From positions 1,860,001-1,924,000 of the forward strand of contig PSQN01000004.1 of the NCBI GenBank assembly GCA_002989075.1: a stretch of DNA of 64,000 nt, written 5' to 3'. Position numbers and translations under genes: made by a program. How positions within the stretch are numbered: position 1 is the stretch's first letter; each line of letters begins with the position of its first letter. The stretch is from Arthonia radiata. Its lineage: Eukaryota; Ascomycota; Arthoniomycetes; Arthoniales; Arthoniaceae. Positions 1 to 64,000 of this stretch are shown piece after piece. Below the pieces are notes generated by a model. That model was not told the DNA's origin and searched no databases. It saw only the letters and a list, made by a program, of their open reading frames with translations.

Positions 1-1104
1 GTTTGCCTCTCTCGGGCCAGCTGTTTCTGGATCCTGCGAGGAAGACCGTCGATCAACATCGTCATCTTCTGCAGCGCGAGATGTGATTGAGCAGGTTGGA
101 GATGACTGTTGAGTCACAAGCCGTGAAGGTCGTGTGGCCAGAGGAATTGAACTTCCAGCCTCACTGCCCTGGAAAGACCGCCAGCCGCTTTGTTGATCGT
201 GGCGGCGCGTGCCCTCGTCGATAGACACGTCTCGTAATCTGTCCGACGATGTCGAGCCCAATACGGAGCCTTCATCGGGATTCTGCGAATCTTGTCGCTC
301 GTGGTCGTGGCGGAATGTCGGCGACAATCTCCTGTGCTTGCGAGGATTCCAGTCGTCAAGGCTTTGCATGGGCTCTTGTGAGACGCTGCGATGCCTTCTC
401 CTTTGATTGAGGATCTTCCTAAACCCCTGCCCGGTCTGAGCCATTTGGGCATCGAGCTCACTAATCTGCTTGGTCACCGAATCATTGTTAGCACGGCGTT
501 TCTGCAGAGGTTGCTCCAGGGCACTGACGAGACCTAAGATCGTCGCAATCCCTGTAGTCATGTTATCACCTGAGAGCTCTTGGAGTTGTCGGTATTTAGA
601 CCCTATCGTTATCAGCGATCCTTGCAGCTCCTGGTATTCATGGGTGATCTTTGCCTGTCTGGCTTGGTGTCTTACAGTTTCTCTTCTAAGAACTATCACC
701 TCATCCATTGCCGCCGAAGATCGCATGTCTTGGCTATGCAAGGCTTGAACCGGTGAGACTGATCTGTGAACGTTTTGATCAGATCGTCTCCGTCGGCCAG
801 CACTCAACTCTGAGCCTTGCTCTTCATTGGGCCGCAGACTGTCGACATATCCAGCTTGTTCTCGCTGGGGTCTTTCCAAGGTTCTAAGACTTTGACAGTT
901 TAGAGGTTCAGCATGGCTGCGATTTCTCCGCGCCTGCTCTGACCAGTTTTCTTGAGAACGTTTGTGCTCTACAAGATTGTTCGAATGCTTTACAGCCTCC
1001 GGCGCGTCGTTGCGCGTCCGGTGAATAGACTGTGCGTTGATTGATGGAGCCTTCGATCTGCGACGCTGAGTCGCTGACATCGAGGTATCATTGAAGGAAT
1101 CCAT
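1..1104 (-). CDS. Partial coding region of an unknown coiled-coil protein, C-terminus cut by window edge
   Basis: Reading the minus strand from the ATG at 1104 there is no stop codon for 368 codons up to the left window edge, so the frame runs out of the window. The product begins MDSFNDTSMSATQRRRSK and is rich in Arg, Gln and Ser. A helical, charged stretch with coiled-coil character follows at about residues 130-215 (VIVLRRETVRHQARQ..., then LVSALEQPLQKRR). After that comes a low-complexity Ser/Asp/Arg-rich tail. I recognise no family or catalytic motif. An open frame of this length and the biased composition argue for a real gene, but introns could be hidden and no function can be given. 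The next gene (SDR at 2481) is divergent. Confidence 0.65.
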   Translation of the reverse strand, partial: MDSFNDTSMSATQRRRSKAPSINAQSIHRTRNDAPEAVKHSNNLVEHKRSQENWSEQARRNRSHAEPLNCQSLRTLERPQREQAGYVDSLRPNEEQGSELSAGRRRRSDQNVHRSVSPVQALHSQDMRSSAAMDEVIVLRRETVRHQARQAKITHEYQELQGSLITIGSKYRQLQELSGDNMTTGIATILGLVSALEQPLQKRRANNDSVTKQISELDAQMAQTGQGFRKILNQRRRHRSVSQEPMQSLDDWNPRKHRRLSPTFRHDHERQDSQNPDEGSVLGSTSSDRLRDVSIDEGTRRHDQQSGWRSFQGSEAGSSIPLATRPSRLVTQQSSPTCSITSRAAEDDDVDRRSSSQDPETAGPREAN

Positions 1105-2480
1105 GAGGAGGAAGAAGAGAGAGAAAAGCACCGGAGACCAGAAACAGATAGAAGCATCTGCGGATGGTCCGTGCATCGCGTTGATAGGGGCAACGCGTGG
1201 TCAACTCGACGCGTGACGCGTAGCGAGATGGAATCTGCAGTCGCATTTAACCTTTCAGATAGTAAAGCTACGCGTGGATGGCTCCTTGCGCTGCGATGTG
1301 GGCGAGCTGGGGATGTTTCGCTTTCAATAGTCGTTGTTGAAACCCTTGCCCAAAGCCTTCGCAGTCCTGAAACATGACCACCCACAGTGCGATCCCTGTG
1401 CGGTATGAATACATCAGACAGCATCTTCTACGTATTGTCTCGATCTATTTGTTGAGTCAAGTCGCTGTAGTATTTGTTAGTCAAGGACCGTGAATGTATG
1501 TATCCGCCGCCCGTAGAACGCCGTAGGGTTCGACTCACCGCCTCTCCTCCCACCGCCCCTACCTTGATATTCCATATCCCCAAGCTCGAGCCCTCACCTT
1601 GACTCGTCTGGCCCAGTTGGCTAGACATCACTGACATCTCTCATCAGGTTAGTTCGTAGACGCGCGCCCAATTCCAGGGGTCAAAAGAACCTCACAAAAA
1701 TCTTCGCTACCAGCACCTCAACGCATGACCTTGATGGACTCGACCGAATAATCGGTCGCATTGAATTAGAGGGCAAGCCTCGGTTCATACGGGAGCAAAA
1801 TCCTGACTCACACGGCAACATCAAACTTATCTGGGAATAAACAATCTCGATGGGATGGCGCGGACAAAGGTCTGCGACAAGTCTAGTATGACATGGTGTC
1901 AATCAATCGATCTTTCGGCACAAGCTCGTGGATCACAAGCGACGGCATACGTTGCGAAAGGTGTTGGAGTGCTGATACAGGAGTAAGTCTTCCCCCCCCC
2001 CCCCAATTGCCAGATGAGTCAAGGTTCCCCAGGGTTTGTCTTCTCTCCGCTTCCGACGGAGTCAAAATCCTCCTGCGTTTTTTATGCTCTTTTCTATGGC
2101 CAGAATCTTTTAGTATGCACATGGACTAGGGCGTGAAGGCACTGCGTCTATCGCATGATATTTGCTTTTGTAGAGTGCTGTATCCTGCTGTGCTATACAT
2201 GGGAGCAGGTGCTCTGTGCTCAGGGTAGGATGCATCAGAAACGGCTCGTGTGCATCACGGTTCTATCACGACTAGGCGCAATCACACGCATGATGTTATC
2301 TTCTATGTCAACCTCAACACCGCTTCATACACAGTGAGAGCTTCTGAGACCTTTCCTCAGCTAGCCAGCGCTACGTCATAATGCAGCTGTACCTTACATT
2401 AGCCTTTGCCTGTCTTCCGTAGCTCAATTGCACCATCTCCTTCCCATCTTCATACTCAATTGACAGAAGCCATCGTCAAG
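1105..2480. other. Intergenic region between divergent genes
   Basis: Short overlapping open frames only (for example 1171-1377 and 1893-2129), none with recognisable content. The stretch should hold the promoters of the divergent genes on either side. It contains a run of 13 cytosines (listed separately). No RNA gene or transposon was recognised. Confidence 0.5.
1992..2004 (+). repeat. Homopolymer run of 13 C
   Basis: An uninterrupted C13 tract in the intergenic region. Tracts like this are length-variable and prone to sequencing error. Confidence 0.95.
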
Positions 2481-3415
2481 ATGTCGTCCATCAAGTCAGT
2501 GCTCATCGTGGGCGCTACACGTGGCCTTGGTGCCTCGCTCGCAAAGCAATATGCCGAGCAAGAGATCAAGGTCTTTGGCACGGCTAGATCCAGCCCGAAA
2601 GAGTACGTGCCAGACCGTATCGATGAATGTTCTCATCAACAGACGGGGAACAGGAAATCCGGTAAACTGCACGGCTCTTCATTGACTAGTTCGTCAGTAC
2701 CATCTCATCCGCCATCACGTGGATCCCAAACGTCGACGTCGCCTCTGAGCATGCCGGCCAGACCATACTCAAAGCTCAGCCAGACATGAAGGTCGATGTC
2801 GTGATCGTGACTGCTGGATATTTTGGCAAGGAGTGAGATCCCTTCACTGATGCCGCGGCGACCTCATTCAGGCCGAGAGTGCTGACGGCCGCTGGTAGAT
2901 CCTTTGATGAGCCGAGGTGGGACGCTCAGATAACCATGTACACCATCTCCGCCATTGGTCCCGTCTTTCTCATCCACGCGCTCCTCTCTGGCAATGCCCT
3001 CGCACCTAATGCCAAAATCATCCTCATCTCCTCTGAAGCCGGCAGTATCGCCCTTCGTGACGAGTCCGAAGGCGGTGGGATGTACGGGCACCACGGGTCC
3101 AAAGCCGCCATGAACATGGTGGGCAAACTGCTGTCATTCGACTTGAAGCCGAAAGGCATTGCGGTCGGGCTCGCGCATCCTGGCTTCATGCGCACGGAGA
3201 TGACGAAGGGCGTGGGCTTTGACAAGTTCTGGGACTCGGGCGGTGCGGTGACGCCGGATGAAGCGGCGAGCAGTCTGCGGAAGTGGGTCAAGGGATTTGG
3301 CATGGATAGGACTGGTGAACTGTGGGCACCGAGAGGTCCCGGCGATATAGGCACGGCCGAAGCGGTGATGGGAAAGAAGAGCGAGCTGCCGACGCCATTG
3401 AAGTTGCCGTGGTAG
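2481..3415 (+). CDS. Short-chain dehydrogenase/reductase family protein with altered active-site tyrosine
   Basis: Three exons are inferred: 2481-2602, 2698-2832 and 2899-3415 (257 aa), with introns starting gtacgt and gtgaga. The N-terminal Rossmann motif GATRGLG lies at residues 11-17. An NxAG-like VTAGYFG stretch follows, then the ISSEAG serine region (about 129-134) and a Lys at 154 in HHGSKAAMN. In classical SDRs a Tyr sits four residues before this Lys (YxxxK). Here that position is His150, and the nearest Tyr is 148. Overall it resembles the C-factor/CsgA-like fungal SDRs. The cofactor-binding fold is well supported; whether it is an active oxidoreductase is uncertain. The gene converges on the PPR-like gene, with only 32 bases between the two stops. 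Confidence 0.85.
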
Positions 3416-3447
3416 GCGATTGAGCTTGATGCTGAACGAGAAGCTAG

Positions 3448-6400
3448 TTACTTGATGGGGAACTCTCCAGCTGCTGGCCCATGGCAGTATTCATAGACTT
3501 CCTCGTCAGTCGGCCAGCCTCCCCATCCATGTAGGGTTTCAATGATAGATTTGACATTCTCGACAATGTTCTGAGGAGCAGCTGAACGTGCTCGCAGAAG
3601 CGGACCGAGTTGCCCGCCTTCCTCTTCATTTGAACCATAGGAGCTAGCACCAACAGCATTTCCGGCGCTGCTGTTGAGCCATCCTCGTTCCAAAAAGACA
3701 CGCAGTGCAATAATCATCTTCCTGCGCATCTCAAATCCGTTTCTAGGGATGTCTGCGGCGTCGTCGATCTTAGTTCGGTGGGTCTTGACCCACTCGGCAA
3801 ACTTGAGCATCGCCTTCCAGTCCCGCAACACTCCCACAGAGCGGATGTAAGCGTGCAAAATGGGAGGGTAAGGTGTGGCAAGTAAAGTGGGAAGTGACCA
3901 TGTCTGACCCTCTGAATCGTCCTCTGCTGATAGCTTCGCTGAATCATGACCTTCTTCCTTGTCACCGAAGAAATTTTGAAACTCCTCTTGCAGGTACACT
4001 CCGCTATCCTTTAGTAGGCGCTCCGCAACCGTGAACGCACCCTTATCGTAGGCATCCAGGTCTTTACTCTCAGACATTCTCGACTTGTCAATCGTAGCGC
4101 GTGACCCAAGTATAGACTCTGTCAGAGCGGCTGTGCCTTTGCCACCCGCTGGGTTTGGACGTTGCGACTGCGCGCGGAGCGCTGCCCTTCGATACGCATC
4201 TATCTTGTACGCCGCAAAGGTGGCAGGCATTATGGCTTGACTGATCAGCATGAAGGTTCGAGCGTCCGGTCTGAGCCTATCACTCTCGTACATCTGCCTG
4301 ATCACACTTCGAACGAATCCCCAGCGCTCGATAGCTTCCACGTGGGGCTTGCCGGACATCAATTTTTGAAGCTCATACGGTAGTGGCGTGCTCTGCATCC
4401 GCGATGCAACAGTGTACCACGACGAGTGCGCATTATCCCGCCGGGACCGCAGAAGGCGATAGGCAATGAAAGCTCCTGGATCGCTTTGGATGCGCGGAAG
4501 GGCACGACCTTGGGCACGCGTTCTTTGCCGGAGTAGGCGGGATGTGGTGCCAAATCGACACAGCAAATGCACGTACGCGTCAAAAAGCCGCTTGTTTGTT
4601 CTTTGCAGCGCCGGGTCTTGATCGTCGATGGGATGCAGCAGTGACTGAAGTTCGGGACACTTCGTGCTAGCCCACTCCAGATAGTTTAGTCCATCTTCCG
4701 CGGTGTGTGCATTCTTGACCAAGAAAACAAGACAGTCACCCTTGGGACAAACGTTTCTCGCATGCATCTGGTTGGCCAGTTCGTCCATCGACGGTGGTTG
4801 CGTTCGGACATAGGTTTGCTCCTTGGGCGACGTCTGGACAGGAAGAACCTCCAAAGCATCACCGCCGTAATCAATGGTCTGTTTGCTTCTGGCGCTAGGT
4901 GATGAATTTGAGCCCTTAGTCGAGCCTAAGCGATGCTGCGCGTGAAGCTTTTCAAACATTGCCAGGTAGACCTCATGGTGTGCCGCAGACTGACTTCCGA
5001 TCTCGTCTTGATATGCCAAGAAGCACGCCCAGGCTTCTTGAACAGTCCGCGTCGCTCGTATACGAGCCCGCCACAAGGCTCTGTGAAAGGCAGCCTTTTT
5101 CTCTCGCACATCTCCAATTAATCTTCCCTGCAGCACATACACCCGTCTCTGAATCGTCGGACTGTGATCAGTGTCAAACCCAGCGAAAACAGCAGCGACC
5201 TGCTCCCAGCCTCTTGAACCATACCCGGCTTCCCGAGCTTTATGAATCGCCTCGAGAGCTTGAGAGACGCCGTACTCGGGACCTTTCTCGGCATCGAAGC
5301 CCATCTTGTCCTCCTTCCATGGCGGCCAAGTCTTCATTTTCAAGCTAGCCCAGTCTCGCTCGCGCTCAGTCTTCTTGTTTGCAAGCTGAATCTGCGAGAT
5401 GGCGCGGTAGCCTTCGCGATTAACAGCAACCGGCGGATTGTGACTGGCCATAAAGCCAATGAGGTCAAACTGCGCTTTCTGCATCAGCGACACCGAGTGA
5501 TACGGGGTAGCACTGGTTGGCAGAGAGAGCAGCTTCAGCATGCGATTGCAAAGAAGACCCGTGCGGGCTACCACACGGCGGTGCCCGATGCGTGCTCTGC
5601 GAGGTCCAGGTTGGAGGCTCTTATCGACCTCGATTTTTGAGATCGTTGTGAAAAGCTGTGTAATCGCGGGGATTGCTTCCGGGTGAGATCGCCGGGCGTG
5701 ACGGAGCAAACGAACTATTGCAACGAAGACGGATGAGCTGTCAAGGCCTGGAGCCGGCTTAGCTTGGAAACCCTCGTCGAGTGGGTCTGAGTGGCAGTCC
5801 GCTGGTTGGTATTGGCCAGCGGGCTTGAGTGTGTTAATGATCGAGGACGCATAGTGAAGCGCATGGCGTAAGGCAACCACAGAAAGTCTGTCTCGACGGA
5901 GGAAAAAGAGGAAGACAGCCAGCGGGGGCTGGCGACCGCTCTTGTTTGCTTGAACTTGAAATTTTGTTGGCGCAATGAGCTCCCTTGCTGCCAGAGCATC
6001 GTCCTCCGTGCTGAGTATGTAGTGCCAGGTCTGCACATCTTCCCAGGTATAACTCCTGTCGGCAAGAAACTGCGCTGCGCGTGCATGATGAGGTTTCTGC
6101 TGCAGTTCATTCAGAACTTTCTGAGGATTGCAGCCTCCGTAACGTTGCGATTTGGCTTCAGATATTGCACCTTCCAGTGCGTTGATGTAGAATGCTATGA
6201 TGTGGTGAAAGCGGAGCTCATCAACTTGTATATCGTCTACGGTCCTTGGCCGAGTCTTTCTAGCGGGCTTGCGCCTTTCTCTCATCCGCCATGGGTGTGT
6301 ATAGGAGAGATCCCTCTTGACCAGCCCTGACTTCGGCAACGCAACGTCGGTGCCATGATCTTGCAGAGCTTGTATCAGCGTCTTGGAAGGACTGGCTCTT

Positions 6401-6639
6401 CCACGTTTGCGAGCTCTTTTGCTCGCTCCAGGGATTTCCAAGTCATGATCGACGAGTGTCGCTCCGTCTTTGCGTTGATGATGTTGTGCATCAAGCTGAC
6501 CATGCTTTACGTTTTCGGGTTGCGATTTGTCGACCTCTTTCGGAGCGCCGGCCGACTGCAAATGGCGGGCAGTTTGGCGCCGCCAGAGAGGCAGAGGTGC
6601 ACACCATATCCACCTTCTGAACTGGTGCCATGGCTGCAT
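3448..6639 (-). CDS. Large PPR-like protein, probably mitochondrial
   Basis: An intronless 1063-aa frame. The open frame extends upstream to a TTG codon, but the first ATG is at 6639. The protein from there starts MQPWHQFRRWIWCAPLPLW, an Arg/Trp-rich amphipathic sequence lacking acidic residues, as in mitochondrial presequences. The body is strongly helical with repeated W/Y-containing helices, as in fungal pentatricopeptide-repeat-type organelle RNA factors (for example around DRSYTWEDVQTWHYI and the segment before LKPAGQYQP). Such proteins usually act in mitochondrial RNA processing or translation. The PPR assignment rests on overall character rather than a clean repeat count, so the specific role is unknown. 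It ends just inside the convergent SDR's 3' side. Confidence 0.85.
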   Translation of the reverse strand: MQPWHQFRRWIWCAPLPLWRRQTARHLQSAGAPKEVDKSQPENVKHGQLDAQHHQRKDGATLVDHDLEIPGASKRARKRGRASPSKTLIQALQDHGTDVALPKSGLVKRDLSYTHPWRMRERRKPARKTRPRTVDDIQVDELRFHHIIAFYINALEGAISEAKSQRYGGCNPQKVLNELQQKPHHARAAQFLADRSYTWEDVQTWHYILSTEDDALAARELIAPTKFQVQANKSGRQPPLAVFLFFLRRDRLSVVALRHALHYASSIINTLKPAGQYQPADCHSDPLDEGFQAKPAPGLDSSSVFVAIVRLLRHARRSHPEAIPAITQLFTTISKIEVDKSLQPGPRRARIGHRRVVARTGLLCNRMLKLLSLPTSATPYHSVSLMQKAQFDLIGFMASHNPPVAVNREGYRAISQIQLANKKTERERDWASLKMKTWPPWKEDKMGFDAEKGPEYGVSQALEAIHKAREAGYGSRGWEQVAAVFAGFDTDHSPTIQRRVYVLQGRLIGDVREKKAAFHRALWRARIRATRTVQEAWACFLAYQDEIGSQSAAHHEVYLAMFEKLHAQHRLGSTKGSNSSPSARSKQTIDYGGDALEVLPVQTSPKEQTYVRTQPPSMDELANQMHARNVCPKGDCLVFLVKNAHTAEDGLNYLEWASTKCPELQSLLHPIDDQDPALQRTNKRLFDAYVHLLCRFGTTSRLLRQRTRAQGRALPRIQSDPGAFIAYRLLRSRRDNAHSSWYTVASRMQSTPLPYELQKLMSGKPHVEAIERWGFVRSVIRQMYESDRLRPDARTFMLISQAIMPATFAAYKIDAYRRAALRAQSQRPNPAGGKGTAALTESILGSRATIDKSRMSESKDLDAYDKGAFTVAERLLKDSGVYLQEEFQNFFGDKEEGHDSAKLSAEDDSEGQTWSLPTLLATPYPPILHAYIRSVGVLRDWKAMLKFAEWVKTHRTKIDDAADIPRNGFEMRRKMIIALRVFLERGWLNSSAGNAVGASSYGSNEEEGGQLGPLLRARSAAPQNIVENVKSIIETLHGWGGWPTDEEVYEYCHGPAAGEFPIK

Positions 6640-6866
6640 CCATTGAATCGTAGAATCAGATCGACTGTGCAACAGGCGTCCAGACGCGAATCGTAGCAGA
6701 AGTCTACCTTGATGTCGAATACTCTCGATATGCAGCTACCGTGCTACCCTCCCGTCCCAGTTCAATGTTGGTATAGAGCACGTTTGCCCCCTTCGGGTAA
6801 TTTTAGCGGTACTTCTTTGTCAAACTCAGGTATTGCTGTTGATCCCATAGAATTCATGGCTAAGAT

Positions 6867-8658
6867 ATGAGAAGATGTGAAGTTGCGCATCTCTTCCGTG
6901 ACTCAGTGAAGTTTGCGCGATGTTCTCGAATCTCAACAACAACCGGCGTTTCGAGATGTATATCCACGATACCGAAGCCTCGGGTTGCGGACGTTCTCGA
7001 ATTGCCCGCTAGCAGTACAACGCCAGAAGAAGTTGAGATCGATGCGTTTGTGAGGTCGATCAGAAAGCAGAAGAGCAAAGCTTTTGCTGCTATTGACGAT
7101 GGCACGTCGTTGCAACCGCTCCAGGCCGTATTGGAGCCGAATCAAGCTGGGAAGTCAGTAACGCGCGATCACGCAGGAGTGAATGTCGAGCTGACCTTGC
7201 AATCCTAGCCTGACTACCGGTACTGCTGTCAACCTCCGTGGACGATGGATGCCGAGCAGGAATCAGGCGCAGCAAGCCGCCGAATTGCACGTCGAGCAAG
7301 TCAAACTGTTGGGCGAAAACGATGTCGAGGTTAGAATCATGCAACTTTGATACATCCTAGAGACAAGCTGACTTTGGCTGCGAAAGAACTCTCCCATACA
7401 GAAGAAATATCAGACTTCCGACTACCTGCGCTCGATCCCTCATCTCCGGTCGCGGATACCGTTCAACGCACTCCTCCTTCGGCTCAGGTCTAGTCTGATT
7501 GCCAGCGCGACTCGCTTCTTCGAGAAACAAGGCTTCGTGCAGACACATACGCCTATCATAACATCTTCTGACTGCGAAGGTGCTGGGGAGGTCTTCGAGA
7601 TCGATGAACAAGGCAACGAGGTTGGAAAATCAAAGAACGAGCAACAGCCATACTTCGGCTCGCCCAAATACCTTACGGTCTCCTCGCAACTTCATTTGGA
7701 GGCTCTTGCGCAGTCCGTCGGGAAAGTATGGACTCTTTCGCCGACTTTCCGTGCAGAAAAGAGCGTCACTGCCCGCCATCTGAGCGAGTTCTACATGCTA
7801 GAAGCGGAAGAGTGCTTCATCGATGATATTGAGGCCATCATGGGCATCGTGGAAAGTTTGATTAGGGCTATGGTGCTGGACCTGACTGAATCTAGACTCG
7901 GGACTGACTTGAAGACGTGGCATAATCTACCACGCGCTGAGGAGGAAAGAAGTGTGACACAGAACACCGCCATTGAAGAGCGGTGGATGCGCATTACAAG
8001 GCCCGAGCAATGGCCGCGTATCACGTACCACACGGCAGTCCACGTGCTCAGGAACGCAACATCAAAGCGCGGCGTTCACTTCGAAAGTATGGTCGACGAC
8101 GAATCAGGTTTGCAGACAGAGCATGAGCGGTATTTGGCGGACGTTGTTGGTGAGGGCGGACCGGTATTCGTGACGGACTATCCCAAGGCGATCAAACCAT
8201 TCTACATGGCGCCTTCGTCAGCGACAGCGACCGATCTAGGTCCTGTAGAGACTGTGGCCTGCTTCGATCTACTGATGCCAGATGTATGTGAAGTTGTGGG
8301 TGGATCAATGCGCGAGCATCGATTAGAAGTGCTGCAAAAGGCGATGAGAGATAAAGGCTTGTTACGGCAATCTCCAGGAAATGGCGACGAGGAGCAGGAG
8401 GCCGGTTTGGAGTGGTACCTTGACCTGCGACGATACGGTAGCGCGCCCCACGGAGGCTTTGGACTGGGCTTCGATCGGTTGCTGGTGTACTTGGCTGGCA
8501 TCAAGAACATCCGAGATGCAGTCACTTTTCCACGATGGTGAGCCCGGGCCCCCACGCTTGTTGCTGATCAGCTGCTGGGACCGCAGTTGTGATGGCGGAG
8601 TTGTTCTCAAAGGACAAAGCTGACGTGACCTTGCAGGTATGGACGCTGCCATTGCTAA
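6867..8658 (+). CDS. slm5: Asparaginyl-tRNA synthetase, mitochondrial type
   Basis: Charges mitochondrial tRNA-Asn with asparagine. Four exons are inferred: 6867-7153, 7209-7329, 7387-8537 and 8637-8658 (526 aa). The N-terminal part gives an OB-fold anticodon-binding segment (TTGTAVNLRGRWMPSRNQ, then LLGENDVE). This joins across intron 2 to NSPIQKKYQTSDYLRSIPHLR, a hallmark of AsnRS. Class II motif 2 (FRAEKSVTARHLSEFYMLEAE, from about 7747) and motif 3 (GFGLGFDRLLVYLAGIKNIRD) are intact. The Arg/Lys-rich first ~35 residues fit a mitochondrial presequence. The last exon has only 22 nt and supplies the end YGRCHC; without splicing, the frame stops right after FPRW. The neighbouring MRS3/4-like carrier is also mitochondrial, but the two genes are separated by 750 bp. 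Confidence 0.93.
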
Positions 8659-9411
8659 GCAGCGGCCGTTAGTTACAATGACAACCACGTGCAGTAAGAG
8701 ATCCTTGCGTTGGTTTGGGAGGTCTGTCTGGAAAACGGGTGGAGGGACCTCACTAGCTGAGACCAAGTAGCGCTGTGTGAGAGCGGCCGCGCATTGGTGT
8801 GGCAAGTTCATGAGACATTGCAATAGACAGCGCCTACGGCATCTGTCAGTGTCTTGCAATAACGAACGGAATGCACGCAGCAACCACTGCTCGGCCGAAT
8901 GGTAGTTTTTACAAGGTTGCAATTACTGTTTGCAGATATTTCTCGTGCGATAGAATCGTGTTCTTGGGTGGGTGGAGGCAGCTCAGAGTAGCATGTAATA
9001 TAAAATGGGACGCCAAGGCTTTTGTCTGTCCATCTCGAATTCGAGCAAAAGCTAAGAAGCGGCTCGACCGAGGTTTGGAGCAAACAGGACGAAGCAAAGA
9101 CCAAACGGGCAAACACAGATGACCGAATGGGATGAAGCCTGATCAAATCCGATGACGGCCTCTTGAGCACAGATGGGATCGACCGAGCTTCTCCCAAACT
9201 TTCTCTGCTTGTCTCTCCTCCACACTTTGTCTTCCCATCGCCTCTTCTTCAGCTATAATACACTCCTACACAACTCAAACGCTCAACATTGAACGGTCAA
9301 CCTGTCTGACGTCTCTTGCGCATCGTCACAGACTTTCGGTGATCATCCAACACCGACGGCGGACTTCGTTAGAGTCGCAAACACATTAAGTCGGTCCCGG
9401 TGGCGGCCTCC
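8659..9411. other. Intergenic region, promoter of the carrier gene
   Basis: No supported gene. A pyrimidine-rich tract at about 9195-9250 leads into a TATA-like element (listed separately), consistent with the promoter and leader of the downstream carrier gene. Confidence 0.5.
9254..9260 (+). promoter_or_regulatory. Possible TATA-like element upstream of the carrier gene
   Basis: TATAATA directly after a CT-rich tract, about 155 bp before the carrier ATG at 9412. CT-rich leaders with a TATA-like motif are common in filamentous-fungal promoters. This is position-based inference only. Confidence 0.3.
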
Positions 9412-10626
9412 ATGGCCGCGCATGAGCGGGTGGTAGTAGAGGGCGAGTCAGAATATGAGTGCGTTGGATCATCTGCAGTCGAGCACTGACGCCCGGAGCT
9501 GACACAATTGCTCAGCTATGAGAGTTTACCACCGAACTTTTCGCTGGCCGCGAATATGACGGCCGGCGCATTTGCAGGCATCGCAGTATGACAGCCGTGG
9601 AAATGCGGAGACATAGAATTCGACGCTGAGCTTGCACAGGAACACTCCGTCATGTACCCGATTGATCTTCTCAAGGTACGATGGAAGGGCAAATATGAAG
9701 ATGAAGTAACACAAGATTAATATATTCGATCGCAGACACGAATGCAGGTCGTTAGTCCGACACCGGGTGCAGTCTATACAGGGGTCTCGAATGCGATAAC
9801 AACCATCGGGCGGCTAGAAGGTTTCCGGACATTATGGAAAGGCGTGTCCAGCGTAATAGTGGGAGCAGGTGTGCTTACATCATTGGCAAAAATTTGCGGA
9901 ATGGCATTGACACATTTCCAGGCCCAGCACACGCCGTGTACTTCGCAACCTACGAAGCCGTGAAACAAGGCATGGGCGGTAACGAGGGCGACGAGCACCA
10001 CCCCTTCGCAGCAGCAACAGGCGGCGCGTGCGCGACGATAGCCAGCGACGCGCTCATGAATCCTTTCGACGGTGAGCAGACGCGCCAATTTCCTCAAGAA
10101 ACCCAGATACTGATGTAAGGCAGTGATCAAACAGCGGATGCAAGTACACGGCTCCCTGCACTCCTCAATGCTCTCATGCGCGCGCACCGTATTTCGAAGT
10201 GAGGGTCTCGGCGCCTTCTACATATCCTACCCGACGACCCTTACGATGACTGTCCCATTCACCGCTGCACAATTTACCGCATACGAATCCCTCTCGCGCG
10301 TAATGAACCCGTCAGCAAAGTATGATCCGATGACACATTGTGTAGCAGGTGGGTTGGCAGGGGGAGTAGCTGCGGCTGTGACGACACCTCTGGACGTGAT
10401 CAAAACGCTACTACAGACGAGAGGGACAGCACAGGATGCGGAAATACGGAACGCAAGAGGTTTAATGCAGGCCGCGACGATCATTAAGAGGAGGGAAGGA
10501 TGGGCAGGTTTCTTCAAGGGGCTGAGACCAAGGATGATTACAACGATGCCGAGTACCGCAATTTGCTGGTCGGCGTACGAGATGGCCAAGACGTATTTCA
10601 TGAGGAGGTCAAACGAAGGAGCCTAG
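9412..10626 (+). CDS. mrs4: Mitochondrial carrier, MRS3/MRS4-type iron transporter
   Basis: An inner-membrane solute carrier, probably importing ferrous iron for heme and Fe-S cluster synthesis. Six exons are inferred: 9412-9458, 9516-9585, 9640-9675, 9736-9868, 9922-10071 and 10124-10626 (312 aa). The joins are fixed by the three-fold carrier repeat, each with a Px[DE]xx[KR] signature: PIDLLKTRMQ, PFDVIKQRMQ and PLDVIKTLLQ. Two of these signatures span an intron, which confirms the splicing. The start MAAHERVVVEGESEY followed by YESLPPNFSL and MTAGAFAGIAEHSVMYP matches the MRS3/4 (mitoferrin) branch. The five introns are 52-60 nt. The substrate is inferred from family similarity; another carrier subfamily is possible but less likely. 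Confidence 0.92.
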
Positions 10627-13600
10627 CAAAGGCCGAAAAGGGGTGAAGAGCATAGCATGGGACGCGCCAGCAGAATGGTCGCAATTGAGCGAGGCCACCC
10701 GCTACGGTTCGAAGCTTGGGCACACTGAGCACGCCGCGAGGGTCGAAGCAAGACTGGGGCAGAAATGGAGTGCCATGCCGGATGGCATAGCTGCAAGCAT
10801 CGAGACTTAGGGGGACATTGGCGCGTCGAGAGCTCTCGCGGGTTACGAATAATTTCAGAGACGGTCATACATGCATGTACAGACATCGGACGGCTCACAG
10901 CAAGCAAGGCGTTCCGGATATCGCATATCCTCCACTTTGATTAGGAAAATAAGGTTAGAGTTTGGCTGACAGTGATTAAAATAGAGGGCATCTGCGTCTA
11001 CAATTTCTTCCACGATCTTTCATTGTGGCAAGACAGACGGCTTAGCTTTCATGCTTCTTTGCTGAAAGCAAGTCGTGCACCCAATTGATTACTTTACGCC
11101 TTTTGGCGTCCTCGTCATCTAAAAGGCCCTCCTCACCGCCATTCCATGCTCCCACCAATGCTCCCACGACATGCCCAACTCCACACCTCTTCTCTATCTC
11201 GACGTCGCTCCTTCCCCCTCGACTGACTTTCGACTATGACTTGCTTGCCAAACTTTTCATGAGCTTCATGGCACCAGTCAATGAAATGTACGAGCGTGCT
11301 CGAGCAACCTCTGACCATCTCGATTGACGATCTATGCTCCTGTGCTACGATGTTATGATATTAAGGAGGTAGCTACCTGTGCCTGTGACTTGTGCATGTT
11401 TCATGCGCTTTGTGCTGGCCGTTGCAGAAACTACACGCGGACTTGCTGAAGATGGTCCTGCGAGATGAAATTCTTAATTTATCGTGGGTCACTCTACAGG
11501 CCCATGTACGGCTGGGGGCAGCAACATACCTCTCACCCTGACCTTTACTAATAGACAAACCAAGCTATTGCTGAGCTGGGGTGATGGTCTCGCAGCAAAA
11601 TTCTCACGAGAAATAGGTTTGAACTTTTCGAGTTCTCAGCTGCTCCACCTGGCTGACATGAAGCAAGGTCTGGATATGGGCAAACAGTGGGGAATCAAAC
11701 TCTTTTCGATTAAGGAATACATTCTCACGGACATCCCGAGCGTATCTACTGCCTTTTGGAATAGTAGAAAGCTGGCTCTTCGGGCGCATGTGCTGACTAT
11801 TGGACGCTGCCGAAACCTGGCAGCACATGATCTACACACGAAGCCATTCAGTCTACCATCAGCACAGGCTGATAACGAGGTACAAGCAGAGATATCGGCA
11901 AGGCTGCTGAAGAGCATCTCCAGTACTGTCGCCATCGCAAATAAGGACACGTTGCCGCCCGAAATTAGTCACAACACCCGCGATGCTTACACCGCGGTGT
12001 GAAGAGACTTGATTACGGGGTCACTTCGACGATGATCGTCAGTCGCGCGTTTTCCAGCCTCGTTGTCGTCAGGAATGTGCAATCTATAGGGGCGCTCGGA
12101 GGAAATGATGGTCTGAGCACTGAGGACTCAAAGTCTCCGCATGAGGTTAAACGAGTGTTTTGAGTGTTCTCGTCACATACCCAATAGCATTGACTATACA
12201 AAGGCATCCCGTCCGGCTAAACGGTGAATTGCCTTGAACTCACCCGTGGCTGTTACTCTTCTCAAACGAACTATGATCAGCTTGGAACGTTGATTACCGA
12301 AGCGGCGAAGCGGACTTGAGGAAATTGCCATTAACGTCGGTAATGGCGTGCTGAACGGATGGCTTGCGGCGCGTCTCGAAAATTGATTTTCAGCTCATAA
12401 AAAATGATACAACTTCCGGTCATTACGGCTCCTCGCCGCAAACGCCAAGGCATGCCCAGACTTCTTGATAAAGCGGTGCCTATTCCTGCTGCAGCGCCAA
12501 TGCAGCCAGAGATCCAATGATGAGCATCTATGCGGCTTTCCTGGCTCTCACTAAGGGGGAAAAGAAGACAGTCGTGCAAGGATCTCGTGTGCGTATAGGT
12601 GAGTAGCGTGATGATCGTCGCTGCGAGGCTCCAGGCAGACAGATGATGAGTGGCAAAGGTTTGAGGTTGTGACGTTGGACGAGGAAAGCAGCAGAGCTCA
12701 ATACTCGTGTCGTGCAGAAACGGCAGTGGACGCGCAAGCCACACTCACCAGCCACAAGGGTCGCGGCAAACGTCAACCGAAATGCCAATGGGACCGTTCG
12801 ATGAGCCGCGCACAAAAGCGGCTCTTCCCGAAATCTTAATCCTGTCGCATCATCGCACCAATCACCCACACAATTTCTTTCGTCCTTCTATCGCTCTCAC
12901 TTGAGCGTTGTCCTGCTAAGGCATCCACTGGTGCACTCATCTGTTCGCCAGGATGACCCTCGGCAACGATCGGGCAATTGTGTTTGGTAAGAAGATCGAC
13001 TGTTTCGAGGGTCGGTGGGAGAGCTCGAATGCCTGACGGGTGCTGTGGCAGGATAAGAGCTATCACTGGCTTACTTTGGGCACCGGGCAGTATTCGGAGG
13101 ACACAAACCGCCAGAAAGGAACCCTGAATTAACCGCTAGCATTGGAACACGCTCTCGAATATTCGAGCGTTGTAAGAGCCCCAAAATGTCTCATACGTCA
13201 TTACCGCATTTGATTGCATGCCTCACATCTCACAGACGAATTTCCCTTGGAATTTGGGCAGCGATAACTCCACAGACGCTGTCTCTCGGAACCAGACACA
13301 CGTGCAATCCAATTCGAAGATGAAACATGTTCACCACTGGCTGATCCAACGAATCACAACCCGCCTCGGCGTCTCATATCATTCATTTTATTTGAGAATC
13401 AATGCAGACCCGAAGATGGTGACCAATGGTTGACACGCCGAACCAACGTGTGCGCCGTTTCCGGGGCGGCTAATGAAGCTATCATGACACCTCGCTAGAC
13501 ACGAGATAACGGCCGCCGCCCGATGACAGCATTCAAGAGAGTCCGAGGCATACACAAGCTGCAGTCGAGACTGACGCGGCCTCCGGTGAAAGAGGTCAAG

Positions 13601-14042
13601 AAGCGACTTGGGCCAGGCCTTACACTTCTAGCAATGATCGTCAACCTCGAACAGGCATCTCAGGTAAGCTCATGCCGCCATAGCAGCACAGCCACTTGTG
13701 GGTCTGACCCCAACGGCGCTAGCCGCAAGTTCTGCTCATCTCCACCTCATTTGCCTTAGCGCCGATTATTGACCCCGTTTTCTTGCCCCTCTGCCACACT
13801 TCCTTCTTAAACTACCTGCGTTTAGCTGTGGCTTGACCTCTCTGGTTTCTACGCGTCGCCAAGCCAACTCGAATACAAAGTAGCCACAGTAATTCAAGAC
13901 TGCCTTCTCCTGAGCTGAGAACAATCCTACCGTCAGTGTCAATCCTACCTAAGAGTACTTTGCCTATCGGGACTGTATGTTGCCACGCGTCGCTTTCCTT
14001 ATGGCCATGATCGTCGCCAGCTGAAAGCCACCTCCGAAAACA
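10627..14042. other. Gene-poor 3.4 kb stretch upstream of the grainyhead-like gene
   Basis: Only short or unrecognised open frames, apart from the orphan frame at 11484-12002 listed separately. A short ATG frame at 13523 (MTAFKRVRGIHKLQ...) lies some 500 bp before the grainyhead-like start and could be a leader ORF. No transposon or RNA gene was recognised. Confidence 0.4.
11484..12002 (+). CDS. Orphan open frame, possible exon of a lineage-specific gene
   Basis: An open frame of 172 codons whose first codon is GTG; the first ATG inside is near 11658 (MKQGLDMGKQWG). Its composition looks protein-like (for example SSSQLLHLADMKQGLDMGK, then FWNSRKLALRAHVLTIG). An acceptor-like CTACAG precedes it at about 11499, so it may be the last exon of a short gene. 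No family was recognised and no confirmed upstream exon was found, so it may be spurious. Confidence 0.22.
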   Translation: MGHSTGPCTAGGSNIPLTLTFTNRQTKLLLSWGDGLAAKFSREIGLNFSSSQLLHLADMKQGLDMGKQWGIKLFSIKEYILTDIPSVSTAFWNSRKLALRAHVLTIGRCRNLAAHDLHTKPFSLPSAQADNEVQAEISARLLKSISSTVAIANKDTLPPEISHNTRDAYTAV

Positions 14043-16691
14043 ATGTTTAACAGGTCAGTACATCCTAATCAATAAATACGATTACAAGGATTTGGCGCTA
14101 ATCGTTCCATTCACTAGACGTCCGTCTCATAAAAAACCCACAGAAGATTTTCTATCCAACTTCAAAAGCCAGTACACTGGAGTTCTACCCGCACAGCACG
14201 AGGAAGCAATTCAATTCCGAAACTCACTTTCGTCAGCCGAACAATCGCCCACGGTGGCTTTCGATCCACGGTATGTCTGCACCTTGTCTTTCCCTACGCA
14301 ATCCATCTTGCGCATCGCTAGCACTACCTGTAAACTCATCCGGAGCGGTAGCTCAACGTACAACGCTGACAAACTGATAGCCATTTCGAGGGATTGTCGG
14401 GAAGAAACAATGGCCAACTCTGTTCTGAAAGCTTTGAGCTTTCTAGCGAGATCAAGACCGCAGGTCTGCTCGATCCCGAAGTAGACGGCTTCCATGATTT
14501 CTCACAGCCTGGTGGATTCTGGCCGCCCACACCGCAAGGGTCTGGTTCCTATGGCGGTGTTAGCAACAACTACCAGCACAACCCGTTTGGAATGGACACT
14601 CCAGCGTCTGCAAATACGCAATATCATGGGTTCGCTCCGCAGGCAGACAATTTCCACCATCAAGATTTCATGTCTTCTCACCGAATGAACTCATTTCCTG
14701 CAAATCAACACCAGTTCGAAGCACCTCCAGGTATCGCGCCGCACTCATTCAACCCTGCGACATCTCACATCGGTCACGTAGACGCCCAGTCTCATGGTCT
14801 ACATTTGAGCGATGTGAGCCTTGTCCAAGGATTCGACCGTTCCCAACCCAATTCAGCAATCCGTACTCGACAGCCCTCATTCGAGAGCATCGGGCCACGA
14901 GCAGTTGTGGACGCAATGAACCAGTAGGTTATCACGTCTTTTTTTCCGCGAGAAGAGCTACAATGCTAATGGTCACCCCCTAGATTTCGGTTCCGCACCA
15001 TACTCAAAGCACAGACTGCTATGATTAAGCATCCACAGGACATTCCAGTCACCTACCTGAACAAGAGCCAAGTCTACAATGTCCACGTCGAAGACTCAAT
15101 GATGGGACATAACTTCGCAGACCCCTCCATGAAGTATCGCACAGCCATCCGCATCTCTTTCGAAGACGATCTACAACGCAAAAATCCAGCTACCAGCTGG
15201 CAGTTGTGGAACGAGGGGCGCGGTACGAATGAAGCTATCAAGCGAGGTGTGAAGCCCAAGGCTGTTGAGTATGTCAGCCAAGATCAATCACAAGTCGACA
15301 CCCGCAGCAATTTGCAGCCTATGGTGGAGAATTTCGATGGGTTCTCTGTCATATGGTCGCCCAACAGTGAGGGCATGGCAAGTTGCAACATTCAACTCCG
15401 ATTCAACTTTCTCTCAACGGATTTCAGTCATTCCAAGGGAGTCAAGGGCGTACCGGTGAGACTGTGTGCCAAAACGGAGCTTGTCGATGGGCAACACATG
15501 TTCGCACCAAACGCAGTCCACAGAGAGATCAGCTTCTGCGCTGTCAAGATCTTTCGCGACCACGGCGCAGAGCGGAAACTTGCCAACGACAAAGCCCACA
15601 TCGACAAGCTCGTTGAAAAGTTCACTACCCAGGCGGAACAAGTCGAGTCGGGTGCAAAAGAGGGTGGAAAGCGCCGAAGGAGCGATTCGATGGTCACCGG
15701 TAGGCCAAGCAAGATTGCGAAACATAAGCGAGCTTGGTCAGTCTCATCTTCTGGATCGTCTGATGGAATCGACGCCGCCGAGGACGAGCTGGCTGTGCGT
15801 ATTCGCTCACTTCGAGCAATGCCCGAGTCTGTCCGTTCTGTTTCCGCCTTCTATCTTCGTGGCGAAGAGCAAGATGACCTTGACACCTACCCAGTCCCTC
15901 CACTGGCTCCTACTCCACCTCCAGGATCTCCAACTCGTGCTCCTCCGGCCATCTTGAGGACGGACAGTACGCAGACCACGACCCTATCAGCTGGTGGCTA
16001 TGGATCGGACACACCGGTCTCCAGGTCTCCAAGCATGATCCGATTGAAACGAGAGCTGTCCTCTCAGTTTCCGGCACCCCTCGATACAACGCCTCCTTCA
16101 CGGCAAGGCAAGTCACCTGTAAAGCTAGATCATTTGCGCACAACTCCGCAACAACTCGCCAGTCCTCCTTCTAGCGGCGCCATGAAGCCCAGGAACTCGG
16201 AGCAGCTACCTACTGCGCCGCCGACCACCAGTCTAGGACAGGCTCTTGACATTGACCAGACGTATCTGCCCCCACGTGAATGCCAGTCCACGGCTGGTAA
16301 GTGCTCCAGTGAGGTTTCTTCATACTTTGGCTGACATGCTAGAATAGTTGCCGAGCTGTTTGTCAAACCCAGCTTCTCCTGGAAGCCCGCAAAAGACGAC
16401 AATTACCGGGCCGTCTACCTGACCGAGCGGACGCTTCGAGATCTTATACGAGCAGTAGCCGTCAAATGCGACGTCGACCCGATGGCTATTGTCACCACGA
16501 TCCGCGTGAACGCTCAGGGTCTACCAATCACCGCTGACAATGAAATGGTGGAGCAGATGCCCGAACGTCAAGATTTCATTGCGGAACTGGACATCGTCGA
16601 GAACACGCACGACTCTGCTGCTCAGTTCTTCGAGAACAGCGATGATGCCGCCGACACTGGAACGAAATACAAGCTTACGTTACGATATTGA
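14043..16691 (+). CDS. Grainyhead/CP2-family transcription factor
   Basis: A nuclear sequence-specific regulator. Five exons are inferred: 14043-14053 (an 11-nt micro-exon), 14118-14270, 14381-14923, 14984-16296 and 16348-16691 (787 aa). A disordered N-terminal part of about 235 residues is rich in Gln, His, Pro and Asn. The CP2/grainyhead DNA-binding domain follows (about 240-430). It opens with FRFRTILKAQTAMIKHPQD, VTYLNKSQVYNVHV and EDSMMG, and its later part has FDGFSVIWSP and IQLRFNFLSTDFSHSKGVKG. A Ser/Pro-rich linker carries KRRRSDS and KIAKHKRAWS, basic stretches that may serve in nuclear import. The C-terminal ~110 residues (VAELFVKPSFSWKP onward) correspond to the ubiquitin-like/dimerisation end of grainyhead proteins. 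In Neurospora the GRHL homologue affects cell-wall remodelling and conidial separation; a similar role here is inference. Confidence 0.92.
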
Positions 16692-18669
16692 TCTGTCATG
16701 CAGATGCATGCACAGACAGCACGATATTACGACTTGATGACCTTGATAATGGATACCTCATTTTAGATTCCATTATATTACTACAGCCAATCCTCAGCGT
16801 CCTCATCGACACGACTCTTTTGTGTTCCCCCTTCAACCTAGAGCATCCGACGTTCTTGCCCACCACTACTTCCATACAGGCTGTAAAGGTCTGCTCGGGT
16901 CTCCACTAATTACTTCATCGAAGCTACCACGGCGCTGCCGCCCGTTTGCACGAGATTGCTCTTCTTCAGCGAATGATACCCCCATTGTACATTTTAAGAT
17001 CTCTACGGCAGATCGGAGGATTTGTTCAATACCCGACTTGGATGCGGCCGTTTTCAACGTTTACATGCTTAGAACAGCAATTCTCTAGCATAGACTAGGT
17101 CTTTCTCACGGACAACGAAACAAATCAGTTCAACCCGCTCTACGAGCAGTTGCCGATAATGTCTTTCTCAGTTCCTGATTGCCCCCCAATGCCACATCTT
17201 GGTCTGTAAAATTACCCAGGCTACCAAATGCCGTGCTTCATAGCCTACAAGCGGGAGAGTGTCAGACTGACCGGGTACCCATATCAATCCCTATCGCGCG
17301 CAGGAGTTCAATATTTTGCAAGCACCAAACTTACGTGCCCTGGCCCGGCCTTACTGCCGGATTGGGGACTGCCCATGACGATATCGACCATCTCAGGATA
17401 GCTTCATCTCCGCGGGCGCAAATGACAGACGCATCCATACACAACGGTCGGGAAAACCTACCCGAAAGGAAGGTGAAACACTCGCTTTCTTGGGCATCCT
17501 TCCAGAATCAAGCTTACGCGTTGGGTAATCTCATCGACGAGCCAATGAACGCTAGCGCACCTGATCGAGGCGCACAGCCACACGTCGGAAGTTCAGCGGG
17601 ATGCCGGTACACCGCTCAATATCAATTCAAACTCAAGCGCTTAACCGTGTGAGGCCCCTTGCTCATCTTCGACCGAGCTCAAATGTCCGCTCAACGCTGC
17701 CGGACCAGACAGACTTTTCACTGCTCCCGTAGGCCTCGTAATCGCCTCAAAATCGAAGCAGGATGCCACTGGAAATGCGTCTCCGCATCGCCAAGGACAC
17801 GACTCACGAGAGCTTTTGGACCCTGCAGAGACCGGCCCAGAGCTACGGATCAGGTCCGTTATGCACCCGCTAATCAAGTCAGAACTCTGTTTGCAAAGCT
17901 TGCTGTCTGCCGCATCCCGAACTGCTGGACCGTGACGATCCTTTGTCGTCTGTGGCGGTGAAGTCGATCGTGGCTTGTGAATTCTGTCCAGACGGGAGCA
18001 CCTGGCGCCAGGACGCCACGTTGACATCGCAGATTGTATCATTATATTGTATACTCGGACCTCACTTCTGCCAAAAGGTATGATCTGTGAAGGCTACAAG
18101 CTGAGCTTGGAATCCATCCGCCCATGCGAGGGTATCCAGAGTGTTAAGCTTAAAGCTTCAATGCGGAGTCAGCTGCGGATCCCGGAAATGTGAGTTCCTG
18201 CTCGCTACCACACTGCAGCTGGCCTTCACACCTTGGTCAAATCATCACAGCCATTACAAGAGCCAGACGATCCATTGAGATTATGACCGCGGTGGCGCTG
18301 ATGCCGACAAGATGCGGGCGATGAGGCACACTCGATGGTACCAAAGCATAACCACAGGTCACTCTGCTCGACCGCACGCATAGCTCTCGATCTTGCGCTG
18401 TAGGTATCAAACGGGCAAGCTCACCCCTGCGCTGAAAGTATTTGTGATTATGCGAGAAATTTAGAACTCGAAGGCATGATGCTGCAGAGTTGTTTTCAAT
18501 GAGATTCCGCTTTTGCTATGTAATTGGAGTCGTCCTAGTTCGTAGAGCACATGAGCAATACTACTAACACCCGGCACCGCGCGAAGGTGCGACTCCGTCG
18601 CCGGGCCCCACCCAAAACAGGTGGGGAGTGAGTTCCCAAGCCCCCATCTGGAAGCTCAGGACAAGTCAC
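16692..18669. other. Gene-poor 2 kb stretch
   Basis: Holds the 3' region of the grainyhead-like gene and downstream DNA. The longest frame (17179-17652) starts at a non-ATG codon, has no recognisable content and is not supported as a gene. No repeat family or RNA gene was recognised. Confidence 0.45.
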
Positions 18670-19735
18670 TCAGTCTGTCAAACGGGCCCGCTGCAGTCGC
18701 GATTGACCTGCAGACGGGTTTTCTCTCTTGAGGGTATACGCTCTCTGAGGGCGTATGTCGTCTTCTGCGCTGACGTTTTCCTCAACTGTGCCAATGGCCG
18801 CGGTTGATTCATTGTCATAGTCTTCGGATTCCGCGATGGATGGAATCGATTCGGTAGCCCCAGCTGCAGACCGAGCTGGAGATCCCCACCTGCCAACTGG
18901 AGGAAGCACGTTAGTACTCCTTGTTGACGAAGGCTTGTCATTGCCCTGTTCTTCTTGGGTGGGAAATTGGGAGAGTGGCCTATGCAGGCCGACTTCACCG
19001 GCATCGGATCTCTGATGGGAAGATGGTGCCGCCTTGGCGTTTGCCTCAGCCATCACACCTCCATCTCCATCTCTGGCTCTGTCTCTCGACGCTTTCATCA
19101 TCCTCTGGCGTGCAACGCGCGACAGGGTTCCGGTGGATGTACCACCTTCACCGATGGGGCGAGGTCTCGCATGGGCGTTGAACCCTCTATGTGAGCCATC
19201 ATTCCCCTTGTTCTTCTTGGATGAGCTTGAGTGCTCGTGGTCTTGATCGTCTTTCCGCTTGCCATCAGGCTTGCTTTCGGACGGATCGGCTTCTGGATTT
19301 GCGCTGAGCATACTTGCTCGAACGCCAGTCTGGATGAGCCAGCTGTCGTGCAACAACTGCTTGACTTCTGATTCAAAGTCATCGCCGCTGATTTCAAACC
19401 TACCAGTCTCGCTAGGTTCAGCGTTTATCGACGACAAAATCTTGGAGATCCTCTTGCGAGCCTGGTCATTCGACCAGGCTGGATCGTTCGCATTGGACAA
19501 AGGGTCGGCAAGACCCAAGATTGTCGCTAGCGGGTTTGAAGCTATAAACATGTTAGCACGAGCTTTTGCTATCATTTGCAGCCCTTGTTGAGCTACGAGA
19601 AAGGGGTGGTACGTACGCATTCTGTCTTGAGAAAGGAGAAGAAGAAGAAGCGGAAGGAGAGCCGCTGTTGTGATGCGCGGTGGAGAACGTGGACTTACTG
19701 CCGCTAAATCCGAGATTACTTGGCATTCCCGACAT
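18670..19735 (-). CDS. Unknown, largely disordered protein
   Basis: Two exons are inferred on the minus strand: 19735-19699 and 19541-18670 (302 aa). The donor GTAAGT follows codon 12 plus one base (MSGMPSNLGFSG). The acceptor TTTATAG is preceded by a perfect CTAAC branch site, and the frame continues as TSNPLATILGLADPLSNAND. A second donor (GTACGT) further on in the intron does not keep frame. An alternative acceptor (CGTAG) would add about 20 residues in frame. A short helical segment at about residues 30-95 (WSNDQARKRISKILSSI, then FESEVKQLLHDSWLIQ) is the only likely folded part. The rest is Ser/Gly/Asp/Lys-rich, with SSSSKKNKG and several acidic stretches. I recognise no family. It is divergent from the thioesterase-like gene, 315 bp away. 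Confidence 0.7.
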
Positions 19736-20050
19736 GTTTCGTATTGAAGGATAAAGGTTGTTCCGCCAGTCTCGTTCTCCAATTCCATCATTTATTTGCG
19801 TGTCTTCACACTCTGCAATTGATCATGATTTGCCTCCCTTCCAGACAGGCACATCTTTGAAGCCGTGACGTCTGCTTATTAGAATGTTTGCCTCAAATCA
19901 GCACTGCATGCTAGCTGCAGCCCGTCGCGAGGCAGCTGTATGACGCCTAGGCAACCAGTAATGGCGTCTATTTGAAGCGTCCCTCCATCGTCGTGCTGCT
20001 ACCTGCAAGTACCGGCCTCGAAAGCGCGTTTTGGGCATGCGATCTGAATT
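19736..20050. other. Short divergent promoter region
   Basis: A 315-bp gap between two divergent starts. It presumably carries both promoters; no specific motif could be assigned. Confidence 0.5.
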
Positions 20051-21209
20051 ATGTCCTCCCAACAGCGCCTGGCCGCCTGTCTTCAGTCCTCGAAGTACCC
20101 AGAACCCGTCATCGTCCCACCCCGTCAATTACCACATAAGCACTCTATCATACTCCTCCATGGCCGTGGGGACAACGCTAAGAATTTCGCGCCGGTGTTA
20201 CTCATGATGAAGATACCAGGAATCGGGTCCCTCACTACAGCTTTTCCACACGCGCGATTTGTCTTTCCCTCCGCTGCTCCACGTCGTGCTCAGGTCATGA
20301 AGCGCCTGCCAATGAGCCAGTGGTTTGACATTTTCGACATCAAGAGACAACAGGAGCAGCAGGAGTTGCAGATCGAAGGCTTGAGAGAGACCAGCGAGGG
20401 GTTGCATATCTTGATGCTGGGAGAAATCGAAAAGGTAGGTGCGGAGAATGTCATGCTTGGAGGCCTCAGTCAAGGCTGTGCGGCGAGCCTGATAGCAAGC
20501 CTGCTCTGGAATGGGCCAAAAATCGCCGGCGTCATTGGCATGTGTGGATGGTTGCCATTGCGACTCGTCTTGGCCGAAGCAGCGGACATGGAGGAAGAGC
20601 TGGACAAGCTGGATGCAAAGAACGAGGAGCAATTGAATCTGGAGATTCACAAAGAAATGAAGAAGCACGAACTGGGTGAGACGAGGCAAGAGAAAGCTAA
20701 GGTTGAGTTCAGGGATGATACTGATGCCCCAGTGGACGAGAATTCAGCAGTGAGCCAGGACCCTGCAAGCACTGAAGCGCAGAAAGTTGTCGCTGGACTT
20801 CGTGAATATCTGGACCTTCCTAGACTCGAAGTCGAGCATATTCCCTGTGAAGACACGCCGCTGTTTGTCGGGCATGGCTGGCTCGATCACAAAGTACCGA
20901 TCAAGCTCGGGCATAGAGCCGCTGACTTCTTCTCCGTCCTCGGGACAGATGTCAGCTATAGGGAATACCGAGACTTGGGCCACTGGTGAGTGTTGCAGCA
21001 ATCGCACACCTTGCGTTGCCGTTTGTGGAGTAGTCGCTGGCGGCGAGCTCGTGGCCTGTCTCAAAAGGTCTGGCTTGGAATCGAGAGAGCGCGGGTATGA
21101 TGCTCTTTGGATCGGTTAAGGCTAACGTGTCGTCGCCAGGTATTCGCCAGACATGTTGAAAGACGTGGTTCAATTCATCCACCAGAAGACTACTTGGGAT
21201 CAGCCATAG
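20051..21209 (+). CDS. Acyl-protein thioesterase/phospholipase-carboxylesterase family hydrolase
   Basis: An alpha/beta hydrolase of the type that removes palmitate from proteins or hydrolyses short esters. Two exons: 20051-20985 and 21140-21209 (334 aa). The intron interrupts the Trp codon of the conserved GHW stretch, and the spliced end YSPDMLKDVVQFIHQK fits the family. The catalytic triad is visible: Ser140 in GGLSQG, the Asp in GHGWLDHKVP and the His in YRDLGHW. An oxyanion-type LLHGRGDN motif lies at 35-42. Compared with a ~230-aa APT1 the protein is longer. A charged Glu/Lys/Gln-rich insert of about 70 residues follows the CGWLPL segment, and there is a short Gln-rich stretch near residue 100. 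The acyl substrate is unknown. Confidence 0.9.
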
Positions 21210-21531
21210 CACTGGTGAAACAGTGTCGATCGAGGCTTCCAAAAGCTGTGTCCATCTTCTACGGCCTTATAGTTGCTCACTCTAAAAAAACGACAGTGAT
21301 ATGGGACACAAGAGGTTGAAATAGACTCCGACACCGTTTTGACGTGAGCCCCGCGCGTTACCCGTTCTTTAGACGAGCTGTATGCAGCTGACGTCAAGCA
21401 GCGCTCTGGAAATCTGAAGACGCTTCTGGTCCTCTTTTCTTTCTTTTGGTATAAACAGCGTCTGCGCTACTGCCTCCATCCTGCTATACTACGCTTCTTA
21501 GTCAAGGATACACACTTGCGTACGTTTTGCG
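21210..21531. other. Intergenic region, promoter of the epimerase-like gene
   Basis: No gene. It contains a T-rich stretch followed by a TATA-like motif shortly before the next start codon. Confidence 0.5.
21450..21455 (+). promoter_or_regulatory. Possible TATA box
   Basis: TATAAA after a CT-rich tract, 77 bp upstream of the ATG at 21532. Sequence and position fit a core promoter; there is no further proof. Confidence 0.35.
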
Positions 21532-22685
21532 ATGTCTTCAACGAAAGAAAAAACCAAAATCCTGCTCACGGGCGCCTCCGGCTTCATTGGCGGAACGTAA
21601 GCTTCCCTTTCGGCGTACATCGTTCTCCTTGCGCGCATTTTCAACATACTCACGCACCGTCAGCGTCCTGAGCACCCTTCTCACTTCCGCCCACCCCTCC
21701 ATTCAATCTCTCTCCTGCTCCGTCCTCGTCCGCAACCCCTCTCAAAAGCCCCACTTTGAATCCAAAAACATCAACACAATCCTCTTCAAAGACCTCGAAG
21801 ACGTCTCCACGATCAAGCAAGCAGCCTCAACCCACGACGTTGTCATCAACTGCGCCACCGGCTACGCAACCAATGCCGCGCGGGCGCTCATTCAAGGCCT
21901 CGGCGAGCGCAAGCGCCAGCACCCGGACAAGCATGTCTCCTTCATTCACACGTCCGGCACGTCCAACCTTGGCGACCGTCCCATCTCAAAGGGCTACGTC
22001 GAGCCCCGCTACCAAGAGGGTCGAGCGTTCCTAGACAACGAAGACCTCGACGGCTACATGCGGGAGCGGGAGAAGCAAGAGCAGCATCCGCAGCGCACGA
22101 CCGACGTCGTAGTGATTGATACCGGCCTAGCAGAGAACGTTCCGACGTACATCATGATGCCGCCTACCGTATTGGGGGAAAGGGACCGGCCACTTCCACA
22201 AACGCAGCATGCAGGTGCCCTCGCTGTGTCGCGCTGCGGTCTCTAATGGCTATAGCGCTGTCATTGGTACAGGTGCTGGTGAAATGGACCATGTCCACGT
22301 CGTGGATCTTGCACAACTCTACGAAAATATGCTCGAAGCGCTGCTCGCTGGTCGCCACGACGGTCTACCGAGTGGCAAGCAGGGCATTTATTTTTGCGAG
22401 ACGGGACAGCATAGCTGGCGTGACTTGGCCGACGGGATCGCGAAAGCGGGCAATGAGATGGGTGTGCTCAAAGACGCGGAGATGAAAGAGGTGGGTTTGG
22501 AAGAGGGCGCGAAGTTGTTCTCGGGGAACGTACTGGAGCTGAAGTGGGTCGAGTTGGGGTTCGCGCTGAATGCGAGGAGTCAGACGACAAAGGCGAAGGG
22601 GCTTTGGGAGCCTAGGTACACGCGAGACGACTTTCTTGCTTCGGTGAGGGATGAGCTTGAGGTGGCTAGAGGGGACCATGATTAG
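21532..22685 (+). CDS. NAD(P)-dependent epimerase/dehydratase-like protein, frameshifted in this sequence
   Basis: Exons 21532-21596 and 21664-22685. The N-terminus has the Rossmann motif of extended SDRs (LLTGASGFIGG, about residues 11-21), then VVINCATGYATNAARALIQG and the FIHTSGTSNLGD region; the fold binds NAD(P). The frame from the start runs through IMMPPTVLG and then degenerates. The conserved continuation (GTGHFHKRSMQVPSLCRA, then GEMDHVHVVDLAQLYENMLEAL) lies in another frame up to the stop at 22685. The switch falls at a GGGGG run (22174-22178): four G instead of five would restore a continuous protein of about 360 aa. This may be a real null allele or, quite plausibly, a sequencing or assembly error in a homopolymer. 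The substrate is unknown. A 16-bp tandem duplication overlaps the stop codon. Confidence 0.85.
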
Positions 22686-22699
22686 AGGGGACCATGATT
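22668..22699 (+). repeat. 16-bp tandem duplication overlapping the epimerase stop codon
   Basis: Two exact adjacent copies of AGAGGGGACCATGATT. The stop TAG is formed at the junction between the copies, so the last residues (GDHD) derive from the first copy. Confidence 0.95.
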
Positions 22700-22848
22700 A
22701 GAGTGCAGCATGGACTGCAACGGAGCAACGTAGGCTGGAGAGGAAGATAGCGCGTCTTGTACTTCATACGCTAAAAAGGACCACATCACGAAGCCTGTAC
22801 AATCGTCGGGGAGGCTCTCGGCATAGCCTCACGCGTGAAGGCCCTCGG

Positions 22849-22979
22849 GTAAATGTCAGAGCATCCATGCATTTGATCAGGTATCCCTTTATGATCCTTT
22901 CAGCGGCCCTTCTACCGGCATTGTTCTAAAACAATCCACTCGGCTGCAATTGTAACCACTGTCAGTGCTGCGTAGGGAC
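22849..22979 (+). repeat. Degenerate introner-like unit (array 1, first copy)
   Basis: Begins GTAAATGTCAGAGCATCCAT, close to the GTAAGTCT.AGAGCATCCA start of the family, and directly abuts the next unit. The middle and 3' part have decayed (only a GTCAGTGCTG stretch recalls the branch-site region). Membership rests on the 5' block and the position in the array. Confidence 0.5.
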
Positions 22980-23120
22980 ATAAGCCTCAGAGCATCCAGC
23001 ATTTTGTTCTATTGCCTCACCCGCATCCCCAGGCAGCTAGCACGCCGGCGTTGTCGCTCCACGCTTTGAGTGGAACCTGAATGATTTCAGAATAGGCTGT
23101 GCTGGAAGGATGTTCCTAAG
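22980..23120 (+). repeat. Introner-like unit with mutated donor (array 1, second copy)
   Basis: A 141-bp unit sharing the family blocks in order: AGAGCATCCAGCATT, AGGCAGCTAGCACGCC, GTGGAACCTGAA and GGCTGTGCTG. The donor has changed to ATAAGC, the branch-site area reads CTGGA instead of CTGAC, and the end is CTAAG. As an intron it looks dead. Confidence 0.78.
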
Positions 23121-23261
23121 GTAAGTCTAAGAGTCTCTAGGCATTCCCTCTGCTGCCTCACAACCTTTGTCAGACTGCTAGCGCGCTGGCGCTGTCCCCG
23201 GACGGTTTGTTTGAAACTTGAACGACCTTCGGAAGAAACTGTGTTGACAATTTCTCCCTAG
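23121..23261 (+). repeat. Introner-like unit with intact splice signals (array 1, third copy)
   Basis: A 141-bp unit starting GTAAGTCTAAGAG and ending TTCTCCCTAG. By eye it is very similar along its whole length to the coding-gene intron at 63305-63446, and shares the central GCTAGCGCGCTGGC palindrome. The branch-site region reads TTGAC rather than CTGAC. It begins immediately after the AG of the previous unit and lies on the same strand as the upstream epimerase gene. Confidence 0.85.
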
Positions 23262-23297
23262 TCCCTGAATGCCACAACTTTCCCCAGACTTCTTTCT

Positions 23298-24413
23298 TCA
23301 CGTCGCCGCCGACACCTTCGCACCGCTCTTCTCCCCCGTAACCCCCTGCCCAACCTGCCGTCCCCTCCACTCCCTCATCATCCCACTCAACCCCTTCCTC
23401 GTCCGATCCTGGTACCACCACGGCTCCCCCCTGAACCCGGCCACCAACAAATTATACACACTCGGCTCCACGACATGTCCACTTGTCCCACTCAACACCT
23501 TCCGCACCACCGCCTCCGCCACCGTGTCCACCTCTAGCGCCGGCCCCAGAAACGCATTCCGCTTCACCCCGAACCCCTCGAACAGTGGCGTGCGCGTGTA
23601 GCCTTGGCAGACGACCACAGTGCGCACTTTTGGGGCGTTGTAATCCGTGACCAGCTCCGCGGCGAGCCCCTCGTGGAAGGATAAGGCGGCGGCTTTGGAG
23701 GCGGCGTAGTCGGTCATGCGTGGGGCTGTGACCCACGCGGCAGAGGATGCGATGGTGACGACCATGCCGTGGTTCTTCTCCACCATCGAAGGCACGAACT
23801 CCCGGGCCAGTCGGTAGTGCGAGATGGTGTTCACGTCGAACGTGAGCTTCACGTCATCTTCGGTGGCGTCGAGGACGGGCTTTCCGCGGCAGACGCCGGC
23901 GTTGTTGATAAGGACGGTGGGGTTGCCGAGGTCTTCGTGGATCTTTTGGGCGACTGACGACACGGAGGCGGGGGAGGTGATGTCGCAGTTGTAGTAGTGT
24001 GTGGTGGGTGACGGAGTGTATGTGAGTTCTTGGATGTCGAGCACGACAACCTTGATGTTCTTGGCTGCGAGACCCTGCACGATTCTCTTCCCGATGCCGT
24101 CTGCGCCGCCGGTTACCACTACGATCTCTTTTGCCCAGTCGTAGGTGTCGGAGGTGTTGTTATTGAGCGTGCGGCGGTCGAGGTAGCCGCCTATTACGCG
24201 GAGGGCGGAGAGTATGGCGAGGACGCGTGAGTACTTGAGAAGGAAGGGGCGCTCTTGCGTGAGTTGTTGGCCGCGGGGGACTTGTGTGAAGTAGGCGTAG
24301 AGAGGGAGGGTGAAGAGGGGGTTCAGGAGGGTTTTGCGGATGATGCGACCGAGGATGTCGGCGTGGAAGCCTTCGCGGGGGAGCCAGGCGTTGCGGTCGA
24401 GGGGTGAGGACAT
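23298..24413 (-). CDS. Retinol-dehydrogenase-type short-chain dehydrogenase
   Basis: An intronless 371-aa classical SDR of the membrane-associated SDR16C/RDH10-like kind. Motifs are complete: cofactor loop TGGADGIG (101-108), Asp126 after the second strand (VVVLDI), NNAG (170-173), Ser in TIASSAA, and the catalytic YAASK with Tyr236 and Lys240. The N-terminal ~95 residues before the Rossmann fold include hydrophobic stretches (TLLNPLFTLPLYAYF, then VLAILSALRVIGGYL) that may anchor it to the ER or lipid droplets. It probably oxidises or reduces a lipophilic alcohol/ketone, but the substrate cannot be deduced. It converges on the epimerase-like gene, with an introner-like array between the two. 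Confidence 0.92.
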   Translation of the reverse strand: MSSPLDRNAWLPREGFHADILGRIIRKTLLNPLFTLPLYAYFTQVPRGQQLTQERPFLLKYSRVLAILSALRVIGGYLDRRTLNNNTSDTYDWAKEIVVVTGGADGIGKRIVQGLAAKNIKVVVLDIQELTYTPSPTTHYYNCDITSPASVSSVAQKIHEDLGNPTVLINNAGVCRGKPVLDATEDDVKLTFDVNTISHYRLAREFVPSMVEKNHGMVVTIASSAAWVTAPRMTDYAASKAAALSFHEGLAAELVTDYNAPKVRTVVVCQGYTRTPLFEGFGVKRNAFLGPALEVDTVAEAVVRKVLSGTSGHVVEPSVYNLLVAGFRGEPWWYQDRTRKGLSGMMREWRGRQVGQGVTGEKSGAKVSAAT

Positions 24414-24850
24414 TGTGGTGTTTGAGCTGCCAGATACAATGTGCTATTGTCACTGAATATATAGTGATGAAGAGAAGAGCCAGGCACGCGAGATGGGATG
24501 GGATGGGAGCTTGAAGTGTGGGGAAGGCTTACCGGGGGCCAAAAAGGGCTGGTGCCGTAAGTGGGGTCCGAGGTGATCGTCAAGGCGGAGGTGCTATCAC
24601 TTCTCCGCAAAGGTCGCAAACTAACTTCACTCAACAGAAAGCCTGAGGTCGCCATGATACGCGAAGAACACCATAAGAAGAGAAATCGTATGAGCAAGGG
24701 TGTCATCGTAATGCAATCTCGGCCACCCTAAACCAACAGCTCTGTGAATGAGACATCTGATCATATACCCGCCAAAGTCTTCATTCCTCCTCAGAACCGA
24801 GATATCAATGCAGTCCCATCGCTATGCAATCCAAACACTCAATCGCTCAA
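24414..24850. other. Intergenic region
   Basis: Upstream region of the SDR and downstream region of the secreted-protein gene (both on the minus strand). A purine/pyrimidine-rich stretch at 24470-24540; no gene recognised. Confidence 0.45.
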
Positions 24851-25435
24851 TCACTTCGGCGCATTGATCGCCACAAATGCCGCCGCGAAGCAACCCTCAG
24901 GCACGACACCACCAATCTCATAGCTGACACGGCCGACGCCACGCTGGCCAAGGCTTGGTGAATCTTCGTTGCAGTCTGTCACGCATTAGCACAAGCTCCG
25001 AGACACCTTGAACACAGACTTACAGTAGAATCCCTGCGGCGCATCCTCGTTGTACAGGATCCCGTCCTTGAGGTAAAAGTCCGACATGCCCGCACCCTGG
25101 ATCACACTTACGCCACTGTCCGTCAATTGGAGTCCGTAGCCAAACTCCTGCATTTGAATGCCGGTGTAGCCGTAGGGGTCGGTCTGATTGGCAGTGACGA
25201 AGTTGAGGGGAGGAGTTGCGTCACCCTCGTAAGTTTTGATGTATGCGGCGGAGTTGCTGGGGACGGCGGTGTAGTTCGACGCAAGGTAGTCGTTACCAGA
25301 TGGCTGAAGGACGGCAATCTGTAGGACAGTGCCGGGCTCGTAGGAGATTGGGCCTTGCGGACCTCCTGCTGGTATGGCTGCTGGGAGTGCGGTGGCGGTG
25401 GCCGCGAGAGCCGCGAGGGCAGTGAAGGTGTGCAT
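24851..25435 (-). CDS. Small secreted protein of unknown function
   Basis: Two exons: 25435-25024 and 24975-24851 (178 aa), separated by a 48-nt intron (donor GTAAGT, branch GCTAATG, acceptor GACAG). The start MHTFTALAALAATATALPAA is a clear signal peptide with likely cleavage near residue 17. The mature part has a Gly/Tyr/Asn-rich beta-type character (GPISYEPGTVLQIAVLQPSG, then YGYTGIQMQEFGYGLQ) with NYT and NQT glycosylation sequons. Only two cysteines remain after the signal, in YYCNEDSP and VPEGCFAA, and they could form one disulphide. It resembles the general layout of fungal cell-wall or surface proteins, but no family was identified. An introner-like array lies about 0.8 kb upstream on the same strand. 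Confidence 0.85.
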
Positions 25436-26273
25436 TTTGTTTGAGTTTGTAGGTCGTAAGAGATTATTACAAGTTTGTAGAAGAGAGACTTGATGCTGCA
25501 CTTGGGTGAATGAGGCAGTCAGGGCGCTTTTGTTGCAATATTAGTAATAGTGAAGGAGATGCAGAGTGAAGAGGAGCTCGGTAGAATGAAGGGAGCTACA
25601 ACAGCTTATGTAGCAAGGCAGGCACCTGCAAGCAGACTGCGACTTCTCCGAACAGAGCTCAGATAGAATCTCGAAGGACGGTTAAGTCTCCGGCTCGGCT
25701 GCTCGTAAGCAAATTTTGGGCGCGGTTGTGTTACAACAACCATTCCATGCGATACAATGACCGCAGCTTACGAAGGACGGCGGCGAACGTCAACACTAAG
25801 CTCGTGAAGTGTTGGGACGGTACCGAATACCACCAGTCGAGAGGGTTAAGCGTACGAAGCGGTACATGAATAATATATTGTTCTTGCGCGGCAGTTAGGG
25901 AAGGTGGCTGGTGGCTGATCAATCCGAAAAAGAGCGCTGGGGGCCGAAGCTAGTCCTCGTTGAGAATGTTAGGTCCAAAATTGGACGGCTCACAACCTTG
26001 GGACGGATTCTCATTTGCCAGCGTTCTCACGCGTCTGACACGGCTCCAGGCGGCATCGTGTCCACATCTCCACTTGCTGTCAACCATCCGGACTGTGAGA
26101 ACTTCTGCCATGCGAACTCGCTGTGCCCAGTCTTTGCGATGCGATCGGCACGTAGCTTGAGAGGAGGTGGGATGTCTTTTCAAACGGTCGACGCGTCCCC
26201 GTTGACAGCGTAGGGAGGTCTGGTCCTGGACTTCCCTTAATGTGAGACAGAACCGACCAAACCTTTGCGCAGC

Positions 26274-26415
26274 CTAGAACATGAATGTCAGCGCAGCCTG
26301 CTCCGAAGTTTGTTCAGGTTTCGAACAAAGCGCTTTAGAGCAGCGCCGGCGCCCTGACTGCCAGGCAGCGGTTCTTAAGCAGCAGAACGTAATGTGTGGA
26401 TACTCTGAGACTTAC
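26274..26415 (-). repeat. Introner-like unit with intact splice signals (array 2)
   Basis: A 142-bp unit on the minus strand. It starts GTAAGTCTCAGAGTATCCA, contains GCTTTGTTCGAAACCTGAA and GGCTGCGCTGACATTC (CTGAC branch-like), and ends TGTTCTAG. Same length as the coding-gene intron at 63305-63446. It directly follows the acceptor of the neighbouring unit. Confidence 0.85.
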
Positions 26416-26557
26416 CTGGAAGGAAGATGTCAGCACAGCCTGTTGCGGAGTTAGATGAAGTTCCAAACAAAGGGCTACAGAGTAGTGCCAGCACTTTCGC
26501 TGCCTGACAATGACTTTTGAAGCACAGAATAAACTGCGTGGCTGCTCTGAGACTTAC
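26416..26557 (-). repeat. Introner-like unit with intact splice signals (array 2)
   Basis: A 142-bp unit on the minus strand. It starts GTAAGTCTCAGAGCAGCCA, contains TTGTCAGGCAGCGAAAGTGC, CCTTTGTTTGGAACTTCA and GGCTGTGCTGACATC, and ends CTTCCAG, abutting the next unit's GTAAGT with no spacer. Confidence 0.85.
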
Positions 26558-26592
26558 TTAAAATCCAAATGTCAGCACAGTAATTTCTGAAC
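26558..26592 (-). repeat. 3' fragment of an introner-like unit (array 2)
   Basis: Only the 3' end of a unit is left: ACTGTGCTGACATTTGG followed by ATTTTAA where an acceptor AG would be expected. It sits immediately upstream (minus strand) of the complete units, so the array once held at least three copies. Confidence 0.6.
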
Positions 26593-28023
26593 AGCATTAT
26601 CATGAGAGTTCTTAGGGGCTTTACGCGCTTTTATTCTTTACAACCGCCGGCGAAAGGGCTCTTTATTGGGCCACACGATGCCACAGAAGCTAAAGCATGG
26701 ACGCTGTGGACTTATCCTCAGTCAGTCAACTCCCAATGTGACGACCGTGGCGAGCTTTCGTTGCATGTGCTTCGTCGCTCGAGCTAATGGGTTGCATGAG
26801 CTCTCGGTCCCAGCTGACCTTGAAACGAACCTACTGACATGCCGAGCGTCTGCACATTCAGCGACTACCAAATCGTCAGCACCATCTATCATCATCTGTG
26901 CCTAGAACCATGTAGTGGTGGCCTTTGCGATCGATGTGCGGAACTCTTCAAACACCGTGGCGTAGCGCTTGAGTTGTCAGACATTCAGAAGGGCTCACCA
27001 CCATGACCCATCCAACTCCCTCCGCCCAATCCTGAGATGCATACGTTGCTGCCATCATCCTACGAACTCAAAATCTGCGATGAGAACAAGTAACTCTTCG
27101 TCACCTTCCGTCCGTGCAGTAAGTGAAGCAAGCCCGATGTGCCTGCCCACAAATTATTTCGACGGGCTTTGAAGCGAGCATAGCAAACAAGTTCTCACGC
27201 ATGCGGGAATATACGAGCAGGTTTCAGTGAGACGTCTATTGAAAGTAATAGAGCTGAGGGCATCGACGTAGTCTGATACGCCATTGAGGCGGAAGCGTTG
27301 ATTCTACAAGTAGTAGCAAGCCAGTGGATACCTGAACACACGGACGAACGCGGTCAAAAAGGAGTTTCTCGATGTCCAAGAGATTGAAGTGAGCGAAGCT
27401 GCGATTAGAATAGATTCAAGGGCAGTATGAGCTTACTCGTGAGCAATGAGGTTAAGGTAACCTGTGCGCTCGGGCAAGTGAGGAATAACGACAGCACCTT
27501 GTTTCAAGCGTTCGTGTTCAGCAGCAGGGGCAGACCGCATGTTTTCTATTGGAAGGCAATCAAAACACGTTCTCTGGAATGGTCTGCCCTCGATGAGAAA
27601 CTGCTTATTGCGACCCCTGCAGAGCTGCTGTTGAAGAACGTGAACGTGGGCCAGGCTGGGGTACAAAAGACACCAACTTGCTGAGTAACGTCTCCTCCGC
27701 GGGAGAACTCCTCGTGAGTACCTTTGTACCTCAATATTACGACTGATGCTGGGACCCACCCCGTGCGCGGTTTCACGGCAATGGAGTAGAGAGCGAGGCC
27801 AGTAATGCAAGAGGGTCGCAAAAAATCCGTCACCTTTTTGCCTCGATTTTCAGGCAACCAGAATACTCGCACTTCCGAGGTCGACATTGGATGGCCACCG
27901 CACATTCGCTGCACCTCTGTCGTCAAGAGGACCCTCTCGTGTGCTTCATTGCTCCACGGTCGTCAAAGCAGCACAGATGGCACACTGTCTATCTCAATAG
28001 CATTTACTACATCAACCCCCATC

Positions 28024-28812
28024 ATGTCACCTCCCTCCATCCTCACGCCCACCCTCCTTCGCACCCTCCGCACCTCTCCGAACCTCCCACCGCAAACCTG
28101 GCACTACACCACGGCCGTCACTTTATCCGCGCTGAATCTCCCGCACGAGCTTCCCACACTCCTCCACACCGCACTCACAGACCACGGCCCGCTCCCCACA
28201 GCGCAATCCACTCCGCCTTCACAAACGGAACTCCACAAGAATCAGCTCCACACAGCCCGCCAAATCCGCGAAGCCCTCCTCAAATCCACCGCCATCCTCG
28301 GCCTCCCGTACACCATCAACTCCCTGCTCTCCCTCTCACGGTGCACACCTCCATCCCTCCTCGACCCGCCGCTGCAGCCCTCACCCACAGGCCGCTCCCT
28401 CGAACTCGCCAACGCCCCCACATCGCAGATCCTCCACCGCGGCTCCCGTTTCTTCGATCGCGTCTACGGCAAGATCGCCGCGCGGGTAATGGGGCAGATG
28501 GACCGGTGCGGGACAGAAGACCTGGGGTTAATGGCACGCGTCTTGTACGGGTGGGGGTTGAGCAACGAGAGCGTGCTCGGGGCGAAGGAGACGAGTTTCT
28601 GTCTTGTGGCGGGGTTGGTGCCGCTGGATGTGAATCCGCAGCTGAAGGGGCATCTGAAGGGCGCGTTGAATAATGCAGCGAGCGTGGAGGAGGTGAGGGC
28701 TGTGAGGGGGTGCGCGGTGAGTGTTTGTGAGGCTGCGGGGATGAGGGTGCTTGGGGAAGGTGAGAGAGGCCTAGGGTGGAGAGAGCCGGTCGCGGATCTG
28801 AAGGGTGAGTGA
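28024..28812 (+). CDS. Carboxymuconolactone decarboxylase/AhpD-like protein
   Basis: An intronless 262-aa frame from the ATG at 28024 (an open frame continues upstream without a good start). The C-terminal half has the helical CMD/AhpD-like signature: RFFDRVYGKIAARVMGQM, then CGTEDLGLMARVLYGW, FCLVAGLVPLDVNPQLKG and ALNNAASVEEVRAVRGCAV. The family includes gamma-carboxymuconolactone decarboxylases and AhpD peroxidase partners. The CxxC redox pair of AhpD is absent here (the nearest cysteines are spaced as CAVSVC), so peroxidase activity is unlikely. Fungal homologues are mostly uncharacterised, often mitochondrial. It converges on the zinc-finger regulator. Confidence 0.87.
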   Translation: MSPPSILTPTLLRTLRTSPNLPPQTWHYTTAVTLSALNLPHELPTLLHTALTDHGPLPTAQSTPPSQTELHKNQLHTARQIREALLKSTAILGLPYTINSLLSLSRCTPPSLLDPPLQPSPTGRSLELANAPTSQILHRGSRFFDRVYGKIAARVMGQMDRCGTEDLGLMARVLYGWGLSNESVLGAKETSFCLVAGLVPLDVNPQLKGHLKGALNNAASVEEVRAVRGCAVSVCEAAGMRVLGEGERGLGWREPVADLKGE

Positions 28813-29884
28813 GTGAGGGTGATTGCGTGCTTGCTTGCCTGCTGGCTTGCTTGACGAAGCGAAATTCGAAGACGGAGGAAGCGGCGGAGGCTTTCCTTGG
28901 CGTAGGCGGCCGCTACTGAAGTGTGCAACTTCCGCAGATCGCAAGGGGCCTCACGGTGTCTGAGGGGCTGTTCCGGCCAAGGTTGAGACCAGTGTGTCCG
29001 GCTCGAGCGCGGTGACGAATGGTAAGAAGAATGGCGCCTTGTAGTAGGTCATGGTGCACGCGGTGAGACGGAAGGAGGAGTGTGTCGAGCTTTGGTTTTG
29101 CGTGGCATTCTGGTATCGTCTACGAGCTGACAAGCTGGTCGTGCGCATGATGGACAACGGTTTGCACGTAAAAATCATATTGGGACCCAGCCCCTTACCG
29201 TTCAGGTGACAGACCGAATGGCAGCTGTCTAAGCATTCCGAAGCTGACAGGCGAATAAATCAGCAGCATCATAGACCACCGCAAACGGCGAGAAAGGACA
29301 CGCGACTCTGCTCTTGGAGCGCTCAAGGCCATGTCTGTGAGGCCCAGAATGTCGAGTACCGCTCGTACGACCACACCAACGAATCTACTCTCTTGAACTG
29401 TGTGGTGCTGAGGTTGTCACCACCATGGCTGTCCCTGATGCGGTAAACTAACCAGAGAGAAGCGTTTGTACGTCTATTATCATTAAAGACCTTGCGGCGC
29501 TGCTCTATAGATCTTGCGACGATACTCTATGGGAAAGATACAAGAAATGCAGTATGCTGATCATTATTCGTTGGCCCTTCTGCTCATTTCACCCTTTTCA
29601 ATAGCCTCTTCCATGCTTCATTGCACTACCTCCACATCTTTGTTTGGCTTTTTGGACGCTTCTCAATTGTCCAGTTCCCAAAACTGTGGTCACTGGCAAT
29701 TTGGGCACATTTTTAACATCTCGGTGTGGGCCAGTGGGGGGGGCTGGCGCACACTTAACGTTTCGTTCGCCTCATCTTCACCTGCCTCTTCATAATCCGC
29801 TATGCTCTGCAATGCTGGAATACGGTGTCGCGACGCTTCCATCTCTGCTTCCCATTCAAGTCGCGCAACTCGCGAGTCCAAGGT
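28813..29884. other. Intergenic region between convergent genes
   Basis: The 3' regions of the CMD-like gene and the zinc-finger regulator. No coding frame, RNA gene or repeat recognised. Confidence 0.5.
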
Positions 29885-32800
29885 TCAAGCCCTCGCCAGC
29901 TTCGTCAACTTATTGCAGATTCCCTCAGAGAAGCGCGTCGACACACCCTCGGAGATGACATCGATGCAGTGAAACAATACTGCAAATGGGTTATCAATCG
30001 GCATCTGAGAGCCATCACGCCTGGTCAGCGACGGTGTCCCTTCGCGCTTGGTCAGGTAATGTATCACCACGGGATGATCTGGCGGCAAGCCATCGATGGG
30101 GAATGCCGAGTCCGGTAATTGAAAGTTCGGCATCGTTGGAGAAGTCATCTCACCTCTGATCAGACTGTCACACCAGAAGATGAGCGCAACGCGGTACATC
30201 GCGGCAGCCCACCACGGTGGTCGCGTACTCCGCGGCATGTTGCGGATCAATCGAACCACTTGCCCGCTGTGGAAGATGGCTTCTTCGACGTCAGTGATGC
30301 ATTGTTTATGCATCATGAGCATGGTCTGATATGACCCGTCCATGCCGTCTCGTCGGGCCAGCGTTTCGATCTTGGGGAAATCGGTGACGGCGTTGAGGCT
30401 AACGAGATGAAACATGACCAGATTTGACTGCATCATCGGGCAGAAGTGGTTGGTCTTCAGGTAGCGATCGGCGAGATCGTACCATCGCTGCAGCATGCCT
30501 TGAACCTCCTCAAGTCTGACACGCGTCGAGGCCGCCGTGACTGTCTTTGCGCTCGCACGGAAGCCGTTGTCGGGAAGGCATGTCAGCAGCTGTCGAAATT
30601 GACCAACGAGCGACTGCAAGGGGTGCAGCAGAAGTCGCAGGTGCAGCGGCGTTAGCTGGACGCCCTGGGGTACGATGCTCTCATTGATGAACAGCCTGAA
30701 CAAGTCCCTCAGACACAGCGGCCGAGCGCCAGACCCGACGGAGGAATAGCCGCCAGAGAACTCGTGAACACGCTCGAAGATGCCTGACCATTCAGCAGCT
30801 GACTTGGCGTGCCACAAAGCATCGGTGTCGGGCATTGGTGGGCCAAGCTCAGGGATCGAAAACATCGGCGTGGTATCGTAGTAGAGACTGAGATCCTGGT
30901 CGACCATGATCCACGAGTACACGAGCCGACTGCGACTCTCCTGCTCGATCCATTCTTGCCATAAGACATCGACATTGGCGCGCTGGTTTGAAGGGGGCTG
31001 AGGTGGCGCAGCAGGCTCAAGATATCCAGAGTGTCTCAGCATGGCGAAGTACATCCCCCGTTGTCCCATGGCGATGTCCATCTGCCATTTGTCGCCGCTC
31101 CAGCCTGCTTGGACAGTAAACAGCAAAGCTGAATGCAGGACTACCGCATCGCCAGACATCCTAATGTTCTTCTCAATGAGGTCGAACAGCGAGATACGGC
31201 AGGCCTCAGTCAAGCCGGCGGTTAACCACCTGCCGTCCAATGACGGAGTGATGAGTGCACCCTGAGCGATCATGAGCAGCAGTAGCAAGCTGGCCGCTTT
31301 GTCCTTGCCGCCTCGAAGCATCAGCGAGTTGGGATCCAAAGCGCCACGGGACGTCAGTGGATAGAAACGTTCAAAACTATTGGCGTATGACTTGAGCAGA
31401 AACTCCAGCGCCCGAGCTGGTGGTAGTAAAACAAAGTTCGAGTTGTCTTTCGCATTGAGCGCGTTGGATGAGGCACTCTGCTCGTCTGAATGGATCTCCA
31501 GCGCTTTGTGCAGGAAGGTCTGCGTAATGGCGAGTAGCTTGTCACGAGCCATCTCCTGCAATGGCAAGACATCAACATGATCGCTCATACCAAAGTCGGC
31601 GTCATTCCAGCTTGACCGCCAGTCCGTCCAGCTATCATGGTTTCTGAGCGTCTCCACTAGCTTCTCGACATTGATGCGAGCGGACTTTGGACAAGACGCT
31701 GAAGGGCCGGCTGAATTGCATCGATATGCCGACCAGTAGTCTTGACCGGCAATGATCGCTTCAGCATCGACGCCGTGCTGAGAAGAATGAGACATCGATC
31801 GCTGCGTGGAGAACGACCGTGCCTGATGATGAGCTTTAGCCGAGCTCTCAGACACTTTCCGATCCGTCAGGTCCGTGCTCGACGTTGGTGTGTGTAGCAT
31901 GCCAGGGCCCGGTTCGTAGCTTGGGAACATTAAGGCTGGATCCATGTTTGCGAACATGTCTGTGGTGTTAATGTCCAATGACGTTGGCTGGCCTGTGAAG
32001 AGGGCTTGGAGTTGGGTAAGGTCATCCATCGTGAAAGACATGTCAGGTGTCTGCATGTCGTACATTGGCGCCGATGAGGATGAAGTCGTCACTCCAGTCG
32101 TATCAGCATCATTCATGATGGTGTCAAAATCAGCGAACGGGGTATCGTTTCCAAACGACGTCACTTCTGTCGGTGTTTGCATGGCTTGATCCTCATCAGG
32201 AGGGGTACGCTGGCCAGTGGGGGAAGTTACGATCCCCATAGGAGTTTTACTGCTTGCTTTGCGTCGAGGACCAGGGCGTTGACGAGAGCCGCTACGAGAC
32301 GACTCTTCCGCTTTTGTCCGCTGACTGAGATTAGCAGAAGCAGGTCGCTCGGGTTGAGGGTGTATATCGACGGGTTTTCTCTGAGGACTGCCATGCGCGG
32401 AGGGTATATTGGATTCAGGAGCAGACTGGGCCTGCTTTGGCGCTGTCTCATCATCTTGCTTTGATGACTGGTCCTCCACATTGTCTACTTGGCGATTGAT
32501 CGTGCCCCTCACGGTTCGTCTGGTGGGTCGAACAACGCACTCAAGGTTGCGAGTCGAGCATCTCGTGCAAGGAAACTTCTTGTCGCACTTCGTCTTCGTT
32601 TTTGCACAGTTTATACAAGCGATGGGTGTTCGACCAGCCGATTTCGGTATCATACCATTGATGGTAATAGGCTGTTCATTGCCATCACGGCCATGTACAA
32701 CATAATGACGATGAAGTAAATCTCTGTGTTTATGCATCAGCGAACACCTCAATGGGTAGACTGATTTGATTGCTTACCGTCTGGCAAACGACATGTGACA

Positions 32801-32947
32801 TTTGTAGCACTTGTAGGGTTTCACATTAGTATCTGATATGGTCAGCTTGAGTGCCACCGCAAGAACTGATGACATACGTGTCAAGATGTGCCTTTCGAGA
32901 TGCTCATCTCTTGTGAACGACGTTCCACAGTAAGTGCAAAAGACCAT
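29885..32947 (-). CDS. Composite transcription factor: two C2H2 fingers, Zn2Cys6 cluster and fungal-specific regulatory domain
   Basis: A nuclear regulator of 987 aa from three exons: 32947-32878, 32832-32778 and 32723-29885. Finger 1 (C4, C7, H20, H24; YCGTSFTRDEHLERH) is cut by intron 1 between finger and linker. Finger 2 (CYKCHMSFARRDLLHRH) is split by intron 2. A Zn2Cys6 cluster follows with perfect C-x2-C-x6-C-x5-C-x2-C-x6-C spacing (ACINCAKTKTKCDKK onward). After a disordered Ser/Pro/Gln region comes a long helical regulatory domain of the fungal-specific type (from about residue 450; for example WMDAIAMGQRG-like and SRLVYSWIMVDQDLSLYYD stretches). The combination of C2H2 and Zn2Cys6 modules is an established but small class of ascomycete factors. 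Target genes are unknown. The start is supported by strong conservation of MVFCTYCG in such proteins. Confidence 0.93.
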
Positions 32948-35900
32948 ACTGTTGTCTCAGACAACTCCTTTTGTGGAGAAAAATGGCGTAGTCGCTCGGA
33001 GGTCCCAGTAGCGCTGATTGGTGGCACGGAGAATAACGAGAGTAGGAGACCCGCTATATTAGGTACTCTTTAGTCTCAACGCTTGTAATGTTACAACAAG
33101 AAGGCCATGGACGGCTTGTAGTTTTGGCTTCTAGGTGCTGTAGTTGAGAAGATCGTGCAAAACGAATTTGGTTCGACAATAGAATGAATAATTGAATTGT
33201 CCGCAAGGGCGATAAGAGCGTAGGTACTCCGTATCAAAACATTAAGACTGCGATGGTTCTTGTAAGGAGCCGGAATTGGTAGATGTACCTCGAACGTTGG
33301 TAGAGATGTGAGATGGTGAGAGACGGGGTCGAACGTCAGCCCCGGGACGGCCCAAGCCAGCTTTATACAGGTACGAATAGCGAGCTGAGATATGGCTGTG
33401 ACAACCACAAGACGACAGAAACAACGAAGTCCACACTCAAGAAGCGAACGACGAGGCAAGTTGACTCTTACCCAGCATCAAAGGGAAGAAAAGAAGGGCG
33501 GTGTCAAGGTATCTTGCCCGGACTCATAGCAAAGAGAAAAGAGAAATGAAGTAATGAATGCGGCATAGTTTGGTCAGCTTAGTCGGCGGATGTCGCTGCG
33601 GGCTGAATGGAACACGGACGGCAATCGAATGCAGAGAATAGCTGACTGGCGCGATTGTTGACGACACGATAGGGCGAGCGCATAGGACCGTACCGAATCG
33701 TAAATTGTGCAATGGATTGGTGTTGACAGACGCTCAGGGATCTGACGGGACCGGATCCAGGAACACTAGAGTGGGTTGATATCTGCGTCCGTGCTGGAGA
33801 GGGTTGAAGGGCAGAAATCCAGCTCAGCACGATCTGCACGGACTTCACGTGTGAGATGCAGTTGGTATCGGATCTGTGTGCCACGGGGCAAGGTATGCAG
33901 ATGGAAGTGAAAGGTCGTTCTTTCGAACTGACTGGACACCGGTACTTAGCTGCAGGGCGTCACCATTATGCGGTGTCACACATCCTTGTGTGCAGCAATT
34001 GTGATACGGCGTCAAAGTGATGAGGAAATGCTATCGCCAGTCCGCAAGTCCGACGAAGCAAAGTCGCGCCGCACCTCGCGAGCAGACAAAAGCCATTATG
34101 GAGCTCTCGCACTCAATGTGGGAGGATGGGTACGGAGAATGGAACTCAAATCCACCTTGTTAGACCGCTTCATTGCTGGAATATTTCGTCATTTGTTTCG
34201 GATATCTCGCTTCTTGGGGGCTTGCAGGTATGCAGGTATGCAGGTATGCAGGTATGCAGGTATGCAGGTATGTGGGCAAGCTTGTGCATGTACTGACCAA
34301 GGTAAGATAGACTAAGCTGTCTGCAAGGCTCCGGTGGCTCCGTCCAATGCTACCTCTCAAGCATATTGCCGCCGTTGCCGCACACGCACAGTATCTCAAC
34401 GCGAGCGTACAGCCTAGCCGCAGTTGTCAGACGATTTCAGAATAGAGCCGCTCATTTCGCAGATGCCTGAAGGCGTATATATCGGTCAGGCGGGGCATGG
34501 TGGTAGTTTTTCAAATTGGGCAAGAATTGGCGTCCGCGAACGGCAACTGACAGCTCAGATCTTACTAGCCGGAGCTTTTCGGCCACTAGAAAGGACCCCG
34601 CTCCTGGAGGGCACACGACTTGGGTGTGCAGGATGAGTGCAGTGGATCAGGCTCTGTTAAGGTGCTGACTGGACACGCGCTGGGGGTGAAAACGGCGTGA
34701 ACTGATGGCGTGAGGTGGCTCTTGGCTGTGAGGATGACGGCTAATCGACGGCTAAGCGCCATTTCCGAAGCTGTAGAGCGGGAGAAAGCGAGAGGGTGTT
34801 TTGCAAAGTCACTTTGAGTTGAAGAAAAGGTTCCCGGTGTGGGACGTCGATCTGGTTCCCAGAATTCATGGCGTCGGGAGTGCGCTTCCCCCTTAGCTTC
34901 ACCCTAACACTAAATGCGAGTTAATCCCGGCCGCTATCCCGAGAGTCATGGTACAAGCGTCTTCGCCCCCGTCCCGCGCTGCCGTCTCGTCTCGTCCGCC
35001 GATCTTCAGACGTTGTTTACTCCTCCCCTTCACCGCCTCATCCTGAAGACGGCCATGCTCTCAAGACTCCAGCCCAACAATCCTAGGCTCCAGGATCAAC
35101 TGACGCCGGTCGCGGTCAGCCCATCTCGCACCTTCGCATCATCGCTGGCGTCCGCAGTCGCCCCTTCCTTCCTGGGCGCGGAGATGCTCGTGTCCAATCG
35201 AGGTGAACTGCTGTCAGCAGAGTGAGGTCGGCCAGTCGGCGCTGACAAAGACCGGTCGAGAGGTGCATAAGCGCGAACGGTCGATCCAGGAACGCGTGAG
35301 CTTGGACCTTCCTCAACCCACGCCACGGACGTGCCTCACCTTTCTCGCGCCTCCAATCCTTGGCCCAGATCTCTCCACGTCGACCATGTACTTCGTCGCA
35401 TCATCCATTATGCTGCTTAAGCTTAATCAGCCCACTACGCCCCCCCTTCCAGCGCTTGTTCGGCATCCCACCTCTGACAGCACGAGTACAGCGACACCTT
35501 GGTGTGATCTGCCAAGGGACCCGATCCTCCTTGTGTTACTCACATGGCCATCTCTGTACAACACGTGTATGCAACACCTACATGGGAAGACTGCTGCAAA
35601 TCTTCTTTCGCCACCATAGATCTGGCTCAGACCTCTCACAAATGCGAGATTTCGGCGAAAGGGTCGATAAGCGATCTCATCTCACACAGGATCCACAGGA
35701 ACCGCCCTTATTTTCTCGTGCCGCTCCGCATTATGGGTGCACAAACTCTCCTTGCCTGATGCCATCTCAATTTGGCTAACATTTGTGCCTCATCTAGGTA
35801 GTTTCGTCTCGCAGCCTAACACGAGGTACGGAATCATGGCCCAGATTGCCACGACACAACTGCGCCCTCCATTCGTAAGCTTCTTTGAGGCCTTTCTCGC

Positions 35901-36819
35901 ACAATCATGCAGTATCGGCGACTCATCACACCACGAGATGAGGGAGCCAGAGAGCTTTCTCCGCGCTTTATTCTGACGATCCACATAATCGGTAGCTATA
36001 AAGATTGCAAATCTTGAGTCGATCCGCAATGAGCTGTGCAGCTATGGATCTATCATGCCACCTCGGCTGTGCATGGCTCCACAAATAACGCTCCACGATA
36101 TACTCGACAAAAGCCATCTTGGTTTCGACCTTGAGCTTACACAAGCGTAATTATAGCATCGAGATTGATTCCTTGTCCCCTTGATGAAGTTTGTACGAAG
36201 TTTCATGACAGGCTTAGAAGGCTTCAGCGCAGTAAGCCAATGCAAGTCATCGACGTCACGAATGTGAATATGAGCAAAACAGCCGTCAACCCCATATCCA
36301 TACCGGCTTGCGACTGCTCATCCGACTCTCGAAGAACTTCTGGCATCCTTTGACAGTCGATGTACATTCGGCGATGCACAATTAAACATTCTCTTACAGT
36401 TACTTCGTCAGATGGCAACTGCGAGGAGACGTTTCAAGGAGTTTGAGCTGCCCTTGATATTGATTTGGACGTCGTGTATTCAAGCATCTGCAACCAATGA
36501 GCAATATCGTCAACATGATTCGTCAATGAGGAGCAATGCACTAATCCAACAAGATCTGAGACAGATGCACGCGCGCCGTTAGTATGGTATACATGCCCAA
36601 TCGGGCCGTTGAATCTCGACACCATCGCTTGCGAGGCGTCCTGCAGCTACAATATGGCGCACTGTGACTTGTCCTCTGGCAACTAGTGTTTAGAGGCGGA
36701 AGTGCTTCTCCTAAGATCCGGAAGTGCAATTCCATCACAGCATTCGACGACTTCATTGCCACCGGAAACCTCCGCCAACCTTCCTCAAACATACACGAAA
36801 CACAGTAGTCTGCTTCTCC
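32948..36819. other. Gene-poor 3.9 kb stretch
   Basis: The largest region without a supported gene. Open frames are short and unrecognised. The frame at 34914-35225 contains MLSRLQPNNPRLQDQLTP and ends beside a GTGAGG, so it could be a first exon, but no continuation was found. A six-copy 8-bp tandem repeat lies at 34224-34271. It presumably includes a long upstream region of the zinc-finger regulator. Confidence 0.4.
34224..34271 (+). repeat. Six-copy tandem repeat of GCAGGTAT
   Basis: Six perfect adjacent copies of an 8-bp unit, flanked by CTT on the left and GTGGG on the right. Confidence 0.95.
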
Positions 36820-37898
36820 TTATCGCTTCTTCCACCGCACTTTTCTTACCCAATCAACCCACCTGCCCACATCTTCTCTACTTTCCAAAGCCTCTATCGT
36901 GTTCCATCGTCGGGCCAGCTCTTCATTCTTCGCCAGCCGATGCACAAAGCTATGGCAAGCTCTGCACATCCACGCAACGCGCCTCTGGCATTCTTCCAAA
37001 TCCTTCACCCAGCCACGCTTTACGGCCTTCGCATGGACTTGCCTGGGAATGAGGTGGTGTGCTGTCAACGGTATGCAAGATCGCTCGCATAATTGGCACG
37101 CGACGATCTTGCATGGAGCATCATCTGGAGCGCTGGCGTCTCTGCGCGCATTAGCGAGAGAATTCAAAAAGTCTCCATACAAGTCGCGGAGGAAGTTCGC
37201 GCTATTGCCCTCGGAGTTGGTGGAGAGGAGACCGTAGGCGAGCAAAGAGTCTGTGACGGAGACTGATGCCCTCGAGACCAGCAGCTCGCAATAGTCCTCC
37301 CTGTTTTGAGACGAGTATTAGTGGTGGACTTGTTGGTGGACGCGGCTGGGCAGGCGTCTAGATGCAGATATGCAGGGGTTAGAGACCGGTACGTACCCAC
37401 TGACGTCGACGATGTCGCCTATTTTTCTGTCAAAATGTCGCAGATCACTAGGCAGACTGTTGTAGAGTTCATCTGCGAGGAACTACTGGCAGAGCTTTAA
37501 CATGGGTCCATTTGCCCAGCCTTGAAAGTATAGATATGGAAACTCACCTCGATGAACTCGCCAAGTTCTTCGACGGTCTCTTCATCACTTATCCTAGCCA
37601 TTGAATCGCTTGGATGCTTTGAATTGCCACCACCAGCATCATTCCTGCTTGCTACGCGCTTTACTGGCTTGGATTTTGCCACCGACCCGCTCTTGCGTGC
37701 TTTAGACTGTGCCTGCGCTCCCAGTAGAATCTTCACCTCCAGCAACTCCCTCAGAATGCCGTAGATGTCCACCGCGGTCGCCTCGTCATCGCTTTCATCC
37801 TCACTGCTCTCTTCAGCCGCCTCGTCCTCCGCCCTCGCGATCGCAACAATGGCCGCCGAACTCGTACTCCCGCCCCAGTGATGTCGCAGGCGGGGCAT
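36820..37898 (-). CDS. HNH-motif nuclease-like protein
   Basis: Three exons: 37898-37548, 37482-37397 and 37300-36820 (305 aa). The joins are fixed by frame: ...EELGEFIE to FLADELYNSLPSDLRHF, and DIVDVSG to EDYCELLVSRASVSV. The C-terminal third holds the likely metal/DNA-binding core: CQLCERSC, then TAHHLIPRQVHAKA (HH of the HNH motif), then VAWMCRACHSFVHRL (second Cys pair plus H). These are the elements of fungal HNH proteins with a zinc-stabilised fold. The N-terminal part is acidic (EDEAAEESSEDESDDE) and then Lys-rich. The first ATG of the frame is at 37898; an acceptor-like CGGCAG lies just upstream, so an extra 5' exon is possible. Function is not established; DNA nicking activity is an inference from the motif. 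Confidence 0.8.
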
Positions 37899-38297
37899 CG
37901 GTCTTTGATGCCTGCCGAAACGCAAGCGGAAACTTGGTCGTATAACAAAAATTAGCTGACAGCAGCTGCACAAGGAGTAAACGCTGACACGCCACTCGCA
38001 AAATGCAAAGATGCCTCCTCTGACCGCCTTTCCAAACCCTTTACGCCCTTCTCAAGAGCAGTGACTCGGCAGCAGGCACATCGTTGGAGGGATGCAGTAA
38101 GACGGGTGTGGCTCTTGCACGACAGGCACGTTATAGCTGTTTGCGTCATCGGCAAGCTCCAGCACGGCTTCACTGCCGGCTGCCGACGGCCGTCCGGTCA
38201 TGCCGCTCGCAGCATGATTCTAGATCAATGTTCGAAGGTTGATTAGTGAGCACTGCAGACGAGACTGAGAGATTTCAAATACAACAGATAAGCGGAC
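37899..38297. other. Divergent promoter region
   Basis: A 399-bp gap between the HNH-like and haloacid dehalogenase genes. A minus-strand frame here encodes a CLSC...CACC pattern (about 38080-38130), possibly part of an unrecognised 5' exon. Not supported as a gene. Confidence 0.4.
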
Positions 38298-39147
38298 ATG
38301 GCCAATCGGGATGTCATTCTGGCGTTTGATCTGTATGGCACGCTGTTGTCGACGGAGAGTATTGCGAAGAAGCTCGGGGAGTTCTTTGGAGAGGAGATGG
38401 GAGGGAAGCTGGCGGGACGGTGGAGAGTGCTGCAGTTGGAGTATACGTGGCGTTTCAATAGTATGGGTGCGTATCTCTCGTCATGCCACCCGCGTCGATT
38501 ATCACAAAGCTAGCCACGTGAACGCTTGTACCCATGCTCGCTCTATGCACGGAATACTGCAGAAGCTCGAGCCATGGCCATGTCAAACCGCGCGCTCACC
38601 CTACCCAGGCACCTACGAGCCCTTCTCCACCGTCACCCGCAAATCCCTCCAGCAAAGCCTCGCCGAACACGCCCTCACGCTCTCCGACGCCCAAACTCAA
38701 GATCTTATGGCTGCCTACAATGCGCTGCACACCTTCCCTGACGTCGCCCCTGCGCTCACCGCTCTTGCGCAAACGCCGGATATCACTGCCGTCATCTTCT
38801 CAAACGGCACAAACAACATGGTTTCTGCCAGTGTGAATTCGTCTCCGTCTCTGTCGCCGCACGCATCTATTTTCAAAGATCTGATCACGGTCGAGGAGTG
38901 CCAGCGGTATAAGCCCGATCCGGAGGTTTACAGGCACTTGGCGAGGAAGATGGGCAAGGAGAAGATGGAGGATATGTGGCTGGTTAGTGGGAATCCATTC
39001 GACGTAGTAGGGGCAAGGAAGGTGGGGATGAAGGCCGCGTGGGTTGATCGCTCGGGGAATGGGTGGGTGGATAGGCTTGGTGAGGAGCCGACTGTGGTGG
39101 TGAGAGGGTTAGGGGAGGTGGTGGATGCTGTGAGGGGGCATAGATAA
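38298..39147 (+). CDS. Haloacid dehalogenase type II-like hydrolase
   Basis: A HAD-superfamily hydrolase of 235 aa from two exons, 38298-38466 and 38609-39147; the join gives FNSM-GTYEPFSTVTRKSL. HAD motifs: nucleophile Asp11 in FDLYGTL, motif II in IFSNGTNNM, motif III Lys in YKPDPEVY, and motif IV in SGNPFDVVGA. The FDLYGTL and SNGT pattern is that of the L-2-haloacid dehalogenase (type II) group, which hydrolyses 2-haloacids to 2-hydroxyacids. Many fungal members have unknown natural substrates. The protein is cytosolic by sequence (no signal or membrane segment). It is divergent from the HNH-like gene. Confidence 0.92.
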
Positions 39148-40121
39148 GGTCAATGTTTGTGGTTGATATTGTGAGTATGCTCGCATTGAACAGTAGAAGT
39201 AACTGGATTTTACGTTGCGCCGAACGACCACCAAAAAAGATCAAATAGAGCGACCTTGTGTATGAGTGCTTGCAGGATTATATTATAAGATGTGCTCTAA
39301 GCAAAGCCCCATCATTCTGACAGTGAATATAAGTAAACCAAAAGGTCAGAAATGCTCGTGAGAAACCCTTGCTAGGTCCTCTTCTTCACCTCTTTTGAGC
39401 CTCTGCAACTTGACTTTGCCGCACGAGTGGGATCCTATGATCTTCTCGTGTGATGCAAAGCTGCCTCCTTCCGATCAAACAGGCGCAGCTTACGAGTATT
39501 GAATGTACCGGGTCCGTAGACGCGGCCAGATATATTTGTCAAACCTTCATAGCTGTGCTCAGGCAGATGGTAAGATGTGGCGGACGTCAATCTGCCCTTA
39601 CGTTCCCGCTCCGATGTCAACCACTGAGGGGGAAGGCGGAGTGAATAGTAAGGGGTATGTTTGCTGCTGCTGCTGATATTAAAATGCGTTGGTCGCGAAG
39701 AGCGTGCTGAGGCAGATCACGTCCTGGCTGTGCCAAGCATGAGACTTGGGCGCGGGATTCTGACCAGCCTTAGTATTGACGACTTGACAGCGCAGCTTTC
39801 GCTGGCGAAGTTTGAAAGGCAGCCCTTATACCTAATTGTTGTGTGTTCGTGGGAGAAGGACGATTGGACAACGCTGAGTTTGTCACCAAGATTTCATACA
39901 AGCGCCAAACGCGCGGCTATCTATACTAACAGCTCGTTTGGGCATCAAACCCGCCCCGCAAACCTGTCTCTCACATGTCTTCAAACACTTTCATTTGCTG
40001 CTTCACCTCTTTCCAGAATCCTTCTTGGATCAAACTGTCGCCTATAGCCTCTCGAAAGTGATCACATTTCTACGAAAACCGTTCCATTCTTCGTCGGCCA
40101 AGTCCTCGACATACCAGCACA
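39148..40121. other. Intergenic region, promoter of the PP28 gene
   Basis: No supported gene; a short CTG run near 39663. The longest frame (39661-40047) has no recognisable content and starts at a non-ATG codon. Confidence 0.45.
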
Positions 40122-40984
40122 ATGACAGGCAGAGGTCGCGGCGGAAAGTTTGGCAAGCCCAAGAGAGGAGGTGCGAAGATTGAAAATCTCGAAGTATGGG
40201 CCATACTGATTGCATCTTCTCGTAGGTGGCAAGAAATTTAGTAGAAATCTGCGACCGATTGGGCCAGATGGTGAGGAGTCATCAATGTGGGCAGTATGCG
40301 ATGTGCTCTCCTTAAGTCTACAGCCGTTGATTCTAACATGCTATGCAGGACCCAGCAGACAAGGACTCAGACGACGAAGAAGACAGCTCTGAAGAGGACT
40401 CCTCAGAAGAAGAGTCGGACGATGACGCCGGTCCCGCATCCAAAGCGGATCTCTCCCGCGAAGAGCGCAAAGCCGAAGCCCGCAAGCGCAAAGAAGCTGC
40501 CATAGCCCGCAAGAAAGGCGGAGCCGCTGCACCGGGTGATATGCCTTCATCGTCGGAGGAAGAGTCAGGCATCGAAGACGACATGCCCGCGAACCCCAAC
40601 CACACCGTCAAGGCCCAGAAACAAGCCGCTGCGCCCGTCGCTCCCACAGATGTTGCTGCGGATGCTTCGGCGAAGACCGGAAAAAAGAAGGCGGACGTAA
40701 CACAGCTGTCAAGGAGGGAGCGTGAAGCATTACAAGCGCAAGCAGCAAAAGAGCGGTATCAGAAAATGCACGCCGAGGGCAAGACGGATGAAGCGCGCGC
40801 GGATTTGGAGAGGTTGAAGCTGGTGAGGGAGGAACGTGAGAAGGCTGCTGAGCGGAAGAAGGAGGAGGCAGCTGAGAGAGCAGAGCACGAGAAGGAGAAG
40901 AAGGATCAGATGGAGAGATTGGATCGGCAGGCGGAGCAGAAGGCGAATAAGCTGGGGAACAAGAAGAAGAAGGGTGGGAAGTGA
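40122..40984 (+). CDS. PP28/PDAP1-like phosphoprotein (casein kinase substrate)
   Basis: Three exons: 40122-40170, 40226-40293 and 40349-40984 (250 aa); both introns are 55 nt. The N-terminus [20 protein letters not shown] is the conserved start of the 28-kDa heat- and acid-stable phosphoprotein family. A long acidic Ser/Asp/Glu block follows (about 50-70), rich in casein kinase II sites, then [16 protein letters not shown]. The PP28 domain lies in the second half ([20 protein letters not shown], then [27 protein letters not shown] written in parts). The C-terminus is a charged helix ending GNKKKKGGK. These proteins are linked to growth-factor binding in animals and to translation-related or nuclear RNA functions; the fungal role is unknown. 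Confidence 0.92.
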
Positions 40985-42023
40985 GAGTGCAGAGGTGAGA
41001 TGGAGGCCATGAGGTGCTCTCAGTGTACAGCATTGGCATTGGCCCAACCACCGTTGGCACGAGATACATGCACAAAATCCATGACTTGAGTGACAGCTCT
41101 TTACATGTCCCATGGTCTGAAGTGACTTTCATTGTCAGTCGAGTCAGCCGCCAAGACTGCGAAGCCAGCAGCCGACTTGTGGACTGATCCCTCCTGATCT
41201 CATTCTTCACCCCGCCGCCTTTCACGTACACGCTCGGGATTGTACGAACAGAATACTATGATTTGCTAGTTGTCAGAAGGTGCAGCGCTATCTCGAAAGA
41301 TTAGTGCGACATTTTTCCAGTGGAAATCATCGAAGGCGGTGCATCGCATGACAGTCCGCTTTGCTTCACATTGTCCATGACCACGAGCGGGACTCGTCTC
41401 TGGTCAAGACATTCAATGCTACATCTTGGCCTGACGCGTAAACAAGCGTTCTGCATCGAGTAGTCGTGTGTGACAAGACTTCGATTCTTCACAGCCCGTT
41501 TCGCCAAGTAGGCCAAGGCATGGCAAAAGTCTGTGGAGGTAAAGTCTTGACGAGGGCCATATGAAATGCCAGGAGGCAACATGGAGCACTCTGCGGGTGT
41601 ACATGGCTTCGTAGAGATTCCTTTCGGTCCTCGATGTAGCCGTCTCCTCAATAGGTAACCAACCACAGGTAGCCCGCTCGCGGCTTTGCTGCACTCAGCC
41701 TCAAGATCAATATCGATCGGCAACAGTCGCCTACAGACCTACAACGTGGAGCCCCGCAATGGTGTCTTGTCGCCAAGTGCTCATCCTCACAGCCTTCGCC
41801 GTCCTTCAAACAGACTGACACATGTTGTGGGTACGCCAAGTCAGTACGGCATGGCGCCGAGAATGAGGATGCTGATAAGAACATGGACGGGCACCCACGT
41901 GCGTCAACGTTTGGAAGGCTGTCCATGTCCAAAACGTAGGACGTGGAGGTTTGGCACGATATTGAAACCTCATACAGTTGTCTTGAGCACTGCCAGCGTC
42001 TTCAGTAGGCGCCGTCAAAACCA
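40985..42023. other. Intergenic region with one doubtful Cys-rich frame
   Basis: The 3' region of PP28 and the promoter of the transporter. A minus-strand Cys-rich frame is listed separately; nothing else was recognised. Confidence 0.4.
41301..41723 (-). CDS. Doubtful cysteine-rich frame
   Basis: An open minus-strand frame of 140 codons from a TTG codon. It has eight cysteines (ECSKAA, PCTPAEC, DFCHAL, NACLRVRPRCSIEC, LSCDA), a density seen in small secreted fungal proteins. An acceptor-like TTGTAG lies upstream at about 41743, and a hydrophobic stretch in a different frame (VLISILILGAM) precedes it. No exon joining these in frame with a start codon could be established, so this may be chance. 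Confidence 0.18.
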   Translation of the reverse strand: MPIDIDLEAECSKAASGLPVVGYLLRRRLHRGPKGISTKPCTPAECSMLPPGISYGPRQDFTSTDFCHALAYLAKRAVKNRSLVTHDYSMQNACLRVRPRCSIECLDQRRVPLVVMDNVKQSGLSCDAPPSMISTGKMSH

Positions 42024-44235
42024 ATGGCGATAGATCCGGAAAAGACCAACATTGACCATGCCGAGCTGGATGCGCGCTCGTCGTCGCCAGATGATAGCGA
42101 CAGCGAAAAGAAAGTGGAGAGCGAATACGTCAAGCTGCGCAACCCGCTGGCAGGTCTTACAAGAGACGAGCTTCTTCGAGACGTGGATGCTTTCGCTGTC
42201 GAGAAAGGTCTTGAGGATGAGATTGTGGTACTGAGACAAGGCGGTGAGTCTCAGCCAATGTCATTGACAACAGCTCCGTTCTCGAGCTCTGATTAACGAT
42301 GCATCCAGCCCTGATCGCTCAAGACCCCAACAGCTTCGAGCACGCGACCGACCTGAGCGAGGACGACAAAGAGATTCTCCGCCGCGAATATACACACAAG
42401 TGGTCGCAACCATGGATGATGTACTTCATGACTATTCTCTGTGCTGGCAGTGCCATCGTCCAGGGTATGGATCAGTCAACTGTCAATGGCGCGCAACGGT
42501 ACTACTTTATCGAGTTCGGCATTGGCGACGATCAAGTCTGGATGCAAGGTCTCATCAACGGCGCTCCTTACCTTTGCTCAGCGGCTATCGGATGCTGGAC
42601 GACCAAGCCTCTCAATTATTATTTCGGGCGTAGAGGGTGTATCTTCATCTCCTGCTTCATCTCATTCTTCACTGGGATCTGGATGGCAGTCGTCGGCAGC
42701 TGGCCAAATCTGCTCGTGTCGCGGTTTGTATTGGGTTTGGCCGTGGGCGCAAAGAGCAGCACCACGCCCGTTTATGGCGCGTGAGTTAGCCTCAGCCGTG
42801 AGGTTGGGAAGACATTGACTGACCATGACAACGCAGTGAATGTTCGCCTAAGCTTATTCGTGGCGCACGGGTCATGATGTGGCAAATGTGGACAGCTTTC
42901 GGAATCATGCTGGGCTTTGTTGCTTCGCTTGGCTTCGGCTACATCGAAGGCAACGCCGGCATCCCTGGAATCATGTTCCTTAATTGGAGGTTGAGTGAGT
43001 CGTCCGAGCTGCCACCGTAGGCATCACGTTCTCATACTGATACCGTGCAGTGCTGGGCTCAACTGGCATACCACCACTGATCGTTTGCATAATGGTCTAC
43101 ATGGTGCCAGAGTCGCCCAGATGGTACATGACCAAGAACAAGTACCGCAAAGCTTTCAACGCCTTGTGCAGGTTTCGACCATCCAAGTTGATGGCAGCGC
43201 GCGACCTGTACTATATTCACAAGGCACTTGTCGTTGAGTACAAACAGAAAGAGGGCAAGAACCTATGGAAAGAATTCTTCATGATCAAGAGAAATCAGCG
43301 AGCGGCGCGTTTCAGCTTCTTTGGTATGTCCGCCGGCACAGCCAACCTCGTATTCACACTAACATCATCACAGTCATGTTCATGCAGCAGTTCTGCGGCG
43401 TCAACGTAAGCTTTTTGCAATCCATGCATCCTATTCTGTACCCTTCCGTGATTCTGTGAATGGCTCAGCCGTCAGCGTTACTAAGACCTTCAGTTCCAGA
43501 CCGGTCGATCGTCGTATGGTCGCTGTACAAACCCCTTTTGTGCTGACACTTTGCCTGTAGGTTATCGCTTATTACTCTACGCAAATCTTCCTCAACGCTG
43601 GCTTCGGAGAAAAGAACGCTCTCGCCGTCTCTCTCGGTACGGGTATCTGTAACTGGCTCTTTGCTATTCCTGCCATCTACACGATCGACACCTTCGGTCG
43701 CCGCAACTTGCTACTCACCACGTATCCGATCATGGGTCTCTGTCTACTCTTTACAGGTTTCTGTTTCCTCATCCCCGAAGCCACGCAGGAACAACGCGAC
43801 GCCCGTCTCGGCTGCATCGCGACGGGCATCTACCTCTTCATGGTCGCCTATTCGCCTGGTATGGGCCCGGTTCCATTCACCTACAGCGCCGAAGCCTTCC
43901 CGCTGTACATTCGAGAGTACGGCATGGCCTTCGCAACAGCTACGACATGGGGCTTCAACTTCATCCTCAGTCTGACGTGGCCAGCTCTGCGCGCGGCGTT
44001 CACGGACACCGGCGCGTTTGGATACTACGCGGCATGGAACTTCCTGGCATGGGTGGTGGCGTACTTTGCGCTGCCCGAGACCAAGGAACTGAGTTTGGAA
44101 GAGCTGGACGTGGTATTCTCGAAGCCGACGACGGAGCATGCGAGCTACTATGCGCAGAGACTGCCATGGTATGTGCAGAAAAGGCTGTTGAAGAGGGATG
44201 TGCCGCAGATGAAGAAGCTTTACGAGCTCGAATGA
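42024..44235 (+). CDS. Major facilitator superfamily sugar/polyol transporter
   Basis: A plasma-membrane transporter of the sugar-porter family, probably a proton symporter. Six exons: 42024-42243, 42309-42780, 42837-42994, 43051-43323, 43374-43405 and 43561-44235 (609 aa); exon 5 is only 32 nt. The joins are fixed by conserved stretches: YGA-ECSPKLIRG, NWRLM-LGSTGIPP, FF-VMFMQQFCGVN and GVN-VIAYYSTQIF. Signatures include NYYFGRRGCIF after TM2-3, PESPRWYM at the end of TM6, DTFGRRNLL after TM8 and LPETKELSLEEL after TM12. An acidic N-terminal cytosolic tail of about 110 residues precedes TM1. The motifs are closest to inositol/polyol and related transporters, but substrate cannot be read from the sequence. 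Confidence 0.92.
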
Positions 44236-45789
44236 AGTTGAGAGTGGTTTGACTTCTACTCCAGCACTTTCTCAAATCTGTACCACGGACCACTCCCGCG
44301 AAGGTAGACAAGCCTTGTATTGTATCAGAATGTCTTAAGTGCTTCTTGCTTCGTCGCTTCACTGGACTTTTGTCTCAGTCCATCGCCAAGATGGTACTGC
44401 ACTAGAGGAGTCCATGATGAGATCTTGGAAAAAGACGATTGCTGATCCGGCAAGCGATAATAGCCTTTGCGCGCTAGTCAGATAGTCTTTCGGGTATCTG
44501 AACGGTCGATTTGTCACTGCTCATGACTGATTCTTTACCATGTACGGAGTACGTAGCGAATAGTGTAGCATACTGATTATTCTCACACTCTTTGAGAACG
44601 CTGGAGAGTGTCCAGGCTCTAGTAGCCCTCGCCTTGTTGAGCATGAGCGGAAAGACGCAGGAACGCGCAGAAAAGCGCGTGTTGCAGCGTGACACCGCAG
44701 ATCTTGAAACCCTCACTAGCGGCGCACTAATGCGACCTGCTCCAGCCTCTCCAACCTGATTGGGTATGCCCGCTGTTGTTCAAGGAATTGCATTTCCATC
44801 TTGTGCCGACGCTACGCGAATGAGCTGAAAATGTTTTCCCTGAAGAGACAGAAAGGAGCTCTAAGGTCTCTCGTCTTGCTAGACGTGACCGCTCACGGAA
44901 GGACGAAAAGCCAAGGAGCTCGCTGGCAGTGAACGCACTAGCTCGCAAGCTTGCAAGCGCTTAGCCGCGGCACGAGTCACGGCTCAATCCCTGTTTCAAT
45001 CTCTCCAATCTCCCTTGCAGCGAGCAGTCTCAGTGTCGACCAGCTCGCCCAAAGAGAAGAAAACGACACGGGCAGCTCCCTCCTTCATGCTGCCTGGTTC
45101 TCCCGCCCGCGCTTCATCCGGTTTCCACGACCAACCCGTCATGACCTCTCCGCATCCTTGACCTCCCGTCGCGGGTCGTCAGGAACACTCCCCGATCTCA
45201 AGCTGTCAGCCCGTCAGCTCCTCACAAGATCTCTGCGATTGAGACACTTGCAACATCCTCGCCTCCATTCTCCCATCTTCTGCTCTCTTCGAGCTCTGCA
45301 TCACCAAGCATTTCTCCGCCTCCCGTGTCTTTGAGTCAGTCATCCTACGACACCACCTACACTGCTGTCCTCACGCGAGCTTCCACACTTCACCAACATT
45401 ACACATCTGGCACTGCAAAGCTACGATCATACCCATTGACAGCCGGTACAACATACAGCCTCAACTGCTCACAGATACTGCTCACACGCACGGACAGTGG
45501 TCACTCCAGCATATCAGCGCGAACATCTCTCCCGTTCGTACAGCTCCATCGACGCGACTGCACTCTTATCAGAGAGACACCCACTGCCTTTTCACTACAG
45601 AAGCTGCTACATCTCTTCGCCAAGCTTCACCGTCACGCACATCGACAGCACCCGAAGCTGTTGTACGAAGCGGGCTCCACGGCTCCCATTGATCCATTCT
45701 TGGGAGAGATTTACCTGCATTACTATTCCAACGCTTTGGATAGGACCATCTAGGCCGATCTATCTATTACCTCGCGAACTTTGTTTTCC
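44236..45789. other. Intergenic region and likely long leader of the Sec7 gene
   Basis: CT-rich DNA, especially 44990-45340, typical of a promoter and 5' leader. The frame 45325-45753 starts at a non-ATG codon and shows no recognisable content. Confidence 0.45.
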
Positions 45790-48700
45790 ATGATATCAAG
45801 CCAGCCACAAGATCGAAGGAACAGGGCCAATGGTTGGACAAAAGGGAAACCCCAAGCACGAGATTACCAGTATAATAGCAATCCACGATCAATATACTCC
45901 TCGCACGATACCTCACGATGGCATAGCAGGGGCGGAAGCTCCCACGCGACTTCAGAAGACGCTCGATCACACGCGCGACAAGAGAGCACAGAATCGCAAG
46001 AGCTAGAGTTCGATCCGAACTTCGATCCGACAAGAAGTTCGATGGTGGATGGCATGCTACAGACGCTGAACGACATACCAGACGCATCAGGACCATCCCC
46101 AGCCCTCGAACCTATACAGACAGACTTTCCGGACGGCGAATTCCGCCCGACCACCAGCGCCTGGGACTGGAAGCGCATTCGAGCGCGATCATCTCGGGGC
46201 ACATCCTTTTCATCGAATACACAGATAGGGCAATCAATTGATGAGACAAGCCCACCGCGATCAAGGCGACCTTTCTTCCATCGAAGACGGCACACAGCCA
46301 GCAGCTCTCAGAACACGGTAGACCTCACACCTCCGAATTTGACAGACGCGGACCGACGCGAACTTGCGAGAACGAAGCAGCAAACGGAGAAGCTTGCGCA
46401 GGTCAGGTCGCAGGACACAGGGGTACCCCGGTCACGGATGAAACATCGAGACACAGACGGCATGGATCACGCTCGGAACCGTCTACCCCGAGACGACTCC
46501 CCCAGCGATTTTGACCTCAATCCCCAAGATCACCACCGCACGCGACGGCGCTCACAGTCTTACAGCAATGCGCCTGTATTGAACCGATCGCGGCCTGTGC
46601 CCGCGGAATATCATGTTTTTGACGACGACACATTGAGACGGGCCGAAGCGCAACGGCACGCGCTGCGCCAGTCCACCTCTTTTTCAAACAATGCCCCTGA
46701 AAGGCAAGAAAATGCTGCAAAGGGTTTGATTGAACCTCCTATGATGCCTGGAGCCCGTCATGGCTCCTCGCGCGGCAGTCTGGGTGGTGACGCTGATTCT
46801 GCTTCGCTGTCACGCGGCGCTGGCACGAGAAGCGCCAACGATGATGGTGCACAGTCACTTCGGGTGCCGCATTCTCAGAGCTTCACCGGCGCTTCTTCAC
46901 TGCGCAGCCAGAATGATCTCGGTGGCGGTAAGGATCGCAGTAGAGCGGGATTCTTGCGGCGCATGTTCACTTCTTCGTCAAAGACAAGCTTGTCGTCTGC
47001 GGACATGAAACAACAAGTACCGCAACTCCCACCATTCGAGGCGCAAGCAAAGAAAGAGGAGCGACGTTCTCAAGCTTTGCAGGAGCACCAAGCAGCCAAA
47101 GTCCCCGGCACGAGCGCAAAAGCTCCCACGCAAGGAGAGTCCGAGAAGCAGACCCCGCAACGACCGCAGCAGCTCAGATCGAAGCGCTCATTCTTCCAAC
47201 GACGCAGAAAGACCTTGACCGAGCAAGACATTCCGGATATGCCATTGGAGCCGCCACCAGCTCCGCAAGGCAATGAGCAGAATCATCAATCTAATCGACC
47301 TTCGACTAGCAGTCTGAGGCAGGTGATGAATCCGTGGATCACCCAGGCTTCCCCGCGTAAGCCGCGTAATCCCGATGATGTTGACCTTGAAAGTCTGGAT
47401 GATGAAGCTCCGCGTCGTCGTAAGCCAGATAATGAGGATGTGTATGAGTTCCTGAGGTCAACGGCGCCGCCGGGATATGTGGGGCCATCCAAACCAGGTA
47501 CACAGCTGCCGCCACGTGGAGCCCAAGAGTCGAAAGATTCTGCCATCCCTCCTGAGGCTCATCGCAGGCGTCCGTCTGTATCCGCTAGAGACCCAAAAGA
47601 CCTGGATGACGCCGACATGCAGACGACAACTACGCTTGCACCTGCAGTGACGGAAGCTGCCACTAAAGCGATCCGTCGGCGTTCCGCTACGTCCCCAGCA
47701 GTTCGCTCTCCCGATGACTCGGCAAAGACGGTCGAGCCCTCCCCTGTGCCAGTGCTGTCGGTTCCGAGCATTGAGACGTCCCCTCCGCGGCATGATCAGA
47801 ACAGTCACGCGCAGACCGCTCCTCCTGAGAGCACGAGCAAATCACAAGACTTGGCTCCCTCACCACCAGCCAGTCCGGGGCATGACCCCAGTAGCAAGGC
47901 CAGGACGTGGATAGCACCCGACGAATCGTCCGACGATGAAGAAGTGCCGGTGTCAGCAAGGCTAAGCAAGCCTTATGTTGAGCCGGCCGCCTATCCTGTG
48001 TCGCCTCCGCTTGACAAAGACGCCAGCGCTGAGTTTTCCCCAACGCAGGAGGACTTCACATCAGCGAAGAGTGTTCATGTTGACCAGCTTGATCCCTCGG
48101 AACCTAATGATGAGGATATCTCGCCTCTGTCGACAGGTGAAGACAAACAGCTTCCACTTGCCATTGTGCCAGATGCACTACCGCCAGTGCCTTCTAATGA
48201 GGAGCGCGCGCGGCGAATCTTTGAGGCTGAGGGTGATCCTCAAGCTCGCGAACAAGGCGCGTTGGAGCTTGGTGAACCCGGTGCAAATGCTGAAAAGCTC
48301 CGCTCGGCCTTCATGAGCTTCTTCGACTTCGCAGGACTGAACATATTGCTGGCGCTACGGGACCTTTGTGCCAGGACGACGCTCAAAGGCGAGACACAGC
48401 AGATGGACAGGATCATGTCAGCTTTCTCAAGGCGCTGGTGCGAGTGCAATTCCAATCATGGCTTCAGGTCTGAGGACGTCGTACACACCATCTGCTACTC
48501 GCTGCTACTACTCAACACGGACCTGCACGTGGCGGACCTGACTGACAAGATGACGCGCAATCAATTTGTCAAGAACACCATTCCGACTCTTCGCAGAATC
48601 GCTGAGGCAGATACGCAATCCACAGATGCTACCTTGAAGATCAAAACAGAACCGAAGCATGGGTTAATACCATTCGCAGAGGATCGCCCGCTTAGTCCCA

Positions 48701-50715
48701 CCGACACCGACATGAGATTGTCAGCAGATGATCGCCGCAACACAGCCAGCCGAATGTCGAACAAACACTCGCTCCGTCCGACATCTGAGATCCCCTCTCT
48801 TGCCAGCCCCAGCCCGTACGAGACGCATCCTATGGACGCCTCTTCGCTGCTGGTAGATAGTGCGCATGAGGGCAACATGAAGGGATGGGAGACTGCGCTC
48901 GAGACAGTGCTTAAAGAGTACTATCTGTCCATTCGTCAGCTCAAGCTACCGCTCTATGGCGCTGAAGAAGCTCAAATGTACGAGCAACCCGCCAACAACA
49001 GCTTGTCTGTGATGACCAATCTCATGCGCCGCACTGGCAGCGTGATCTCCAAGACGCCCTCTGATGACGCTCGTGGTCGTGCTTCGACGTTTCGCTCCGC
49101 AGCCAGTCGCTTCGCCAACAAAAACCGCTCACGCCCGCGCCTCTATCCGACTTCTACTCTGGGCTCAAGTCGCACTGCGAGCCGTACCAGTCTTGAAGAC
49201 AACAACTTCTGGAGTCCAACAGCATCCAGCTTCAACAGTGGAAGTAGAACACTCACTACTTACTCGACTGACTCTTTGCATTCGAAGTTCGCTCCCTCCG
49301 AGATGGGCTACCAGCAATCCATTGGGTTCGCCAACGCCCTGAGCCACGTCATCATCCGAGAAGAAGGCTCTTCAATCCTCGACCATGACGGCGAAGGTGA
49401 CGGGCCGCTCCTCGACGATGAGAGCCTGGAGCTCGCGGGCGCACCCTGGGCCAAAGAAGGCATCCTCCAGCACAAGCACCACCTCGAATCCGAAGGCAAG
49501 CGCGCCAGAGACCGCAACTGGTCCGAGTGCTTCGCCGTCATCCAGCGCGGCACCATGCGCCTCTTCTCCTTTTCCGGCAAGAGCTCCACGCGCTCGCAGA
49601 AGAAAGCGCCGCAGAAAGCTGGTGGCGTGGTCGGCGGCGGGAATTGGATGGAGAACGCCGAAGCGCTTGCGTCATTTACGCTTCGCCATACCATCGCTAA
49701 TGCCCTGCCGCCGCCTGGCTATTCGAAACAGCGACCACACGTCTTTGCATTGTCGCTGCCTACCGGCGCCGTCCACCTCTTCCACGTCGGCACCGCGGAG
49801 ATCGCGCAAGAGTTCGTCATGACCGCGAACTACTGGTCTGCGCGCCTCAGCAAAGAACCGCTCGTAGGCGGCGTCAGCAACGTCGAGTACGGCTGGGGCG
49901 AGTCCGTCATCAATTCTGCGCTGCTCGGCTCGTCCTCCGTGTCCGACGCCAACAACAACGCCGCGAACAAGGCGAATCCGAATCAGCCTCCTTCATCCTT
50001 CCACCTTCCCCGTGCAGAAAGCAGTCTCAGCACGGCGACGCCCACAGGACGTACAAGCAGCTCCGGCAACCGCAGTCTGCACTCCCCAACCCCTTCCGCG
50101 TCCTTCTCTCTACAGAGCCCGACCGGCCAAGGCGAGCGAAACAACTCCTCGCACCGCCCGTCCATCTCCGGCTCTCTACGCTCCTCCTTCGAAGCACCCC
50201 GCCCCGCTGCCTTCCGCAACCGTCTCCCTGCAGATAGACTCGTGCTTGGCTCCTGGCAGCCCCCACAACAGTCGCTCATGCCCTCGCGTCTACCCGAGGT
50301 CGAGCAACTGGCCGCGCTGAAAGCGTACGTAAGCTCCGTCGAAGAGGACCTGGCGCGGCATAACGAGCTCAGGCCGGGTTTGGTGTTGGCGTTCACACCC
50401 AGAAGTGTAAACGCGGGCAGGGCGATGGGCAACTGGGAGCGCAAGAGCCATTACCTGCTCAGGGAGATTGTGAAGTTCCGGACGTATGTGGATGTGCTGG
50501 AGGCGGCAGAGCAGCGGCGCGGAGAGGTGGGGAAGGAGGAAGACGAGCGGAAGGAGGAGAGGGAGAGGGGGAAAGAGGCGAAGAAGGGCGCTGTGAAGGT
50601 TGTGCAGAGTGAGGAGGATTTTGAGATTAGTGAGGAGACGAGGGAGGTGTTGAGGGGGATGCGGGGCGTGGAGGGTTTTGAGAGGCTTGAGAAGGAAAAG
50701 GAAGGAAGTCGTTGA
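45790..50715 (+). CDS. Sec7-PH domain ARF guanine nucleotide exchange factor
   Basis: Activates ARF GTPases at membranes. An intronless 1641-aa frame; the first ATG is at 45790 (the frame itself opens at a TTG three codons earlier). Residues 1-800 are disordered, rich in Ser, Arg, Pro and Gln. The Sec7 domain spans about 800-940, with the catalytic glutamate loop TTLKGETQQMDRIM (about 863-876) and motif 2 LLLLNTDLHV (about 905-914). A pleckstrin-homology domain lies at about 1215-1355 (WAKEGILQHKHHLES, then RNWSECFAVIQRGTMRLF and FALSLPTGAVHLFHVG). Near the C-terminus is a charged coiled-coil region (EVGKEEDERKEERERG). This Sec7-then-PH layout without further domains resembles the plasma-membrane EFA6/Yel1/Syt1 group rather than the Golgi Sec7/Gea type. 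The natural ARF target is inferred. Confidence 0.92.
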   Translation: MISSQPQDRRNRANGWTKGKPQARDYQYNSNPRSIYSSHDTSRWHSRGGSSHATSEDARSHARQESTESQELEFDPNFDPTRSSMVDGMLQTLNDIPDASGPSPALEPIQTDFPDGEFRPTTSAWDWKRIRARSSRGTSFSSNTQIGQSIDETSPPRSRRPFFHRRRHTASSSQNTVDLTPPNLTDADRRELARTKQQTEKLAQVRSQDTGVPRSRMKHRDTDGMDHARNRLPRDDSPSDFDLNPQDHHRTRRRSQSYSNAPVLNRSRPVPAEYHVFDDDTLRRAEAQRHALRQSTSFSNNAPERQENAAKGLIEPPMMPGARHGSSRGSLGGDADSASLSRGAGTRSANDDGAQSLRVPHSQSFTGASSLRSQNDLGGGKDRSRAGFLRRMFTSSSKTSLSSADMKQQVPQLPPFEAQAKKEERRSQALQEHQAAKVPGTSAKAPTQGESEKQTPQRPQQLRSKRSFFQRRRKTLTEQDIPDMPLEPPPAPQGNEQNHQSNRPSTSSLRQVMNPWITQASPRKPRNPDDVDLESLDDEAPRRRKPDNEDVYEFLRSTAPPGYVGPSKPGTQLPPRGAQESKDSAIPPEAHRRRPSVSARDPKDLDDADMQTTTTLAPAVTEAATKAIRRRSATSPAVRSPDDSAKTVEPSPVPVLSVPSIETSPPRHDQNSHAQTAPPESTSKSQDLAPSPPASPGHDPSSKARTWIAPDESSDDEEVPVSARLSKPYVEPAAYPVSPPLDKDASAEFSPTQEDFTSAKSVHVDQLDPSEPNDEDISPLSTGEDKQLPLAIVPDALPPVPSNEERARRIFEAEGDPQAREQGALELGEPGANAEKLRSAFMSFFDFAGLNILLALRDLCARTTLKGETQQMDRIMSAFSRRWCECNSNHGFRSEDVVHTICYSLLLLNTDLHVADLTDKMTRNQFVKNTIPTLRRIAEADTQSTDATLKIKTEPKHGLIPFAEDRPLSPTDTDMRLSADDRRNTASRMSNKHSLRPTSEIPSLASPSPYETHPMDASSLLVDSAHEGNMKGWETALETVLKEYYLSIRQLKLPLYGAEEAQMYEQPANNSLSVMTNLMRRTGSVISKTPSDDARGRASTFRSAASRFANKNRSRPRLYPTSTLGSSRTASRTSLEDNNFWSPTASSFNSGSRTLTTYSTDSLHSKFAPSEMGYQQSIGFANALSHVIIREEGSSILDHDGEGDGPLLDDESLELAGAPWAKEGILQHKHHLESEGKRARDRNWSECFAVIQRGTMRLFSFSGKSSTRSQKKAPQKAGGVVGGGNWMENAEALASFTLRHTIANALPPPGYSKQRPHVFALSLPTGAVHLFHVGTAEIAQEFVMTANYWSARLSKEPLVGGVSNVEYGWGESVINSALLGSSSVSDANNNAANKANPNQPPSSFHLPRAESSLSTATPTGRTSSSGNRSLHSPTPSASFSLQSPTGQGERNNSSHRPSISGSLRSSFEAPRPAAFRNRLPADRLVLGSWQPPQQSLMPSRLPEVEQLAALKAYVSSVEEDLARHNELRPGLVLAFTPRSVNAGRAMGNWERKSHYLLREIVKFRTYVDVLEAAEQRRGEVGKEEDERKEERERGKEAKKGAVKVVQSEEDFEISEETREVLRGMRGVEGFERLEKEKEGSR

Positions 50716-51121
50716 GGACAGGGGACAGAGAGAGAAGGCGTCCGAGAGAAAGATGAGTTACGCGTTCGGACTTCATGAATATAGGGTTTGGAATTGTGGC
50801 GGATTTAATCAGCTAGGCGCTCACGGCGCGGCTTGGGGTGGTTGTACGATTATCGGTATTTAGTGAGGTATTGATACCCCTTTGTCTACTCTACTTGGCC
50901 TGGTTTGATGTCTGTCTTCATGTTATCGTGCCTCGTGTTTCGTATTGCCATGCTCGATCGGCCGTTAACGCCTCGCAATGCTCAATCGCTCCAGTACTTC
51001 CACCGCCCAGCAGAATGCTTATGCCAGCCAGCCCGCTATGTTCGTCGTCGTCCTCAGAGGGCTAGCTATCGCACGTCGTCTAAACTGTTGGCAGAGAACG
51101 CACGGCCAGTGCAGAAAGATT
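50716..51121. other. Short region between convergent genes
   Basis: The 3' regions of the Sec7 and CSN1 genes. No gene recognised. Confidence 0.5.
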
Positions 51122-52627
51122 CTACCCCTTCCGCCCCTTCTGCCACTCATCTTCATCCTGCCCCGAGCCGCCCATCCCCGACCCCATATTCGGCATATGC
51201 GGCAACCGCTTCTCACTCTTCACCTCCATCCCACAGCTCAGCAGCTCCGTCCGCCACAAACGCAACCGCATCGTACGCTCCTGCTCATCCGCAGCTTTCA
51301 ACGCCTTCTCCGCCACCGCCACCCTGGGCGAGCTCGTCGCCGGCTTCAACAGCAGCCCTGCCACGGCGTCAACCCGCGCGTTCAGTGTGTGCGTTCCAAT
51401 CAGCTGGATCAGCTCCGCCATCATCGCGTCTGCGTCCCCGTCGCCGAACGCGTCCGCCATCGCTTGGATCGTGACCGCGCTGAAGGGCTTGAAGTACTCG
51501 ACGATGCATTTCCGGCGGATCTGCGTCATCAGGCTGTCGACGTGCCGGTGGAGGTAGACGTCGCAGAGCCAGTCCGCGCGGTAAGCGGAGAGCGTGGTGA
51601 GGCATTGTGTGTACTTGCCGCCTGCGAACGCGGTGAGCGCGCGTCGCATGTGCGGTTCGAGTTCTAGAAACTGGCGGAAGGGGGCAGCGGAGTCGAGGAT
51701 CGAGGATTGGATCTCTGTGCGGTTGAGAGATGCCAAGGCGCAGAGGGCGCCGTAGGTGGCGACGTCGTTGGGGGAGAGGACGGCGCGGTTGAGCAGGATA
51801 CCGCTGGCGACGGGCTCCATGGGCGCGGCGAAGGCCGGGTCCGAGTGTAGGAAATGGCCTGCTGCGCTCTGGTAGTCGCCGCCTGTGAGCGCGCAGAGAC
51901 CGGAGAGCGGCCGCATGGCTGGGGCGAGCTTGGGGTAGTCGGTGAAGGCCTGCTGGCTCTCGATGCGGGTGACGCATTGGCTCAGGTCGCGGAAGCTCTG
52001 CTGGGCGACGGCGACCAGCGCAAGGCGGATGTGCATGTACGCGAGGTGGGCTTGCGTCGTGCAGTTCTCGCGCATCTTGCTGTAGTTGCGGCCGGCCTCG
52101 ACGAGCTGACCGGTCGCGAAGAAGTGGTTGCCGAGCTCTTCTTGAGCCATGCGGATGGATTCTTTGATGAGGTTGTTTTTGTAGCCTTTCAATTCGGCTT
52201 CGAGGCGCTGGGTCTCCGCGGCGGTCTGCGCAGAGACGGTGGATATCCATGATTCGTCGGGGCGGACGGAGGGGTCGGAGGGGAAATGGGTGGTGAGGTA
52301 CGAGGAGATGGCGAGGTAGCGTGGGAGGTTACGGGTGGTTTTTGCGTAGGACTGGGCAAGGAGAAGGGCGTCGCGCTGAAGGGGGAGGGAGGCTAGGCCG
52401 ATGTGTATGAGGCGGGCGAGGCGTGTTGGTGGGTCATAGTTGGAGATGTGGGTGTCGAGGTCGAACTTGGGTGGTTCTGCGGGAACGTCAGTCGTGAGTA
52501 CCGTCAAGCTAAATGCAGGATAGTTGTGGATACGTAATGGGCTATGGGTGACTGCTGGCTAACCATTGACTTGGATTACTGGAGTTTGGAGGGCGGCCTC
52601 TGCTCTGATAGCTTCGTCGTCTGCCAT
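51122..52627 (-). CDS. csn1: COP9 signalosome subunit 1
   Basis: A subunit of the complex that removes NEDD8 from cullin ubiquitin ligases. Two exons: 52627-52564 and 52476-51122 (472 aa). Exon 1 encodes MADDEAIRAEAALQTPVIQVN and joins to EPPKFDLDTHISNYDPPTRL, a conserved start of the helical repeat region. The TPR-like middle shows IKESIRMAQEELGNHFFATG, YSKMRENCTTQAHLAYMHIR and QSFRDLSQCVTR. The PCI domain follows (about 250-420), with PNDVATYGALCALASLNR, EPHMRRALTAFAGGKYTQCL and DVYLHRHVDSLMTQIRRKCI-VEYFKPFS. In filamentous fungi CSN subunits control sexual development and secondary metabolism. The gene is divergent from the GH79 gene. Confidence 0.94.
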
Positions 52628-53078
52628 GTTCACTGGAGTGTGTGACTTTACTGAGGGGGCAGCTTGCAGCGGGCAGAGAATCTGGCTTTGACGTGTTATT
52701 GTTGTTGTGATATTGATGAGGTCCTAAGAACACAAGGGATGCTCGTCAAAAGCAGCACTGCCTAGAAAGTCACCAACAGTGATGCGTGAACGTCAAGGTG
52801 AGAGAAGCTTGGGTCATTCGGACTTAGGCTAGAATCTCCACTAGCGCGACCGCGGACCGAATCGGCGCACTCGGCCGAGGAGCGTTGGCGAAGCAAGTTA
52901 CGATTGCGTACCTCAACCTCCAGTCCAAGAAATTAGCTCATCTTTCTGCTTGCTGCTCGTTATCATCTGCTCCCTCACCTGCCGCCATGCCTTCTCTTTA
53001 CTCTCCTTTCGACTTGGTTAGTGGCTTTTGCATCAGTTGGCAGCATAGCTTGGGCGTTTGGGGTCTTTCACAGCCAGC
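52628..53078. other. Divergent promoter region
   Basis: A 451-bp region between CSN1 and the GH79 gene. A short ATG frame at 52987 (MPSLYSPFDLV...) lies before the GH79 start and could be a leader ORF or an extra exon. Confidence 0.45.
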
Positions 53079-54917
53079 ATGTTCACTCATGCTGTTCTGC
53101 TGTCGATAGCCACATTGGTATTCTCCCAAAATGTAGTTGAGATCACGCCCAATGCTACGGCGGAGCAGGCAAGAGGGAGTCTATCTCAGATCCTATCCCC
53201 AGCATATGCGGGATTTGGTATCGAACCATCCAACCTCTTCTCCTTCACTGGCGCTGAAGCGGGCAATGCCTTATCGCTGAACCTGCTGTACACCTTGGCA
53301 AATTACACTGGTGTGCCACCTCACTTCAGAATAGGGGGAAACACTCAAGATAATATGGTTTACGTTGCGGATTACGACGAATACAATCTTGCGACCAACC
53401 CTAATCCGCAATCGCCTGGTCAGATACCGTGGGATCTATACACCTTCGGACCGCGCTATCTTGAGGCATTGGACCGCTTCCCGCCTGGCACACCAATCAC
53501 GTATGGTCTCAGTTTGGCTTACGACTATGCCAACTGGACAGATCAGATTATCCTCCTAGCCAATGAGACTCACAACCGTCTGAAGCAGACCAAGCTGGCG
53601 TCCTTCGAGATCGGGAATGAGGTGAACCTTTACCTCAAAAATGAGTTCAGGAATGGCAGCTGGTCAGGACAAGTCTACACGCAAGAGTGGCTGCAACGAG
53701 CGGACGCAGTCTACCAAAACGTGCTCAAGCCAGCAGGCATACAACCGAACTTCTTCGAGCCTGCTTGCACCTCGTCCACTATTGGCACGACATTTGAGAT
53801 TACGCAGCTGGCAGACCAATACGGCATTCTCTCTCCGCCCAACGGCACAAACAATGGCTCGCTCTCCTTCGTGTCCGCCTGGAACCAGCACGACTACTAT
53901 TACTATCTCGGCATTTCCAGCTACAACCTTGTCCTCGATCAGCTCATGGGCCTGCAGACCGTGCCAGATCAGTTCCAAGCTTGGGCCGCGCAGGTCCAGG
54001 AAGCTTTCCAGACCGGCTACCCCTTCGTGTTGCGTGAGTATGCCTCAGTCGGACCCGTAGGCGAGAAAGGCATCTCAGACGTCTTCGGCGCGACGCTATG
54101 GACGCTGAACTCAATGCTCTACTTCGCGACGCTCAATATCTCCTCGGTGCAGTACCATATGACCGACAACAGCTACGCCTCGCCATGGCAACCGCTGAAT
54201 CGCCGTGATGATGGCCCCGCCCACGTCAGGTCGACCTACTACGCCTTCGCTGCGATGAATCAAATCATTGGCTCAGGCTGCACCACGCAAGTCCAGGTAA
54301 TGCCCGTCAACGATCCACCACCTGGATACAGCAACCGTCTTGGGGCGTACGCCTCCTACCAACAAGGGAACCTCGCGTCGATGATTCTGCTTAACACGCT
54401 TATGGCCAACACAACTGAATCAAAGGGCTCCGTCTCCTGGAACATGCGACTGCCGACGTTGTCAGGCCAGACGCTATTCCTATCCTACCTCACAGCCGCC
54501 GGCGCAGACGCCGCGTTCAACACGACCTGGAACGGCATCAGCTACGAGCAAAGCGGCATCGGCACGCCCACCATCCTCAACACCACGGTCCCAACTGCAG
54601 TCGTAGGTCCCGATGGCGTCGTGAGTATCCCGCTGCGAGACTCTGAGGCTGTCGTGGTCAACGTCGGTCGTCAGATCGGCACAGGCGAGCAATACAATCA
54701 GACGGCCTGCGAAGCCTTGGCTGGCAGTCGGCCTGTCCCTGTGCCTGACGCTGTTAACAACGGTGGTAGTCCGCAGCAATCTGCGCCGCCTGCGGCGACG
54801 TCGAGTTCGGCCGGGACGGCCGTAAGGTTGGCTCCTGTTGAGTGGCGTCTGTATTTGGGTCCAATTGCTGTCGTCATTGCATCCCTGGCATTGGGTATCT
54901 TTGGCGCACTGGTATAG
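53079..54917 (+). CDS. Glycoside hydrolase family 79-like, secreted and probably GPI-anchored
   Basis: An extracellular glycosidase of the GH79 (beta-glucuronidase) type. Intronless, 612 aa from the ATG at 53079; the preceding part of the open frame starts at TTG. Signal peptide MFTHAVLLSIATLVFSQ. The catalytic pair is visible: acid/base Glu181 in FEIGNEVN and nucleophile Glu320 in VLREYASVG, both in the usual clan A positions. FRIGGNTQDNM (83-93) is typical of the family substrate pocket. There are many N-glycosylation sequons (NYT, NWT, NGS, NTT). The C-terminus has a Ser/Ala/Thr-rich stretch followed by a hydrophobic tail (LYLGPIAVVIASLALGIF), as in GPI-anchor signals, so the enzyme is probably held at the cell surface. 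Natural substrates may be arabinogalactan glucuronides or fungal glycans. Confidence 0.92.
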   Translation: MFTHAVLLSIATLVFSQNVVEITPNATAEQARGSLSQILSPAYAGFGIEPSNLFSFTGAEAGNALSLNLLYTLANYTGVPPHFRIGGNTQDNMVYVADYDEYNLATNPNPQSPGQIPWDLYTFGPRYLEALDRFPPGTPITYGLSLAYDYANWTDQIILLANETHNRLKQTKLASFEIGNEVNLYLKNEFRNGSWSGQVYTQEWLQRADAVYQNVLKPAGIQPNFFEPACTSSTIGTTFEITQLADQYGILSPPNGTNNGSLSFVSAWNQHDYYYYLGISSYNLVLDQLMGLQTVPDQFQAWAAQVQEAFQTGYPFVLREYASVGPVGEKGISDVFGATLWTLNSMLYFATLNISSVQYHMTDNSYASPWQPLNRRDDGPAHVRSTYYAFAAMNQIIGSGCTTQVQVMPVNDPPPGYSNRLGAYASYQQGNLASMILLNTLMANTTESKGSVSWNMRLPTLSGQTLFLSYLTAAGADAAFNTTWNGISYEQSGIGTPTILNTTVPTAVVGPDGVVSIPLRDSEAVVVNVGRQIGTGEQYNQTACEALAGSRPVPVPDAVNNGGSPQQSAPPAATSSSAGTAVRLAPVEWRLYLGPIAVVIASLALGIFGALV

Positions 54918-55409
54918 ATCATGCTTTTACTTGTATAGACTTGACGACTGCTGCATGACATAGATGTATAGAATTTGAATAAATTGTACAGCATTGGTAT
55001 CGAAGTCACATATTGGGTATGGTCTGGTTGTGATCAGGTCTTGGTCCTTCAGATATTAGACTTTTCAGGTTTGAGGAAGGTCTCACGCTGCTGGAATCAT
55101 AGCAGTGCCAATGTCGCGCCAAGTGCATTCAAGTAGCCCTTTTCTGGCTCGAAAAGAATCCTTGTGCTGTGTTGGGCCCAATGCGCGTTGTAACGGAAGC
55201 AAGATACTCTCAACTCGAGCTGCTGATGCTCCTCATTTAGGTTGATAATCATACACCACGAGACCTCGCCTACAATGCGTTTGCCAACGTCCCTCACGAC
55301 GCCGAGTGATATGCAGGCGTGCATTCTGTGGGCCTCATTCCAACGCCACCGCATGCTTTTGAGATGCCCGTACAATGCTCCTGCCCATCCAAAGCTCACC
55401 TCCGAACCC
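54918..55409. other. Short region between convergent genes
   Basis: The 3' regions of the GH79 and kinesin genes. No gene recognised; an AATAAA polyadenylation-like motif sits near 54978. Confidence 0.5.
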
Positions 55410-58400
55410 TTAACGCCAGATATTCTTTGGCCTGCTCGCCAAGCTGCCTCTATTCACTCCTCCACCCGCCATATTCACGCTCATCCTGTTCGACCCACTC
55501 GAACCCCTCGATCCTGGCCGTGATGTCGCGCGCTCCTCCGACATGGTCACCCTCCTTCCGTTCATCGCCTCGTTCTTCATGATGGGTGTCGAGCGAGGGC
55601 TGAGCGTACTATGCCTAATAGCAGGGTCCCTGTCGTGCTTCATCATGCGGCGAGCCTGGTTGCCGGCAAATAGTGAGATCTCGCTGTTGCTGTCCGGTGG
55701 GCTGTGTGAGCCGGCTGTGGGTGGACTGCGCCGTCGATGAACGCGCTCCGAATCGCGGATCGATTGGCGGCGAGACATGGACGCGCGCTTGATGGCGGCT
55801 TTGACTTGCTTGTTTTCGTCATCTGTAGAATCTGAAGAGCTCGTGTTGATGTTTTCCTTTAGCGTCGAGGCGGTCGAGGGAGGTGGCATCATCTCGTGAG
55901 ATCTGCGGCCAGCAGCTTTATTGACGGCGACTTCTTGCAAAGGTGATGGTTCGGGTGAGGAAGACATTGGGTTCGCCAGCTTAGAGTGTGGAGAACCGTT
56001 GCCTTTCCGGGAGAGGAAGCCTGTCTGGAATCGTCCATTCTTCGGCTTCGTATCAAAGGTAGGGTGTGGTGGTGTAGGAATAGGTGACGAGTTTATGTCG
56101 GACTCGTGCAGGTAGTCAGGACGTGGCTTCGGCGGTAGTGTCTCAAACGTGCTGTCTGAGGAAGGCTGGGCTGGCGTCAAATCCTGTTTTTGCGGTGTCT
56201 GAGACCACTCCGCGAGGGTGCCGTCCTCAGTGTCGTCTCGCCACCGAACCGCCCTTTTCGCGGGCGACTTCTTCTTAGGTGTGAATGAGACGCCCTTTCG
56301 TGGCGTGCCCAGTTTTATGCGTCTACGCGGTGAAGCTTTGGCTGGCGAGCCACTGAAGCGTGCCGGATTTGCTACCGGCGGAACCACACTTTGACGCTTC
56401 ATTGGCGACGGCTTCACCAGATTCTCGGCGCGTTTCCTCTTCGGTGTACCTGTCTTTGTTGGTGGAAAGGCCTCCATGACCGGCAATGACCCGTCCGGCT
56501 TCACAACATGGTTCGTTGCCTCCGTACAAGCGTTGAGCATGCGCTTCAGGAAGTCTCTGCCTGTGCGCATAGCTTGCTCTTCGTCCATTGCCACGAGTTG
56601 ATCGATCATGCATATAGTTTCAAAGTGTGCTCGTAACAGTGCCTGCATAATTGCAGTATCACCTTGCTTTTCCTGCTCCAACACAGCTGACTGGAGTTCG
56701 CTTTCAGCCTTGCTCTTGAGTACTTCAGCTTCCCTTTGCAGGGCTTCCCGATCACTGTGGTCCGTAACGCCCTCGATCTCGTCGAGCTGCTTGAGACCGG
56801 TTTGCAATGCTGTATCGATGGCACGCTGCCACGTCGTCTTGCTGAGTCGACTATGATAGTGTGACCTGCTTTGCTCGAGCTCCATGAGGATGCCATTGGC
56901 CGTTTTGCGCATTGTTTGAAGATTCCGAGGTGGCTCTGAATCTTCGCGCGCTTCGCATGGGTAGTCCAAGGCTGCGAGCCAGGAGTTGAGGCTAGCAATG
57001 CGCCTCTCAATCTGACGCAACTTCTTTGCCGCACTGACTCTTTCCTGTCTTTCTGCTTGACAATGATCGTACGAGTTTCGCAGCCGAGCAACAGCCTCTC
57101 GAATGATGGTCTCTTTCTTCCCGCTTTGCTTCTTAAACTTACCGAACGCGATCGTCTCGAACTCCTTTTGCTGTGCTTTGAGTTCATTGATCATATGCAT
57201 TTGCTCATCAATCTTCTTCAAGAAGTCCTTGACGTGGCGATTGACGTTGTACACATTGCGCGTCACCTTCGTCTGAATGTTCTTGGCCCTATTGGCGTAG
57301 CGTAGGGTATTCTGAGTCTCGTCGAAGTGCGCGCTCGACGGACTGACGCATACGATCATGACCGTCTTGCAGTTGCCACCTAGAGAGAACTTGAGCAATC
57401 GCGTGAGTTTAGAATTCCGGTACGGTATGTGATTCTTTCGACGGGGATCGCAAAGCGCGTTGATACAGCTCCCGAGCGCGAGCAAAGACTTGTTGATGTT
57501 GGCTCCTTCTGTCAACCGTTCTCCTCGATTCTGTGTTGCGCTCGCACGTTCGCTGCCCGCCAAGTCGATGATGCTCAAAGTTGCCATTGTGTGGGGCTCG
57601 TTGATGTCGGCGTTACGGTCCTTCTGTGACACATTGATCTGTAAGACAGCGTGTGATCGCGAAGATGTAGCGTTGGCTTCCGTAGGAGACTGCGTTCGAT
57701 TTTCATTGCCGTGAACGATCATGTCCATGACTTCTTGGACCTGCATGCACAGTCAGGACGTGTTTGAAGACGTGCGAGTAGAGGTACTCACGTTCTGAGG
57801 ATGGTGACTTGAGAGGCCCGCCACCGAGACTGCATGGTTGGCATCTTCACGCAGCATCAAGCCACCTTTGCGTTCTCCTGGGACTAGCAAGTCCCTTATG
57901 GTCTCATTGTAGATCTCGAGGTACGACAAGGAGATCTCGGTGACCTTTTCCTCATGCACGTCCGCGATCCTTTCGAACAATTCCTGCATTGTAAGGAAGA
58001 TGATTCCAGGTTGTTGCAACGTACCACTGCTCCTCTGTCAGCTTTGCCCCATATTCATGTTTCCGTGGGCTGATTCTTACGTGATCGTGTGTGTCTTTCC
58101 ACAACCCGTAGCACCATAAGCGAAGACGGTGGCGTTGTAGCCATTGGTGACATTGTCCAGCAAGCCTTTCGTCGTCGCCTCATACACATCTCCCTGCGCT
58201 GTGTTCTCATCGAAGACCTTGTCGAAGCAAAATGTCTGATCTTTAACTCTCTTTCCACCACCAGGGACGACAAACTTGGTGAAGCGTTGAGCCGGATTGT
58301 CTTCCGGAGGGTCAAAGACACTAGACATTATGATCAGCGGGTATTAATGTACGCAATAGGATCTTGCATACGTACAGGCATCTGTCGTCTACGACCTTAA

Positions 58401-58581
58401 TTATTGGCCGAAGTCCTTTTTGTGACAGCTTCGGTGTTTGGGTAGCAGCAAGTGATCCGTCACCGAGGAATAAGGGCCCGTCGTCGGTTTTCGTCAATTG
58501 CGCTGCTTCACGAATGGTGAAAGGCCGGACGCGGACTGCTACTGAGATTGAGGAAGCTCCTTCGAATCCAGGCGCGGCCAT
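55410..58581 (-). CDS. kip3: Kinesin-8 (Kip3-type) motor protein
   Basis: A microtubule plus-end motor and depolymerase acting in mitosis and nuclear positioning. Four exons: 58581-58376, 58320-58081, 58026-57792 and 57740-55410 (1003 aa); introns are 51-55 nt. The motor domain (about 10-400) has the P-loop [10 protein letters not shown] interrupted by intron 2 at THTIT-GTLQQPG, switch I NATSSRSH, and switch [11 protein letters not shown]. Other hallmarks are [12 protein letters not shown] and [20 protein letters not shown], and the neck [17 protein letters not shown], which is typical of kinesin-8 rather than kinesin-3 or -7. Coiled coils follow (about 410-640). A basic, Ser/Pro-rich tail with many SP/TP sites ([17 protein letters not shown] and others) may bind tubulin and be phosphorylated. 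No neighbouring gene is functionally linked. Confidence 0.94.
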
Positions 58582-59020
58582 TCTTCAAATGTTCCTCTCT
58601 TCGCGCTCCCCTCACAAGCCAGGATGCTGAAGGGACGACAATGTAGTTGTGATTTTGGAAGCCGTTGTCAAGCTTGAATCTGGATTTTGGGGCAAGCGTG
58701 GGGGGCGTGGAAGATGTCGGTACGATTCGGTCAATCGAAGGGCTATGTTTAACTCCATGTGTACATGCGTCACTCGCAGTTGCCCCGGGCAACGCACGAT
58801 TTAGCGTTGTTGGTCCTCCTCCCCTTTTTACCTTCACGCTTTGAATACGCGCACAATTATGTCTAGCTTTTTGCGAACCAGTCTCTCAAGAGGAGGTTGC
58901 TGCCCTTCAAATTCGCATGCTGTCGAGCAAGCTCTGCTTGTACCATTGTGGGGCCTTACATTTGCCCGTTGATCTTCCTATGAAACCGCCAGACGGTGGA
59001 CTCTTGCGCCAGCTCTCTTT
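58582..59020. other. Intergenic region
   Basis: Upstream region of the kinesin gene and downstream region of the next minus-strand gene. No gene recognised. Confidence 0.5.
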
Positions 59021-59491
59021 TCACTCTTGGTCGTCATAGCTCGGCATCACAACATCCCACTGATCATCCAATGCCGGATCATAGTCCTCGTCCTCGTCCG
59101 TCCTGAACTTATACGCCACCACACTCCCATCCTTCAACCCCGCTGCCTTCGGATTCGCCTCTTTCAGCTTCAGCTCGACTTCGCCCGGCTTCCGCTTCCT
59201 GCCGACGTTCTCGTTGCCTGTGATGATATCCCCAGATCGGTCTGTGACGCTTGTGAAGCCCTTGTCGATGTTATGTAGGTCATTTGGGCGCGCGAGGTAG
59301 ATGTGGGAGGCTTCGGAAGGAATCGGCTGGCCGTTGATTTTACCGTCGGGATGCGTCTGGTGGAGAGCACGCAAGAGTTCCTGCTTGAGCGTCTCGAAAG
59401 ATTGGAGGGGTTCGGCGTGGAGAATGATGGTGTTCTTGTGGTTCTTGAACTTCAGTGTGAAAGTGGTCTGTGAGGGCGCAGTAGGTGCCAT
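59021..59491 (-). CDS. Small protein with a possible ubiquitin-like N-terminal fold
   Basis: An intronless 156-aa protein. The N-terminal ~75 residues have a strand/strand/helix pattern (TFTLKFKNHKNTIIL, then SFETLKQELLRALHQTH) reminiscent of ubiquitin-like folds, followed by IYLARPNDLHNIDKGF. The second half is charged, with GRKRKPGEVELKLKEA and an acidic tail (TDEDEDYDPALDDQWD). No catalytic motif. I know no named family for it; similar short proteins are annotated as hypothetical in filamentous fungi. It is divergent from the CorA-like gene, 260 bp away. Confidence 0.82.
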   Translation of the reverse strand: MAPTAPSQTTFTLKFKNHKNTIILHAEPLQSFETLKQELLRALHQTHPDGKINGQPIPSEASHIYLARPNDLHNIDKGFTSVTDRSGDIITGNENVGRKRKPGEVELKLKEANPKAAGLKDGSVVAYKFRTDEDEDYDPALDDQWDVVMPSYDDQE

Positions 59492-59751
59492 TTCGAAGTC
59501 TCATAAAGCGCAGGTATCTACTCTTGCATTTGCGATGTTTGCGATGTATGCGGACGGTCTCATCAGATATAGAAGACCATGTTGGACGATTCCGCAAAAG
59601 GCGTGAATCTTGTCTTCATCGGCTGCACACCACCAGGGTAGGCGCAAATACCCAAAATCTGCACTACTAAACATGGACGGCATACCAATGAGAGAATCAG
59701 GTATGCTGTAACATACAATTGATCTGAGCTACGTAAAACCCGCCATAAGCC

Positions 59752-61207
59752 ATGGAAGGCTTATGCGAGTTAATGTCTGATTACGAAGTCCGCCGCGAGT
59801 TCATCAAATCTGACGCCCCTCTAAATGTGCTGCAATTCAACACACAAACTACGACAGACCATTTGTCTCAATCATCTTCATACGATGAGAGTGAGCTGCT
59901 TGAGAACCTAGCTTCAGACGCAGAGGCATTCAGACAGTCGTGCGAGCACGCCGGACTCCTACAACTGGTTCACATCCCTCGCGGTAATGGCTGGACGATA
60001 CACATGTCCCACCAGGTGTTCTCTGAGCTCTTAGTGCAGTTTGGTATGGACGATGCCATGCTGTATTTTACGACCCACTACTCGTTCGGATTCCATCACC
60101 TGAAACCTCTCAGAAGCAATCTCCACACGTTCTTTTTGGGGACAGTGATGTACATCCTCATTTGGTCGTTCGACCCTGATCACCGCATGACGAAGGGACT
60201 AGTACTCCCCCGCGTATCTACTCATTATGGCAGCGCGGCCACCGTCTTGAGTGGACTGCAGAAGCTTCTTGCTCGCTACAGAGAATACATCAATGATACT
60301 TGCTTGCTTGCATTTGTGGCGAGCATCCAACTTATCCACAGCGTTGATCAAGCTCTTCTCGACACGAGGCTACGCACTCATGAGATAGAGATTACGACCG
60401 GCCATGGCGCGGGCAAGACCCATCCTTCACATCTTTATACCCAATCTTCCGTTCTCAGTGTGTCGGAAATACTGAGACTATCTCAGGAAGTGGGTGGAAT
60501 ACTTGTCAATATCGCTAACGATACCCGACATTTAGAGATCATCTCCACTTTGCTCGCATTCTTGCTTCAACCTTCAAATCGGCAGGACCACCCATCCAAT
60601 GCTGGAGGTCAGCAGCACGACGCGGCTCATGCGTATTTTCAAGCTGAAGTTCCTATCATTCAAGTAATCGTGCGCAACGCGAAACAAACCTGCATGCTCT
60701 TTCAGGAGCGATTTCGAACCCATTCTAACGTTGTATGTGTTCCTACAGCCGACCGAGGGTATTTAAGACTAACATTAGATTCAGCTCTTCACCCTGTTGA
60801 CCCATAACGATGCCAGTACTAGTCTTGAGCTTGCTCATGCCAGCACGCAGCTCGGTTAGCATTGAATGAGTTCTTGTTGCACATCAAGTAATCAAGCTGA
60901 CTCTGGTACTTTAGCGGCCGCAGCGCGGAGGGATAGTTCCGCAATGAAGACAATCGCAGTCATGACCATGCTGTTCCTTCCAGGCACGTTCTTCTCTTCG
61001 CTCTTCGCGGTTCCATCGCTGCAATGGAATGCTACCAACGTTGTGGGGTCGAGATTCTGGATATATTGGGTGTTTACAATTCCCGCGACAATGCTGGTTT
61101 TTATAGCGTGGCTGTTTCTGACCAATTGGAAAGATTTGATGAAGATCGTTAATGGAAGAAGAGACGAGTACAAAACGCGGACAGCCAAGAACAATCTTCA
61201 ACCATAA
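59752..61207 (+). CDS. CorA-like magnesium channel family protein
   Basis: A membrane protein of the fungal CorA-like Mg2+ transporter group. Three exons: 59752-60732, 60785-60854 and 60915-61207 (447 aa). The introns carry CTAAC and CTGAC branch sites, and the joins give THSNV-LFTLLTHNDASTSLELAH and TQL-AAAARRDSSAMKTIAVMT. The soluble N-terminal domain (about 1-340) is the usual long cytosolic part. Two C-terminal membrane segments follow: SSAMKTIAVMTMLFLPGTFFSSLF and WIYWVFTIPATMLVFIAWLF, written here in part. The classical CorA GMN motif between them is not present; FAVPSLQW stands there instead, as in many fungal members. Ion specificity is therefore uncertain. The C-terminal tail is basic. 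Confidence 0.87.
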
Positions 61208-61792
61208 ACGAGGAGCACTGCATCAGTTTAACGTAGCCTGTATCATCGGTAGTATGACCGAGACTTACATGTGAGCGAGCGTGGAGGTTGGCTGGTATAC
61301 CAACTCGCTTCATGAGAGAGCAGTGGTATTAAGAATCATATAGAATCGGGCCATCCAATCAGTCTATGCCATTGAGTAGTATCAACTCATCTTGACGAGG
61401 GAAAAGCTGTTAAAGATGGCCATTGGAGCGGTATGTTGGTATACGAAAATCACGAGATAGCGAAGCTCAAGTAGCCAGTTCGTGCACAGACCAGGTGTTC
61501 ACCTCCTCCATTAGAAGATTCCAAACTCCAATCCGTTGTATTCGAGTACGCATGAATCTCGTAACTTGTGGCTTCTATGCATGTTTGACACGATTCGCTC
61601 TGTCCATCGCTGGCCTTTCCCTCATACACAGCCAAGCCATGTGACGCCGTCCCACTTCGCGCAGGTCTGCACGTACCACCAACCACCGTCTCCAACTCTA
61701 AGGCTATCCACCCACGTCTTCGCGCCTCAGTCCTCCGCATCTAGAAGGCGTGCGCAATGAAATAATCACACCAACCACTCCCACTCCCAAAA
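61208..61792. other. Intergenic region, promoter of the Tim17-type gene
   Basis: No gene; a short pyrimidine-rich leader immediately precedes the next start codon. Confidence 0.5.
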
Positions 61793-62404
61793 ATGGATCT
61801 TTCACCCCTACCAACTCCCATCCCCACCACCCCCCAAACCCACGAACGCTTCTCCCTCTCCCCCCTTCCCCGCCTCTTCACCGGTGGCGCCCTCGCCTAC
61901 GCCACTGGCACATTCCTCGGCCTCACCCACGGCTCCCGCACCGCCGCCCTCCGCTTCCGCGCCGAGAACTCCCACCGCCTCCCCACCAACAACCGCGGCT
62001 GGTACCTCTACCACCGCTCCAAGAACACCTACGTCCTCCGCCACGCGCTTACAGAGGGGAACCGCATGGGCTGGCGGCTTGCACCCTGGGTGGTGCTCTT
62101 CTTCGGGGTGGAGGAGTCGGTGGATACGCTGAGGCTTGGGGAGGGCGGCGGGGATGAAAGGAAGGATTTTCTGAGTACCACGGTCGCAGGCCTGACGGTC
62201 GCGGGGGCATTTAGTACGTGGAGAGGTTTGGAGATGGGGATGGCGGCGAGGATGGCGCGGTTGGGGCTGGGCGTGGGCGTGGGCTTTGGGTTGGCGCAGG
62301 ATGCGTTGCATCTTTGGAAGGGGCAGCGGTTGGCGTGGGTGGAGTTGGGGAGGAGAATGGTGGGGCTGGGCAGGGCGGAAGGGAGGTTGAGGGAGGGGAC
62401 GTGA
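61793..62404 (+). CDS. Tim17/Tim22/Tim23-type mitochondrial membrane protein
   Basis: An intronless 203-aa protein, Gly-rich with several membrane segments. Recognisable stretches include RLFTGGALAYATGTFLGLTHGS, GNRMGWRLAPWVVLFFGVEESVDTLR, and FLSTTVAGLTVAGAFSTWRG followed by a Gly-rich LGLGVGVGFGLAQDAL helix. This recalls the PRAT (Tim17/22/23) architecture of four Gly-containing helices seen in inner-membrane translocase components and related inner-membrane proteins. The N-terminus is Pro/Thr-rich. The exact subfamily is not resolved; it could be an assembly factor of the respiratory chain rather than a translocase subunit. Confidence 0.8.
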   Translation: MDLSPLPTPIPTTPQTHERFSLSPLPRLFTGGALAYATGTFLGLTHGSRTAALRFRAENSHRLPTNNRGWYLYHRSKNTYVLRHALTEGNRMGWRLAPWVVLFFGVEESVDTLRLGEGGGDERKDFLSTTVAGLTVAGAFSTWRGLEMGMAARMARLGLGVGVGFGLAQDALHLWKGQRLAWVELGRRMVGLGRAEGRLREGT

Positions 62405-63232
62405 GTGCATGGGGTAGAAGGGAAAGAGAATACAATCGTAAGATTTGACGTCTGGGAATACATTGAAAAAGTCTATGATGATCAGCCGAAAGCACGGCTG
62501 TGTACGCGCTGATAAGAACATTACGCGCATTAAAAGCATTGGACAAAGAGCGATTCGTCGTTGAAGGTTAGGAGTTGGAGAGCAAGAAGTGACACAGTCA
62601 AACAAACATCAGTCGACTAGAAGGGTCAAATCAGTGATTCAGACGTTCTGTATTCGTCCTTCTGTCAGGATGCTGGCGGCACATAGACAAGATTACGCGG
62701 GTGGAGCAAAGCAAGCAAAGACTCGAGCAGTGACAACCGCTCACAAGAAGTCGCGTGCATGCTCAAGCGCCGGCGGATTGCACCTCGAGACACTTTCTAT
62801 AAGCACAGGAGCATCGGGTAGGGTGAGATGGGGCGCAGGTATGGGAGAGCTGCTTGAGAGAAACAGTTGACGTTCTGATCATATGGGAGCAGATTGACAT
62901 GGCGTCTGTCAAGTGGGATGGCTGAAGCGAGGCAGAGCCGCAGGAGAGTAGTGAGTGATGGACGCTTGCTAGCATATGGCTTCGAGCACAGCGAGGTGGG
63001 ACGACTTTGAAGCAGACTTAGTAAAGATGTAGTCTTGATCTGGCTGAGACGTGCATGTAGTTCAACGCATTCTCGGGTATGTGACCGTCGTTGGTACCTG
63101 TGAAAAGTTGACCGGATGTGGTCGCTGGCATAGCTCTATCTCTATAGTAAGAGCGGTTCAGTGTAGTCGTCTCGGTCGTCATAAGCAGTCGTACCTATTC
63201 GTACACATTACATACTCATACAAATGCAGCCG
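62405..63232. other. Intergenic region between convergent genes
   Basis: The 3' regions of the Tim17-type and prenylcysteine-oxidase-like genes. Short frames only; nothing recognised. Confidence 0.5.
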
Positions 63233-64000
63233 TTACAGCTCACCCTCCTCACGCGCCTTGTAATCATTTGCTATTCCCTGCTGCTCCTTCTGCCAACCAT
63301 CTGCCTAGGGAGAAAATGTCAGCACAGTTTCTTCCCAAGGTCTTTCAGGTTCCAAACAAAGTGTCTGGAGCCAGCGCCAGCGCGCTAGCTGCCTGACAAA
63401 GGTTGTAAGGCAACAGAAGGGAATGCCTGGATGCTCTAAGACTTACCATCATTTTCGCGACATTCTTACCCATAAGCGCACTCGTCTCCATCGTACTGAT
63501 GAAGCCTTCTATGGCGCCTGTATACCACAAGCCATCACCACCTCCTGTCTTGCCATCAAGTCGCAACGGCTCGAAGGTGTCTCGCGGATATTCGATAGGA
63601 TAGCTGAGCCACTTTTTGCGGTACATCCAGGTGATGTCGCCATCGCTGATGCTGTCGTCGGACTGCAGCTCGAGGTCGAAGAGCCTTGCGAGGAAGGCGT
63701 CAGAAACGGATGTAGGCGTGAATATCTTGTAGAGCAGCTCAGGGTTGCCTGTGGTCGGGTGAGTTACCGCGCGAAGGGTGGAAACAGAGAAGAACTCGGG
63801 TATCTGGTCCTTGCACTCGATGCTACCTGGCGGCTGGGCGCAGTCGGGCATTGTAGTCAAGAAGGTCGTCGGCACCGCGTCAATCTGACTGAGATTGAAG
63901 TAGTCGCGGGATAGTGGTAGAGCTGTCGTGAATAGCGTCACGTGCAGTGTCCTGTACTCATCGTTCCTGGGCATGTGCTTCAGGTCGGCAGCACTCCAGT
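63233..64000 (-). CDS. Prenylcysteine oxidase-like protein, 5' part cut by window edge
   Basis: The flavin enzyme of this family cleaves prenylcysteine released from degraded prenylated proteins. Two exons are visible: 64000-63447 (entering from the right edge in frame; ATG at 63974 is internal) and 63304-63233. The C-terminal prenylcysteine-lyase region is clear: ITWMYRKKWLSYPIEYPRDTF, LWYTGAIEGFISTMETSALMGKNVA (in parts). The exon end KNVAKMM joins across a 142-nt intron to ADGWQKEQQGIANDYK and a TAA stop at 63233. This intron is an introner-like element. If it is retained, the frame adds 33 unrelated residues before a stop. The FAD-binding N-terminus lies outside the window. Lysosomal/vacuolar location is expected from the family. 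Confidence 0.87.
63305..63446 (-). repeat. Introner-like element acting as the last intron of the prenylcysteine-oxidase-like gene
   Basis: A 142-nt intron on the minus strand with donor GTAAGT, CTGAC branch-like site about 15 nt before the end, and acceptor CCCTAG. Removing it restores the reading frame to a nearby stop codon. It shares the blocks CTTAGAGCATCCAGGCATTC, GGCAGCTAGCGCGCTGGC, CTTTGTTTGGAACCTGAA and ACTGTGCTGACATTTTC with the units at 22980-23261 and 26274-26557. Shared sequence between an intron and dispersed units outside recognised genes is the defining mark of introner-like elements. The central near-palindrome can fold into a stable hairpin. Confidence 0.88.

Follow-up and report, generated by a model that had tools for sequence, protein, structure and literature searches.

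The 142 nt intron termed P63 is probably an introner-like element, that is, a spliceosomal intron and at the same time a mobile repeat, which spread by seamless copying of the excised intron. Its relatives in the window (the whole 64 kb stretch of DNA that was analysed) form two head-to-tail arrays whose units are joined AG|GT without an exon, and both arrays lie outside recognised coding sequence. The origin of new spliceosomal introns is an old open question, and for fungal introners an RNA route has been argued and is unproven. The P63 family could show how introns spread, as units of unequal age that are joined at splice sites separate the hypotheses of intron gain. If an RNA route reads splice-site ends, AG|GT junctions should occur together with an age order in many arrays per genome. 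Under a DNA route, target sites are expected to be duplicated and junctions to be random.

The P63 intron in a prenylcysteine lyase-like gene

P63 is located on the minus strand and reads from 63446 to 63305, beginning with GTAAGT, passing through GCTGAC and ending with CCCTAG. The branch-point sequence CTGAC occupies bases 18 to 14 counting back from the last intron base. The intron is preceded by an exon at 63447–63998 (minus strand), which codes for the C-terminal portion of a prenylcysteine lyase-like protein and runs off the window, and is followed by the last exon at 63233–63304 (minus strand), which encodes ADGWQKEQQGIANDYKAREEGEL and a stop codon. The initial annotation had placed a 142 nt intron with perfect splice signals at 63305–63446; these coordinates proved to be exact, and the GTAAGT, CTGAC and CTAG signals were all confirmed. 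It had also claimed that removal of the intron preserves the reading frame, and this too was borne out: splicing produces a phase 0 junction, KNVAKMM|ADGWQKEQ, with the stop codon 23 codons on. If P63 is retained, the open frame extends 33 codons into the intron before reaching a stop.

We compared the alternative protein products with the Pfam family PF07156 (prenylcysteine lyase). The upstream exon alone gives a match of 98.3 bits that reaches profile position 349 of 363. For the retained frame these values are 99.3 bits and position 351, and for the spliced protein 107.1 bits and position 361. As the match is better and extends further after splicing, and as the retained frame stops after 33 codons, splicing of P63 is well supported by the sequence and the domain match, and the intron is presumably spliced in vivo. 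A search of PDB with the C-terminal part of the protein returned two chains with E-values up to 10, the best being a phosphatase (E 0.031) and the other a prenylcysteine oxidase, chain 9fxq_A (E 0.18). A scan for the upstream-exon protein in bacterial and archaeal genomes (genome_contigs) located 17 pattern stretches, none of which was confirmed as a relative, and the same scan of viral_contigs found nothing. Zn2Cys6 and Fungal_trans domains encoded in the window give this DNA a fungal look.

Relatives of P63 in two exon-less arrays

P63 is firmly a member of a repeat family. Using blastn and a family profile, we found four other full units in the window that resemble P63 from end to end (65–87% identity) and that terminate at splice sites. 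The blastn matches to P63 are at 23121–23261 on the plus strand (86% over 142 columns), 26415–26284 on the minus strand (74%), 22981–23104 on the plus strand (73%) and 26557–26423 on the minus strand (72%), with E-values from 1e-37 to 1e-16. The top match of P63 beyond itself scores 145 bits, compared with 32.6 bits for the best of 200 dinucleotide-preserving shuffles. In the comparison by family profile, which was made from those same units, identity to P63 is 71% for 22980–23120, 87% for 23121–23261, 65% for 26416–26557 and 70% for 26274–26415; profile positions 1–142 are covered in three of these four relatives and positions 2–141 in the fourth. No further full-length copy was listed by the profile search of the whole window on both strands. 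The initial annotation was therefore right that P63 is similar along its whole length to units outside recognised coding DNA, but the units described there as lying elsewhere in the window are not scattered singles; they make up two exon-less head-to-tail arrays.

Array 1 extends from 22849 to 23261 on the plus strand and array 2 from 26715 to 26274 on the minus strand, and within each array every unit starts where the previous one ends. The 3′ unit of array 1, A1u3 (23121–23261), has intact splice signals and is the youngest of that array. It is preceded by the older A1u2 (22980–23120), in which donor and branch point are mutated, and by a strongly decayed probable unit, A1u1 (22849–22979). 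Array 2 ends with A2u3 (26274–26415) and A2u2 (26416–26557), both of which have intact splice signals, preceded by another strongly decayed probable unit, A2u1 (26558–26715). The junction between A1u2 and A1u3 reads CTAAG|GTAAGT, with one G of uncertain side, and that between A2u2 and A2u3 reads CCAG|GTAAGT. The full units follow one another with a period of 141–142 nt and zero spacing; the decayed units are 131 and 158 nt long.

A decayed third unit is probable at the 5′ end of each array, judging from scores obtained in register with the neighbouring units. In register, the score of A2u1 is matched by none of 13 856 background windows and none of 1000 shuffles, and that of A1u1 by one of 13 880 background windows and none of 1000 shuffles. 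When dinucleotide shuffles were scored by two measures, one and zero of 1000 were as high for A2u1, and zero and zero of 1000 for A1u1. A free scan of the whole window gave A2u1 a score of 12.0, the highest after the five full units. The corresponding score of A1u1, 9.5, is at background level: it equals the best score of one shuffled strand and is exceeded by an unrelated place on the same strand (20197–20344, 11.0), so the support for A1u1 comes from its in-register position.

Upstream of array 1 is a same-strand frame with its stop codon at 22683–22685, which places the start of the array 163 nt past that codon, and downstream is a convergent short-chain dehydrogenase frame (23301–24443). 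Array 2 is located upstream of a minus-strand frame (24989–25540) and before a plus-strand frame (27790–28809). The gene just 5′ of array 1, which we take to be an NAD(P)-binding epimerase-like gene, matches PF13460 weakly, under the Pfam cut-off, and carries a frame change within a G-rich run at 22158–22243 (plus strand), for which a sequencing error or disruption of the gene could be responsible. A 16 bp tandem repeat (22667–22712, plus strand) spans the stop codon of this gene, 137–182 nt before array 1.

Six of the seven units, two of them only probable ones, thus lie outside recognised coding sequence, and in this one window one of the three family loci is in coding sequence. As introns, the family is represented by one copy in coding sequence and by two faint candidates that are considered below. 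Exact-pattern scans for conserved parts of the units gave no match in bacterial and archaeal contigs (genome_contigs) or in viral_contigs, blastn comparisons of array 1 with plasmids and of P63 with phages gave none, and Rfam gave none at gathering scores. A tRNA-derived SINE was also considered and found no support, as no tRNA genes were found.

The borders of the family units coincide with splice sites at three loci whose flanks are unrelated, the outer flanks being identical at 3–9 of 20 positions. In the self-comparison of the window, the match between P63 and A1u3 extends one G beyond the donor. As judged by eye, and at the arrays by way of the decayed units, the base preceding the insertion is G at all three loci, and the insertion sites read G|G, G|T and G|G. 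No terminal inverted repeat was found in the seven units (3–8 of 20 bases matching), and there is no target duplication common to the loci, with no shared border word longer than 6 nt besides the tandem junction. Target-site duplications and/or terminal inverted repeats, by which DNA-transposon introners are recognised, were therefore not found. P63 alone has a 6 nt word, GATGGT, near both borders, for which we estimate an accidental chance of about one in eight. Helitrons begin with TC, end with CTRR and insert between A and T. The full units of the P63 family begin with GT (four of five) or AT (one of five) and never with TC, and although unit ends read CTAG at three of five places, this combination of Helitron features is not that of the family.

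Ages, folds and candidate older members

The five full units differ in how far they have diverged. We counted private differences, defined as columns in which a unit differs while at least three of the other four agree, and found 8 in P63, 16 in A1u3, 25 in A2u3, 26 in A1u2 and 31 in A2u2. Among the 20 differences between P63 and A1u3, 13 are derived in A1u3, six are derived in P63 and one is ambiguous. By these counts P63 has diverged least among the five full units, as a recent gain would lead one to expect. This is how the proposal of the initial annotation, an introner-like intron recently gained by copying, now stands: the repeat family, the coincidence of unit borders with splice sites and the lack of terminal inverted repeats or a shared target duplication all agree with it, and a recent gain would be in keeping with the low divergence of P63.

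A1u3 is 87% identical to the distant P63 and 67% identical to its neighbour A1u2, and local duplication alone therefore cannot explain array 1. In a maximum-likelihood tree of the five units, A1u3 groups with P63 in 97% of 200 bootstraps and A2u2 groups with A2u3 in 100%; array 2 may thus be explicable by local duplication. From 5′ to 3′, the glocal scores are 9.5, 69.0 and 108.5 in array 1, or old to young, and 12.0 (old) followed by the close values 66.0 and 70.0 in array 2, all measured against a consensus whose undecided positions were filled from P63 and A1u3 and which hence leans towards these two units. With two arrays only, this trend from old at the 5′ end to young at the 3′ end is a lead, not a result.

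P63 is predicted to form a stable structure (z −4.2, with none of 200 shuffles as stable). The array units are not strongly folded, with z values of −0.85 for A1u3, −1.8 for A1u2, −1.4 for A2u3, 0.1 for A2u2 and 0.1 for A1u1, and array 1 folded as a single strand is ordinary (z −0.73). The majority consensus of the five units folds similarly to P63 (z −2.5, three of 200 mononucleotide shuffles). Compensatory changes lend the fold no support, as pairs changed on both sides number 4, compared with 3.2 in shuffles. P63 has both the length and the stable predicted structure by which a fungal introner-like element is recognised; the older units do not fold in this way. Such structures are reported to degrade with age (PMC8469720, PMC9024468), and the folds of this family agree.

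The splice signals GTAAGT, YTGAC and AG are kept by three of the four full array units, the exception being A1u2, which has lost donor and branch point. Columns 1–13, a block picked after the alignment was seen, are more conserved than the remaining columns even among the four full intergenic units (permutation 0.0017; two of 143 circular shifts). Taken by themselves, the splice-motif columns of these four units show only modest conservation (permutation 0.04), and the branch point by itself shows none (0.38). Conservation in the array units could stem either from constraint before insertion, acting on active copies, or from constraint after insertion, acting on spliced transcripts. Elsewhere in the window, at 34223–34272 (plus strand), the octamer TGCAGGTA is repeated 6.2 times, and every copy holds the splice-junction-like word CAGGTA.

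Two longer introns in other genes bear a faint likeness to the family. An intron of 155 nt at 43406–43560 (plus strand) interrupts a sugar-transporter gene at GVN|VIAYYST, with PF00083 matches on both sides. When it is aligned with the family consensus from donor to acceptor, the borders of the alignment are its splice sites; with the splice motifs fixed, its score is reached in 3 and in 11 of 1000 shuffles under the two measures used. A weaker possible relative is an intron of 154 nt at 20986–21139 (plus strand), which interrupts a carboxylesterase-like gene at GH|W|YSPDML, downstream of an exon that matches PF02230. This intron aligns from its donor to position 21125 and was scored over its whole length in the shuffle test, where 14 and 4 of 1000 shuffles are as high by the same two measures, again with the splice motifs fixed. 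Both introns were first noticed among the top background matches of the free scan, and their shuffle counts are for that reason only suggestive. On the basis of its alignment, the intron at 43406–43560 is possibly an old member of the P63 family.

For comparison, four short introns of 51–54 nt that were chosen by eye have no family likeness, with 203 to 953 of 1000 shuffles scoring as high. The premise that ordinary introns do not share sequence is thereby only weakly tested, on four short introns without a family likeness and two long ones with a faint one. A catalogue of introns in the window based on coding statistics contained 0, 14 or 30 candidates depending on the run, with true and false ones mixed, and is too noisy for the family to be expressed as a fraction of all introns.

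Routes of spread and comparison with known introners

In the mechanism that we propose, excised intron RNA would be reinserted, most likely either through reverse splicing with transcribed DNA as the target or through RNA ligation into a break and subsequent copying. The point of reinsertion would follow a G, and the new copy would be seamless, would carry both splice sites and would be spliced out from the first transcript. A new copy would sometimes enter on the 3′ side of an older one, at the terminal AG of the latter, and this would give rise to exon-less arrays of the form AG|GT...AG|GT, in which unequal crossing-over between adjoining copies could add more. We favour an RNA route because units delimited by splice sites occur at three unrelated loci, because there are no transposon marks and because the junctions read AG|GT. 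Besides splicing in vivo, we infer a recent gain in the gene that carries P63, an RNA intermediate and end-targeted insertion.

Insertion right at the terminus of a copy already in place, to which the arrays point, could be due to targeting or else to a chance event, with unequal crossing-over afterwards. It is conceivable, though doubtful, that the arrays record a rule of integration by which a new introner enters right after the terminal AG of an older one, as if this were the end of an exon, such that arrays grow from old at the 5′ end to young at the 3′ end. If such a rule is true, exon-less arrays are a footprint of reverse splicing that can be read in sequence. Reverse splicing has so far been argued mainly from missing transposon marks.

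Several other explanations can be weighed against the introner reading, which itself has to accommodate the finding that just one of the three loci is coding, though a strong bias of fungal introners towards genes has been described (PMC9860276, section 8). The arrays might be clusters of introns in untranslated regions or non-coding transcripts that are spliced serially, and would then serve as donor loci, with several intron RNAs set free from each transcript. The start of array 1 shortly past a stop codon on the same strand and the splice signals kept in most full array units would suit this explanation, which we nevertheless consider rather unlikely: the 5′-most donors have decayed (GTAAAT, ATAAGT), and P63 is less derived than all four full array units, which does not make the arrays an obvious source. 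The orientation of the arrays relative to their neighbours tells nothing either way, with convergent frames around array 1 and divergent ones around array 2. It is unlikely that the family consists of Helitron-like repeats or non-autonomous DNA transposons whose ends resemble splice sites, with P63 as a co-opted insertion and the arrays as ordinary tandem copies. The location of the arrays outside coding DNA would accord with such an element, the CTAG unit ends recall the CTRR end of Helitrons, and a DNA-transposon mark is present in most introner families outside ascomycetes (PMC9860276). Standing against it are the lack of a terminal inverted repeat and of a consistent target duplication, unit starts and insertion sites that do not correspond to TC and A|T, and the presence of both splice sites inside the unit.

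A satellite-like intergenic repeat that was amplified by unequal crossing-over, and from which one unit recombined into a gene and became an intron, would account for the zero-spaced full units of regular period and for the sister relationship of A2u2 and A2u3. We regard this origin as quite improbable, given that A1u3 is closer to P63 than to its neighbour, that the least derived unit is P63 and not a unit of an array, and that just three units were found per array, the decayed ones differing in length; random DNA junctions, moreover, should not coincide with GT and AG at as many as three loci. Least probable, to the point of being hardly credible, is the explanation that P63 is unspliced, that the retained frame forms the end of the gene and that the likeness to the arrays is due to an unrelated repeat insertion. 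The 33 open codons of the retained frame agree with it, and they are opposed by complete splice signals and by the better and longer PF07156 match after splicing.

The introner reading can be compared with several known systems. The introner-like elements of Dothideomycete fungi (Collemare et al., 2015, PMC4457414; van der Burgt et al., 2012 and Torriani et al., 2011, as cited there) are, like the P63 family, spliceosomal introns of similar sequence with seamless borders and fast decay. P63 also resembles them in being longer (142 nt) than the four short introns of the window (51–54 nt) and in having a stable predicted fold that is lost with age. The P63 family differs from them, as compared by description and not by family sequence, in that six of its seven units lie outside recognised coding sequence and are joined without exons. 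The paired introner-like elements that a PCR study found in one gene are 145–626 bp apart and not joined (PMC4457414). Joined introner arrays are not among the matches listed in the literature, as judged from titles and the starts of abstracts, and the founding papers of 2011–2013 may describe them. The element is thus of a known, introner-like kind, and its arrangement as joined exon-less arrays was not found in the literature searched.

Introners of other lineages, including algae, that derive from DNA transposons are likewise dispersed repeats acting as introns, and they often have the target duplications or terminal inverted repeats that were not found in the P63 family (PMC9860276). The introners of ascomycetes are described as being similarly without transposon marks, and reverse splicing or RNA-tethered repair of breaks has been discussed for them (PMC9860276, section 8; PMC8469720; PMC12403724). 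The sister stwintrons of Hypoxylaceae (PMC8469720, PMC9024468, PMC12403724) are also repeated ascomycete introns in which two U2 introns are in contact, and they share with the P63 family the lack of a target-site duplication and an internal inverted symmetry. A [D1,2] stwintron has the donor of its outer intron split by the inner one after the first G, whereas each adjoining full unit here has its own donor (mutated in A1u2). We considered this class for the arrays and rejected it, as a split donor is not found: at A2u2|A2u3 an A precedes the 5′ unit and a G follows its AG. Unlike the partners of a [D1,2] stwintron, adjoining full units of the P63 family are related to each other over their whole length.
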